Shown here: positions 1-42,460 of the stretch, piece by piece
Numbering within the stretch: position 1 is the first letter of the stretch
Layout of the letters: the number at the start of each line of letters is the position of its first letter
The notes under the pieces: generated by a model
Databases searched by the model: none
Seen by the model: the letters and a program-made list of their open reading frames with translations, nothing else
What the model was told of the DNA's origin: nothing
Virus record (IMG/VR): IMGVR_UViG_3300037041_001947
Span: 1-42,460 of that record
DNA length: 42,460 nt
Reading direction: 5' to 3' (one strand)
Source: a virus
Made by a program: the position numbers and the translations under genes

Positions 1-521
1 CCAGTTGCTCCAGTGGCTCCTGTCGTTCCGGCACCTGTAGCACCTGTTGAACCAACAGATCCGGTTGCTCCAGTTGAACCAGTTGCACCGACAAGTCCTG
101 CACTTCCAGTGGCTCCAGTTCCACCGACAGTACCTGCTCCAGTGGCTCCTGTAGCTCCGGTAAATCCTGCACCAGTGGCTCCTTGAGAACCTGTAGCTCC
201 TTGACCTCCAGCAACTCCGGTGTTTCCAATAATACCTTGTGGTCCAGTTGGTCCAGTTGTTCCTTGAGAACCAGTTGCTCCTTGTGCACCAGTATTTCCT
301 TCTGCTCCTTGAGAACCAGTAGCACCTGTTGCGCCTAATGAACCAGTTGGTCCGGTAGCTCCGGTTATTCCTGCTCCAGTCGATCCGGCCGGTCCAGTAT
401 AACCAATAGAACCTGTAGCTCCAATCGATCCGGTAGCTCCTGTAGCTCCTTGTGGACCTGCTACGGTGAATGGAACCATCCGCTTTTTATTAAAATTTCT
501 TGTTTGATTAAATAACGACAT
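1..521 (-). CDS. Collagen-like tail fibre protein, N-terminal part (continues at the window end)
   Basis: Reading starts at the ATG at 521 ([13 protein letters not shown]...) and is open to base 1. After about 21 residues it becomes uninterrupted Gly-X-Y triplets ([12 protein letters not shown] types), the hallmark of a trimeric collagen-like stalk. Bases 1-140 repeat 42321-42460 in the same reading frame, so joining the ends gives one gene of about 710 residues (521 to 1, then 42320 to 40709). It lies directly downstream of the head-tail adaptor, which fits a tail fibre or appendage. Triplet copy number across the join is uncertain because repeats assemble poorly. Thr is very frequent in the Y position, as in bacterial collagen-like proteins that carry O-linked sugars. 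Confidence 0.85.
16..140. repeat. Terminal direct repeat, left copy
   Basis: Bases 16-140 are identical to 42336-42460; bases 1-15 match 42321-42335 except at positions 3 and 15. The simplest reading is that the window is a circular or circularly assembled genome whose ends overlap. Both copies lie in collagen-type repeats, so a repeat-driven join cannot be excluded. Confidence 0.85.
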
Positions 522-525
522 ATGT

Positions 526-1905
526 TTATCTTGTCGGCTTAAATATAAATTTACGATTTGGAGTTTCTTTTTGCTTCAATTTTAATACTCGCGCATCATA
601 TAAATCAAGCATTTTTTGGGCATCGCCGGTAATAGCACCATTTGCTTGTCTAATTAAAAATTTAGCAGCTAAATAATAATGAAGCAATGAAGCATCGGGT
701 ACAACCACTTCATCTGAATCTTTTGTTATTTGTAATTGTTTCTTGTAATAATCCAAATAGTAATTTCGATTATCATATACTCCTGATGTCATTGGCCAGT
801 GCCACAGATAACCTGAGTGAACGGTATAATATGTAGGAAGACCAGCTCCACCTGCTTGTTGGAATGCCGTCTGTCCAGCATCATTTGTCGTTGTCGAAGC
901 ACTCATTGTAAGTGTTCCTGTACTTCTATCATTTGCTGAATATGTATATGTATTTTCTCCAATAAGAATCGATCCAGAATCAGTAAAATCACTTGTATCT
1001 ACTAAAACAATACTCGTACTTCCTACTATGATTGGTGTAGTTAAATCAGAATATGCAATACCTTGTATTAATGCGTTAAATTCTTCTTTATCTACCCAAA
1101 TCATTTCTTGTTCTTTTCCAATTCTGAATGTATAAACTGATTTTGTTGTATTCTGATCATCACAATCATCCGGTAATGCAATTTTCCATTGACCAGTGGA
1201 TGTTTCGCCGATTATTGTATCAAATGCCTGCATAAACGACCAACGTTTAAATTCTCGTAATACTTCCATTTGACACATATCAATCATTTGAAAAGCAAAT
1301 TCATCACTAAATACTTCACTCTGCGTTTGGTTAATCAATCCAAGCGCACCGTCTATAATACTTCTTGCAGAATAAATTGTGTATGCAGTGATTGGAGACG
1401 GATCTGAATAAGCAGAAAATGATGATGTAATAGAATTTTTCCATCGAGCAAAGTAATATCCAGCACTTGCTGCAACATCGTTATATTCTGTATTTAATTG
1501 ATTTCCAGCGATTGTTATAACAGATCCCAATACAGTTTTTGCTCCAGCGACAGTTGCGGCATTTGATATTTCCACTTGGTCATAAGACATAACAGTCACT
1601 GGAGTTCCAGCTGTATGTGTAAATCTTAAATTATTTGCTAGTGTGATTGATGAACCACTTGGTGCTGTACTTCCGTGTGTCTTTATAATTTCCGTATTTT
1701 GATTTCCTAATTCTCCAATTAAGAGAATTTGATTGATTGCAAAATTCAGAATATTACCCACTTCAATAGATGCTGTCGCTGTAAGTGCGTCTGTAGTTAG
1801 AAATGTTTGAGCTGGTGGGTCAATCAACATATCCTGAGTTGGAACTCGAACGGGTTGATTTTGTCTACCATATCTCAATAAAATTTTAGGTCGTACTTGT
1901 GACAT
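526..1905 (-). CDS. Head-to-tail connector (adaptor) protein with an inserted beta domain
   Basis: 459 residues. The segment around residues 180-260 is helical and Trp/Phe-rich ([15 protein letters not shown] ... [14 protein letters not shown]), and near 390-440 there is an aromatic stretch followed by a helical [11 protein letters not shown] segment. This pattern is typical of phage gp4/gp11-type adaptors that sit under the portal. Residues 1-170 and about 285-345 are Ser/Thr/Gly-rich beta-type insertions, probably Ig-like decorations. Its place between capsid genes and the fibre gene supports an adaptor role. The assignment rests on gene order and helical pattern, not on a signature motif. 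Confidence 0.55.
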
Positions 1906-1909
1906 GCTT

Positions 1910-2368
1910 TTAAGCCTTTAATAATGTTGGGCATTCTTTCTTATGTCTCTTTGTTTTTGCTCCACATAGAAGACATTTGACTGTTAATCCTTCCATCTCG
2001 ATTTCTTCTTCCTCAACCTGTACAGGTGTTTCCTGGATGACTTCAGGTGAATTTTCAGGTGTAAGTTGATTATCTATATTGACTACTTCTTCGGATTCAA
2101 TATTTTCAACAGTTTGCTGAAAGATAGTCGGCCGTTTGGCCGCGGTCCTTTCATCTACTATTTTTTGCCACTTAGCTTCTTCTTCAGGTGTCTTGATATC
2201 AGGAATATCACCGACATAAACGGGTTGTTCAAGAGGAGAGACTGCTAATTTAGCATTGAGTATCTCTTGAATGAGCTCTTCTTCATCTTTTTCATGTATA
2301 TCAATTAAACGAAGTTTAGTGATTGAATAAGTGCTGAGCTCTTCTCTAGTTGGGAATGATGAACGCAT
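1910..2368 (-). CDS. Unknown late protein with C-terminal zinc-ribbon-like motif
   Basis: 152 residues, not recognised. The middle is strongly acidic (about residues 90-126, rich in Glu, Val and Thr). The last 25 residues hold CLLCGAKTKRHKKECP, a C-x2-C ... H/C pattern able to bind one zinc ion. It ends four bases before the adaptor start and sits in the late operon, so it is probably a minor virion or assembly factor. No SD is visible; the leader is an A/T-only run before the ATG. Confidence 0.6.
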   Translation of the reverse strand: MRSSFPTREELSTYSITKLRLIDIHEKDEEELIQEILNAKLAVSPLEQPVYVGDIPDIKTPEEEAKWQKIVDERTAAKRPTIFQQTVENIESEEVVNIDNQLTPENSPEVIQETPVQVEEEEIEMEGLTVKCLLCGAKTKRHKKECPTLLKA

Positions 2369-2382
2369 ATATATTTTTTTAA

Positions 2383-2754
2383 TTACGAAATTACATTATG
2401 CATGATAACAGTGTATGTTCCATCTGTGGTCATGTCCAATTTAACACGGACATATTCGAAATGGTCTCCATGTGGCACAAATAAGAAAGCAGAGGTGTTG
2501 GTACTGAGAGTAAGCGATGCCACTCTTGTATCATTCTGTCCGTTCGTATTTGTTACGTTTGTAGTAAGTCGGTTGTATTGAACCCAATTAGTGCCGTCAT
2601 TTGAAATTTCAACTGTTAAAATTCCATTTCCAGTACTAATCCCGCTTGCTATAAACTGAAATGACATTGCTTCTCTGTCTCCAACTACAAAGTATTCGCT
2701 TGTAGTATCTGCAACAGCAGCATCAATCATTTTAATAGCTTTTGTATAAGACAT
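2383..2754 (-). CDS. Small beta-sandwich virion protein
   Basis: 123 residues. The sequence is almost entirely alternating polar/hydrophobic beta strands, with VEISNDGTNWVQYNRL resembling the discoidin/jelly-roll-like modules of head or tail decoration proteins, and it ends in short strands (YTVIMHNVIS). No Cys, membrane segment or signal. Its place between capsid and adaptor genes suggests a decoration or connector-associated protein. The family was not recognised. Confidence 0.55.
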   Translation of the reverse strand: MSYTKAIKMIDAAVADTTSEYFVVGDREAMSFQFIASGISTGNGILTVEISNDGTNWVQYNRLTTNVTNTNGQNDTRVASLTLSTNTSAFLFVPHGDHFEYVRVKLDMTTDGTYTVIMHNVIS

Positions 2755-2777
2755 TTTAATTCTATTAGTTATTAAGG

Positions 2778-2798
2778 GCGGTTTTTGAATAGAACCGC
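2778..2798 (-). other. Short intergenic hairpin
   Basis: GCGGTT (2778-2783) pairs with AACCGC (2793-2798) in the 60-base gap between the beta-helix protein and the small beta-sandwich protein. No clear T-run follows on the minus strand, so it may be a processing or partial-termination site rather than a strong terminator. Confidence 0.35.
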
Positions 2799-2814
2799 AA
2801 AACTATTTGCAAAA

Positions 2815-3792
2815 TTAGGCCGCGTTTACAGAAATACCAGTTGCATCACTATATGCAGGTCCGGCAACTATTACTCCGGTTGAAGTAGAAAGTTTCGTAC
2901 ATCCAACAGCAGCACAGTCTTTTAAGATAATATTACCAACGTCAAGAGTAGCTCCAGTTACAACAGCGGCAGCAGGAGTAGCAGCAGCATTCTTAGCATT
3001 GATAAACATACAATCTTTGAAAGTCATCATACGTTCTACATCTGCACTAGCAGCTGCGTAAACAAACGCGGTAGTAGTTCCACCAGCATTTCTCCAGAAT
3101 AAGCAATTCTGAAAGTAATTGTCTCTCATTACTAATCCGCTACCAACTTGACCATTGGCCAAGCGAACACATGGATGAATAACGTTTCCAACAACTGCAT
3201 CGGCTAATGAACCAAAGGTACAATTATAGAATTGAGCAGAATCTCCGTTGTCTAATAATTCACAAGATGTTGCTCCATTTAACAAAGTTGAGCGATAGAA
3301 TTCACAGTTTGTATATACTGCATATTCACCACCTTCAGCTACCACAGATAACGCTTGAGCAACTGAATTGTTCTGAGTGAACTTGATATTTGTGAATGTA
3401 TTACCACTTCCTGTATTCTTGATAACAGCAATATCTGTAGCAACAGCAGTTACACCCATAGAAATCTTTGTGCGTTGACCGTATAAACGTTGACCAACAC
3501 CAAGACCAATGAAGTGCACTTTATTTTTTGCTACAGTAAGCATTGCTGCAAGAGGATGATTGCTTCCAGCAGCCAAAGCAATTACATCATTGTGGTTTGT
3601 AACTACTCGGCTATAAGCAAATTCTACGGTTTTAAAAGCAGATGCTAATGAAAGTCCGTCGTTTCCATCTGAACCATTGTCATAGTCCACGAAATAAACA
3701 GTTCCAGTAGTCGTTGGAATAGTTCCACCTCCATAAACAGGAAGACCGAAACTTGCAACGCCATTTGGAAAATTAGTGAGATTTGATAACAT
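2815..3792 (-). CDS. Beta-helix virion protein (head fibre or appendage-like)
   Basis: 325 residues. After a short N-terminus (MLSNLTNFPNGVASFGLPVY) comes YFVDYDNGSDGNDG ... AFKTVEFA, the entry motif of many right-handed parallel beta-helix proteins. It is followed by repeating short strands with FTNIKFTQN, VYTNCEFYRS and FKDCMFINA rungs with inward Asn and Cys. Such proteins form surface fibres or bind or cleave glycans. No clear catalytic residues were identified. It overlaps the upstream endonuclease gene by 20 bases and belongs to the capsid operon. Confidence 0.6.
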   Translation of the reverse strand: MLSNLTNFPNGVASFGLPVYGGGTIPTTTGTVYFVDYDNGSDGNDGLSLASAFKTVEFAYSRVVTNHNDVIALAAGSNHPLAAMLTVAKNKVHFIGLGVGQRLYGQRTKISMGVTAVATDIAVIKNTGSGNTFTNIKFTQNNSVAQALSVVAEGGEYAVYTNCEFYRSTLLNGATSCELLDNGDSAQFYNCTFGSLADAVVGNVIHPCVRLANGQVGSGLVMRDNYFQNCLFWRNAGGTTTAFVYAAASADVERMMTFKDCMFINAKNAAATPAAAVVTGATLDVGNIILKDCAAVGCTKLSTSTGVIVAGPAYSDATGISVNAA

Positions 3793-4057
3793 AGTTTTGT
3801 ATATTAATTGTTTTTACTTGATTATTTGGTATGTGAATTGGAATATATCCTTCTTTTACCAGCATTACATTTTTATCTGTATCTTGTTTATGTCCATCTA
3901 TATCTATCGCATATTTGCCGATTATGAAGTCTACTTCTCTTCCACATATTATTCGTTTTGTACTAAACTTTATTTTTGATTGCTTTAATCGCTCTCCAAA
4001 TATTCGTTCAGCTTTAGTCGAATGTCCTTTTACTAATTTCTTAAGTTGATAACGCAT
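3773..4057 (-). CDS. Small DUF559/Vsr-like endonuclease
   Basis: 94 residues. It shows the compact core of the DUF559/very-short-patch-repair type PD-(D/E)XK fold: an N-terminal helix with Glu17 (AERIF), EVDFII with Asp43, then YAIDIDGHKQDTDK with Asp52/Asp54 and His56, and the closing strand GYIPIHI. Free-standing copies in phages often act as homing-type nucleases. It is wedged between the major capsid gene and the beta-helix gene, a common landing place for selfish endonucleases, and its 3' end overlaps the next start by 20 bases. Nuclease activity is inferred from these motifs. Confidence 0.6.
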   Translation of the reverse strand: MRYQLKKLVKGHSTKAERIFGERLKQSKIKFSTKRIICGREVDFIIGKYAIDIDGHKQDTDKNVMLVKEGYIPIHIPNNQVKTINIQNYVIKSH

Positions 4058-4101
4058 TTATCTGTGACCTTGTCTTGGCGTTAAAGATTCAGGTATATTG
4101 A

Positions 4102-4131
4102 TGGCCGTGTTGAGTGATAAACCCACGGCCA
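4102..4131 (-). other. Hairpin downstream of the major capsid gene
   Basis: TGGCCGTG (4102-4109) and CACGGCCA (4124-4131) form a perfect 8-bp stem with a 14-base loop, nine bases after the capsid protein stop. The minus-strand sequence after it (TCAATATACC) lacks a T-run, so it is more likely an mRNA-stabilising or partial stop element that keeps capsid mRNA in excess than a full terminator. Confidence 0.5.
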
Positions 4132-4139
4132 GGTTCAAT

Positions 4140-5063
4140 TTAGCTAGTAGCAGCAGATCCGATAGCCCATTGCCAAGATTGGAAACCAGGTCTAAACATG
4201 GTAGAACCAGTATAAACTTTGGTACCGTTGTTGATAACTTTGTCGTCATCGAACTTCGGTCTCCAACCCCAAATCAAGTAAGCCATATAGGAAGCTCTCT
4301 CTAAGTCCACGAGGAACCAATATTTGCTATATGCAGCAGGAATCCAGTTTGCAACTACGATATCCAACATGCCTTGGCCGTTGAACACATTAGTTACTCT
4401 GTTCGCGGAATCAGGATTTCCAATGGACCTAATAACTTCTTCAGCTCTTTCCTTGTTCTCCCGAGCAACGATTAAGCGAAGTTTTTTAGTAGGAAGCATT
4501 TGAATACCTTTGTCGTCACGAAAACGATCCATTTTTTGCATTGCATCTTTTAAGTTGTCGTAAGAAAGAGGAGCAGTGCCTAACGAATTGCTCTGTGTAG
4601 AACCATCCAACATTGGGTGGTCAGTTGCGTATAGAGCTTTAGTATCGCCACCTGTAAAGAAAGTAGTACCAAAACCAAGATAGTGAATCTTAGCTGCATC
4701 AGTATCGATACGAGCGTTGACTGCGTTTGCTACACCGCCGACCAAGTTATTAATCTTGGGCCAGAGGTTAAAGCGAAGCATTTCTTCGGTAATATCAATT
4801 GATTTAGTAAACTTAATTGGTGTGATAGTTACTCCACCAGCATCCTGAACATCTTCTCTGTTATAGGGTTCTTTTTCACCAGTTGCTTGTGCAATGCCAA
4901 GTCCGGTATAATTCTCAAGCTTGGTGTCGAGAATTTCAGCAGTGTAGTCCGTTAATCCGAGGTTTTTGTATTCAAGAGTCTTGGACAGTTGAGTGTCCTT
5001 TTCATCCCAAATCCTGCGAATGCGGGGGTCTGCTAACGTAAATAACCGTTGTAAATCAGCCAT
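4140..5063 (-). CDS. Major capsid protein (HK97-fold, inferred)
   Basis: 307 residues. The order portal, scaffold, decoration, this gene is canonical. Its sequence reads like the gpT-type capsid group: an N-terminal arm with RLFTLADPRIRRIWDEKD, a central GGVTITPIKFTKSIDITEEM strand and helix, HYLGFGTTF ... ATDHPMLDG, and a C-terminal WRPKFDDDK ... FRPGFQSWQWA strand pair. No cleavable prodomain is evident; scaffolding is supplied by a separate gene. It is followed by a hairpin, consistent with high-level expression. Confidence 0.8.
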   Translation of the reverse strand: MADLQRLFTLADPRIRRIWDEKDTQLSKTLEYKNLGLTDYTAEILDTKLENYTGLGIAQATGEKEPYNREDVQDAGGVTITPIKFTKSIDITEEMLRFNLWPKINNLVGGVANAVNARIDTDAAKIHYLGFGTTFFTGGDTKALYATDHPMLDGSTQSNSLGTAPLSYDNLKDAMQKMDRFRDDKGIQMLPTKKLRLIVARENKERAEEVIRSIGNPDSANRVTNVFNGQGMLDIVVANWIPAAYSKYWFLVDLERASYMAYLIWGWRPKFDDDKVINNGTKVYTGSTMFRPGFQSWQWAIGSAATS

Positions 5064-5067
5064 TTAA

Positions 5068-5568
5068 TTAGGTGTTTGACTTGACATTAAACACTTTAAC
5101 GAATTTGAACAGTCCTTGTCTCAAACCAGATCCAGCACCAGTGCCACCTTCAGCGCTTGGGTCGACTTTAGTGCAAAGAACGATCCTGGCAGAGCCAGTC
5201 ATCGCACCAGCGTTGGTGTCAACCTGCTGAGCGCCAGTGGTACCTGTTATTTTAAAATAGGCACCAACAGAAGTGAGAGGCGACATATCGGAATTTGTGC
5301 CCATTAAAAACTCATAGTCCTGGTCTACAGGAATATAAGGCGGAGTAACTTTAGCAACGGTTTCGTTGGTAGAAGTCATCGTCTGAGTTTTTTGGACAAC
5401 ACCGATTACGCTATCACTAGCGCCAGCAACTTTAAGTCCATCAGAAGCATCAACAGTAGCAATATCACCTTGGGTGAATACTTCACTGTTTTTGCCAATA
5501 ATAGAATAGGCAAAGTTTACCGGGTTGTTAGGAGATTTGAACAGTTCAGCGCCATAAATTGTACGCAT
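5068..5568 (-). CDS. Head decoration/stabilisation-type protein
   Basis: 166 residues, small and beta-rich, placed immediately upstream of the capsid gene (five-base gap). It contains VFTQGDIATVDASDGLKVAGASDSVIGVVQ, a barrel-like pattern seen in capsid-associated decoration proteins, and a glycine-rich segment GGTGAGSG near the end. No Cys-based motifs except one Cys. The role is inferred from size and position between scaffold and capsid genes. Confidence 0.6.
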   Translation of the reverse strand: MRTIYGAELFKSPNNPVNFAYSIIGKNSEVFTQGDIATVDASDGLKVAGASDSVIGVVQKTQTMTSTNETVAKVTPPYIPVDQDYEFLMGTNSDMSPLTSVGAYFKITGTTGAQQVDTNAGAMTGSARIVLCTKVDPSAEGGTGAGSGLRQGLFKFVKVFNVKSNT

Positions 5569-5615
5569 AAATGTTTAAGTCCTTAATTATTTATTAAAAG
5601 TTCTATTCGGCCTTG

Positions 5616-6350
5616 TTATATCTGTTTCTTGTCCTGAGTCTGTTTCATTTCGACCCATTCCTGAGGAGTCATACCCCACTTGCTTAATTGGAGAATATCC
5701 GCTTGAGTAAGTTTAGGCATTCGTTGACGCTCATTTGATTCAGAATAACCAGTAGAACCATACGATATTGCGGGTTCAGTAAATAGATTTGCATTTTCAG
5801 CATCCTCTATTCGACGTGAATTCGCAACTTGAAGAAGTTCATCATGAAACACTGCCGCATAGGATTTGTTTAAATCCAACAGAACACCTTCTTTAGTACG
5901 CTCTGATGCTGTTTTGATTTTATCATAAACATCCATCATCTCTTGAAGCTTTTCAGGCTTTTTTGCTAAAGCAGGTTTATTGCTTAAGAATTCTTTAAGA
6001 GCAAATGTTCTTATTTCCTTCTTTTCCTTTTCCAATTCGTCCTGTACAGGTTGAACTTTAGCATTGATGTGGTCGTTCCAAGCTTTAGAACTAGGATCGT
6101 TTAAATCAATTTTGAGTGATGTATCATCTACAATCTCTTCCTTGATTTCTTTCTTAGCTTTTCGCTTGGCCTGCAGTTCTGCTTCTGCTTCATCAATAGC
6201 TTTTTGCAAATTGGTTAAGTGCAGTTGTTTCTTCGTAGCTTCTTCTTCTATTTTTTTGTCCTCTGATTCTTTTTCAGAATCATTCTCCGGTGGAACTTGA
6301 GTTTTTTTCTCTTCTTCACCGTTTATTACTTTATCCAATTCATCTTCCAT
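5616..6350 (-). CDS. Capsid scaffolding protein
   Basis: 244 residues, extremely charged and helical. Residues 1-75 are a Glu/Lys run (KVINGEEEKKTQVPPENDSEKE...), followed by coiled-coil heptads to about residue 180. A compact C-terminus has QADILQLSKWGMTPQEWVEMKQ, resembling the helix-turn-helix capsid-binding end of phage scaffolds. It precedes the decoration and capsid genes as in many podoviruses. No protease motif was seen, so scaffold release rather than cleavage is likely. Confidence 0.75.
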   Translation of the reverse strand: MEDELDKVINGEEEKKTQVPPENDSEKESEDKKIEEEATKKQLHLTNLQKAIDEAEAELQAKRKAKKEIKEEIVDDTSLKIDLNDPSSKAWNDHINAKVQPVQDELEKEKKEIRTFALKEFLSNKPALAKKPEKLQEMMDVYDKIKTASERTKEGVLLDLNKSYAAVFHDELLQVANSRRIEDAENANLFTEPAISYGSTGYSESNERQRMPKLTQADILQLSKWGMTPQEWVEMKQTQDKKQI

Positions 6351-6364
6351 GAGTTTACGATAGA

Positions 6365-6462
6365 TAACCCGCTACCGACGGGAATGGTTAATGATTGAGG
6401 TTTTTCGGTCCTCACTACTGGGAATAGGCTCGAGATGTTATTCCCATGAATGAGAACCGAAA
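6365..6462 (-). other. Structured leader in front of the scaffold gene
   Basis: The 119-base gap before the scaffold gene holds nested inverted repeats. TTTCGGTCCTCA (6403-6414) pairs with TGAGAACCGAAA (6451-6462) with one mismatch. Inside it GGGAATA (6420-6426) pairs with TATTCCC (6439-6445). A second small hairpin (CCCG 6368-6371 with CGGG 6379-6382) lies nearer the scaffold start. No T-run follows on either strand, so an mRNA processing or translation-control element is more likely than a terminator. Confidence 0.55.
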
Positions 6463-6469
6463 TGAGTAA

Positions 6470-6580
6470 TTACATTTTACCCATGTCTTCTTTCATTCCG
6501 AAGACTTTGGCTTTTGTTTTTTCAAAAGCTTTCTTATTAAAACCTTTTTTGGTTTTCTTTGTTTTCTTGACTTTCTTCAT
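6470..6580 (-). CDS. Tiny lysine-rich basic protein 1
   Basis: 36 residues, MKKVKKTKKTKKGFNKKAFE..., about 40 percent lysine with no acidic patch until the end (MKEDMGKM). It is the second of two consecutive very basic mini-genes between the portal-side gene and the scaffold. Likely roles are DNA condensation in the head or a nucleoprotein accessory; this is inference from composition and location. Lys codons mix AAA and AAG, and the frame is intact. Confidence 0.55.
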   Translation of the reverse strand: MKKVKKTKKTKKGFNKKAFEKTKAKVFGMKEDMGKM

Positions 6581-6599
6581 GTTGTTGATTATTTAAATG

Positions 6600-6677
6600 T
6601 TAACACTTCTTTTTAGAAACTTTCTTGACTACCTTCTTAACGACTTTCTTTGCTTTCGCTTTTCCAACTTTAGGCAT
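6600..6677 (-). CDS. Tiny lysine-rich basic protein 2
   Basis: 25 residues (MPKVGKAKAKKVVKKVVKK...), made of repeating K-K-V-V units ending SKKKC. It resembles the basic tails of histone-H1-like and viral core proteins. It starts 14 bases after the upstream gene's end and is followed by the other basic mini-gene 19 bases later, so the pair is probably co-translated with head genes. A packaged DNA-binding peptide is the favoured but unproven idea. Confidence 0.5.
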   Translation of the reverse strand: MPKVGKAKAKKVVKKVVKKVSKKKC

Positions 6678-6690
6678 TTGTATATAAAAA

Positions 6691-7056
6691 TTAATTGTTA
6701 GGTGTTTCTTTATTTGTTGCTTCGACCTTTAGTGATTGATTTCTAGCTTTTAATAAATTGATTTTCTCAAATGTTTCAAACGCTCTTCTTGCTTTTACCA
6801 ACAATTCTTTTAATGTAAGAATTCTACCTTTACCGAAATTCACATCTTCTATGTCTTTAGATTTTAACGCAGATGCTTTCGTTGCGATGTTTATCTGATT
6901 CTGCATATACTCTCTAAATCCTTTGTTGCCGTACATCTGTGCTAATCCATAATTCATCGCGTGATTGATATCATTCATCGGTTCTTTATACTCAGTCAAC
7001 GGAGGCATATTTGTAAGCTCTTCTATAAGCTTATTTATTTCTTCCATATCCTTCAT
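6691..7056 (-). CDS. Unknown helical head-region protein
   Basis: 121 residues, alpha-helical and charged (EEINKLIEELTNM ... LTLKELLVKARRAFETFEKINLLKARN). It overlaps the portal stop by four bases (ATGA), showing translational coupling to the portal gene. No motif was recognised. Position suggests a head assembly or portal-associated factor. Confidence 0.6.
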   Translation of the reverse strand: MKDMEEINKLIEELTNMPPLTEYKEPMNDINHAMNYGLAQMYGNKGFREYMQNQINIATKASALKSKDIEDVNFGKGRILTLKELLVKARRAFETFEKINLLKARNQSLKVEATNKETPNN

Positions 7057-9056
7057 GTTGGTAATATGTTACTCATATTTAATTGTAAGCCACTCATTTG
7101 CTTCGCTGGTTGTGCTTGAGGTGATGGAGGAGTAGGTTGAGGTTGGTTTGATGGTTGCAACTGATTCTGTTGAGGAACATTCTCATTTGGTTCTGCTCCA
7201 AATTCTTCTGGGTCAATATCGTAAGCTTCATCTACCCACTTAATAAGTTTAGGAGCATTTAACGGTGCAACTGGAGCTAATGATAATCTCCAATTTGCAT
7301 ATTCCTGTCTTGCTGCTTGGTCTAATGTTTGGTTTCTTGTATAAGAAGAATTTTTTACAATCTGAATTTTAGTATCAAAATTTTCAAACATGCTCACTGG
7401 AATTGCTAATGCTTCGGTTGGAGTGCCTTGTAAGTCTCCCATTTCTTCTGTTATAGATAATTCATCTGCTAATTGTTGTCTCTTGTTTTCATCTGTTGCA
7501 GCATCTTCACCTACCATCTTAATTACCTTCGTTCCGATTGTTCCATCACTTAAAGTAGTTTCATGTAATGTTGCTTGTCTGTACACTAATTCCTTAATTT
7601 CTTTTCCATCTTTACCTGTAATCTTTTCAATTTTAGGTACTGAATAAAACTGCATAATATTCTTTACACGAAGTTCAGTTCTGTTAAGTTCACCATCTTC
7701 TAAAAAGTTTATTGGGAATCCAATCTTCTGCAACATTTCTTGTTGCTTCAACAAAACTTGTCTCACACTCACTTTTCCACCTGTTGGAGAGAATTGGTCA
7801 GCACCAGATGAGAGTCCAGAATTATCCTTAATTAAACCCATTACAGTTTGGAACATCTGTTGTTCACCTGCTGAGACGCCTGGTAAAGTGTCAAATTTCC
7901 ATTTATTGACATCTCCTACTTTTCTAATCTTGTTAGGTGCTAATGTATCATCTTCGATTAAGTCGTCAAGGTCACTAGACAATCCATAGGGCTGTAATGA
8001 CCCATATGTTTTGTCGGTGAGCATATTGATAAGGTTGTTCTGGAGGTCTTGCTCTCCCATGAACTTAAAAGGTGCTCCAGCTCCCCAGAAGAAATCGTTG
8101 GCGAAAGGTTCAAATATGTATTTGGCAAACGGATATTTTCCATGTTTAAAGGGAATTGGACCATCATATAATATTACTCCATTCACAATCACACGATGAA
8201 TATTCTTTCGGCGATTGTAATATTTAATTATCTCTACTTGACTCTGTGTTAGTTCAGTCTGCAAGCGATCTCGATAAAATGTGGTTGGTTCTGCTAATAT
8301 TGAATATGCACCAGGTTTTACGAACTTCCAATTCTTGTAATGATTATACTCAGCAAATGCTTCGTCATACGTTGTAATTCTTTTCCATAAAACGAATGGT
8401 TGCTTCTGTATATCAGGTTGATATGGGTTTGCAATATAAAAATCTTCAAGTGCTACAATTTCTTGATAACAATTCTCGAAAATTGTTCTGTCTTCTTCTT
8501 TAAATTCAAATTTTCCTGTTTCTGCATCAAAGGATATTGGGGTTTTTATCTTTTGATTATTCTTAACATATCCTTCATAAACGATTGACGTTCCTTTTAT
8601 CGTACATTCCAATGCTGCTTCTAAAAATCTAGCAGGACCATTCTCTTCATTTAAGCTATATTGGTTTAGGTCCTTAAGTAAGTCAGCAAATTTCTTATTT
8701 AAAATATTTGTCTTCTTGTTTACCGCAATAATCTTTGGGTCTACATTTCCCATTGCCACTTTTGACAAATAAGAAATGATTAAATTACGAGTGAAGTTAA
8801 GAAATATATTTGAAGACGTTTCATCTAAAACACCAAGTGGTTCGGTATATCCATTCCAACGCATCGTCCAATCATCTATAACATCATATAGGCTATTGTT
8901 ATTGAAATAGTTGTATGACCTATTGATGACTAATCTGCCTTGAATTATATCTTTCAAAGTTTGGTTGATTGCTACTTGCTCAGTCGGTGTCGGAAGATAC
9001 GCTGGGTATACCTCGATATTGGACTTTGCTTCACTTGTTGTTTGAGTTTGTGGCAT
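7053..9056 (-). CDS. Portal protein
   Basis: 667 residues, the length of podovirus portal proteins. It directly follows the large terminase (adjacent stop and start). Features include a helical N-terminal domain, YNYFNNNSLYDVIDDWTMRWNGY, an internal PFANDFFWGAGAPFKFMGEQDLQNNLINMLTDKT segment like the portal stem helices (written here across two stretches), and a Pro/Gln-rich low-complexity C-terminus (about residues 615-650). It would form the dodecameric ring at the packaging vertex. Confidence 0.85.
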   Translation of the reverse strand: MPQTQTTSEAKSNIEVYPAYLPTPTEQVAINQTLKDIIQGRLVINRSYNYFNNNSLYDVIDDWTMRWNGYTEPLGVLDETSSNIFLNFTRNLIISYLSKVAMGNVDPKIIAVNKKTNILNKKFADLLKDLNQYSLNEENGPARFLEAALECTIKGTSIVYEGYVKNNQKIKTPISFDAETGKFEFKEEDRTIFENCYQEIVALEDFYIANPYQPDIQKQPFVLWKRITTYDEAFAEYNHYKNWKFVKPGAYSILAEPTTFYRDRLQTELTQSQVEIIKYYNRRKNIHRVIVNGVILYDGPIPFKHGKYPFAKYIFEPFANDFFWGAGAPFKFMGEQDLQNNLINMLTDKTYGSLQPYGLSSDLDDLIEDDTLAPNKIRKVGDVNKWKFDTLPGVSAGEQQMFQTVMGLIKDNSGLSSGADQFSPTGGKVSVRQVLLKQQEMLQKIGFPINFLEDGELNRTELRVKNIMQFYSVPKIEKITGKDGKEIKELVYRQATLHETTLSDGTIGTKVIKMVGEDAATDENKRQQLADELSITEEMGDLQGTPTEALAIPVSMFENFDTKIQIVKNSSYTRNQTLDQAARQEYANWRLSLAPVAPLNAPKLIKWVDEAYDIDPEEFGAEPNENVPQQNQLQPSNQPQPTPPSPQAQPAKQMSGLQLNMSNILPT

Positions 9057-10514
9057 TTAAGTACGTTTGAATATTTTTCTCATTGCTTGCCGTTGTTTAA
9101 ACGAATCAAATTGTTTGACTACATCTCGTTCTTGTCTCATAGTCTCAGTAGTCTTTGTATAAATAATATTATCTTTTCTTGAAAATGTATTTGCTGCTGC
9201 ATCCGCTATATCTGGACTAAATCCTAATTTCTTTCTAATTAAATCTTTTGGCATTATCAGTAATCGTCCTCTACTATCCACTTTATATTTGATTGCTAGT
9301 AATTGACTCCATTCATTGGAACTATCTAAAGCTCCTCCCTCCCGTAGCCAAAGCATCATTCTCCAATAACATTCAGATCTGAGGTTAGCGAATTGCTCAG
9401 GTTCGCTAGCTGATTCACTAAACTTCACTGAGGTAATCATCCACTTGTCTTCCAATAACTTATCATATAATCCTTTGCCTACTCCTATCGTATCAAGAAA
9501 TGTATTTCGATCGACTATTTCGTATTCAGTGGATAACTTTTTAATCTCTCCTACATTCATCATTGTATTTAGCGACTGAAACTTCTCTAACGCTTTCATG
9601 TAGTTCTTTGTTCGCAATACGTAAGCGTTATAGTCTCCTCCGCCTTCTGCTACGTCTACTCCTAATCTTCTCTCTCCAAATGGTGTGACAATTCTTTTCT
9701 GCGCTTCTTGTATTAACTTAGAAGAAAATAAAGTTAAATATCCATCTGCATCTGCAACTTCTTCATCTGGAAATAAGCAACCAAATAATATATCAAAATG
9801 AGGTTTCTTTTTTGCTTCTTCAATAAATGCCTCATTGTATCGTCCTTCTTCTAATCCTTGTTTGTAATCAATAAAAATCTTGTAGTACTCTGGGTCTAAC
9901 CAACTTGTAAGGAAATGATTCCTGTAAAACGGATTTCCGATTTTGCAGTAAAATGCGTCTGGTCCTTTTCCTGCAATCATACGAAATATTGTCGCTTCAA
10001 TTTCGTTTGGAATAAGTGAGCTTTCATCTGTGATAACGATTCTACTTCCTGCTCCCATAGCTGCTTCAATTCCTTTGTTTGAGTTTCCACTGTTTGCCGA
10101 GAGTACGAATATTCCACCTCTGTTATTCAACATGATGCGCTCTTTGCTCTCTTCCATTCTCAATCGTTCTAACTTGGTATCTTTTTCGAGCTTTGAGTAG
10201 AAAAGGGGGGAGTCTCCTAAATGCTCGATATAATAACGCATTATGATTCTTGCTTTTTCAGAAGAAGGTGCTACCACTGAAATGATTTCACCTTGTACGC
10301 AAGATATGATAATACAAGCTAAAGCAACAAACAAAGATTTTCCGTATTGAGTAGAACAAAGAATTTGAACTCGAGGATTGTTTCGTAATACCAATGTGAT
10401 AAATATTTCGAGTTCGCCTTCAGTTGCTATTTCATTTGCTTTTTTTCCATCTATTGTAAAGAACGATAATAACTCAATCGCTAATTTTCTCTGTTCTTCC
10501 GGAAGTTTTAACAT
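9057..10514 (-). CDS. Terminase large subunit
   Basis: 485 residues. The ATPase domain has a variant Walker A, CSTQYGKS (residues 53-60), and Walker B RIVITDE (158-164) with Asp163/Glu164. The RNase H-like nuclease domain has RLGVDVAEGGGDY (Asp287), FLDTIGVG (Asp341) and SPDIADAA (Asp435/Asp438), the usual acidic triad. It overlaps the small-subunit candidate by 41 bases and abuts the portal gene. It powers packaging and cuts the concatemer. Confidence 0.92.
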   Translation of the reverse strand: MLKLPEEQRKLAIELLSFFTIDGKKANEIATEGELEIFITLVLRNNPRVQILCSTQYGKSLFVALACIIISCVQGEIISVVAPSSEKARIIMRYYIEHLGDSPLFYSKLEKDTKLERLRMEESKERIMLNNRGGIFVLSANSGNSNKGIEAAMGAGSRIVITDESSLIPNEIEATIFRMIAGKGPDAFYCKIGNPFYRNHFLTSWLDPEYYKIFIDYKQGLEEGRYNEAFIEEAKKKPHFDILFGCLFPDEEVADADGYLTLFSSKLIQEAQKRIVTPFGERRLGVDVAEGGGDYNAYVLRTKNYMKALEKFQSLNTMMNVGEIKKLSTEYEIVDRNTFLDTIGVGKGLYDKLLEDKWMITSVKFSESASEPEQFANLRSECYWRMMLWLREGGALDSSNEWSQLLAIKYKVDSRGRLLIMPKDLIRKKLGFSPDIADAAANTFSRKDNIIYTKTTETMRQERDVVKQFDSFKQRQAMRKIFKRT

Positions 10515-10839
10515 TGGAGATAATTGAATTAAGTTTCTTAGTTAAATCCTGTATCGCTTCATTTTCTTTAGGATTGTTCACTTCGATTGTGTCTTTTGCT
10601 TTTCCAACGATCTGGTCTCCTAAATATTTAAGCATATTCGTATCTGGGGATTTCCTATAAATTCGCTCATCTCCATCTGAGGTAGTTTCTTTTATGTAAT
10701 GACCTAAAGCGGAATCAAACATTGCCACCTTTAAATCTGGGAATCGCTTCTCAACTTCTTGGGCAAGTTTCTCCCTTAATTTGAGTGCTATTCTTGTCGT
10801 TTCTGATATTGCTCCTTTTGGTCTTCCACCTTTTCCCAT
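10474..10839 (-). CDS. Probable terminase small subunit
   Basis: 121 residues. It opens with GKGGRPKGAISETTR, an AT-hook-like basic DNA-binding start, followed by helices and a C-terminal coiled coil. Position immediately upstream of and overlapping the large terminase (41 bases) is the main evidence. It would recognise the packaging site and load the motor. No family signature beyond the GRPKG start was recognised. Confidence 0.6.
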   Translation of the reverse strand: MGKGGRPKGAISETTRIALKLREKLAQEVEKRFPDLKVAMFDSALGHYIKETTSDGDERIYRKSPDTNMLKYLGDQIVGKAKDTIEVNNPKENEAIQDLTKKLNSIISNVKTSGRTEKISD

Positions 10840-10888
10840 AAAGTTTAAAACTGAATTACGTGTACAAATCTCTGTTTTTATTATGTAA

Positions 10889-11188
10889 TTACTCTTTTAC
10901 TATAAATTTACTGATCTGCTCATCCTTCTTTGTCTCTTCCTTTTTCTTGTCTGCTTCTAGTTTTTCTTCTGCTGAATGTTGATTCTTGAAAAAAACGTCC
11001 TGTTGTATATCGTCATGAAATGCCTCTATGAATTTAGTGGGATCGATCTTCGCCGCAATACAAACTGCTCTGACTTGCCTTATAATGTTGAGCATTCTCA
11101 TCTCGAAGTGCATGGTTAAGCGTCGCTCAAGTTCTTCTAAAGCGGTAGGTTTTCTCATATTGAAATCGAAGGGTTTTCCTGTATTCAT
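10889..11188 (-). CDS. Unknown small helical protein upstream of terminase
   Basis: 99 residues. A helical core (LEELERRLTMHFEMRMLNII ... ICIAAKIDPTKFIEAFHDD-like) is followed by a Lys/Glu tail. It is second in the late operon. It may be a packaging or regulatory accessory; no known domain was recognised. Confidence 0.5.
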   Translation of the reverse strand: MNTGKPFDFNMRKPTALEELERRLTMHFEMRMLNIIRQVRAVCIAAKIDPTKFIEAFHDDIQQDVFFKNQHSAEEKLEADKKKEETKKDEQISKFIVKE

Positions 11189-11230
11189 ATTGTTTTTGGG
11201 CTTTCTTCTTAGTTTTTTCCCCTGTCCCCT

Positions 11231-11328
11231 ATATCTATGACTAAGAATAATATATAGATAATACTGACTATAGTATTAGTGCCACCAAATGGATAGCTAC
11301 TTCAGCTATCCACCAAATGGATAGCTAA
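11231..11328. repeat. Dense block of direct and inverted repeats
   Basis: The element TGGATAGCT occurs twice directly (in 18-base units CCACCAAATGGATAGCTA) with its complement AGCTATCCA between them, so the middle copy can pair with either neighbour. Next to it lie TAATACT (11259-11265)/AGTATTA (11272-11278) and TATCTAT (11232-11238)/ATAGATA (11254-11260). A T7 run follows the last copy on the plus strand. It fills the gap between two late genes and could be a switchable terminator, protein-binding iterons or an origin element. Confidence 0.55.
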
Positions 11329-11681
11329 CTTTTTTTCCTTTTATAATATTTTAAATCCATTGTTTTTTTAGTTATTTGAAAGTATGTTTTAAATCCAGTT
11401 CCACGTTTTATAATTATATATCCTTTGTTTACTAAGTTCTTGATAATTTTATTCATCGTTGTGTGGCTTAGTATTTCGCAATATGGCAGATTATATTGTA
11501 GCTGTTGAAAATTTATCCATGTCCAAATTTTTCCATCGATGATTAGCCGATTGTCTTCTATACGTTCTGATGATATGTTTGTGCACCAATTAATAATATC
11601 ATCTAAAACAAAACAATGTTTTACATCTAATCCAGATTCGGAGTAAAACTTTCCGATATTTAATTCCAATCGTTCTTTCAT
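11325..11681 (-). CDS. Winged-helix DNA-binding protein, first gene of the late operon
   Basis: 118 residues. The C-terminal half reads as a winged helix: IWTWINFQQLQYNLPYCEIL, then LSHTTMNKIIKNLVNKGYIII (recognition helix) and KRGTGFKTYFQI (wing). This resembles the N-terminal domain of DnaD-like and phage replication-initiation proteins. It follows a long structured leader and may regulate the late operon or take part in replication. The ATG is within a small hairpin that includes the SD. Confidence 0.6.
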   Translation of the reverse strand: MKERLELNIGKFYSESGLDVKHCFVLDDIINWCTNISSERIEDNRLIIDGKIWTWINFQQLQYNLPYCEILSHTTMNKIIKNLVNKGYIIIKRGTGFKTYFQITKKTMDLKYYKRKKS

Positions 11682-11683
11682 GC

Positions 11684-11700
11684 TCTTCCTTTTTGGAAGA
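11684..11700 (-). promoter_or_regulatory. Hairpin that can cover the ribosome binding site
   Basis: On the minus strand TCTTCC-AAAAA-GGAAGA forms a 6-bp hairpin whose 3' arm is the SD (AGGAAGA) of the winged-helix gene, whose ATG ends at 11681. Translation may need this hairpin to melt. Confidence 0.5.
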
Positions 11701-11719
11701 AACGTCTATCCCAATCTCC

Positions 11720-11783
11720 GATTATAATGAATCAGCTAAAGGCATTATAATCAGAGTTGAGATACACATCTCTTCAGCTGATT
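11720..11783. repeat. Interlocked inverted repeats in the late leader
   Basis: GATTATAATG (11720-11729) and CATTATAATC (11743-11752) are a perfect 10-base inverted repeat. AATCAGCT (11730-11737) pairs with AGCTGATT (11776-11783), enclosing GAGAT-acac-ATCTC. The two sets cannot all form together, which suggests alternative folds or dyad operator sites. Each 10-base arm contains TATAAT. Confidence 0.5.
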
Positions 11784-11799
11784 TGATTTTTAATTATAA

Positions 11800-11823
11800 A
11801 AAGCGCATAACTAAATGCGCTTT
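11800..11823 (-). terminator. Intrinsic terminator/attenuator in the late leader
   Basis: On the minus strand AAAGCGCAT-TTAGTT-ATGCGCTTT gives a perfect 9-bp stem ending in a T-rich run (CTTTTTATAATT). It lies between a strong minus-strand promoter (11890-11918) and the first late gene, so it would stop late transcription unless bypassed. Confidence 0.6.
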
Positions 11824-11858
11824 CCTGTCTCAGTTAATAAATTGTTTTTTTGTAGCAT
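11811..11858 (-). CDS. Possible 15-residue leader peptide
   Basis: Minus-strand ATG at 11858 opens a 15-codon frame (MLQKNNLLTETGKRI) whose stop lies in the loop of the terminator hairpin at 11800-11823. A weak SD (GAGAAG) is upstream. Ribosome position could thus decide whether the hairpin forms, as in classical attenuation. Codons are not dominated by one amino acid, so the signal would differ from amino-acid attenuation. Confidence 0.35.
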   Translation of the reverse strand: MLQKNNLLTETGKRI

Positions 11859-11889
11859 TGTGTATCTTCTCGTTAACAATTCTATAAGT

Positions 11890-11918
11890 ATTATATCATA
11901 TTTTTATGATTTTGTAAA
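11890..11918 (-). promoter_or_regulatory. Sigma-70-type promoter for the late arm
   Basis: Read on the minus strand: -35 TTTACA (11918-11913), 17-base spacer, -10 TATAAT (11895-11890) with an extended TG one base upstream. Predicted start near 11883, giving a leader of about 200 bases before the winged-helix gene. Confidence 0.75.
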
Positions 11919-11921
11919 CAG

Positions 11922-12009
11922 TTGCACCCAGATGCACCTTTTTTGAGTAGTTGATAGGTTCTACACACCATCCGTAAATAATGGCCTGGTGAGCATCCTG
12001 GTGCATCCT
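11922..12009. promoter_or_regulatory. Cluster of TGCACC/GGTGCA repeats between divergent promoters
   Basis: TGCACC appears twice just upstream of the late -35 box (within 11922-11938), and the complementary GGTGCATCC with a related GAGCATCC repeat lies near 11990-12009; another TGCACC is at about 12516. GATGCACC and GGTGCATC form an 8-base inverted repeat about 60 bases apart. The arrangement looks like operator sites for a regulator acting on both arms. Confidence 0.4.
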
Positions 12010-12026
12010 TTCCTCCAATTTTGATA

Positions 12027-12055
12027 TGTACAATTGTTATAGACATGTATATAAT
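12027..12055 (+). promoter_or_regulatory. Early promoter 1
   Basis: TGTACA (12027-12032), 17-base spacer, TATAAT (12050-12055), 32 bases before the first early gene. It shares TGTACAAT-N15-TATAAT exactly with the promoter at 12559-12587. Confidence 0.65.
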
Positions 12056-12086
12056 TAAAAAATAAAATAATTATTAATATTTATAT

Positions 12087-12491
12087 ATGAATTTATTAAA
12101 CAAAACATCATTTGGTAAAGTAGGTGAATTTTTATTTGAACAAGAATTGATAAAACGTAACATATATTATAACAATTACACAAAACGATGGTCAAAGAAA
12201 GGATGTGATTTTTTGTTAAATAATAACAAAAAAATAGAAGTTGGTATTGCTCGACTTAATAAAATGGGTCAATTTGTTGGTCATTTTAATAAATTGAAAA
12301 GTGATGTAAATACATATGATTTATATGTTTTTATCACATGGTTTAATGAATATAGATACAATTTTTATATAATTCCTACTAAAGATTTAATAAATTCTAA
12401 ACTTAAAGTATTAGTAATTGGAAGACATAATGATACAAAAACATATAAAAGATGGGCTAATTTTAAAGAAAAATGGGAATTATTGAAATAA
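12087..12491 (+). CDS. PD-(D/E)XK nuclease-like protein
   Basis: 134 residues. GKVGEFLFEQELIKRNI with Glu14 is followed by KKGCDFLL (Asp41) and KKIEVGIARLN (Glu51), the spacing of PD-(D/E)XK enzymes such as cyanobacterial intron endonucleases and Holliday resolvases. The catalytic lysine expected two residues after Glu51 is Gly53, so it may be inactive or use another lysine (Lys59). As the first early gene it may target host DNA or act as a selfish element. It is markedly AT-rich even for this genome. Confidence 0.5.
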   Translation: MNLLNKTSFGKVGEFLFEQELIKRNIYYNNYTKRWSKKGCDFLLNNNKKIEVGIARLNKMGQFVGHFNKLKSDVNTYDLYVFITWFNEYRYNFYIIPTKDLINSKLKVLVIGRHNDTKTYKRWANFKEKWELLK

Positions 12492-12558
12492 ATTATGTAT
12501 TTTGGTATATACAGGTGTGCACCAAATACACTTATGAACAGTTTTATTGTTTTTACTA

Positions 12559-12587
12559 TGTACAATCAGTTTTAAATAGTGTATAAT
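12559..12587 (+). promoter_or_regulatory. Early promoter 2
   Basis: TGTACA (12559-12564), 17-base spacer, TATAAT (12582-12587). Predicted start near 12594. It probably drives the long early operon beginning at 12681. Confidence 0.7.
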
Positions 12588-12610
12588 AGATATATAAGTT
12601 AAAAGAGATT

Positions 12611-12651
12611 GGAGAGGACAAAGAGATTGAAAGACCTCAAATCTCCTCTCC
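12611..12651 (+). other. 5'-leader hairpin of the early operon
   Basis: GGAGAG (12611-12616) plus GAGATT (12623-12628) pair with the continuous AATCTCCTCTCC (12640-12651): 12 bp with a 6-base bulge and an 11-base loop, about 17 bases after the predicted start of transcription. Such hairpins often protect mRNA 5' ends; the arm also hides an SD-like GGAGAGG. Confidence 0.5.
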
Positions 12652-12680
12652 TAATCAATACATGAAAGAAGGTGATAAAT

Positions 12681-12779
12681 ATGGAAAGCTTTACACTACC
12701 AATTATGACTCCAGAAGAGTTAGTGGCAAAAATAAATTTAATGTGTTGGGAAAACGAACTTAATATTTCAGAAAAATAA
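12681..12779 (+). CDS. Small unknown early protein
   Basis: 32 residues (MESFTLPIMTPEELVAKINL...). It has a good SD (GAAGGTG, six bases before ATG), the best support for this start. A competing 33-codon frame starts at 12662 in another phase without an SD. No function recognised. Confidence 0.45.
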   Translation: MESFTLPIMTPEELVAKINLMCWENELNISEK

Positions 12780-12809
12780 TTAACTAACTTTGAAAGGTGG
12801 TGAATAAAA

Positions 12810-13013
12810 ATGTTGAATATGAATGGTAAAACAGTATTTGGTTGGGTAGCTACATTCTACGATTCAGATGATGAATTAAAAATGAAAGTAACCCACTCAA
12901 TAAGATTTGCTTCTACAGAAGAATCAATTATAGAAGCTACAAAAGAATACCAAAAAAAAGGTGATAAATATGTATTAGTTAGTAAAATTTGGTATAGCGC
13001 AAATTTAGAATAA
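12810..13013 (+). CDS. Unknown early protein
   Basis: 67 residues with a strong SD (AAAGGTGG). The sequence KTVFGWVATFYDSDDELKM ... DKYVLVSKIWYSANLE suggests a small alpha/beta fold. It is acidic with no Cys and no membrane segment. It is typical of host-takeover small proteins, but no function can be assigned. Confidence 0.6.
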   Translation: MLNMNGKTVFGWVATFYDSDDELKMKVTHSIRFASTEESIIEATKEYQKKGDKYVLVSKIWYSANLE

Positions 13014-13024
13014 TTAACATCGCA

Positions 13025-13068
13025 TTAGGGAGAGGATGGATGTCCAGCGATGTGCATCCCCTCCCTAA
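13025..13068 (+). other. Strong intergenic hairpin
   Basis: TTAGGGAGAGGATG (13025-13038) pairs with CATCCCCTCCCTAA (13055-13068) at 13 of 14 positions, with a 16-base loop, 12 bases before the start of the next gene. No T-run follows, so it is likely an RNA processing or translational element. The 5' arm carries the same GGAGAGG-type purine run as the leader hairpin at 12611. Confidence 0.55.
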
Positions 13069-13080
13069 AAGGAAAATTAT

Positions 13081-13281
13081 ATGTCCAGAAAAGAACAAAA
13101 TATATGGTTGCCAAATGGATATGGAAGAGGAACAATCATCAAAGCATTGGACTATACATATTATCAAGCAACATCACCAGTTGGAATGGCAAATATATAC
13201 AATGTTATTCCAGTTGAAGAAGAGTTTGCACTATTACAAATTAAAAATGGAGCTCCTGCTCTAAATGGAAGTGAAAAATAA
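13081..13281 (+). CDS. Unknown early protein
   Basis: 66 residues, with an SD AAGGA eight bases upstream. IWLPNGYGRGTIIKALDYTY ... VIPVEEEFALLQIKNG looks like a small mixed alpha/beta domain. A longer overlapping frame from 13040 was rejected because it lacks this SD and has less protein-like composition. No family recognised. Confidence 0.55.
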   Translation: MSRKEQNIWLPNGYGRGTIIKALDYTYYQATSPVGMANIYNVIPVEEEFALLQIKNGAPALNGSEK

Positions 13282-13282
13282 T

Positions 13283-13465
13283 ATGAATAATTATAAAGAA
13301 GTGAAAGTGAGCGAACTCCCAAATTGTAATATTCCAGGATGCAAAAATATCGCAAAATATGATTGCAAATTATCTATTGGACCTTGGGGATATGTTTGCC
13401 AAAAACATTTTGAAGCTTATAATTGTGAATTAGGATTAGGAAAGGGACAGGAATTAATTATATGA
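13283..13465 (+). CDS. Small zinc-finger-like protein
   Basis: 60 residues from the ATG in the TAAT-ATG junction with the previous gene. CNIPGCKNIAKYDCKLS ... YVCQKHFEAYNC gives C-x4-C ... C ... C-x2-H spacing typical of a treble-clef-type zinc finger with a conserved aromatic (WGYVC). A start at 13265 is possible but would overlap the previous gene. Probably binds nucleic acid or protein. Confidence 0.55.
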   Translation: MNNYKEVKVSELPNCNIPGCKNIAKYDCKLSIGPWGYVCQKHFEAYNCELGLGKGQELII

Positions 13466-13593
13466 TATTTCTTACATTCTGTATATTAATGGTTTTATTA
13501 TACATATCCATTAATATCGAAAAAATGGTCAACAATCAATGTGTTATTGAACAAAAACTAAATGATTTAATTTATATTTTAAAACAAAAATAA
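13462..13593 (+). CDS. Tiny single-pass membrane protein
   Basis: 43 residues. Residues 1-17 (MIFLTFCILMVLLYISI) are one hydrophobic helix, followed by a polar coiled tail (KMVNNQCVIEQKLNDLIYIL). It overlaps the previous stop by four bases and ends one base before the next ATG (TAAT-ATG). Function unknown; perhaps an inner-membrane host-modifying peptide. Confidence 0.5.
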   Translation: MIFLTFCILMVLLYISINIEKMVNNQCVIEQKLNDLIYILKQK

Positions 13594-13594
13594 T

Positions 13595-13849
13595 ATGACA
13601 TCAATCAAACAACTCAAATCATTTCGTAATCAAGCATTAGCGGAAGAAACCGAAATGGAAAAAGAAAAACGTAAAGTCATTTATACGAGTATAGAAGAAT
13701 TTACAAATATTTCTGCTAATAAAATTTATCTGAAAATGTTAGACCTTATTGGAGAAGAAATTATGAAACGCGAAATCAAAGACCATGTAGTTATTGACAT
13801 GGTATACGATGACATCCTTTCAAAAATTAAAAGTAAAATAAGGAAATAA
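13595..13849 (+). CDS. Unknown helical early protein
   Basis: 84 residues, highly charged and helical (LKSFRNQALAEETEMEKEKRK ... VVIDMVYDDILSKIKSKIRK across its length). It starts in a TAAT-ATG junction. No motif recognised; it probably acts as a small protein-binding factor. Confidence 0.55.
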   Translation: MTSIKQLKSFRNQALAEETEMEKEKRKVIYTSIEEFTNISANKIYLKMLDLIGEEIMKREIKDHVVIDMVYDDILSKIKSKIRK

Positions 13850-13853
13850 ACAT

Positions 13854-13961
13854 ATGGACAATAATTTGCCAGTGGATAAGCAAAAAATCGATGATGTACC
13901 AATTGATGATGATGAAGAACTTGAACCAGAGGAAGAATACGACGAGGAGACAATATGGTAA
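13854..13961 (+). CDS. Tiny acidic protein
   Basis: 35 residues, more than half Asp and Glu in the second half (IDDDEELEPEEEYDEETIW). Such DNA-mimic-like peptides are common in phages, but no target is evident. It overlaps the next gene by seven bases, which suggests translational coupling. Confidence 0.45.
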   Translation: MDNNLPVDKQKIDDVPIDDDEELEPEEEYDEETIW

Positions 13962-14110
13962 TTGATACATTTATTGACAAAGAGCGAGTAATTAAATTGT
14001 TAGTGGAAAATAATATAGACAAAAAACAAATTAAAAAAGTGCGCCAATTCGGGAATTCGATTGATATCAAATTCAAAGATGGCACACATAAAGAAATAAA
14101 TCTAAAATGA
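13955..14110 (+). CDS. Small unknown early protein
   Basis: 51 residues (MVIDTFIDKERVIKLLVENN...), basic, with a central KKQIKKVRQFGNSIDIKFKD that looks like a helix followed by a beta hairpin. It overlaps the next gene by four bases (ATGA), so the two are translated together. No family recognised. Confidence 0.5.
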   Translation: MVIDTFIDKERVIKLLVENNIDKKQIKKVRQFGNSIDIKFKDGTHKEINLK

Positions 14111-14442
14111 GAATCACACTAGAGTTCAATTCAATCGAAGAGCATGATTTATATATTCACAGCAAATCATTTGAGCGAAATGTTGTACAAAATCAAGACT
14201 GTGAACCAATACATTTAGTGGAAAGTGCAATCAAAGGTATAAGAATCGAAGACACAACCCGTCGAAGATTCTTCAGTGCATATGAACTAGATTTTATCAG
14301 AACATATTACCAAACTAAAAAACTTAAATGGATTGCTGCAGCATTAAGAAGAAAAGTGCCAGCAATTAGTCAGCAATTAACAAAGATGTATAACGCTGGT
14401 CTTCCTAAAAAGAAGAACAGAAACGGAGACATTAAAGAATAA
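14107..14442 (+). CDS. Helix-turn-helix DNA-binding protein
   Basis: 111 residues. Residues 55-100 (FSAYELDFIRTYYQTKKLKW, then IAAALRRKVPAISQQLTKMY) form a homeodomain-like or sigma-region-4-like trihelical unit followed by a basic GLPKKKNRN tail. This suggests sequence-specific DNA binding, possibly as the early-to-late regulator. It overlaps the upstream gene by four bases and lies just before the recombination genes. Confidence 0.55.
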   Translation: MRITLEFNSIEEHDLYIHSKSFERNVVQNQDCEPIHLVESAIKGIRIEDTTRRRFFSAYELDFIRTYYQTKKLKWIAAALRRKVPAISQQLTKMYNAGLPKKKNRNGDIKE

Positions 14443-14446
14443 ATAT

Positions 14447-14923
14447 ATGACTGAATTATTTTACAAACAATACATAACAGCTCGTGAAAAAAGAGATTTA
14501 GTGGATAGTAAAATCAAATTACTACGAGAAGAATTCGAAACGAAACTTGCTCCATTCAAAGTATTGTTAAATGAATTCGACAGCGAAACAGATAAATCTA
14601 GCGAACTTTTAATTAAGTGGATGGAAGGTAATGATATCAAGACAGGTGAGTACGAAAACAAGACTATCACCAGAAGCATGAGGTCAACTCCTAAGATAAC
14701 TGATACTGCTAAGTTTATAGAATCTATATTCGATAAAAAAGTACTCCCGAGTGTCAAGAAATTAACATCGAAGTCTAAAGAAGAATTGGAGTCTCAACTC
14801 ATAAAGGTCGAAATTGCCGATAAAAAGGCAGCAATTGGATTAGCAGCAATGTTAGAAGGTGTAGAAGGTATTAAAATTAAGGGATATGAAGTGGAACAAA
14901 CGACATATCTTACGGTGAAATAA
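14447..14923 (+). CDS. Gp157-like phage protein (recombination-linked)
   Basis: 158 residues: N-terminal coiled coil (residues 10-60), then GNDIKTGEYENKTITRSMRS and a C-terminal DKKAAIGLAAMLEGVEGIKIKGYEV. This layout matches the siphovirus Gp157 group often found next to single-strand annealing proteins. It ends one base before the annealing protein start (TAAT-ATG). An alternative is a Gam-like nuclease inhibitor. Family assignment is from pattern memory only. Confidence 0.4.
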   Translation: MTELFYKQYITAREKRDLVDSKIKLLREEFETKLAPFKVLLNEFDSETDKSSELLIKWMEGNDIKTGEYENKTITRSMRSTPKITDTAKFIESIFDKKVLPSVKKLTSKSKEELESQLIKVEIADKKAAIGLAAMLEGVEGIKIKGYEVEQTTYLTVK

Positions 14924-14924
14924 T

Positions 14925-15533
14925 ATGGATTTATATAAAGCAAAAACAATTACATTGGACAACGGAGAATATGTGCCAGTACATGAGCGTATTAAAGAGT
15001 TCTATTCGAAATATCCAGATGGTTCAATTCAAACAACAGTATTGACTACATTAGAAAATGTAAAAGAAGGAAGTTTGATTGTAGTTAAATGTTATGTGTT
15101 CAGATCGCCTACTGATGAAAAACCTGTAGTGGGACATTCTCAAACACTACATGGTTTAGACCATTTCAAAACATCAGCGTTAGAAATTGCGGAAACATCT
15201 GCAGTGGGAAGAGCTTTAGGAAATTTATGCATTGGAGTCAAAGGTGTTTTTGCTAGTGCAGATGAAGTGGAAAAGTCAAAAATGCAACAAGCTGCACAAA
15301 AGCAGACTCCCAAATCAACCTCAGATGTGCAAAAACAGATTGACAATATAGATACATTAGACGCAGTCACTGGAGAATTAGTTAAAAAGATTTATGTATC
15401 AAAAACTATCGAAGAATTAAAAGAATGTGCTGAACAAATCAAAAAGTCTGCGGTAGACGATAATTCAAAAAGTATTTTAAGAAAAGCATATAATCAAAAA
15501 AATAAAGAGCTCAAAGCTCAAAAGGACAAATAA
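14925..15533 (+). CDS. Single-strand annealing protein (ERF/Rad52-like)
   Basis: 202 residues. The key segment, about residues 86-117, is LEIAETSAVGRALGNLCIG followed by FASADEVE, the signature of phage ERF/Rad52-type annealing proteins. The N-terminal half is the beta-rich core; the C-terminal part (from about 120) is a charged linker and helical tail. With the SSB-like and exonuclease genes immediately downstream it forms a recombination module that would repair or concatenate phage DNA. Confidence 0.7.
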   Translation: MDLYKAKTITLDNGEYVPVHERIKEFYSKYPDGSIQTTVLTTLENVKEGSLIVVKCYVFRSPTDEKPVVGHSQTLHGLDHFKTSALEIAETSAVGRALGNLCIGVKGVFASADEVEKSKMQQAAQKQTPKSTSDVQKQIDNIDTLDAVTGELVKKIYVSKTIEELKECAEQIKKSAVDDNSKSILRKAYNQKNKELKAQKDK

Positions 15534-16088
15534 ATGCCAATACCTCAAAATTTTTCATTACCTAAACGATCTACTCAGGAATATGAACTTCTTCCTGAAG
15601 GAATGTATCAATGTGAAATCGTTGACATTACCATCAAAACAGAACGTGCATGGGAAAGTGATGATGAAGAAGACAAATTCAATTTTACATTTGCGATTGT
15701 TGATGGACAATACAAATCAAGACTATTATGGAAATCTGCTCGAATCATTATGAGCGCTGGTTGGGAAAAAGGTTCTCCATCTTGGTTGTACAAGATTTAC
15801 TGTGCTGCAGTAGGAAAGAAATTGACAGATGATGAAGCACAAGGAGTCTCATCTGATATGATTAATGCTTTGATTGGAAAACAAGTATTATTGGTGGTTG
15901 TACAGAAACCCAAAAAAGATGGTACATTAAAAAATTCTATCGATAATATCCTGACATCATCTAAAAGAATTGACTATGTAAAAAAACCTCAGACCACATT
16001 TACAGAAGAAATCGAAACTGAAGCAGCTCAACTTCAAACAGAATCAAAAGTCGAAGAAGAAGTTGATGTGGATTCTATACCTTTTTAA
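15534..16088 (+). CDS. Single-stranded DNA binding protein with host-type C-terminal tail
   Basis: 184 residues: an OB-like core (LLPEGMYQCEIVDITIKTER ... FNFTFAIVDGQYKSR), a flexible acidic linker and an end VDVDSIPF. The last residues copy the bacterial SSB C-terminal tip (acidic-I-P-F) that recruits host repair and replication enzymes. It starts directly after the annealing protein stop. Likely role is coating ssDNA during replication and recruiting host factors; the core fold is inferred. Confidence 0.6.
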   Translation: MPIPQNFSLPKRSTQEYELLPEGMYQCEIVDITIKTERAWESDDEEDKFNFTFAIVDGQYKSRLLWKSARIIMSAGWEKGSPSWLYKIYCAAVGKKLTDDEAQGVSSDMINALIGKQVLLVVVQKPKKDGTLKNSIDNILTSSKRIDYVKKPQTTFTEEIETEAAQLQTESKVEEEVDVDSIPF

Positions 16089-16089
16089 T

Positions 16090-16800
16090 ATGGAATTTCC
16101 AAAACAAAAAATTTCAGCGTCACTCATTAATAGTTATTTTAGTTGTCCATTTGGATTCAAACTCACCGTAATTGATGGTTATCTCACAAAAGAAGGTCCA
16201 GCATTAGAACAAGGTTCAATGTTTGACTATATGTTTAAGATATACCATAATGGAAAAGACCCATATGAAGAAACTAAGAAAAAATTCTTTAATGAAATTC
16301 CTACAGCACAACAATTAGACAATTTTATTGTTGCTCGAAAGATGATGTTGAAATATGAAAAAAATCCAAAGAAATTTAAAGAGCCTAAATTTGATATTGG
16401 ATTTGGAATTGATATTTCTGAAATTGTTAAAAGACCTATTAAACTAACCGGATATTTAGATGGAATGGATGGAACAGAAGGTATTGAAGTAAAAACTGCT
16501 TCATCATTAAAAGATTGGAATCAAGAACGAGTTGATACTGAGATTCAAAGTAAAATCTATCGATACTATATCCATAAAACATTCAATGTAGAAAAACCTG
16601 TACTTCATTATATAGTATTTCCAAAAAATAAAGATGATTATATTGAATTAAAGTCAGAGACAAAAGATGGCGATTTTGATGAATTATTCAAAAAGGTAAA
16701 TCTCTTTATTGAATCAGTGGAAGCGGAAAAATTTGACAAGAATCCAAACCATCCATTTTATTGCCCGTGTAGACAATTAAGTAAGGAACTAGGATTATGA
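16090..16800 (+). CDS. RecB/Cas4-type PD-(D/E)XK exonuclease
   Basis: 236 residues from ATG 16090 (TAAT-ATG junction). Motifs: SLINSYFSCPFGFKL with Cys19, LTGYLDGMDG (Asp124), GIEVKTAS (Glu133/Lys135), QSKIYRYY (Gln153/Tyr157), and C-terminal FYCPCRQL (Cys225/Cys227). These are the RecB-nuclease/Cas4 catalytic motifs, with most of the cysteine frame of Fe-S versions. With the annealing protein it would make 3' tails for recombination. It overlaps the next gene by four bases. Confidence 0.75.
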   Translation: MEFPKQKISASLINSYFSCPFGFKLTVIDGYLTKEGPALEQGSMFDYMFKIYHNGKDPYEETKKKFFNEIPTAQQLDNFIVARKMMLKYEKNPKKFKEPKFDIGFGIDISEIVKRPIKLTGYLDGMDGTEGIEVKTASSLKDWNQERVDTEIQSKIYRYYIHKTFNVEKPVLHYIVFPKNKDDYIELKSETKDGDFDELFKKVNLFIESVEAEKFDKNPNHPFYCPCRQLSKELGL

Positions 16801-17228
16801 AATTTGAATTACTCGCACAATTTGAAAAACATACTGGACCATTAGCAACTGGTACGCATAAACTGAGTTTTGAAATTCAACCCGAACATATTGGATTACT
16901 TTATTCTCACTTAGGTGAATTAGAAAAAAATCCATATGTGGTTATTCATGTTGAGCAAGCAAATTCACCTCAAGATGCTCAGGTAATTCTTGACAAAGCG
17001 TCAAAGGAACAATATATAATAAGAAATAAGAAAATACATGCTTTATTTGATAAAATTGCAGAAATGGAAAAGGTAAAACCTGAAGAAGTAAAACAAGCAA
17101 TTAAGAATAAGTTAAAAAAGGAAGGTAAAATAAAGTCGAGCCTATCTGAATTATCATTAACATTACAAGCCGAAGTCCTGTCAAGGCTAGAAAGGATTTT
17201 AAATGGAAGTGAATCAACCCGATCCTAA
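16797..17228 (+). CDS. Unknown early protein, coupled to exonuclease
   Basis: 143 residues. Residues 1-65 are beta/alpha (MKFELLAQFEKHTGPLATG...), then a Lys-rich helical part, IRNKKIHALFDKIAEMEKV ... EVKQAIKNKLKKEG. It overlaps the exonuclease stop by four bases. The arrangement is like NinB/Orf-type recombination accessories, but no signature confirms this. Confidence 0.5.
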   Translation: MKFELLAQFEKHTGPLATGTHKLSFEIQPEHIGLLYSHLGELEKNPYVVIHVEQANSPQDAQVILDKASKEQYIIRNKKIHALFDKIAEMEKVKPEEVKQAIKNKLKKEGKIKSSLSELSLTLQAEVLSRLERILNGSESTRS

Positions 17229-17445
17229 TGAAATATATACAATAACAGAAGTTCAGAAAAATGGATTTCTGTACTGGATCGATTCATCGCCAACTGTCAC
17301 CAAATGGGTTGATGCAGATATGAAAGGACAAAACATTTTAAAAGCCGTGAGATACGGCCGTGGCACTGCCACAAGATATTATATTAAAGGAGAAAATATA
17401 ATCAAATATATCGCATCCTTTGAAGATGGTTCGTTGGCAAGATAA
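17203..17445 (+). CDS. Excisionase/MerR-type helix-turn-helix protein
   Basis: 80 residues. YTITEVQKNGFLYWI ... TKWVDADMKGQNILKAVRYG and RYYIKGENIIKYIAS follow the HTH_17 (excisionase-like) plan: helix, turn, wing and a closing RYYIKxxxII strand. Overlaps the previous gene by 26 bases; an SD (AAGGA) is present inside that gene. With no integrase in the genome it is more likely a regulator than a true excisionase. Confidence 0.55.
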   Translation: MEVNQPDPNEIYTITEVQKNGFLYWIDSSPTVTKWVDADMKGQNILKAVRYGRGTATRYYIKGENIIKYIASFEDGSLAR

Positions 17446-17474
17446 TAAATAACTAATAAAAAATAATCAAATAT

Positions 17475-17660
17475 ATGCCCAATATCGATAAGTTAGAAAC
17501 AATTTTTCAAGCAGTCAAAACCACTTTAGCTGATTTTAATCAATCAACTAAGAATTACAAGAAAAGCGTAGCTATCCGAAAAGCTCTTCAATTGTTAAAG
17601 CAAGAGAGTCAGGTATTACGCGAAGAAGTAAAGACAGAATTTAAAAAGCCAGCAGCATAA
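17475..17660 (+). CDS. Small histone H1/Hc1-like protein
   Basis: 61 residues, helical: LETIFQAVKTTLADFNQS, KNYKKSVAIRKALQLLKQES and LREEVKTEFKKPAA. The sequence pattern (R-K-A-L-Q-x-L-K-x-x-x-Q-x-L-R) resembles the N-terminal part of Chlamydia/Bacteroidetes Hc1-like proteins. It could bind DNA or bundle with a partner; similarity is modest. Confidence 0.4.
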   Translation: MPNIDKLETIFQAVKTTLADFNQSTKNYKKSVAIRKALQLLKQESQVLREEVKTEFKKPAA

Positions 17661-17670
17661 AGTGTTTTTC

Positions 17671-17705
17671 TTCTCTGCTGTCCTGTCAAGCAGAGAAATA
17701 AGGAC
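17671..17705 (+). promoter_or_regulatory. Hairpin whose loop is complementary to the downstream SD
   Basis: TTCTCTGCT (17671-17679) pairs with AGCAGAGAA (17689-17697). The first five loop bases GTCCT (17680-17684) are complementary to AGGAC (17701-17705), the SD of the gene at 17714. A kissing or pseudoknot state would hide that SD, which suggests translational control. Confidence 0.45.
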
Positions 17706-17713
17706 GCATTCCT

Positions 17714-18163
17714 ATGAAAAAAGAAAAATGTCCAACATGTGGTCAAGAAATAATATCAGATACGAAAAATGAAATTGCTAAACTTGCTCAATTAGTGCAT
17801 GAATTAATTCGACCAAGTAGAGCTAAGAATGGAATTCCATATGTTAGCCCACAAGCTAAAACTAAAATTGAAAATAGATTAGCAGTGTGGAAATTTGAAG
17901 AATTAGAATTAGCAATCAAAAAATTTGCAAGTAATAAATGGAGAATGGAAAACAATGCCAATAAGTCATTGGATTGGTACTTCAGAACAGATGCACAAAT
18001 CGAAACATTTCTACAATTAGAATCTGATTTGGAAAATTCACTAACAGATGAATACAAAATCGGAGATAAAATTTATACATCGCTTGAAGCGGTGAGAGAG
18101 GCAGAAAAAAATGGAGAAATTAAATGGGACGAAAAAATGGGAGCGTTTTCTCAAGCCAGGTAA
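17714..18163 (+). CDS. Zinc-ribbon protein with phage replication C-terminal-like domain
   Basis: 149 residues. It starts with a zinc ribbon (KCPTCGQEI, a C-x2-C unit), followed by helices. FASNKWRMENNANKSLDWYF, then RTDAQIETFLQL, resembles the conserved C-terminal domain of phage replisome-organiser proteins. The N-terminal ribbon has only one C-x2-C pair, so a partner may complete the site. It overlaps the next gene by 53 bases. It could be a replication accessory; inference only. Confidence 0.5.
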   Translation: MKKEKCPTCGQEIISDTKNEIAKLAQLVHELIRPSRAKNGIPYVSPQAKTKIENRLAVWKFEELELAIKKFASNKWRMENNANKSLDWYFRTDAQIETFLQLESDLENSLTDEYKIGDKIYTSLEAVREAEKNGEIKWDEKMGAFSQAR

Positions 18164-18392
18164 ATATGTGCAAGTTCCAGGAATTGGATTATGGAAAAAA
18201 GAAATATTTGAAGAAGCAGTGAGAATTGGAGCATTAATCAAACGGACAGACCCATATTTAGTATATGCAATTCCAACAGAGACAAAGTTAATTGGCAAAG
18301 ACCCATCAACAGGAAAAAAATATTCAACACCATTAAAAGTAACAGTTGTATCTCAAAAATGGTACGACTTCAAACGGAAACATAATATCTAA
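18111..18392 (+). CDS. Unknown basic protein
   Basis: 93 residues, basic (pattern KKWERFLKPGKYVQVPGIGL ... KWYDFKRKHNI). It overlaps the previous gene by 53 bases in another frame and touches the dUTPase start (TAATG). The start at 18111 has no SD; a GTG near 18167 is an alternative start that would remove most of the overlap. No function recognised. Confidence 0.5.
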   Translation: MEKLNGTKKWERFLKPGKYVQVPGIGLWKKEIFEEAVRIGALIKRTDPYLVYAIPTETKLIGKDPSTGKKYSTPLKVTVVSQKWYDFKRKHNI

Positions 18393-18823
18393 TGCTCAAT
18401 ATCAAAACATTAAAAAAAATCAAATTACCCAGTAAGTCATATGCAGGAGATGCAGGATGGGATGTGTATTCACAAGAGAGTTATTTACTAGCACCATCCG
18501 AAGCACATAAATTTGCACTAGGTTTTTATATAATTGGAGAAGTCAATAAAGTATACATAACACATGGCAGATCGAGTCTAGCAATTAATCATGGGATTGA
18601 CGTAATTGGAGATGTGATTGATAATGGATATCGTGGAGAAGTATCAGTAGTACTACAGAATAATAGCTTGAATCATTTTAAAATAGCTAAAGGAGATAAA
18701 ATCGCTCAGATATTGGTGCAATACGTACTTGATGATAATATTTTAATAGCTGATGGAAAGACACATTTGATTCCAACGAAAGTTCGAGGAATTAAAGGAT
18801 ATGGAAGTACAGGCAAGACCTAA
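18392..18823 (+). CDS. dut: dUTPase (trimeric dUTP pyrophosphatase)
   Basis: 143 residues with all five motifs of trimeric dUTPases: AGDAGWDVYS (18-27), GRSSLA (59-64), GDVIDNGYRGEV (73-84, catalytic Asp77 and Tyr80), KGDKIAQIL (100-108) and RGIKGYGSTG (132-141, Tyr replacing the usual Phe). It hydrolyses dUTP to dUMP, keeping uracil out of DNA and feeding the nucleotide pathway. It starts in a TAATG overlap and precedes the MazG-like gene. A dCTP-directed variant cannot be excluded. Confidence 0.85.
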   Translation: MLNIKTLKKIKLPSKSYAGDAGWDVYSQESYLLAPSEAHKFALGFYIIGEVNKVYITHGRSSLAINHGIDVIGDVIDNGYRGEVSVVLQNNSLNHFKIAKGDKIAQILVQYVLDDNILIADGKTHLIPTKVRGIKGYGSTGKT

Positions 18824-18833
18824 GGAGGACTAA

Positions 18834-19076
18834 ATGTTTAACTTTCCTGAAATACGGACGGTTAGGTCGACTGAAGAACAGGCGACAAAGGTGATTGATG
18901 AAGTAGTAGAATACAAATTCGACTTCAGCGATGAAGAAGCAGTTGACATTCTACACGCAGCAGAGACACTCATCAGAATCCATTTCAAAGGTAGACCCCA
19001 AGATTTGGAAAGAGTCATTCAACAAACAAAGGAGAAAAATCTCAAACGCGGATATTACACATCAACTTGCTTCTAA
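18834..19076 (+). CDS. MazG-like nucleotide pyrophosphohydrolase
   Basis: 80 residues with one of the strongest SDs in the window (AAGGAGG). STEEQATKVIDEVVEYKFDF and EEAVDILHAAETLIRIHF carry the acidic helix pairs (Glu14/15, Glu23, Glu35, Asp38) of MazG-type all-alpha NTP pyrophosphatases. Small phage members hydrolyse dNTPs. Next to the dCMP-modifying cassette a role in removing dCTP is attractive but inferred. Confidence 0.55.
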   Translation: MFNFPEIRTVRSTEEQATKVIDEVVEYKFDFSDEEAVDILHAAETLIRIHFKGRPQDLERVIQQTKEKNLKRGYYTSTCF

Positions 19077-19083
19077 AAGGTAT

Positions 19084-19105
19084 GCTGCCTACCTCAAAAG
19101 GCAGC
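19084..19105 (+). other. Leader hairpin before the glucosyltransferase-like gene
   Basis: GCTGCCT (19084-19090) pairs with AGGCAGC (19099-19105), 8-base loop, in the 47-base gap. There is no T-run, so it probably marks an mRNA processing or partial termination site between the MazG-like gene and the next gene. Confidence 0.45.
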
Positions 19106-19123
19106 TACAATTAATAAACAACT

Positions 19124-20059
19124 ATGAAAATCGGATTTATAAAATTGGGTCTCAAAACTTATTTTGAAAAATCAGGAACTGGACAAGGTTCAAACCATGA
19201 ACTCGTTGATGTATTTAATATTTTTCAGAATAATGGACACGAATGTCACATGCTAAGTAATAGTGACAAATATTCTCAAATGAAAATTGGTAAATATGAT
19301 TGGATTTTTGTTTTTAATGGATTTGCTCCAACCACTTGGCAAACCAATATGAATATGTTCAAAGGGTCATTGGATTCATTGACATATCTAAAAGAACACA
19401 AAAACATTCCATATGCTTATTTTTGGACAGATCCTCGATATGATATTAGTAAAAATCCATTATTTAAAGAAGTGCCACCAACCGTAATACTGTCTCAAGA
19501 ACCAAATCATTATGCACATTTAGATAAATTGATTTTGTATCATAAAGATGCTCCGTTGATATTTGCTAAAGATAAATTCTTTACAATTATGATGAACGAT
19601 ACTGGCGAAAAAGAACGAAAAAAATCCATACTAAATGTTACAAATTGGCTCCAACATGAAAATTACAAATGTGATGTTTATGGAAATTGGCCTAAAAACA
19701 AAGAATTAAATGCCAGAGACATTCCAGAAAATGAGGTATCAGATTATTTATCAAGATATCTATATGCATTCAATGCAGGTAAAAATCCAAATTGGGTATC
19801 ACAGAAGTACTGGGAAATGGTATTAGCAAATGTGATATGTTTCCATACAAACTATGATATTTCAAATCTAATAATGCACCCAAAAGATTTCAAACGAGTA
19901 CTTGATGGAATCGATGTTATAGATAAAATTGAACAATTACAATCAAATCCTGAATTGTATGAAGAAATAATAAATGCTCAAAAAAATGAATTAAAATCAG
20001 GATATTATACTGGTGAATTTATATATCAAATAATAATGGAGAAAATAAAATGCATATAA
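19124..20059 (+). CDS. DNA beta-glucosyltransferase-like enzyme (T4 BGT-like GT-B)
   Basis: 311 residues. It follows T4 beta-glucosyltransferase along its length: start MKIGFIKLG, a conserved Glu26 (SNHELVDVF), YAYFWTDPRYD with Asp103 at the place of the T4 catalytic Asp100 (FTDIR in T4), a Lys/Arg-rich phosphate-binding segment GEKERKKS, and SQKYWEMVLANV matching the T4 WE motif that holds UDP-glucose. T4 BGT adds glucose to 5-hydroxymethylcytosine. It overlaps the deoxynucleotide kinase by 10 bases. The acceptor could also be another modified base. Confidence 0.7.
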   Translation: MKIGFIKLGLKTYFEKSGTGQGSNHELVDVFNIFQNNGHECHMLSNSDKYSQMKIGKYDWIFVFNGFAPTTWQTNMNMFKGSLDSLTYLKEHKNIPYAYFWTDPRYDISKNPLFKEVPPTVILSQEPNHYAHLDKLILYHKDAPLIFAKDKFFTIMMNDTGEKERKKSILNVTNWLQHENYKCDVYGNWPKNKELNARDIPENEVSDYLSRYLYAFNAGKNPNWVSQKYWEMVLANVICFHTNYDISNLIMHPKDFKRVLDGIDVIDKIEQLQSNPELYEEIINAQKNELKSGYYTGEFIYQIIMEKIKCI

Positions 20060-20550
20060 TAATTGAAGGTGTAGATTGTACAGGCAAAACATCGTTAGTG
20101 AATCATCTTAAAGAAAAATATAATATTGAGGTGGTAAAGTTTTCTCAACCTAAAGGAGACCCATATCAAGAATATATTGATTTTGCTTATTACCACAAAA
20201 CACCTGCAATATTAGACCGTTTTTATCTTGGAGAACTTGCTTATGGACCTGTAAAAAGAGGCAAATCTGGATTGAATAAAGTAAAAATGACAAATATTGA
20301 AGTGGCATTGCATATGCATAACACATTTAATATTTATTGCTTTACTAACGAAGAAGAAATCAAGAAAAGATTCAAAACTCGAGGAGAATCATTTTTGACA
20401 GAAGATGAAATTGCTCCAATATTACACGAGTACAGCAAAGCGTTAAAGGATAGTTTGTTGGTATGGAATAAATTCAATTATTTAGAAGATGGAGAATATA
20501 AACAAATTGATGAAAAAATCGATAAGTGGTTAGAAACATTAAAACAATAA
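20050..20550 (+). CDS. Deoxynucleoside monophosphate kinase (thymidylate-kinase-like)
   Basis: 166 residues. P-loop EGVDCTGKTS (6-15), DRF motif (Asp56-Arg57) and a lid-like Arg-rich stretch KKRFKTRGES place it with thymidylate kinase-type P-loop kinases. Position between the glucosyltransferase-like gene and the hydroxymethylase-type gene (one-base gap, TAAT-ATG) suggests it phosphorylates the modified dCMP, as T4 gp1 does. Plain dTMP kinase activity is the alternative. Confidence 0.75.
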   Translation: MHIIIEGVDCTGKTSLVNHLKEKYNIEVVKFSQPKGDPYQEYIDFAYYHKTPAILDRFYLGELAYGPVKRGKSGLNKVKMTNIEVALHMHNTFNIYCFTNEEEIKKRFKTRGESFLTEDEIAPILHEYSKALKDSLLVWNKFNYLEDGEYKQIDEKIDKWLETLKQ

Positions 20551-20551
20551 T

Positions 20552-21442
20552 ATGAACAACAATTTCAAAAATGTCATTGTTTCAGATAATATAAATGAAT
20601 TGTACAAAGAAGCAATTCTCAATATTGAAAATGAATTTGATTATTTGTCACATCCAAGAGGCAAGCACATCAAAGAGCGATTAGCCACTCAACACGTATT
20701 AACAAATCCAAGAGATTGTTTAGTGACTATTAAAGAGCGCAAGTTAAATTATCAATTTGCCATAATTGAAAAATTTGAATACTTATTTGGAAAACATGAC
20801 CCAATAAGATTAGTGGCATATAATTCAAATCTAAAAAATTATGAAGGCATATACAATTATTTTGATGGAAACTATGCACAACGATTTAATTATTGGTTAG
20901 ACCATATATATCAGATTTTAAAAAATGACCCAGATTCAAGGCAAGCAGTAATTAGTATATATGATACTACAGCAAGACATCAATCGTTAGATATTCCATG
21001 CACTTTGAATTTGCAGTTTTTTATAAGAAATCAAGAATTGAGTCTAATAACTACAATGAGAAGCAATGATTTATTATGGGGATTTCCATATGATGTGAAT
21101 GCTTTTTGTTTCTTATTAGAAGTAATGGCATGTTGGCTCGGTGTAGAAATTGGGACCTACATACATCAAGTAGGAAGTATGCATATCTATTTAGAACCTG
21201 AGGAAAATCATCGCCAGCTCTTATCCTGCACTTCGAGTATTGATGTAGTTAACCAACACAATCCCACTTGGAATTTGGGTTATGAAGACACAAAGAAATA
21301 TTTACCGTTATTCTTTGCTGCAGAAAATATGATGAGAACTTCACCCATGACAAATGAATGGAGAATTCTCGAAGACCAATTGCCTCCTGTATTACAAGAT
21401 TATCTAAAAGCGTTATCACGAAAATGGACCAAAATAAATTAG
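20552..21442 (+). CDS. dCMP hydroxymethylase-type enzyme of the thymidylate synthase family
   Basis: 296 residues. Thymidylate synthase hallmarks line up with E. coli at a constant +4 offset: Arg130 (DSRQAV), Cys150 (IPC, catalytic), Arg170-Ser-Asn-Asp173, His211 and Tyr213. At the place of Asn177, which selects dUMP, it has Asp181 (GFPYD), the substitution that makes T4 dCMP hydroxymethylase (Asp179) choose dCMP. The Cys-to-Asp spacing (31) equals T4, and RSND..GF..D matches. It should convert dCMP to 5-hydroxymethyl- or 5-methyl-dCMP. It overlaps the polymerase start by 19 bases. Confidence 0.8.
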   Translation: MNNNFKNVIVSDNINELYKEAILNIENEFDYLSHPRGKHIKERLATQHVLTNPRDCLVTIKERKLNYQFAIIEKFEYLFGKHDPIRLVAYNSNLKNYEGIYNYFDGNYAQRFNYWLDHIYQILKNDPDSRQAVISIYDTTARHQSLDIPCTLNLQFFIRNQELSLITTMRSNDLLWGFPYDVNAFCFLLEVMACWLGVEIGTYIHQVGSMHIYLEPEENHRQLLSCTSSIDVVNQHNPTWNLGYEDTKKYLPLFFAAENMMRTSPMTNEWRILEDQLPPVLQDYLKALSRKWTKIN

Positions 21443-23745
21443 TAAACATTGAAATTCGAAATGCTTATAATGTCAAAAATGACATTGTAATCTCATATCG
21501 AAAAAACAATAAACTTAAAAAGCTCAAAATTCGAGATTTTAAATGGTATTTTGCTGTGAATGGAAAAGAGTTTGCAAATAACCAATCATTTTTTCAAAGT
21601 TTATTAGACCAAGATTTGGTAGAAATGTACGAACCAGTATTCAATTCCAAATTTGTTAAGGTATATTGTAATAAACAAGGTGGCAAACGAGATTCTGAAG
21701 CTAGAATTGTTTTGGAAATGTTAAAAGAAAAGAATATTAGAACATACGAGGCAGATCTTCCTACTGTAAAAAGATTTATTGCTGATACAGACCTTAAGAT
21801 ATCCGATCAATATGAACCATTATATTTTGACATTGAAACAGATGATACTACTCGAAAAATAGAAATTGGTAAACATAGAATTTTATCAATTGCCGCAGTA
21901 GACAAACAAGGTAATGAGTTTTTCTTTGACGATGCAAGTGAAGAAGATATGCTAGTAAAATTCTTTAACTTGATTTCTAATTATGATGTCTTGATTGGTT
22001 GGAATAGTTCTGGATTCGATTTACCATACATTAAAGGATATACTGAATATGTTTTAAATGCAGATGGTACTGAAGGTAGAATTTGGCATGATGGTAGAAT
22101 GCAATTATATGGATTGGATTTTAATTGGGCAAGTTTACCTACTGTAGACATGATGAATGTCGTTAAAAAGATGTATAAAGAAGGTGCATATCTGAAAAGT
22201 TATTCATTGGAAAGCGTATCACAATATCTTCTCAAAAAAGGAAAAGTGAAATTTGAAGGAAAAGTGATTGATTTGTATAACAACAATCGAGCAAAATTAA
22301 AAGAGTATAACATTAAAGACACCACTTTATTAAAAGAAATTGATGAAAAAATTGGAATGCTTGAATTGTTAGGCAAAGAATGTTCAATTGGAAAAGCACT
22401 AATGCTTAATTTCAAAGGACAATATGTTGGTGAAATTCTTGACAGTATGATTTTAGAAGAGTGTCACAAACAAGAAATATTTGCTCCATCCAAAAAAGGA
22501 CTCAATCGTGAAAGTTATGTAGGTGCGTTAGTGTTAGACCCAGTTGTCGGGTTACATGATAACGTTTACGTATTCGACTACACAAGTCTTTACCCATCAA
22601 TTATTTTAACAAGTAATATCGGGTTCGATACAGTAACAACGCTTGACAACAAAGATGCTATAACAAATCCAGGTAGTGGAATTAAATTTTCTAAAAAGAA
22701 AAAGTCTGTTATTGCTAGTGTTGTAGAGAGATTAGTGAAAGAACGACAAATATATAAAAAACAACGATTAGAGTTTGTCGAAAAAGGATTAATGGATACG
22801 CCTGAATATAAAACTGCTAGAGCAAACGAGGTAATTGTGAAAGAACTCTCAAACTCGATTTATGGAATAATGGGAGACCAAAATCAACGTTATTACTCGT
22901 TAGCAATTGCTGAATCAATCACAAAAACTGGACATTGGATGCTTAAAACCGCTACAGATTTCTTCAATAAACAAAATGGATGTAAAGTAATATATGGAGA
23001 CACTGACTCGGTGTTTGTTAAAGCAGACCATGAATTAAACACGGAAGAACTCTTAAAAGAATATCACTCAGAAATTAAAAAAACACTCAAGGATGATTTC
23101 AATATAGACAATTCATATATCAATCTTAAATATGAAAAGAAGTTTGAATCATTTATTCTGATTGAAAAGAAATATTATGCTGGACTAATAACAGAAATTG
23201 AAGGAAAAAAGGTGAATAAATTTGCAGCTACAGGAATTGATTTAGTGAAAAAGACGACTATTCCAATTGGATATGAATCTCAAAAAACAATTATTGATAT
23301 GATTTTTGAAAAGCAACCAATTGAAAAAATTGAAAACTATATTAAACAACAAAAAGAAAAAATAATGACAGATGAATTTAGTTTTAAGGATATTAAGATT
23401 ACAAGAAGTGTGAGTAGAGATTTATCTGAATATAAAGAAAAAGCCTTAAATCAACCTCATATTAAAATCGCCAAACGGATAATCGAAGAAAAAGGATATT
23501 TAGATTCGAAAGAAATATCATACGTTGTGTTAAATGAAAAACTCCCAACATCAGATGATTCTCGAATATGTGAAGAAAAAGACTATGTTGGAAAATTTGA
23601 TAGAATTTTCTATTGGAATGAAAAGGTATATAATTTAATGGACCGTATTCTAAACATCGCTCTACCTAATTTTGATTGGAATAAATTCTATGAAAAAGCA
23701 CCCAAAAAAGAAAAGGTCGATCCTAATCAACTAAAATTATTTTAA
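21424..23745 (+). CDS. Family B DNA polymerase with proofreading exonuclease
   Basis: 773 residues from ATG 21424 (chosen because the upstream alternative would overlap the previous gene by 85 bases). Exonuclease motifs: FDIET (135-139), GWNSSGFDLP (192-201), YNIKDTTLL (295-303). Polymerase motifs: DYTSLYPS (385-392), KELSNSIYG (473-481), YGDTDS (524-529) and KKYY (582-585). The extreme C-terminus is QLKLF, a bacterial sliding-clamp binding pentamer as in E. coli Pol II. It is the phage replicase; no phage clamp or clamp loader was seen. Confidence 0.92.
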   Translation: MDQNKLVNIEIRNAYNVKNDIVISYRKNNKLKKLKIRDFKWYFAVNGKEFANNQSFFQSLLDQDLVEMYEPVFNSKFVKVYCNKQGGKRDSEARIVLEMLKEKNIRTYEADLPTVKRFIADTDLKISDQYEPLYFDIETDDTTRKIEIGKHRILSIAAVDKQGNEFFFDDASEEDMLVKFFNLISNYDVLIGWNSSGFDLPYIKGYTEYVLNADGTEGRIWHDGRMQLYGLDFNWASLPTVDMMNVVKKMYKEGAYLKSYSLESVSQYLLKKGKVKFEGKVIDLYNNNRAKLKEYNIKDTTLLKEIDEKIGMLELLGKECSIGKALMLNFKGQYVGEILDSMILEECHKQEIFAPSKKGLNRESYVGALVLDPVVGLHDNVYVFDYTSLYPSIILTSNIGFDTVTTLDNKDAITNPGSGIKFSKKKKSVIASVVERLVKERQIYKKQRLEFVEKGLMDTPEYKTARANEVIVKELSNSIYGIMGDQNQRYYSLAIAESITKTGHWMLKTATDFFNKQNGCKVIYGDTDSVFVKADHELNTEELLKEYHSEIKKTLKDDFNIDNSYINLKYEKKFESFILIEKKYYAGLITEIEGKKVNKFAATGIDLVKKTTIPIGYESQKTIIDMIFEKQPIEKIENYIKQQKEKIMTDEFSFKDIKITRSVSRDLSEYKEKALNQPHIKIAKRIIEEKGYLDSKEISYVVLNEKLPTSDDSRICEEKDYVGKFDRIFYWNEKVYNLMDRILNIALPNFDWNKFYEKAPKKEKVDPNQLKLF

Positions 23746-23749
23746 TTGT

Positions 23750-23917
23750 ATGAATGAACAAATGATAAGGGAAAAATTTCATAATTACTATATGGAGTTT
23801 GACCCAACACCAGATTCTATAACCGACTTCTTCCTCTCCATTCTAAAAGAAGCACTAAGTAAACAAGCGGAGGAGATAAGAAGTGAAATGAGAGAAGTTA
23901 TGGAAAGACACGAATAA
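23750..23917 (+). CDS. Small helical protein after polymerase
   Basis: 55 residues, helical and amphipathic: FDPTPDSITDFFLSILKEAL and EEIRSEMREVMERHE. It starts four bases after the polymerase stop. No motif recognised; perhaps a polymerase accessory by position. Confidence 0.5.
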   Translation: MNEQMIREKFHNYYMEFDPTPDSITDFFLSILKEALSKQAEEIRSEMREVMERHE

Positions 23918-23931
23918 TTAAATAACCTTAT

Positions 23932-24429
23932 ATGAACTGGAAAGAAAAATTAGAGCAATGTTTTGGTGGTATTCCTTATCCATTTCCACCCGAAGGAACA
24001 CCTATTAAATTAAATGGAACGATTAATGATATGGAAAAATTTATTGAAACCGAAGTTCTTCATATGAATAACTGCTGTGAAAAATGTTTTACGCCTTATA
24101 TAGGTTTGCACGAAACAAAATGCTTGGATAAAAACTGTCCCTGCCATAAAGACACAGAGTTGGAGAGCGAAAAAGAGGAATGGGGAGCGTGGAAATTTGT
24201 CAGCGAAATGCTTGACAGCCCAGTTGACGGAATTTACCGAACTTCTAAGTGCTATAAGCAAATTTATGACTTTGTATGTGAGCAAAAAGCTAAAGCCAAA
24301 GAAGAAGAACGTGAACGGATTAAGAAAATTCTTGATGAAACTTCAGCAAGATATTCAAAAAGTCTTGAATTAACCGAAATGATGAGGGTAGAAGAATATA
24401 ATTTAGAAGTGCAAAGTTTAATAAAATAA
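23932..24429 (+). CDS. Cysteine-rich zinc-binding protein
   Basis: 165 residues. Residues 48-72 hold CCEKCFTPYIGLHETKCLDK then NCPCHK, a zinc-binding cluster of seven Cys and two His. Then comes a WGAWKFVSEML segment and a long charged helix (KAKAKEEERERIKKILDE). No known family was recognised; probable nucleic-acid or protein binder. Confidence 0.55.
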   Translation: MNWKEKLEQCFGGIPYPFPPEGTPIKLNGTINDMEKFIETEVLHMNNCCEKCFTPYIGLHETKCLDKNCPCHKDTELESEKEEWGAWKFVSEMLDSPVDGIYRTSKCYKQIYDFVCEQKAKAKEEERERIKKILDETSARYSKSLELTEMMRVEEYNLEVQSLIK

Positions 24430-24443
24430 TTTAAACCCCTTAT
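24421..24443 (+). repeat. Repeated gene leader, copy 1
   Basis: The AT-rich leader (starting ATAAAATAATTTAAAC and ending CCCCTTAT) is repeated at 24590-24612. Copy 1 runs into the ATG of the small membrane protein at 24442; copy 2 precedes the next gene's SD. It looks like a duplicated intergenic module. Confidence 0.6.
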
Positions 24444-24603
24444 GAATGACAAACAGTTAGTGATTATTTCAAATACTATTTGGTTTGGATTTTGGTTTAT
24501 CTTAGTTTTCTTTAAAGGATTATCCCCTTGGTGGTTTATGTTTCCAGCATGTTTTCACTGGACAATTAGTGATTATAACCCTAAAAAAGATAAAATAATT
24601 TAA
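24442..24603 (+). CDS. Small membrane protein
   Basis: 53 residues. Two hydrophobic stretches (VIISNTIWFGFWFILVFF and SPWWFMFPACFHW) suggest one or two membrane helices with many Trp and Phe, and a polar C-terminus. Translation begins directly after the repeated leader. Function unknown; a host-membrane-active early peptide is possible. Confidence 0.5.
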   Translation: MNDKQLVIISNTIWFGFWFILVFFKGLSPWWFMFPACFHWTISDYNPKKDKII

Positions 24604-24612
24604 ACCCCTTAT
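24590..24612 (+). repeat. Repeated gene leader, copy 2
   Basis: Second copy of the leader at 24421-24443, overlapping the previous stop codon and followed by GGGGAGAGGAG, the SD of the gene at 24629. Confidence 0.6.
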
Positions 24613-24628
24613 TGGGGAGAGGAGATTT

Positions 24629-24784
24629 ATGCCAGTAGACATTGAACACACAGTAACATTTGATTTTACGACTAACGAGTTTGTAATTGAACAACCAGAA
24701 AAGGACAACATTAGAGTTCCGCTATGGATAATTTACTCTATCCACGACAAAGCAAAGTATATTTTTAAAGGATTAGAAAATTAA
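24629..24784 (+). CDS. Small unknown early protein
   Basis: 51 residues, with a strong SD (GGAGAGGAG). DIEHTVTFDFTTNEFVIEQ suggests two beta strands, then a short helix (PLWIIYSIHDKAKYIFKGL). No family recognised. Confidence 0.5.
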   Translation: MPVDIEHTVTFDFTTNEFVIEQPEKDNIRVPLWIIYSIHDKAKYIFKGLEN

Positions 24785-24798
24785 CCCCCAGGGAATAT

Positions 24799-24966
24799 AT
24801 GAAAAGACCATTGCCAGAATTAGAAGAAACAGTCCGCTGGTTTTTGCCTGTAATTGGATTATTGTTGACATTTACAAGCCCGTGGAAATTAGAGGGAATA
24901 GCTTTAATTTTATCAACAATAAGTTTCAATTTAACTACTTTACTAGACAGATATTTAAAAAACTAA
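24799..24966 (+). CDS. Small two-helix membrane protein
   Basis: 55 residues. VRWFLPVIGLLLTFTS and GIALILSTISFNLTTLL form two likely membrane segments, a holin-like size and shape. It lies far from the lysis genes, so a different membrane role is as likely. Confidence 0.5.
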   Translation: MKRPLPELEETVRWFLPVIGLLLTFTSPWKLEGIALILSTISFNLTTLLDRYLKN

Positions 24967-25001
24967 CCTCTCTCAGCTTAGGCTGGGGAGTTGGGGTTGG
25001 T

Positions 25002-25075
25002 CGGCTATGGGGTAATAAACGAAATGGTTTTGGGGGTTCGAATCCCTCCGTTGAATACCCGAACGTAGCCGCCCA
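25002..25075 (+). ncRNA. tRNA-like structured element
   Basis: CGGCTAT (25002-25008) pairs with GTAGCCG (25065-25071) as a 7-bp end stem, followed by C-CCA at 25072-25075. Inside are GGGTA/TACCC and AACG/CGTT helices and the hairpin GGGGG-TTCGAAT-CCCTC (25032-25048), whose loop is a canonical tRNA T-loop. It is 74 bases, but it lacks the normal D and T arms in order, so a true tRNA is not supported. It may be a tRNA mimic or a decayed tRNA. Locally GC-rich. Confidence 0.35.
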
Positions 25076-25087
25076 TCTTTAACTCTT

Positions 25088-25105
25088 AATTAACTTAAAT
25101 TTATG
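25088..25105 (+). repeat. Repeated translation-start leader, copy 1
   Basis: AATTAACTTAAATTTATG ending in the ATG of the gene at 25103; identical to 25425-25442. Confidence 0.6.
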
Positions 25106-25261
25106 GATAAAGAACTACAAATCTTAGAAGAGTTAGCTTTAGAAATAGAACAAATACAAAGTGACTACCAGGATATAACAGAATTTTCTAGTGGAGCTAA
25201 TTATGTTTTAAAACAACTCAAAAATAGTATTAAACGAAAAGCTTTAAGGACTAGCTCTTAA
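25103..25261 (+). CDS. Small acidic helical protein
   Basis: 52 residues (MDKELQILEELALEIEQIQS...), helical, acidic start and a basic C-terminus (NSIKRKALRTSS). It begins with the repeated SD-less leader, and its stop codon lies within the base of the downstream structured RNA. No family recognised. Confidence 0.5.
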   Translation: MDKELQILEELALEIEQIQSDYQDITEFSSGANYVLKQLKNSIKRKALRTSS

Positions 25262-25425
25262 ACAAAGGCTGGCGTAAAAGTGGCATTTCCGACTGTTAGA
25301 AGGAACATGAGCCTCGGCTCCGTGCTAACAGTGTGCGTGCTGTGCCGAACAGTAAACACTTTGCAGGTTTCCGTGTCCTCGGAGTAATATGCGGAACGCA
25401 TCCCCACGCCAGCCCCTGTTTGAGA
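25256..25425 (+). ncRNA. Candidate structured non-coding RNA (about 170 bases)
   Basis: GGCTGGCGT (25267-25275) pairs perfectly with ACGCCAGCC (25406-25414), extended by nine more pairs to 25256/25425 with two mismatches. Inside are ACTGTTAG/CTAACAGT (8 bp), GAGC-CTCG-GCTC, CTGT-GCCGA-ACAG and TTCCG/CGGAA helices. It is far more GC-rich than its neighbours and holds no convincing gene. No known riboswitch, ribozyme, tRNA, tmRNA or RNase P signature was recognised. It lies between two small genes and could be a stable RNA processed from the early transcript. Confidence 0.55.
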
Positions 25426-25442
25426 ATTAACTTAAATTTATG
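25425..25442 (+). repeat. Repeated translation-start leader, copy 2
   Basis: AATTAACTTAAATTTATG ending in the ATG of the gene at 25440; identical to 25088-25105. Together the copies flank the structured-RNA region and one small gene. Confidence 0.6.
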
Positions 25443-25628
25443 ACATACTCATTTATACCTTATACCCAGCCAACATTAGAGCTAACAGAAGAAGAACTAA
25501 ACGAGCGCATTCTTCAAGGTAATCGTTATGCCTGCAAACTAGACCATTCTAAAATAAGCACTACAACAGGGTATTGCTTTTATTGTGGGCAATTAACTAA
25601 TTCCAATGATACAGAAACTAAAAGGTAA
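25440..25628 (+). CDS. Small zinc-finger-like protein
   Basis: 62 residues. ACKLDHSKISTTTGYCFYCG supplies C-x3-H ... C-x2-C, a zinc-finger-type arrangement, after an acidic helix (TEEELNERIL). Starts after the repeated leader. Overlaps the next gene by 23 bases. Function unknown. Confidence 0.5.
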   Translation: MTYSFIPYTQPTLELTEEELNERILQGNRYACKLDHSKISTTTGYCFYCGQLTNSNDTETKR

Positions 25629-25761
25629 AATAACCGCCCTTATAGTTGAAAAGATAATCCGTTCAGTAGTCGGTAGAATCTACGAGCAAGTCCCTAAGAA
25701 TGTAACGGCTATAAACGGACAGAATTTAAGGGAGTGGATAAAGGAGACATTTTTTAAATGA
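25606..25761 (+). CDS. Small basic protein
   Basis: 51 residues (MIQKLKGKITALIVEKIIRS...), helical and basic. It overlaps the preceding gene by 23 bases and the following ATG by four bases (ATGA), good evidence for coupled translation. No family recognised. Confidence 0.5.
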   Translation: MIQKLKGKITALIVEKIIRSVVGRIYEQVPKNVTAINGQNLREWIKETFFK

Positions 25762-26000
25762 AAAATATATATAAATCACTTGAAGCCATAGAAAGAATTG
25801 TCGGGAGTGACTTAGGTATGGAAGCAGAATGGTGGCTAAATGACCCAAAGAAAAACCATAGAGATAAGTTAAAAGTGAATATGGCAAAGGCTTTAGGTAA
25901 AATCTACATGATAGTTCACTCTGAAAACTCAAGAGGTTGCAGACATACAGATTGGGAAGAAATTAAATATCAAATACTTAAAATAACAGATAATGATTAA
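25758..26000 (+). CDS. Unknown early protein
   Basis: 80 residues, helical, with WWLNDPKKNHRDKLKVNMAK and KIYMIVHSENSRGCRHTDWE. Its SD (AAGGAG) lies in the previous gene, and ATGA coupling supports the start. No family recognised. Confidence 0.55.
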   Translation: MKNIYKSLEAIERIVGSDLGMEAEWWLNDPKKNHRDKLKVNMAKALGKIYMIVHSENSRGCRHTDWEEIKYQILKITDND

Positions 26001-26061
26001 ACGCCTCACAATTTTCATCTCCTACCTCTTCCACATAATAGCTAAGTTTTTTTTGGATTAA
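25993..26061 (+). CDS. Possible 22-residue hydrophobic peptide
   Basis: MIKRLTIFISYLFHIIAKFF plus LD: two positive residues then a membrane-length hydrophobic run. It overlaps the previous gene by eight bases. Too short to be sure; included because the 79-base gap before the resolvase gene otherwise holds nothing. Confidence 0.3.
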   Translation: MIKRLTIFISYLFHIIAKFFLD

Positions 26062-26079
26062 CTGGAAATAAAAAATAAA

Positions 26080-26451
26080 ATGGAAATAATTCTAAAAGGA
26101 CGCATCCCATCTAAAAAGAATAGTAAATATTTAATTTATAGAGGTGGAAGACCTTATTTTGTTCCTAGTCCTGCATATAAACAATGGCATGAGGAACAAT
26201 CATGGATGTTAAAAAAGTACACTCAGAAACATCCAATATCTAAATGTGATATAACTATCATTATGTACGCTCCTGACAATAGGAAGTCAGATTTGAGCAA
26301 CAAGGTAGAATCAATTATGGATTTATTAGTGGATATGAAAATAATTGAAGATGATAACTGGTTTGTTGTTCCTAATTTGGTTTTAAAATTTGCTGGAGTG
26401 GACAAAGAAAATCCCAGAGCAATAATAAAGATTGAAGCCCCTTCCGTTTAG
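26080..26451 (+). CDS. RusA-type Holliday junction resolvase
   Basis: 123 residues. IPSKKNSKYLIYRGGRP, then DITIIMYAPDNRKSDLSNK, ESIMDLLVDM and KIIEDDNW are the RusA order: Asp71 in the DLSN motif, Lys75, Asp81 and Asp91/Asp92. The second Asp of the E. coli DLDN motif is Ser73, a variant also expected in some phage RusA groups. It would resolve recombination intermediates before packaging. It is the last early gene; the terminator stem overlaps its stop. Confidence 0.75.
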   Translation: MEIILKGRIPSKKNSKYLIYRGGRPYFVPSPAYKQWHEEQSWMLKKYTQKHPISKCDITIIMYAPDNRKSDLSNKVESIMDLLVDMKIIEDDNWFVVPNLVLKFAGVDKENPRAIIKIEAPSV

Positions 26452-26463
26452 GTTGGGGCTTTT
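26435..26463. terminator. Terminator at the end of the early operon
   Basis: AAGCCCC (26435-26441) and GGGGCTT (26455-26461) form a 7-bp stem followed by T residues. It is where the early arm (plus) meets the minus-strand zinc-protein island and may serve both. Confidence 0.65.
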
Positions 26464-26466
26464 AGG

Positions 26467-26751
26467 TTAGTGGCGGGTTTCGCCGGGTAGGTCTTCGCTT
26501 CGGGCGTAGAGTGAGTCGTGATGGAGTTCTTCCATCCGCATCAGAACCCTTGCGGATTCTGCGAAAGTCCTCAGGCCGAACAAACGATGGTATGCCCGAT
26601 GATGCTCAACAGACAGCATGAAGATATTATCGGGAGCATAAGTGCCACCCAACGAACGAGCCTTATCGTGGTGTCTGGTCAGCTTGTTCCAGGTTTTCGG
26701 TTTGCGTACACTCTTCCGAGCGTAACGCTTGTAGGACTTTTGCTTGGACAT
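26467..26751 (-). CDS. HNH-type endonuclease-like small protein
   Basis: 94 residues from ATG 26751 (SD GAGG five bases upstream; a GTG at 26757 is possible). TRHHDKARSLGGTYAPDNIF and LSVEHHRAYHRLFG carry the His/Asn/His frame of HNH nucleases, basic N-terminus KSYKRYARKSVRKPKTW. Base composition is clearly more GC-rich than the rest of the genome. It may be a mobile or host-derived gene; activity is inferred. Confidence 0.6.
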   Translation of the reverse strand: MSKQKSYKRYARKSVRKPKTWNKLTRHHDKARSLGGTYAPDNIFMLSVEHHRAYHRLFGLRTFAESARVLMRMEELHHDSLYARSEDLPGETRH

Positions 26752-26758
26752 ATACACC

Positions 26759-26929
26759 TCACTGTTGAGCGTATTGCGTGGGCATGGCCTTCAGCTTGTT
26801 TGCGGCCTTCTGGAGTTTCTTCCAGCAGTTCTCGTGGAAAATGAATCCGTGGAAAGCTACCTTTCCTGGTTCTTGTGGGGCTACCACAATAGAGCATTTT
26901 CCACATACATCCTTCTTTTCTTGTTTCAC
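26759..26929 (-). CDS. Treble-clef/LIM-like zinc protein
   Basis: 56 residues from GTG 26929, chosen because it overlaps the upstream stop as GTGA and has an SD (AAGGAG) inside the upstream gene; a longer ATG start at 26977 would overlap 52 bases. VCGKCSIVVAP ... FHGFIFHENCWKKL gives a C-x2-C ... H-x2-C site. GC-rich like its neighbours. Function unknown. Confidence 0.55.
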   Translation of the reverse strand: MKQEKKDVCGKCSIVVAPQEPGKVAFHGFIFHENCWKKLQKAANKLKAMPTQYAQQ

Positions 26930-27090
26930 TTCTTCTCCTTCAGTTCGGGCAGATTGTTCACCTTGATTCGAAAACATGGATAGCAGGTCTTAATCGCAAG
27001 ATTAGGACTCACTTGGATTTCAAGCACAACAAACGGTTGAACTTTTCCACACTCTCTGCAAAACTCAGACACTACTTTGAGTATCTTCAT
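26926..27090 (-). CDS. Zinc-ribbon protein
   Basis: 54 residues (MKILKVVSEFCRECGKVQPF ... CYPCFRIKV). Two C-x2-C knuckles (Cys11/Cys14 and Cys36/Cys39) define a zinc ribbon. A perfect SD (AGGAGG) stands seven bases before the ATG. First gene of the GC-rich minus-strand island and coupled to the next by GTGA. Confidence 0.6.
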   Translation of the reverse strand: MKILKVVSEFCRECGKVQPFVVLEIQVSPNLAIKTCYPCFRIKVNNLPELKEKK

Positions 27091-27100
27091 AATGCCTCCT

Positions 27101-27186
27101 GGGTTTTATTAAGGTTAGCCAAAAGTTTTAACTCGCTTAATGTGACGATTTGACCAAGTTTCAATTAGCTAACCATAATAAAACCC
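27101..27186. repeat. Long inverted repeat
   Basis: GGGTTTTATTAAGGTTAGC (27101-27119) and its complement at 27168-27186 match at 18 of 19 positions, separated by 48 bases. It lies between the holin terminator and the zinc-protein island and could be an insertion boundary, operator pair or RNA element. Confidence 0.6.
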
Positions 27187-27207
27187 TAGCCGAAGCTAGA
27201 GTTTTTT
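27181..27207. terminator. Terminator after the late/lysis operon
   Basis: CTAGC-CGAA-GCTAG, extended by AAAC/GTTT with one mismatch, followed by T7 on the plus strand and TTTT on the minus strand. The stem overlaps the 3' end of the holin gene and so ends the late arm. Confidence 0.65.
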
Positions 27208-27408
27208 TCTGAATCCTAATAAATTGATATTTTCTTTAGATGCTTTTCGATATATTGCAATTAATACTCCGATTAAATTAACAAATAACGAAAGTACTTG
27301 TACCACTTCTGTTTCTAACAATTTAATTTTAAATATTTGACCTGCTGTAAATACTATCATGCCAGCTAATGCGGCAATTAACGAGGCATATGTTATTGAA
27401 TACTCCAT
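27196..27408 (-). CDS. Holin-like small membrane protein
   Basis: 70 residues from ATG 27408, which sits in a TAAT-ATG junction with the upstream gene (a longer start at 27450 would overlap it). Two membrane helices, residues 4-24 and 33-53, are separated by a short turn (KIKLLETE), with a basic C-terminus (GFRKKL). This is the size and topology of two-helix holins. It follows the papain-like peptidase in the late operon. Confidence 0.6.
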   Translation of the reverse strand: MEYSITYASLIAALAGMIVFTAGQIFKIKLLETEVVQVLSLFVNLIGVLIAIYRKASKENINLLGFRKKL

Positions 27409-27409
27409 A

Positions 27410-27553
27410 TTATTTATATCCTGTTGTCCGATACGCATATGGTTCAACATATTTGTATGGATATTTATTTGCTATTGCCGTTCCTACAAGGAAGACAAAC
27501 CATATTATTGATAAAATTGATAAAATTAAAATCATCATTAATACTCTATACAT
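27410..27553 (-). CDS. Tiny single-pass membrane protein of the lysis region
   Basis: 47 residues: MYRVLMMILILSILSIIWFV continues as one membrane helix, followed by an aromatic, Tyr-rich tail (NKYPYKYVEPYAYRTTGYK). It ends one base before the holin-like start. It could be an antiholin or small spanin-like protein; no lipobox Cys is present. Confidence 0.5.
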   Translation of the reverse strand: MYRVLMMILILSILSIIWFVFLVGTAIANKYPYKYVEPYAYRTTGYK

Positions 27554-27558
27554 TAAAT

Positions 27559-28488
27559 CTACTTAGTGATAAATGTCAGCCCTGCCGTCAAATCTCCACC
27601 AAGGTTTAAATTAACCTCAGCTCTTGAAATGGTACCCCAACTCTTTCCGTCTAAGCCTAAAGTTTTAGCTACAAACGGGTACAGTTCGGGGGCTGTCGCT
27701 ATTTGGTAGTATTTGCCGTCAAGGTTTTTAACTACCAATGTTGCCTCGCCTTCTACTTGCAGTATTTCCATTATTAATTCCTTTCGGGGAATTAGCGTCC
27801 ATGGATTGAACGTAAAACCCGTATTAAAATAATCTTCATTGATATGATGGAAATATTGTCGACCAATATTCCACGATGGTTGTGCTAATATACATCGCTT
27901 TCCATCATGTAAATGATAACCATTTTCGGGAACATATAAAGCATGACCCCATTCGGCTAATTTAGGAATAGATGGATTTTCTGGATTTTGAAAAAAACTA
28001 CTGTCTCCACTTATTCCAAATACTGTCCCTTTATAATCACGTGCGCATTTTGCTACACTTTCAATATCATTTGGCAATCCCCATGAATCTAATTCACGGT
28101 CATCTCCAGCTAAAATACTACTAATTCCGCTTTTATCTCGCATATTTACCGGATTTGGATTTAACGGATCTGGAACTTCATCTTGTATTTCTTGACCAAT
28201 CTGTGTAATTGTTATCCCACCATCTCTTATATATGCTCCATATGGTTGTGCTATTCTTGAAAACAACGCTCTTCTAGAAAAATTATGGTTTGGTCGAATA
28301 TATTCATGATAATAACTCCATGCATATGAAACACACGCGTCGCTCATCTGTTGGTCTCTAATAGGAATTATAGGAGTTTCTTTTATGTTGAACCAATCTA
28401 CAGGTAAAGAAACAGCTAATAATGGAGTGGCATTATAGTCTCTATTATCAATTTTATCATGTAATGCACCTGTAGAAAAAAATTGCAT
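27559..28488 (-). CDS. Papain-like (C1-type) cysteine peptidase
   Basis: 309 residues. IRDQQMSDACVSYAWSYYHE has the oxyanion Gln46/47 and catalytic Cys52 of the C1 fold; GHALYVPENGY supplies His182; ILAQPSWNIG corresponds to the papain NSWG segment with Gln203 in place of Asn. The C-terminal 80 residues are a separate beta domain (MEILQVEGEATLVVKNLDGK). Position beside holin-like genes suggests a role in lysis or in processing host surface proteins. A virion-associated protease is the alternative. Confidence 0.65.
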   Translation of the reverse strand: MQFFSTGALHDKIDNRDYNATPLLAVSLPVDWFNIKETPIIPIRDQQMSDACVSYAWSYYHEYIRPNHNFSRRALFSRIAQPYGAYIRDGGITITQIGQEIQDEVPDPLNPNPVNMRDKSGISSILAGDDRELDSWGLPNDIESVAKCARDYKGTVFGISGDSSFFQNPENPSIPKLAEWGHALYVPENGYHLHDGKRCILAQPSWNIGRQYFHHINEDYFNTGFTFNPWTLIPRKELIMEILQVEGEATLVVKNLDGKYYQIATAPELYPFVAKTLGLDGKSWGTISRAEVNLNLGGDLTAGLTFITK

Positions 28489-28489
28489 A

Positions 28490-28948
28490 TTATTGGTTTA
28501 AATGTTTATCTAATTTAATCTCAATAGTATCTAATTGTTTGCTAAAAACGTTGTAAGTTTGTTGTTCCTCAGATAACCTATCAGTTAGTCCATCAACTCT
28601 AAAAATTAAATATCCGGACATTGATAAAGCAATCAAGATAAAAACAGATATTAAAATATAAGTCCAATATTTCGTGGTGCTTAAATCTTCTATCAAACTT
28701 GTTATCTGTTCAGCACCTCCACCTTTGCCGTCATTGTTTGGACCAAATATCTTAGTCTCTAAGCGGTGTAAACGTTCGCTGTGTCGCATATCTAAAGCCT
28801 GTAACTCGGAACGAGGTGGAAAAGCTTCACGTAAATTCTCTAATTTATCATCTACCTTTTTTACTTGGTCTTTGATATCACTTATATCGCCTGATAGTTT
28901 TTTTATCTGTTCAGCTAACACGTCGTTTGAAATCTTTGGCATTCTCAT
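28490..28948 (-). CDS. Coiled-coil membrane protein
   Basis: 152 residues: coiled coil at 10-70 (AEQIKKLSGDISDIKDQVKK...), Gly-rich linker, one membrane helix at about 95-116 (YWTYILISVFILIALSMSGY), then a second coiled coil. The architecture resembles a spanin-like or holin-accessory protein. It overlaps the upstream small gene by 38 bases (an ATG six bases downstream is possible). Confidence 0.55.
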   Translation of the reverse strand: MRMPKISNDVLAEQIKKLSGDISDIKDQVKKVDDKLENLREAFPPRSELQALDMRHSERLHRLETKIFGPNNDGKGGGAEQITSLIEDLSTTKYWTYILISVFILIALSMSGYLIFRVDGLTDRLSEEQQTYNVFSKQLDTIEIKLDKHLNQ

Positions 28949-29084
28949 ACTTATTTAATAATGTTTGTAAAGCTAATGCTAATTTATCTTCTTCATTAGT
29001 GGTGTGAGGTCCTGTAAAATCAGAATTCCAGGATTTTCTTATTTGCCACTCTTTAAGTAATTTTTTAATTTCTGATATTCTCAT
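28911..29084 (-). CDS. Small unknown late protein
   Basis: 57 residues (MRISEIKKLLKEWQIRKSWN...). It is coupled to the large internal protein by a four-base ATGA overlap and overlaps the next gene by 38 bases. Helical; no motif recognised. Confidence 0.5.
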   Translation of the reverse strand: MRISEIKKLLKEWQIRKSWNSDFTGPHTTNEEDKLALALQTLLNKYENAKDFKRRVS

Positions 29085-31996
29085 TTGTTTACTCCAGGTT
29101 TCATTCTACGTTTTAATTCTCTTGCTACAGCTTCCAAACCTTTTACCCAAGATTCATGTTTTACCGTAGAAGTTCCTGTATTTCCAATATTTCCCGGATT
29201 TTTGGTTTTAACAGCTGTACCTGTTGTTCCAAATCCTGATTCTTTTCTTAATCTGGCAACTAACACTCTTATATTGATACCATATTTTTCGGCAGCATTC
29301 CATACATCTTGTCCGGTTATTTCAGCATTTGGAACAACTCGGTTTATTTCTTTTTGAATTTGCTCTGGAGATGTAAATTCAGGTAATTCATTATATATTT
29401 TTCGTACTTCAGGTATATCCGTTTTTAATGCAGCATATCCTTCAAAGTCATATCCACCTACGGTTGTTAATGGCTCAAATTTTAAATTTTGTCTACTTGG
29501 AGTAACAAATTCCGCATTTTTTTCAAATGGATATTTGATTGAAATTGTATGGTCTAAATTATTTTCTTTTTTAGAAGTAGGACTATTAAATGTTTTTGTA
29601 TTTCCTTTGCTATTTAATACAGGAATTGTTGCTGCTCCTGCTAATCCTAAACCAGTTCCAATCACTGCTCCTGGAGTGGTAGCACCCCTGTTACTTTTCA
29701 TAGATTTCAGTTTATCCAGAAATTCTTTTATACCATTACCACTAATAAATTTATCTTGACCAACTTCAATATCATAATAAATGTTTTCTGGTTTATATTT
29801 TTTTGATAATTCTTTAAGTGCGTTTATCTGTTTATTTGTTATATCACTAGAATTACCTGCAAAACTAACATTCAATTCTTTGCTACTTGCGTCTCTAAAT
29901 CGAAAAAATCCTTGTTTTTTAAATAAATTGTTAGCTGTTATCTCATCACTTAATGTATTTTTAATTTTAAATCCCGTTTTTCTCAAGATGTCAAGTTCTA
30001 TATGATCGTGAAATCCTGATTCATTAAAACTAAGAAATTTTCCATCTTTAAGTAACCACCCCGCATCTCCTTTTTTAGGATTAAATTTTTCTATAATTGC
30101 AGCATCTGCAAATTTATTAGGTTGTTTAACATATTTTACTATAGCATCTTCAACCGTTTTTGCTGGATTTTTTATTTGATTATATGCATATTTTTCAAAT
30201 ATTTGATAACTTTTTATTGCACTATCATTACGCGATATCTGCATACGATCAAATAATTTTTTCAATATTTCATTATCTGATACTTTAGGATATCGTCTAT
30301 ACGCATCTCGAATATATGAATCTAAATATGTATCTCCTGTATATGTTTTTTTGGAAACATCTTTTATGGTCATTCCAACTGGCATTGATCCGACCTTCTC
30401 AATGCCTGATTTTAAATTTGATAGTCCCTCCGGATTTGGTTTTGCTCCACCAAACAATCTAATTTGACCAGGTGTTTTTTCAACATCATTCATTAATTGA
30501 AAAGCATTCCTGAGAGCTACTTCTGGGTCTTTCAAATACTTCATCACTTTACCTAATGCAATTGTTCCTCCACCTCTTAATGCTTGTGCTGGATTTTGAG
30601 ACAATATAGATAAGACCGTTTCAAGTGTTCCATATCCTTCTACCCATCCACCTAGTTTTGTTCCACTTTGATTTGCTGCTCTCTTTACCTGATTTGCTAA
30701 ATCTTTATCAATTGACATTAAGTCTGAATATGCATTACGTAATTTCTGATATTGTTGACCTGTAGCTCCACCAATCTTAGCATCCATTATCTCTCTGATT
30801 GATTGAGATGCTTTAGCGGACATTTCAGCGGCTGCTTTATCAGATACAGGATTGACATCAATGTTTACCTTCTGAACAAAGTCTTGCATTCGTTTCAAAT
30901 CTGTATTTTTGAATTTTCCTTTAGTGGCAAAATTATCATATAAATCTTTTATCAATGAATTTGCTTTGTTTTTAAATGGTGTAGTAGAATCTTTAGATGC
31001 TTCTCTTAAATTCTTAATTACAGAATCAAAATCAGATGTAGTGAATGTTGCACCTTTATCACCAGCTTTTGTGGCTAACTCTGTATATGCATCGTAAATT
31101 TTCTGTTTAGATTGGAGATATGCTTGAGCAGTTTCTCCAAAAGTGGCTTTTGTTGGGTCAAAAGGTTTGGCAACACCAGCACTATCTGTCACTTTTATTT
31201 CAGGAGCAAGTTTGTTTATCACTTGTAATGCCCGTGTTGATTGTTTTGTTTTATTCAAAACATTTGACACTCCAGATCCTTTTGCACCTAAAGCTTTTTG
31301 CACATTGCTAATCAAATCACCTTTAACTGTTTTCCAAGCATCGCCTGCTAATTCACCTGCTCCACTTAATAATCCAAATGTTAAAGCATCTGATTTTGCT
31401 TGACCAACATCTCCACCTGACTTAGTATATCCATATGCACCTCCAAAGATAGCTTCAGGTAAAGCATTCAATACTTTTTGTCCAATATATGCACCTGCTT
31501 TTCCAATTGTCTGTAATGCTGCTGGTGCTTTTGCTAATAATCCTTCTGCTTTTGGTACTAACTCAGTAGCAGATGTAATTCCTTTTGCTTTTCCAAGTCC
31601 TTTTGTTGGAAGTGCTAATTCGGCAATGCTTTCTAATCCTGCTCCTATTTGTTGCCATCCACCTTTTGGTTTTAGTGCTTCACCAAACTGTTCAGTCATT
31701 GTTGGTGTAGTTGTTTGTGGCGAAATAGGTTTTAATCCAGGTAATGATTGTGCAGTTTTTAAAAATGGAGAAGAAACTGCCTGTAATCCTTTTTGTGCAA
31801 TACTTCCTAATCCTGTAACAGTCTGACCAATACCTTTTCCGATACCAATGATTTCCTGTCCAACTCCACCTTCCACTAAATTACGACCAATTCTACTCCA
31901 TGCACCAGGAACTTCTGCAGTAGGTGTAGGAGTAGTGTCTAATTTATATTTATCTAAATTGCTTTCTAACTTATATTTGTTTAAGTCAATTGGCAT
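29081..31996 (-). CDS. Large internal virion (ejection) protein with C-terminal murein-hydrolase domain
   Basis: 971 residues. The N-terminus contains a glycine-rich amphipathic segment (IGKGIGQTVTGLGSIAQKGL) typical of proteins that enter membranes during DNA ejection, then long coiled coils. A separate globular domain lies at about 640-790 (GWLLKDGKFLSFNESGFHDH ... GFFRFRDAS). Residues 872-971 look like a lysozyme/glucosaminidase-type domain: WNAAEKYGINIRVLVARLRK, ESGFGTTG with the candidate catalytic Glu near 917, and NPGNIGNTG. It would open the cell wall during infection. Confidence 0.65.
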   Translation of the reverse strand: MPIDLNKYKLESNLDKYKLDTTPTPTAEVPGAWSRIGRNLVEGGVGQEIIGIGKGIGQTVTGLGSIAQKGLQAVSSPFLKTAQSLPGLKPISPQTTTPTMTEQFGEALKPKGGWQQIGAGLESIAELALPTKGLGKAKGITSATELVPKAEGLLAKAPAALQTIGKAGAYIGQKVLNALPEAIFGGAYGYTKSGGDVGQAKSDALTFGLLSGAGELAGDAWKTVKGDLISNVQKALGAKGSGVSNVLNKTKQSTRALQVINKLAPEIKVTDSAGVAKPFDPTKATFGETAQAYLQSKQKIYDAYTELATKAGDKGATFTTSDFDSVIKNLREASKDSTTPFKNKANSLIKDLYDNFATKGKFKNTDLKRMQDFVQKVNIDVNPVSDKAAAEMSAKASQSIREIMDAKIGGATGQQYQKLRNAYSDLMSIDKDLANQVKRAANQSGTKLGGWVEGYGTLETVLSILSQNPAQALRGGGTIALGKVMKYLKDPEVALRNAFQLMNDVEKTPGQIRLFGGAKPNPEGLSNLKSGIEKVGSMPVGMTIKDVSKKTYTGDTYLDSYIRDAYRRYPKVSDNEILKKLFDRMQISRNDSAIKSYQIFEKYAYNQIKNPAKTVEDAIVKYVKQPNKFADAAIIEKFNPKKGDAGWLLKDGKFLSFNESGFHDHIELDILRKTGFKIKNTLSDEITANNLFKKQGFFRFRDASSKELNVSFAGNSSDITNKQINALKELSKKYKPENIYYDIEVGQDKFISGNGIKEFLDKLKSMKSNRGATTPGAVIGTGLGLAGAATIPVLNSKGNTKTFNSPTSKKENNLDHTISIKYPFEKNAEFVTPSRQNLKFEPLTTVGGYDFEGYAALKTDIPEVRKIYNELPEFTSPEQIQKEINRVVPNAEITGQDVWNAAEKYGINIRVLVARLRKESGFGTTGTAVKTKNPGNIGNTGTSTVKHESWVKGLEAVARELKRRMKPGVNK

Positions 31997-31997
31997 A

Positions 31998-33917
31998 TTA
32001 TAATCCTAAAGATTGTTTAATTTCATCATCACTATAACCATCTGATTTCATTTTATTATAGTCATATCCTTTAGCTTTCACTTGTGCAGGTAAATTTGAT
32101 TGTGTCGATCCGCTTCTATTTGGATTTTGAGGTGATTGTTGTAATGGGTCGATTGTCTGGTATAATTTAGCATTCTGATCTGCTAATGCTCCATGAATAT
32201 TCATTGCTTCAGCTTTCAATCTTTCAACCACTGCTTTTTGAGCTTCTACAGAAGTACCAAATTTAATCAATTCATTTGCAACATCTTTATCTGCTACAGT
32301 TGTACCTGATGCGTTACGAATAGATATAAGGTTAGCAAATTCTTGACTAATAGTTCCATTAGATATCATCGCTTGATTTACAGCTGGATTTCCTAATGCT
32401 AAATAAAATGGATTTAATAATCTATTTACAATTGTGGCATTCTTGTTTACATTATTTGTGATTTCACCTTTAATCGCCAAATCAAAATTTCGATTAATCG
32501 TATCCGCAAGTATCTCATTTTTGTTTAATACTTTATTATTATCCGTCACTAACTTCTTATTTTCTTTTAGAATGTTAATGTCAGGTAAAGATGAACCTGT
32601 AGCTTTGAAAAATAAATCATTTGCTCTTGCTACTATATCAGAATATGTAGATGATGCAGCTGTTCCTCTTCCCATTCCTAATTGATATGATGTAGGTATT
32701 GCGGCATTTTTCAAATAATAACTCAAATACATGTTTGCTTTCGAGTCAATATTATTAGATGGATTGAAATCGGTTTGTGCAAGTAATCCGTATTGCTTAT
32801 ATAATTCTGTATCTTTGACATCACCTAATGCTCTATCATATCCAGGACTTTCAAAATTTGCAAGTGCTTTAGTAAGATTTGCTGCTCCGATTTGATACAT
32901 TGGCGTATTTTTCGTAACACCTTTGATACCAAGTTTGTCTCTTAAATATTGAGCAACATTATCACCATTATATCCGGTTGCTTTTGTTGAATTTGGGTCT
33001 CCAGTAATCCAAGTTTTCACCAATTGGTCAATAGTTGAATCAGCGGTAATTCTTTTGCCAAGTGGACCAACTCCATCCATATATCGTTGAATAAGATTTT
33101 GTCCAGCTTGTAAACCTTCTTCCATTGTTGAATATTGAGAAAATTTTCCACCAGGTTTTATACCCAATGGATTGTTTAAAGCAGCAGCGCTACCTGGGGC
33201 AAACATTCCGCTTCCACTCATTCCATTACCTATATTTCCTCCACCTGCCACTAATCCTTCTACATCTAATCCCATTGACTTGAGTTTGGAGATTTGTTCT
33301 GGTGTATACAAAGATTTAAATGTTTGTGCTGCTGTATCAGGATTTGCTTTAATTAAATCGATAATTGTTTGTTGAGCTTTTTCAAATTGTGTCTGAGCAT
33401 TTGTAACATCTTTTTCGTATGCACTTGTAAGATAATCAATTGACTTATCAAGTGATTGTGTTCTACCTTGTATTTGGTCATTCACTAATCGAATCTGAAA
33501 CTCGATATTTCTTTTATCTCCACTTGCGATTGCTTTTTGGATATTTTCAGGTAATGAAGCGGTTTCTTCTGGATTTAACGGACGATCATATAAAGCGGTC
33601 ACTAATTTAGCTCTGGCATCTGCTAATTTATTGTTCTCCGTGAGCTTGTTTTTCATTATGTCAATATATCCTGCAAACGTAGACATTCCAGGCATCTGAG
33701 GTTGACTTGGTGCTTGTGGCGATGGTTGAGGTTGTGTTTCTTGTTGTGGTTGTATATCAACAAGTGGTGCTTCAGGAGTTGGAGCAGGTTGGGACATTGT
33801 TCCTTGCAAAGAAGACGGATCTGGATTTGGATTCACTTCAGGAGTGATGGATGGAGTACCTGCAAAAACTTCAGGTTTTTTGACATTTAAAATTGAATCA
33901 GGAGTCGTTATGGGCAT
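31998..33917 (-). CDS. Internal virion protein with lysozyme-like domain
   Basis: 639 residues. The first 85 residues are a Pro/Gln-rich linker. At about 245-380 NNPLGIKPGGKFSQYSTMEE ... AGQNLIQRYMDG and TADSTIDQLVKTWITGDPNS resemble phage tail-associated muramidase domains that begin with the NNPxG motif. The C-terminal half is helical. With its neighbours it forms the typical trio of podovirus ejection proteins. Confidence 0.6.
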   Translation of the reverse strand: MPITTPDSILNVKKPEVFAGTPSITPEVNPNPDPSSLQGTMSQPAPTPEAPLVDIQPQQETQPQPSPQAPSQPQMPGMSTFAGYIDIMKNKLTENNKLADARAKLVTALYDRPLNPEETASLPENIQKAIASGDKRNIEFQIRLVNDQIQGRTQSLDKSIDYLTSAYEKDVTNAQTQFEKAQQTIIDLIKANPDTAAQTFKSLYTPEQISKLKSMGLDVEGLVAGGGNIGNGMSGSGMFAPGSAAALNNPLGIKPGGKFSQYSTMEEGLQAGQNLIQRYMDGVGPLGKRITADSTIDQLVKTWITGDPNSTKATGYNGDNVAQYLRDKLGIKGVTKNTPMYQIGAANLTKALANFESPGYDRALGDVKDTELYKQYGLLAQTDFNPSNNIDSKANMYLSYYLKNAAIPTSYQLGMGRGTAASSTYSDIVARANDLFFKATGSSLPDINILKENKKLVTDNNKVLNKNEILADTINRNFDLAIKGEITNNVNKNATIVNRLLNPFYLALGNPAVNQAMISNGTISQEFANLISIRNASGTTVADKDVANELIKFGTSVEAQKAVVERLKAEAMNIHGALADQNAKLYQTIDPLQQSPQNPNRSGSTQSNLPAQVKAKGYDYNKMKSDGYSDDEIKQSLGL

Positions 33918-33921
33918 ATTG

Positions 33922-34758
33922 TTATTTTTGTGTTACATTATACATTTCCGTGGCTCGACTTCGCACGGCTGCAGCTTTATCTAAAGCTTCAGATCCTTTA
34001 ATATTACCAAGTGGTTTATAAGTTTCTGTTCCAATTTGTGGTATTCCAATCTTTTGTGTCAATGCTTCAGTTCCATATCTTGTTTCAAACGGTTGCAATG
34101 TTGAGCGCATACTCTGCTTTAATTGTTGTCTCGAACTTTCAATCACATCTCCTTGTTCAGTGGCGAGTTTTTGCTTTGCTTGCTGTCTAAATCCACTGAA
34201 TGCTCTTCCTGCTGCGGCTTCTTGTTCAGATAAAACTTTATTTTGATTGATAATCTCTCTTTGTCTCTGTGCTTCTTCTCTTGTATATTGACCAGTGAGT
34301 TCTTGTAATGTTGTTTGTGTATTTGCCACTGCTGTCTGTAATGCTTCGCCGTATCGCTGCGAAATCTCTGGATCGTTTGCTGCTGTTTGCATCGCTTTAT
34401 TAAAAGTCTCAGCATTTATATCCACTACTGCTAATCCGCTTTCTAAATTCTTTTGCTGTACATCTCCAAATGCTGCTAATCCCACTTTTAAATCCTGTGG
34501 CATTTGTATAATTTGTTCAGGTGTAAAATATTTGGACAGACTTGCATCTACAGTTGCTTGTTCTTGCTGTTGTTTTGCTTGTTGGAATGTTCCAGGTTTT
34601 ACAAAAGACCAATCAATCTGTTCTCCAGGTAGATTGCTCTGTCCTGTTCGCATCTTGAACTCTTCTAATGATACTGGTTTTCCAGTTTCATCTACCAGTG
34701 TCTTGTTCTTCGAATCAGCAGGATTTTGTTTATAAAAAGTTGGTATCTGAATTGACAT
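33922..34758 (-). CDS. Gln-rich internal virion protein
   Basis: 278 residues from ATG 34758 (SD-less AT-rich leader after the previous stop; an upstream start would overlap that gene). Gln- and Ala-rich coiled coil, for example FQQAKQQQEQATVDASLSKY and TREEAQRQREIINQNKVLSE. Such proteins form the inner core of podovirus heads. No enzymatic motif. Confidence 0.55.
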   Translation of the reverse strand: MSIQIPTFYKQNPADSKNKTLVDETGKPVSLEEFKMRTGQSNLPGEQIDWSFVKPGTFQQAKQQQEQATVDASLSKYFTPEQIIQMPQDLKVGLAAFGDVQQKNLESGLAVVDINAETFNKAMQTAANDPEISQRYGEALQTAVANTQTTLQELTGQYTREEAQRQREIINQNKVLSEQEAAAGRAFSGFRQQAKQKLATEQGDVIESSRQQLKQSMRSTLQPFETRYGTEALTQKIGIPQIGTETYKPLGNIKGSEALDKAAAVRSRATEMYNVTQK

Positions 34759-34772
34759 ATTTATTTGATTAA

Positions 34773-35414
34773 TTAAATTTGAGTCCAATTAGTTGTTCCT
34801 GTACAATAGAATGGATGACCTCCAGGGCCACCTATAAGAAAATCACCTAAACTTCCAGATAATACCCCATTTGGTGTATTTGTTCCGTCTCCTGTCCAAA
34901 GTGTTACTCCACCTGAACCAGCTTGAAAGTTTCCAATTTTTCTAAAATAACTATTATAAATTTTGGCATTTGCTATTCGTAATGGAGAATTTGTATTCGA
35001 AGAATTTTGCATCTCAATATCAACAATATTTCCTGTACCTGTTCCACCATCTGAGAAAAATGCCGCATATCCATTTGCATCATTTATTGCTCGAAGTGCA
35101 GCGGTTGCCGTTGTACTTGATGCTAATACCGTTCCACCTGAATAATCACCATTTAATATACTAAGAACAATTTGACCATTTGGTCCATATATAATAATTC
35201 CTGCAACATCTCCTGGAAATTGTGAACCAATATCAATTTTTCCACCATCTTTAGAAAATACAACAATATTTTGAAAATACTGTTGCGCTACTTTAAGAGA
35301 ACCCGGATTTGTAGGTTTATTTGCTGGTTGATAAACTATACCTGGATTTGATTCAGGACTCTGCGTTGGTGGTGTATAGTTTTTTATACCTGTTTTGTTG
35401 TAATCAGATGTCAT
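34773..35414 (-). CDS. Unknown tail-region beta protein
   Basis: 213 residues. A Pro/Asn-rich start (PPTQSPESNPGIVYQPANKP) is followed by beta strands with Gly, Thr and Ser (GTGTGNIVDIEMQNSS; GGVTLWTGDGTNTPNGVLSG), ending FYCTGTTNWTQI. It overlaps the nozzle gene by four bases. Likely a tail tip or fibre-attachment protein. Confidence 0.5.
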   Translation of the reverse strand: MTSDYNKTGIKNYTPPTQSPESNPGIVYQPANKPTNPGSLKVAQQYFQNIVVFSKDGGKIDIGSQFPGDVAGIIIYGPNGQIVLSILNGDYSGGTVLASSTTATAALRAINDANGYAAFFSDGGTGTGNIVDIEMQNSSNTNSPLRIANAKIYNSYFRKIGNFQAGSGGVTLWTGDGTNTPNGVLSGSLGDFLIGGPGGHPFYCTGTTNWTQI

Positions 35415-37579
35415 TGATTTATTACTCCTAAGTCAGTCACTTTTGGAAAGTGATAACCTTCTAATATTGGTCTAGACCCTAATGCTTCACCTTGCCATCT
35501 AAATGTGAAGAAATGTCCTTTGTAATTCACATCACTACACACATTCACTCGTTTCGTTAGTGAGGTATTTCCTTGTTTATACGACCCGTCTTCTTCTTTC
35601 ATTAAAAAGACAGAATCACCTCCATTTTTATTATATACCACAATCTTATCAGATATATTCTTTGTGTGTGCTCTATTACCAAATTCTAATTCTTGACTTT
35701 CTAAACTATAAGGTATGGCTTTTCCATCATCTGTAGTACCAGACACATTCAAGTTTGCTAAATATCCATCATATTGTGTGGCTAATATATCCGCTGGTGG
35801 AACACCAAATTGTGTGGTTTGTGCAATTCTGATACCATATGTAAATACGCTCCAGTTCTGATCGCGAGGTGAAAACTTTAATACAACATTTCTGTAACTT
35901 CTTGTGTCTTCAGGACCAAGTGTAAGTGTTACATCACCAATTGAAAAATAAACATTGTACTCATCATTCCACGAATATACTTGTAACGGATCTGCTATTT
36001 CATCAATAAAATCTTGTACGCCAATTCTTGAAATGTTTTGTGGGAATGTTCCATCTGTTTGATAAATTCCATTTCCAGAATAAAAGTACACCATTCCTAA
36101 ACAACTCGTCACTGCTTCTTGTGATACTGCTCCAACATTAAAAATGTTCTCAGAATCAACTGTTTTTGAAATAGTGTTTAATCTATACATCGCATTATTT
36201 TTAAACACTAATGTCAATGTAGATGTTTTTGCAAAAGCTGTAATGATTCCACCATCATCAGGATTTATATCAATCCAATCTCCTGTAGTAGCATCTGTAT
36301 TCCATGTTATAAAAGGAGAAGCAACTGGGTCAACAATAGAAGAAAAATATATTCTGCTAGGAAAACCACCTGAATTAGTTGGTCCTTTGTTTACTCCACT
36401 CACTAATATTCTGTTATTTGAAATAATAATTAAAGATGGTACTAATGGAAATACTTCACTCCACCATGTTGGGTTTGAACTTGGTGATTTGTTTAAATTA
36501 TTATTTTGTAATGATTGATAAAAACTCGATCCGCTCCAAACAAATGCTGCTGTCGTATAATTTGCTGTAGAACTCCATGGAGTCGAAGATGAAATATCAT
36601 ATGGAAAAATACAATTTGTTGTAATCCATGTTTTTCCAAAATCAACAGATGATTTCATTGAATTGACTCCATTGACAACAAATACAGAACCATTTAAATT
36701 CGCAAAACGCATCTTTGCAGTTGGACTGCTAGTATAATATGAGTTGCTAACAAAATAATTTGAGCGCAACCATCCACTATTGTAATAATAAATTGACCCA
36801 TATAACAACGAACCATCATTTATTTCAAATCCAACTACATTTTTCTTGTCTGTTTTATTTAAAAAACTATAATTACCAAGTGGAGCAAGATTATAAGCGG
36901 TAGATGTATCAACTATTCTTTCAGCAAAATACAATGAACCTGCATCATCACTCCAAGTTCCACCTGAATCAGATGATGTTTGTGCTACTCCACCTGCATA
37001 AGTTGCTGCATTATTATATGCCCAACGTATATAAGTTTCTGTACCATCACCACCTGGATATGTAATAACAATAGCATAAACCGTTCCTGCTGTAAGAGTG
37101 GTCAATCCTGGAGGTTGAGGTAATGACATTGTAAAACCATCTCGGATATTACCGGCTGGAAAAGTCCAAGTGGCCGATCCTAAAACTGTACCTGTTGGTT
37201 TACCAGCGGATGTAGTTTGTAAACTAACCGTTACATTACCAACTGCTTCTCCAGTTAAGCGTAATTGTATATTTATAGATGTGAGACGTTCTTGTCCAGT
37301 ACTTGGTGTAAATGTTTGTGCTTTAAATACTGCACCATATATCTTTGCATCAGTATTTGAACTAATCCGATTTGCTTGCCCATCAGTTGAAAGTACAGCA
37401 ATCTGTTGATTATGAATATTTCCTTTTCTAACAATGGCAGCTCCAATTACATCAGAAAAATCTACATTTACAGCATTTGATACGGAATTTGCTGGTGTTA
37501 AGGCATTGTTAACCGCTGATTTGGAAATTCTACCTCCAGAAAAATCTCTTACGGTAATTGGATTTTGTAATTCACTCAT
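35411..37579 (-). CDS. Tail nozzle-like protein
   Basis: 722 residues. The opening ITVRDFSGGRISKSAVNNAL and the spread of short beta blades fit the beta-propeller nozzle or stabilisation proteins of podoviruses. Residues about 75-225 (VFKAQTFTPSTGQERLTSIN ... YAIVITYPGGDGTETYIRWA) are an inserted jelly-roll carbohydrate-binding-like domain. Its place before the ejection proteins supports a tail-tip role. Assigned by gene order and N-terminal motif. Confidence 0.6.
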   Translation of the reverse strand: MSELQNPITVRDFSGGRISKSAVNNALTPANSVSNAVNVDFSDVIGAAIVRKGNIHNQQIAVLSTDGQANRISSNTDAKIYGAVFKAQTFTPSTGQERLTSINIQLRLTGEAVGNVTVSLQTTSAGKPTGTVLGSATWTFPAGNIRDGFTMSLPQPPGLTTLTAGTVYAIVITYPGGDGTETYIRWAYNNAATYAGGVAQTSSDSGGTWSDDAGSLYFAERIVDTSTAYNLAPLGNYSFLNKTDKKNVVGFEINDGSLLYGSIYYYNSGWLRSNYFVSNSYYTSSPTAKMRFANLNGSVFVVNGVNSMKSSVDFGKTWITTNCIFPYDISSSTPWSSTANYTTAAFVWSGSSFYQSLQNNNLNKSPSSNPTWWSEVFPLVPSLIIISNNRILVSGVNKGPTNSGGFPSRIYFSSIVDPVASPFITWNTDATTGDWIDINPDDGGIITAFAKTSTLTLVFKNNAMYRLNTISKTVDSENIFNVGAVSQEAVTSCLGMVYFYSGNGIYQTDGTFPQNISRIGVQDFIDEIADPLQVYSWNDEYNVYFSIGDVTLTLGPEDTRSYRNVVLKFSPRDQNWSVFTYGIRIAQTTQFGVPPADILATQYDGYLANLNVSGTTDDGKAIPYSLESQELEFGNRAHTKNISDKIVVYNKNGGDSVFLMKEEDGSYKQGNTSLTKRVNVCSDVNYKGHFFTFRWQGEALGSRPILEGYHFPKVTDLGVINQ

Positions 37580-38727
37580 ATAAATCTTTGATAACGTCTG
37601 TTAGTGGGATCGTATTCTTCTGAGTACCAACCTTTGTCCCATAACTGTTTTAATTGTTCAAAATATGCTTGATACTGATACTTGACTCTATCCATTGAAA
37701 AATTCTTTATTGCCCATTCTCGAATTGCTTTTCTGTCTAACTTATCTACATTTTTAGCAGCCCACATCATTTCACCCATTGTACGGGTTCGATATCCATT
37801 AAATCCATCTATAACATTTTCAGCAAAACATCCCCAATCTGTCGTAATAACAGGTGTTCCACATAACATTGCTTCAATACTCACTCCTTCAAATGGACCA
37901 ATATATTGTGTTGGAACAAAAACCGCTTTTGCTCTGCTCATTAATCTTCCACGTTCTTCTTTTCCAACCGTTCCTAAGTATTCTAAATGGTCTCCTGATA
38001 TTTCAAATTCTCTACTTGTCAGGACATTTCCTTCATGTTTGATTATTCCTTGACCAGCAAGTTTAAGTTTGCCACCTATTTTTCCAACCACTTCTGCTGC
38101 GATATGAACACCTTTTCTGCTAACCATTCTTCCAATATATAAATAGTAATCGTCTTGTTCTTCGCTGTATGGAAAATCTTTTTCATCAAAATAATTTGGA
38201 ATCACAGAATCATAATACTGGCCATTTTCTATTTTCTGTAATCCATAAACATTGTGCATCCAAGCATAACTCTCAAAAATCTTGAATGAACTAAAAACTC
38301 CTTGATACCCAATTCCAAATTCTACTATCTGAAATTCTTTTAATTGGTCAGCAATTGGTTTTTGACAACTTCCACCAATTAAACAAATAATATCAGTTTG
38401 CTGCGCTCGTTTTCTTATTTCTGTAGCAGCATTATTATTCATTGTCTGCCAGTACGGTAGGGTTTCATTCCATTCGATTGGATAAAAATCTTTTGTAATA
38501 TCTGTAGCACCAAAATATTTAATCTGATCTTCTTTAGATATACAACTCACAAATTCATCAACAGGAGCATCTGTCTTTTCTCCACCTGCATATAAAAATA
38601 CTTCATGACCTAGAGACTTCATCATTTTACAAAACTTCAATGTCTTCTGTGTATAAGCGCAGGACATGTATTGTTCTGTCACTTCAGTATGAGGTAAATT
38701 TACTACATGTAGTCTAAAATGTTCCAT
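37576..38727 (-). CDS. Family GT4-like glycosyltransferase
   Basis: 383 residues from ATG 38727. Residues about 185-300 (YYLYIGRMVSRKGVHIAAEV) hold the GT4 donor-domain start with YIGRMVSRKG, and PFEGVSIEAMLCGTPVITTD carries the Glu-rich EX-E nucleotide-sugar motif. The N-terminal acceptor domain has LKFCKMMKSLGHEVFLYAGG. It overlaps the methyltransferase by 14 bases and the nozzle gene by four. It sits amid tail genes, so it may glycosylate a virion protein or alter the host surface. Confidence 0.8.
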   Translation of the reverse strand: MEHFRLHVVNLPHTEVTEQYMSCAYTQKTLKFCKMMKSLGHEVFLYAGGEKTDAPVDEFVSCISKEDQIKYFGATDITKDFYPIEWNETLPYWQTMNNNAATEIRKRAQQTDIICLIGGSCQKPIADQLKEFQIVEFGIGYQGVFSSFKIFESYAWMHNVYGLQKIENGQYYDSVIPNYFDEKDFPYSEEQDDYYLYIGRMVSRKGVHIAAEVVGKIGGKLKLAGQGIIKHEGNVLTSREFEISGDHLEYLGTVGKEERGRLMSRAKAVFVPTQYIGPFEGVSIEAMLCGTPVITTDWGCFAENVIDGFNGYRTRTMGEMMWAAKNVDKLDRKAIREWAIKNFSMDRVKYQYQAYFEQLKQLWDKGWYSEEYDPTNRRYQRFI

Positions 38728-39289
38728 AATAGCATTTGCCGTAGCATTCATTCTCACCCATTAATGTTTCTACTGTTCCTTTTCCACCTAACCATTTGTT
38801 TAAATTTTCTTCTGTGAGTTGATGTGGATGACCTTCATTCACTTCTGCATCAATCCATTCAAATATTCGCACTTTACCTGTTAACTTTGCTTTTCTAATG
38901 ATTTCTTCAGGATTCTTTGTATGCTGTAAGCAATTGTATATCCATACTTCGTTTGCTGTTACCAGGATTGACTCAGGGACATCTTCTGCTGCCATCTTGA
39001 TATACTCTATATTAGCAATCCAATATCTTTCTTTAACCCAATTTGGATAGTCACAAGGGTCAACAACTATGCCTTTTCCATTTTCTAATTTTAGGAGTAA
39101 AGAGTTAGGTCCACCTCCTATGTCCACTACTGTTTTTCCTTGTAAATCGATAATAAACGGAATACCATCTCGTTTGGAAAATTCAATTCCCATTCTCTTG
39201 GCATAAGTAAGCTGTTTGAGTTCTTCACCAAGTGTGTTAGTACAAGTACCCCACCAGTTCTTTTCAAATTTTTGTGCTTGTTCCCACAT
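38714..39289 (-). CDS. Class I SAM-dependent methyltransferase
   Basis: 191 residues. KTVVDIGGGPNSLLLKLENG is a clear SAM-binding motif I; IVVDPCDYP supplies motif II-like acid; VWIYNCLQHTKNPEEIIRKA is the post-motif region of small-molecule or sugar methyltransferases rather than DNA methylases (no NPPY). It starts in a TAATG overlap with the LamG protein and is coupled to the glycosyltransferase. A sugar O-methyltransferase acting with that enzyme is plausible. Confidence 0.7.
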   Translation of the reverse strand: MWEQAQKFEKNWWGTCTNTLGEELKQLTYAKRMGIEFSKRDGIPFIIDLQGKTVVDIGGGPNSLLLKLENGKGIVVDPCDYPNWVKERYWIANIEYIKMAAEDVPESILVTANEVWIYNCLQHTKNPEEIIRKAKLTGKVRIFEWIDAEVNEGHPHQLTEENLNKWLGGKGTVETLMGENECYGKCYYGTF

Positions 39290-40707
39290 TATGATAATCC
39301 ATTAATTGTTTTGACGCTTGCAATCGCTAATCCATTCACCGTTTTCACCGAAGCCTTAGCTAAACCGTTTATGGTTTTGATTGAGGTAGTAGAAAAAGGA
39401 TACTGGAGTCCATTGCCTGAGTTGTAAAGGGAAGATATTTCTGTAGTGGTTAAAGCACGAGACCAAATACCAATTTCATCTATGGCACCTGCCACTGCGG
39501 TGTTATTGTTAGTGCGACAACCTAATCCAAAATCACTATATACAGGAATAGTAGTGGTAGAATCGGTTACAGCTGTGGCATCCAATGCACCATTTAGATA
39601 TACTTTAATTGTATCGGCAACTGTATCTCTAACAAAAGCAACATGATACCAGGTATTGTCGCTCAAATCAGTTCCCCCTACTATGTTTGGATTATTAGTT
39701 CCGTCATATAATGCAAATCGAAGTTTTCGTTGTCCACCAATAGACCCATAAAACCAATAATTGTTTTGTGCTGATGCATGACTATAAACGAAAGCATTTT
39801 CAATACCATTAGTATCAGTGCTATTAACCCAACCAGCACAGGTAAATGAACCAGACAAGCCTGTTGTTATAGTTGTTTGTATCTTATCCGTTTGTGCATT
39901 GAATCCTGCTCCCTGTTCTATCTTTCCATTTGCTGTAGAATAAGTAATTGATGTGTCTGTTCCGTTAGCAGAACCAACCGCATCATTTGAGTTGCCTTCA
40001 AATTTATAATAATGGTCTATTGAAGTAGTTAAATCATCCGTAAATGGATATTGATTACCACGTCCAGCATTGTAAATTTTGCTTACGTCATCTGACGATA
40101 AACGCCTATTCCACATACCAACTTCATCAACAACAGCAGAGGCAAACAAAAATCCATTTACAGTGGCACCTATGCAAAAACCATCTGAAGTAGTGCTACC
40201 TGTTTGAGTTGAACCAACTGTTCCAATAGAACTCCCATTTATATAACCTTCTATCGTACTACCGTCAAAAGCCATTGCAAAATGATACCAATTTGTAGTA
40301 CCTAAAGTTACAGTGCTATTAACTGTATTGATATTGACGCCAGAAATATCTCTACCAATTCTAATCTGCCTTGTTCCGCCGTTGTAGTTATATTCAACAT
40401 AATTTGCTATACCACTTGCACCGTATCGGTGTTCAAAGAACCTGGGGTTTCCTGAACTTATTTCAGTATTCATCTTGACCCAACCAGTTAAGGTTATTGC
40501 ACCAGTTGTAATCCCATAACTGTCCGTGGTATATAAAAGTCGTTTGTCGGCATTAGAAGCTCCAAAGTCAGCACCATTATTAATCTTAGCGGTGGCGTAA
40601 CTAACGGTATTAGTATTGGTAAGTGTCCTACTTCCAACACTATCACTGGCGTTGCCACTGCTTTCATCAAGTTTATAGTATGCTACTAGGTTGTCTGATA
40701 AGGCCAT
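39289..40707 (-). CDS. Twin LamG-domain receptor-binding protein
   Basis: 472 residues with two concanavalin-type LamG domains (about 1-220 and 225-440), each containing LVAYYKLDE/DHYYKFEGN-like starts, WYHFAMAF/WYHVAFVRD and VDEVGMWNRRL/IDEIGIWSRAL. A short C-terminal tail repeats the unit VKTVNGLA three times. LamG domains bind carbohydrates, so this is a likely adhesion protein of the tail. It lies next to the collagen-like fibre gene. Confidence 0.75.
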   Translation of the reverse strand: MALSDNLVAYYKLDESSGNASDSVGSRTLTNTNTVSYATAKINNGADFGASNADKRLLYTTDSYGITTGAITLTGWVKMNTEISSGNPRFFEHRYGASGIANYVEYNYNGGTRQIRIGRDISGVNINTVNSTVTLGTTNWYHFAMAFDGSTIEGYINGSSIGTVGSTQTGSTTSDGFCIGATVNGFLFASAVVDEVGMWNRRLSSDDVSKIYNAGRGNQYPFTDDLTTSIDHYYKFEGNSNDAVGSANGTDTSITYSTANGKIEQGAGFNAQTDKIQTTITTGLSGSFTCAGWVNSTDTNGIENAFVYSHASAQNNYWFYGSIGGQRKLRFALYDGTNNPNIVGGTDLSDNTWYHVAFVRDTVADTIKVYLNGALDATAVTDSTTTIPVYSDFGLGCRTNNNTAVAGAIDEIGIWSRALTTTEISSLYNSGNGLQYPFSTTSIKTINGLAKASVKTVNGLAIASVKTINGLS

Positions 40708-40708
40708 T

Positions 40709-42460
40709 TTATGTATGTGTTACCCAGGAAGGGCTTGGATTAAAGAATAAATTATCGCCTGTACCTGACGTTCCCATACCAACGACTCTCTGTAAGGCAT
40801 CGGCAGTAGTTGGGGCGGTCAAGGTCACATCACCCGCTGTTTCAGAAAGGAAGACCATTTCATTTATTGTTAGTGTCGGGAATACTGCATCAGCTCTAAC
40901 CATTCCGAATAAAAGCATTTTTGTTGCCTGGGTGTCGCTGGCCGCTAAAACACAAATACCGAGAACTCCACGTCCGTCACCACTTGTAGTTGTAATTGCG
41001 TTAGCGTCTGCCAAAACCCATTTGTTAGAAGTTCCAGAAGGTGAGCAAATATCTCCGAAAGCTAAGGTTGCTCCAGCTGTTCCGTCTACTACTAATCCTG
41101 AATATTTACCATCTGCGGAGAGGCTGTTGTCGAAACTAAACCCAGCGTTTTCACCAAGTCCTACTTCGGTTGTTAAGGGGTTAGCAAAAGATGCTCCGGT
41201 AGCTCCAGTGTTTCCAAGAGAACCCGTCGGACCTGTTGTTCCTTGTGCTCCAGTAGGACCTGTTGTTCCTTGTACTCCGCTTGGACCTGTGCTTCCTGTT
41301 GCTCCAACTAATCCAGCAGAACCTGTAGCTCCTGTTCCACCAACCGTACCTGCTCCAGTAGCGCCAGTATTACCTAACGGACCAGTAGAACCTGTAGCTC
41401 CAATTGGTCCTGTACTTCCTGTTGTTCCAGCAGGGCCTGTTGCTCCAGTTGCACCTGCAGGAGCAGTTACGGCAAATGTGGTTTCAACGTGAGAAGCAAA
41501 AGCTGTTCCTTGGTAAACAAAAGTCATTGTTCTATTTGCTTCAGTCGTTGTCATCAATGGTGTGATAACAATTCTATCCGTTGTAAGTAATGAATAAGTA
41601 GCATCTGGAACTGTATATTGGACTATACATTCCTGTGGTGCTGCTGATGAGGTAGAACTAATATCAGCAGATACTTGAGTTGTAAACAATATAGTTGCGA
41701 CACCAGCATCAGTAATTTTAGAAACTTGGAATTTTACTGTATTTGTTCCAGTAGCGTTATTAACATAAGCCCAACAATGGAATGTCCAGTTACCACCGGG
41801 TATTGTAGTCTGACCGGGAACCATAACAACTGTTGCATAAGAATCAACAGGAGCTCCGTTCGTATCGCCAACTTGTGCGATTACTGATTCATTTACTTGA
41901 ACTCCTCCAACAGGAACTCTAGTTAGTTTTTCATAATCGGTTGTGATAGAAACAGAGGCTCCAGCAGCTTCGTTGGTTAGAGCTGATGAACCGATAAGAG
42001 TAAGAGTAGATGCAGCAACTGTACGAATAGCCCAAGTAGCATTGTTACCTACATTAGTAGCACCTGTAACTTTAATCTTCATTCCAGCAAGAAAACCATC
42101 AGTAATAAAACTTCCAGCATCAGCTCTGGTAATCGTATCTGGAGTAGAAGCTGTAACGAAAGCTATTGTAGTATTATTTGTAATTGTAGGACCAGTGATG
42201 TCAGAAGCGACATTATCAAAATAAAGAGTAAGACCAGAAATGTTTCCTTGAGGACCTGTGGCTCCGGTAGCTCCAGTTGAACCGGTGTTTCCAACTCCAG
42301 AGCCAGTAGGACCTACAGGTCCTGTTGCTCCAGTTGCTCCTGTCGTTCCGGCACCTGTAGCACCTGTTGAACCAACAGATCCGGTTGCTCCAGTTGAACC
42401 AGTTGCACCGACAAGTCCTGCACTTCCAGTGGCTCCAGTTCCACCGACAGTACCTGCTCC
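40709..42460 (-). CDS. Collagen-like tail fibre protein, middle and C-terminal part
   Basis: The frame is open to the window end and joins the segment at 1-521. In the joined protein (about 710 residues), residues 22-199 are collagen triplets, 200-459 a beta-sandwich domain ([15 protein letters not shown]...), 460-549 a second collagen block (for example [19 protein letters not shown]), and 550-710 a C-terminal domain ending [15 protein letters not shown], seen in phage tail fibres. An internal ATG at 42082 exists but the upstream frame is clearly coding. Likely a trimeric fibre with two stalks. Confidence 0.85.
42336..42460. repeat. Terminal direct repeat, right copy
   Basis: Identical to bases 16-140. 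It marks the overlap that closes the molecule. Confidence 0.85.

Follow-up and report, generated by a model that had tools for sequence, protein, structure and literature searches.

Does a phage genome of about 42 kb encode the means to make glycosylated 5-hydroxymethylcytosine (hmC) in its DNA and, if so, does it follow the T4 route? The question was raised by an IMG/VR record that we analysed over its whole length of 42,460 bases (hereafter the window) and that is filed among records without end repeats. We noticed that its ends are identical over 125 bases (16-140 versus 42336-42460), both copies lying within a collagen-like tail-fibre gene, and that joining them at this repeat yields a single open frame, with 728 codons across the joined stretch. 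The genome is thus probably nearly complete, at about 42.3 kb, with the caveat that a repeat within a repetitive gene could mislead. Its description as podovirus-like is backed by a weak P22-type match of the portal. The portal had no match among the records of the phage collection searched, and the polymerase matched that collection at about 24-26% identity only.

The locus under study consists of six genes in a row (Table 1). The ORF check bore out all six frames of the original prediction and their overall extent, 18392-23745, and Pfam and PHROG profile matches agreed with the identities proposed for the dUTPase, the kinase, the thymidylate-synthase homologue and the family B polymerase. 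The last four genes had also been described as tightly linked. As a matter of fact, the glycosyltransferase (GT) and kinase genes overlap by 10 bases, and the kinase and synthase-homologue genes lie 1 base apart. The 19-base overlap reported between the synthase homologue and the polymerase depends on the polymerase starting at the ATG at 21424; with the longest ORF (start 21358) the overlap is 85 bases.

Table 1. Genes of the putative DNA modification cassette
Feature	Position	Strand	Basis
dUTPase (trimeric type), 143 aa	18392..18823	+	PF00692 1.3e-20, TIGR00576 2.9e-25
80-aa protein, perhaps an NTP pyrophosphohydrolase of the MazG-like / all-alpha kind	18834..19076	+	ExxE...ExxD residues only
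GT-B glycosyltransferase, compact 311-aa form, phage-specific T4-BGT-related family	19124..20059	+	phrog_7922, family profile, structure models
Deoxynucleotide (thymidylate-type) kinase, 166 aa	20050..20550	+	phrog_761 1e-19, PF02223 2.4e-6
Thymidylate-synthase homologue, 296 aa, putative dCMP hydroxymethylase	20552..21442	+	PF00303, phrog_5131, MilA match, alignment
Family B DNA polymerase	21358..23745 (start 21358 or 21424)	+	PF00136 1.8e-56, phrog_262 9e-79

The 296-aa protein matched thymidylate synthase profiles (PF00303, 1.9e-19; phrog_5131, 3e-48), and its best PDB match was MilA, a CMP hydroxymethylase (E 5e-24). We aligned it with T4 gp42, SPO1 gp29 and others. The nucleophile, Cys150, was invariant, and Asp181 fell at the selector position (E. 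coli Asn177), in line with the Asp of T4 gp42 and of all D-type enzymes, as first proposed; SPO1 gp29, annotated as a dUMP hydroxymethylase, and Colly_1 carry Asn at this position. Thr151 occupies the position of E. coli His147. A canonical thymidylate synthase was rejected, since Asp181 and Thr151 replace Asn177 and His147. An earlier study of phage contigs found Asp at the selector position mostly where cytosine was modified and Asn where it was not, and reported that the selector position and that of E. coli His147 are the best at telling synthase homologues from modified-cytosine contigs apart from all others (PMC8670742).

In the tree, the 296-aa protein paired with SPO1 gp29 (support 93/86), within a wider clade that included SPO1 gp29, phage G, HTVC119P, Enterococcus 9183, AB434P2 and others (97/94). 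The clade of T4 gp42 was separate (100/100), and the 296-aa protein lay outside it. Judging from these comparisons, the enzyme is predicted to work like gp42 yet belongs to the SPO1/phage G branch, and the term T4-style does not hold as a statement of descent.

As a single query, the 311-aa GT reached PF13524 at 4.3e-5, just below the curated cut-off, and phrog_7922 ('beta-glucosyltransferase') at 0.0023, and it had no match in the PDB. Single-protein queries with the window GT, synthase homologue and polymerase and with the GT of AB434P2 found nothing among viral contigs, and family alignments were needed. The GT alignment was seeded with a match in Pseudoalteromonas phage XG4 and one from a fecal contig in which it neighbours a synthase match, and the family searches reached 26, then 80 viral loci, in partly overlapping sets. 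One alignment, A4, was discarded as a query because it was too diverged. No relative of the GT turned up when 85,000 genomes of bacteria and archaea were scanned with exact patterns only.

Searching the PDB with a 10-member profile of the family placed T4 beta-glucosyltransferase (BGT) first of three matches (E 7.2e-7), the sole other molecule being a fucosyltransferase (4e-4). For the window GT itself, 10 sequences gave a model of low confidence (pLDDT 51); with its better C-terminal half, T4 BGT headed the structure list at Z 14.3 over 154 residues, followed by T4 AGT at Z 12.5. Because this model was poor, we modelled as a stand-in a relative, L038, that is 28% identical to the window GT over 269 columns. 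Its AlphaFold model (20 sequences, pLDDT 88) matched T4 BGT best, with Z 21.9 over 312 residues, the next other glycosyltransferase scoring 18.5. The relationship to T4 BGT claimed at the outset was thus upheld by the family profile and by both structure searches, including that with the 311-residue protein, where T4 BGT came out on top from a model of pLDDT 51.

The window GT and T4 BGT are about 24% identical. T4 BGT Arg195, Arg269 and Glu272, which we take to be donor-side residues, align to R165, K228 (a conservative change) and E231 of the window GT, and these positions are invariant in the family alignments. For Asp100, presumably the catalytic base of T4 BGT, the alignments disagree: one gives D103 of an invariant D103-P-R105, the profile-based one gives E91. 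The counterpart is probably D103 in the D-P-R motif. Taken together, sequences and models point to a GT-B fold enzyme related to T4 BGT, its nearest solved structure, with a predicted activity of the same kind.

We then considered the neighbours of the GT across the family, counting by sequence cluster because some loci are duplicates or near-copies of each other. A synthase homologue adjoined the GT or lay ≤5 kb away in 17 of the 18 clusters with enough flank, the exception being L010/L040; two further clusters, with flanks too short to judge, were excluded. The selector residue, read automatically in 57 loci, was Asp every time (57/57), as it was in L038, read by eye; Asn was seen in none. 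Conversely, this GT was found in none of 15 loci reached via the synthase homologue (0/15), and matches to the synthase homologue of the window occurred in just 1318 of the 50,697 phage records, so that the pairing is not the by-product of a common gene. The partners of the GT fall in two separate hydroxymethylase lineages of the tree, which argues for a functional bond beyond shared descent alone. Members of the GT family repeatedly have Asp-type hydroxymethylases as neighbours, in Enterococcus, Agathobaculum and Pseudoalteromonas phages as well as in many environmental contigs, so the pairing is dispersed over many phages that are not related to one another.

The explanation that we favour, and consider likely, is that the cassette makes glycosylated hmC DNA. 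To the homologies, active-site residues and conserved pairing computed here, we add inferred reactions, as follows. The Asp-type hydroxymethylase would convert dCMP to 5-hydroxymethyl-dCMP, which the kinase and host enzymes would bring to the triphosphate. The hydroxymethylated nucleotide would then be built into DNA by the family B polymerase, and the BGT-like enzyme would glycosylate its hydroxymethyl group in the DNA, using a nucleotide-linked sugar as donor. The dUTPase, and perhaps the 80-aa protein too, would clear competing nucleotides. Such DNA modifications have an established role in protection against host nucleases, and we assume shielding of this kind to be the purpose here.

The extent of replacement is likewise inferred and bears on the 80-aa protein. 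It had been called MazG-like, and its ExxE...ExxD residues fit this reading as a motif. Searches did not confirm the call: the protein had no supporting match in Pfam, PHROGs or NCBIfam, no relative among phage records or viral contigs, and a score of 4.9 bits against the gp56/MazG profile. None of the window ORFs matched that profile, and a gp56-type dCTPase was not recognised. With no recognisable dCTPase, we make no claim that cytosine is replaced completely, and replacement could be partial. No denA or denB nuclease was seen among the subset of window ORFs scanned with general profiles.

Which sugar would be added? In every GT cluster where a donor module lay within reach, it consisted of a HAD-type gene and an NTP transferase or cytidylyltransferase; in Enterococcus phage 9183, such a gene is annotated as nucleoside-diphosphate-sugar pyrophosphorylase-like. 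Since the relatives mostly travel with donor-synthesis genes, the GT family is not tied to UDP-glucose. Donor-synthesis genes were absent despite enough flank in the window and L050 (IMGVR_UViG_3300003873_000080) only. By the simplest reading, both probably draw on a host sugar nucleotide, most simply UDP-glucose for the window, as no donor-synthesis gene was found there. Alternatively, the GT may add something other than glucose to hydroxymethylated cytosine, a pentose or another host-activated group, a reading to which we give a substantial chance, if somewhat short of even. It draws on the HAD and NTP-transferase or cytidylyltransferase genes of most relatives, and on Shewanella phage Thanatos, whose cytosine bears a deoxypentose (PMC12838424) and whose 561-aa protein has the same two domains as a 559-aa fusion of XG4. 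These two proteins were, however, likened by their described domains only, and for a window that has no donor genes a common host sugar nucleotide is simpler. In view of the donor genes of most relatives and of the Thanatos deoxypentose, glucose in the window is a default guess and not a result. Of the glucosylated hmC originally predicted, glycosylated hmC stands as the best reading, with glucose as a candidate sugar.

Another possibility for the base itself is modified uracil: like its SPO1 counterpart, the enzyme would make 5-hydroxymethyl-dUMP, and hydroxymethyluracil (hmU) would be what the GT decorates. SPO1 gp29 is the nearest tree neighbour, several SPO1-like enzymes were the best phage BLAST matches, and the Asn-type Colly_1 has an annotated beta glucosyl transferase adjoining its synthase. 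Because that neighbour is an hmU enzyme, dCMP as the putative substrate hangs on one residue and on context. We nevertheless hold modified uracil to be unlikely, given the selector Asp, the Thr beside the catalytic Cys where SPO1 has Asn, and the fact that all readable hydroxymethylases beside the GT family are Asp-type.

Quite improbable, in our view, is that the GT acts on a protein, the cell wall or the host, with the synthase homologue merely supplying nucleotides. In its favour are the versatility of GT-B enzymes and a second GT, encoded in the window at 37576-38757 amid structural genes; against it, DNA glucosyltransferases top both structure lists, and the GT and hydroxymethylase co-recur across phages. 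Finally, a dCMP methylase giving 5-methylcytosine is very improbable: an Asn-to-Asp change suffices to convert thymidylate synthase to such an enzyme, according to literature as cited in PMC8670742, but the closest solved relative is a hydroxymethylase, a GT partner requires a hydroxyl acceptor, and the PF00303 match ends at 223/266, short of the synthase C-terminus.

Among known systems, the T4 hmC pathway is one of the closest. Both it and the window have an Asp-type hydroxymethylase and a BGT-related transferase near a family B polymerase, and genes 43, 42 and b-gt of T4 likewise lie close together. In contrast to T4, the window has a hydroxymethylase of another branch and a 311-aa GT that shares only about 24% of its residues with BGT, without a recognised gp56-type dCTPase or second DNA glucosyltransferase, in a genome of about 42 kb. 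Enterococcus phage 9183 and Agathobaculum phage AB434P2 share with the window the kinase, the Asp-type synthase homologue and the same GT family (and, in 9183, the dUTPase) but possess the HAD and nucleotidyltransferase genes that are absent from the window. L050 has the same kinase, Asp-type synthase and GT, and no donor-synthesis gene was found in it, but its GT has 408 aa and is followed by cytosine-C5 methyltransferase-like and MazG-like ORFs (identified by eye). Thanatos combines a hydroxymethylase-type gene with sugar genes and has a fusion of the XG4 kind, but it has its own UDP-xylose pyrophosphorylase, and its sugar is reported to be bound directly to cytosine, unlike T4-like glucosyl-hmC (PMC12838424). 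The 5-carbamoyloxymethylcytosine system found by MetaGPA likewise joins an Asp-type synthase homologue to a hydroxyl-acting enzyme, which is a carbamoyltransferase where the window has a glycosyltransferase (PMC8670742).

We tentatively suggest, as a broader view that has less than an even chance of being right, that the 311-aa enzyme belongs to a branch of DNA glycosyltransferases that is specific to phages, separate from T4 BGT and repeatedly paired with different hydroxymethylase lineages. Most members would use a phage-made donor, the family may write one or more undescribed hmC glycans, and the window would be a stripped-down, host-donor form.

Glycosylation of hmC is known; what is new is the pairing of a non-T4 hydroxymethylase with a BGT-related enzyme from a GT family of phages. 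This GT family appears largely undescribed in the literature searched, most subscription journals being outside its scope. On the reading that we favour, hmC glycosylation would reach beyond T4-like phages, into a small phage without close portal or polymerase relatives in the collections searched. New DNA-glycosylating enzymes might be obtained from members of the family, and the DNA of such phages would probably withstand many restriction enzymes and require special care during sequencing and in work with the phages.

An exact repeat of 125 bases was found at both ends of the window (16-140 and 42336-42460), and the collagen-like tail fibre gene contains it. This suggests that the genome is circularly closed or terminally redundant, contrary to the record, which is listed as without end repeats.

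Elsewhere in the window, a weakly matching HNH endonuclease-like ORF lies between modules, on the opposite strand. The structural block holds a second, GT4-like glycosyltransferase gene, adjoined by a weak methyltransferase match, and the lectin ORF is part of the tail region.

Features of the window and of viral loci (L) carrying relatives of its BGT-related glycosyltransferase (GT)
Feature	Position	Strand	Evidence or placement
HNH endonuclease-like	26467-26757	-	phrog_740 0.0045
GT4-like glycosyltransferase	37576-38757	-	PF00534 8e-15; phrog_3408 3e-87
Methyltransferase match	38714-39289		weak
LamG/concanavalin-type lectin domain	39289-40707	-	PF13385 1.4e-41, strong
Cytosine-C5 DNA methyltransferase-like	L050:7606-8847		by eye; directly or shortly downstream of GT
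Cytosine-C5 DNA methyltransferase-like	L003:5363-6580		by eye; directly or shortly downstream of GT
XG4 368-aa ORF relative	L003:4238-5344		adjoins GT
XG4 368-aa ORF relative	L010:4184-5311		adjoins GT
XG4 368-aa ORF relative	L011:1414-2544		adjoins GT

Several of the GT loci have a second conserved neighbour, related to a 368-aa ORF of Pseudoalteromonas phage XG4, which is perhaps a second transferase.
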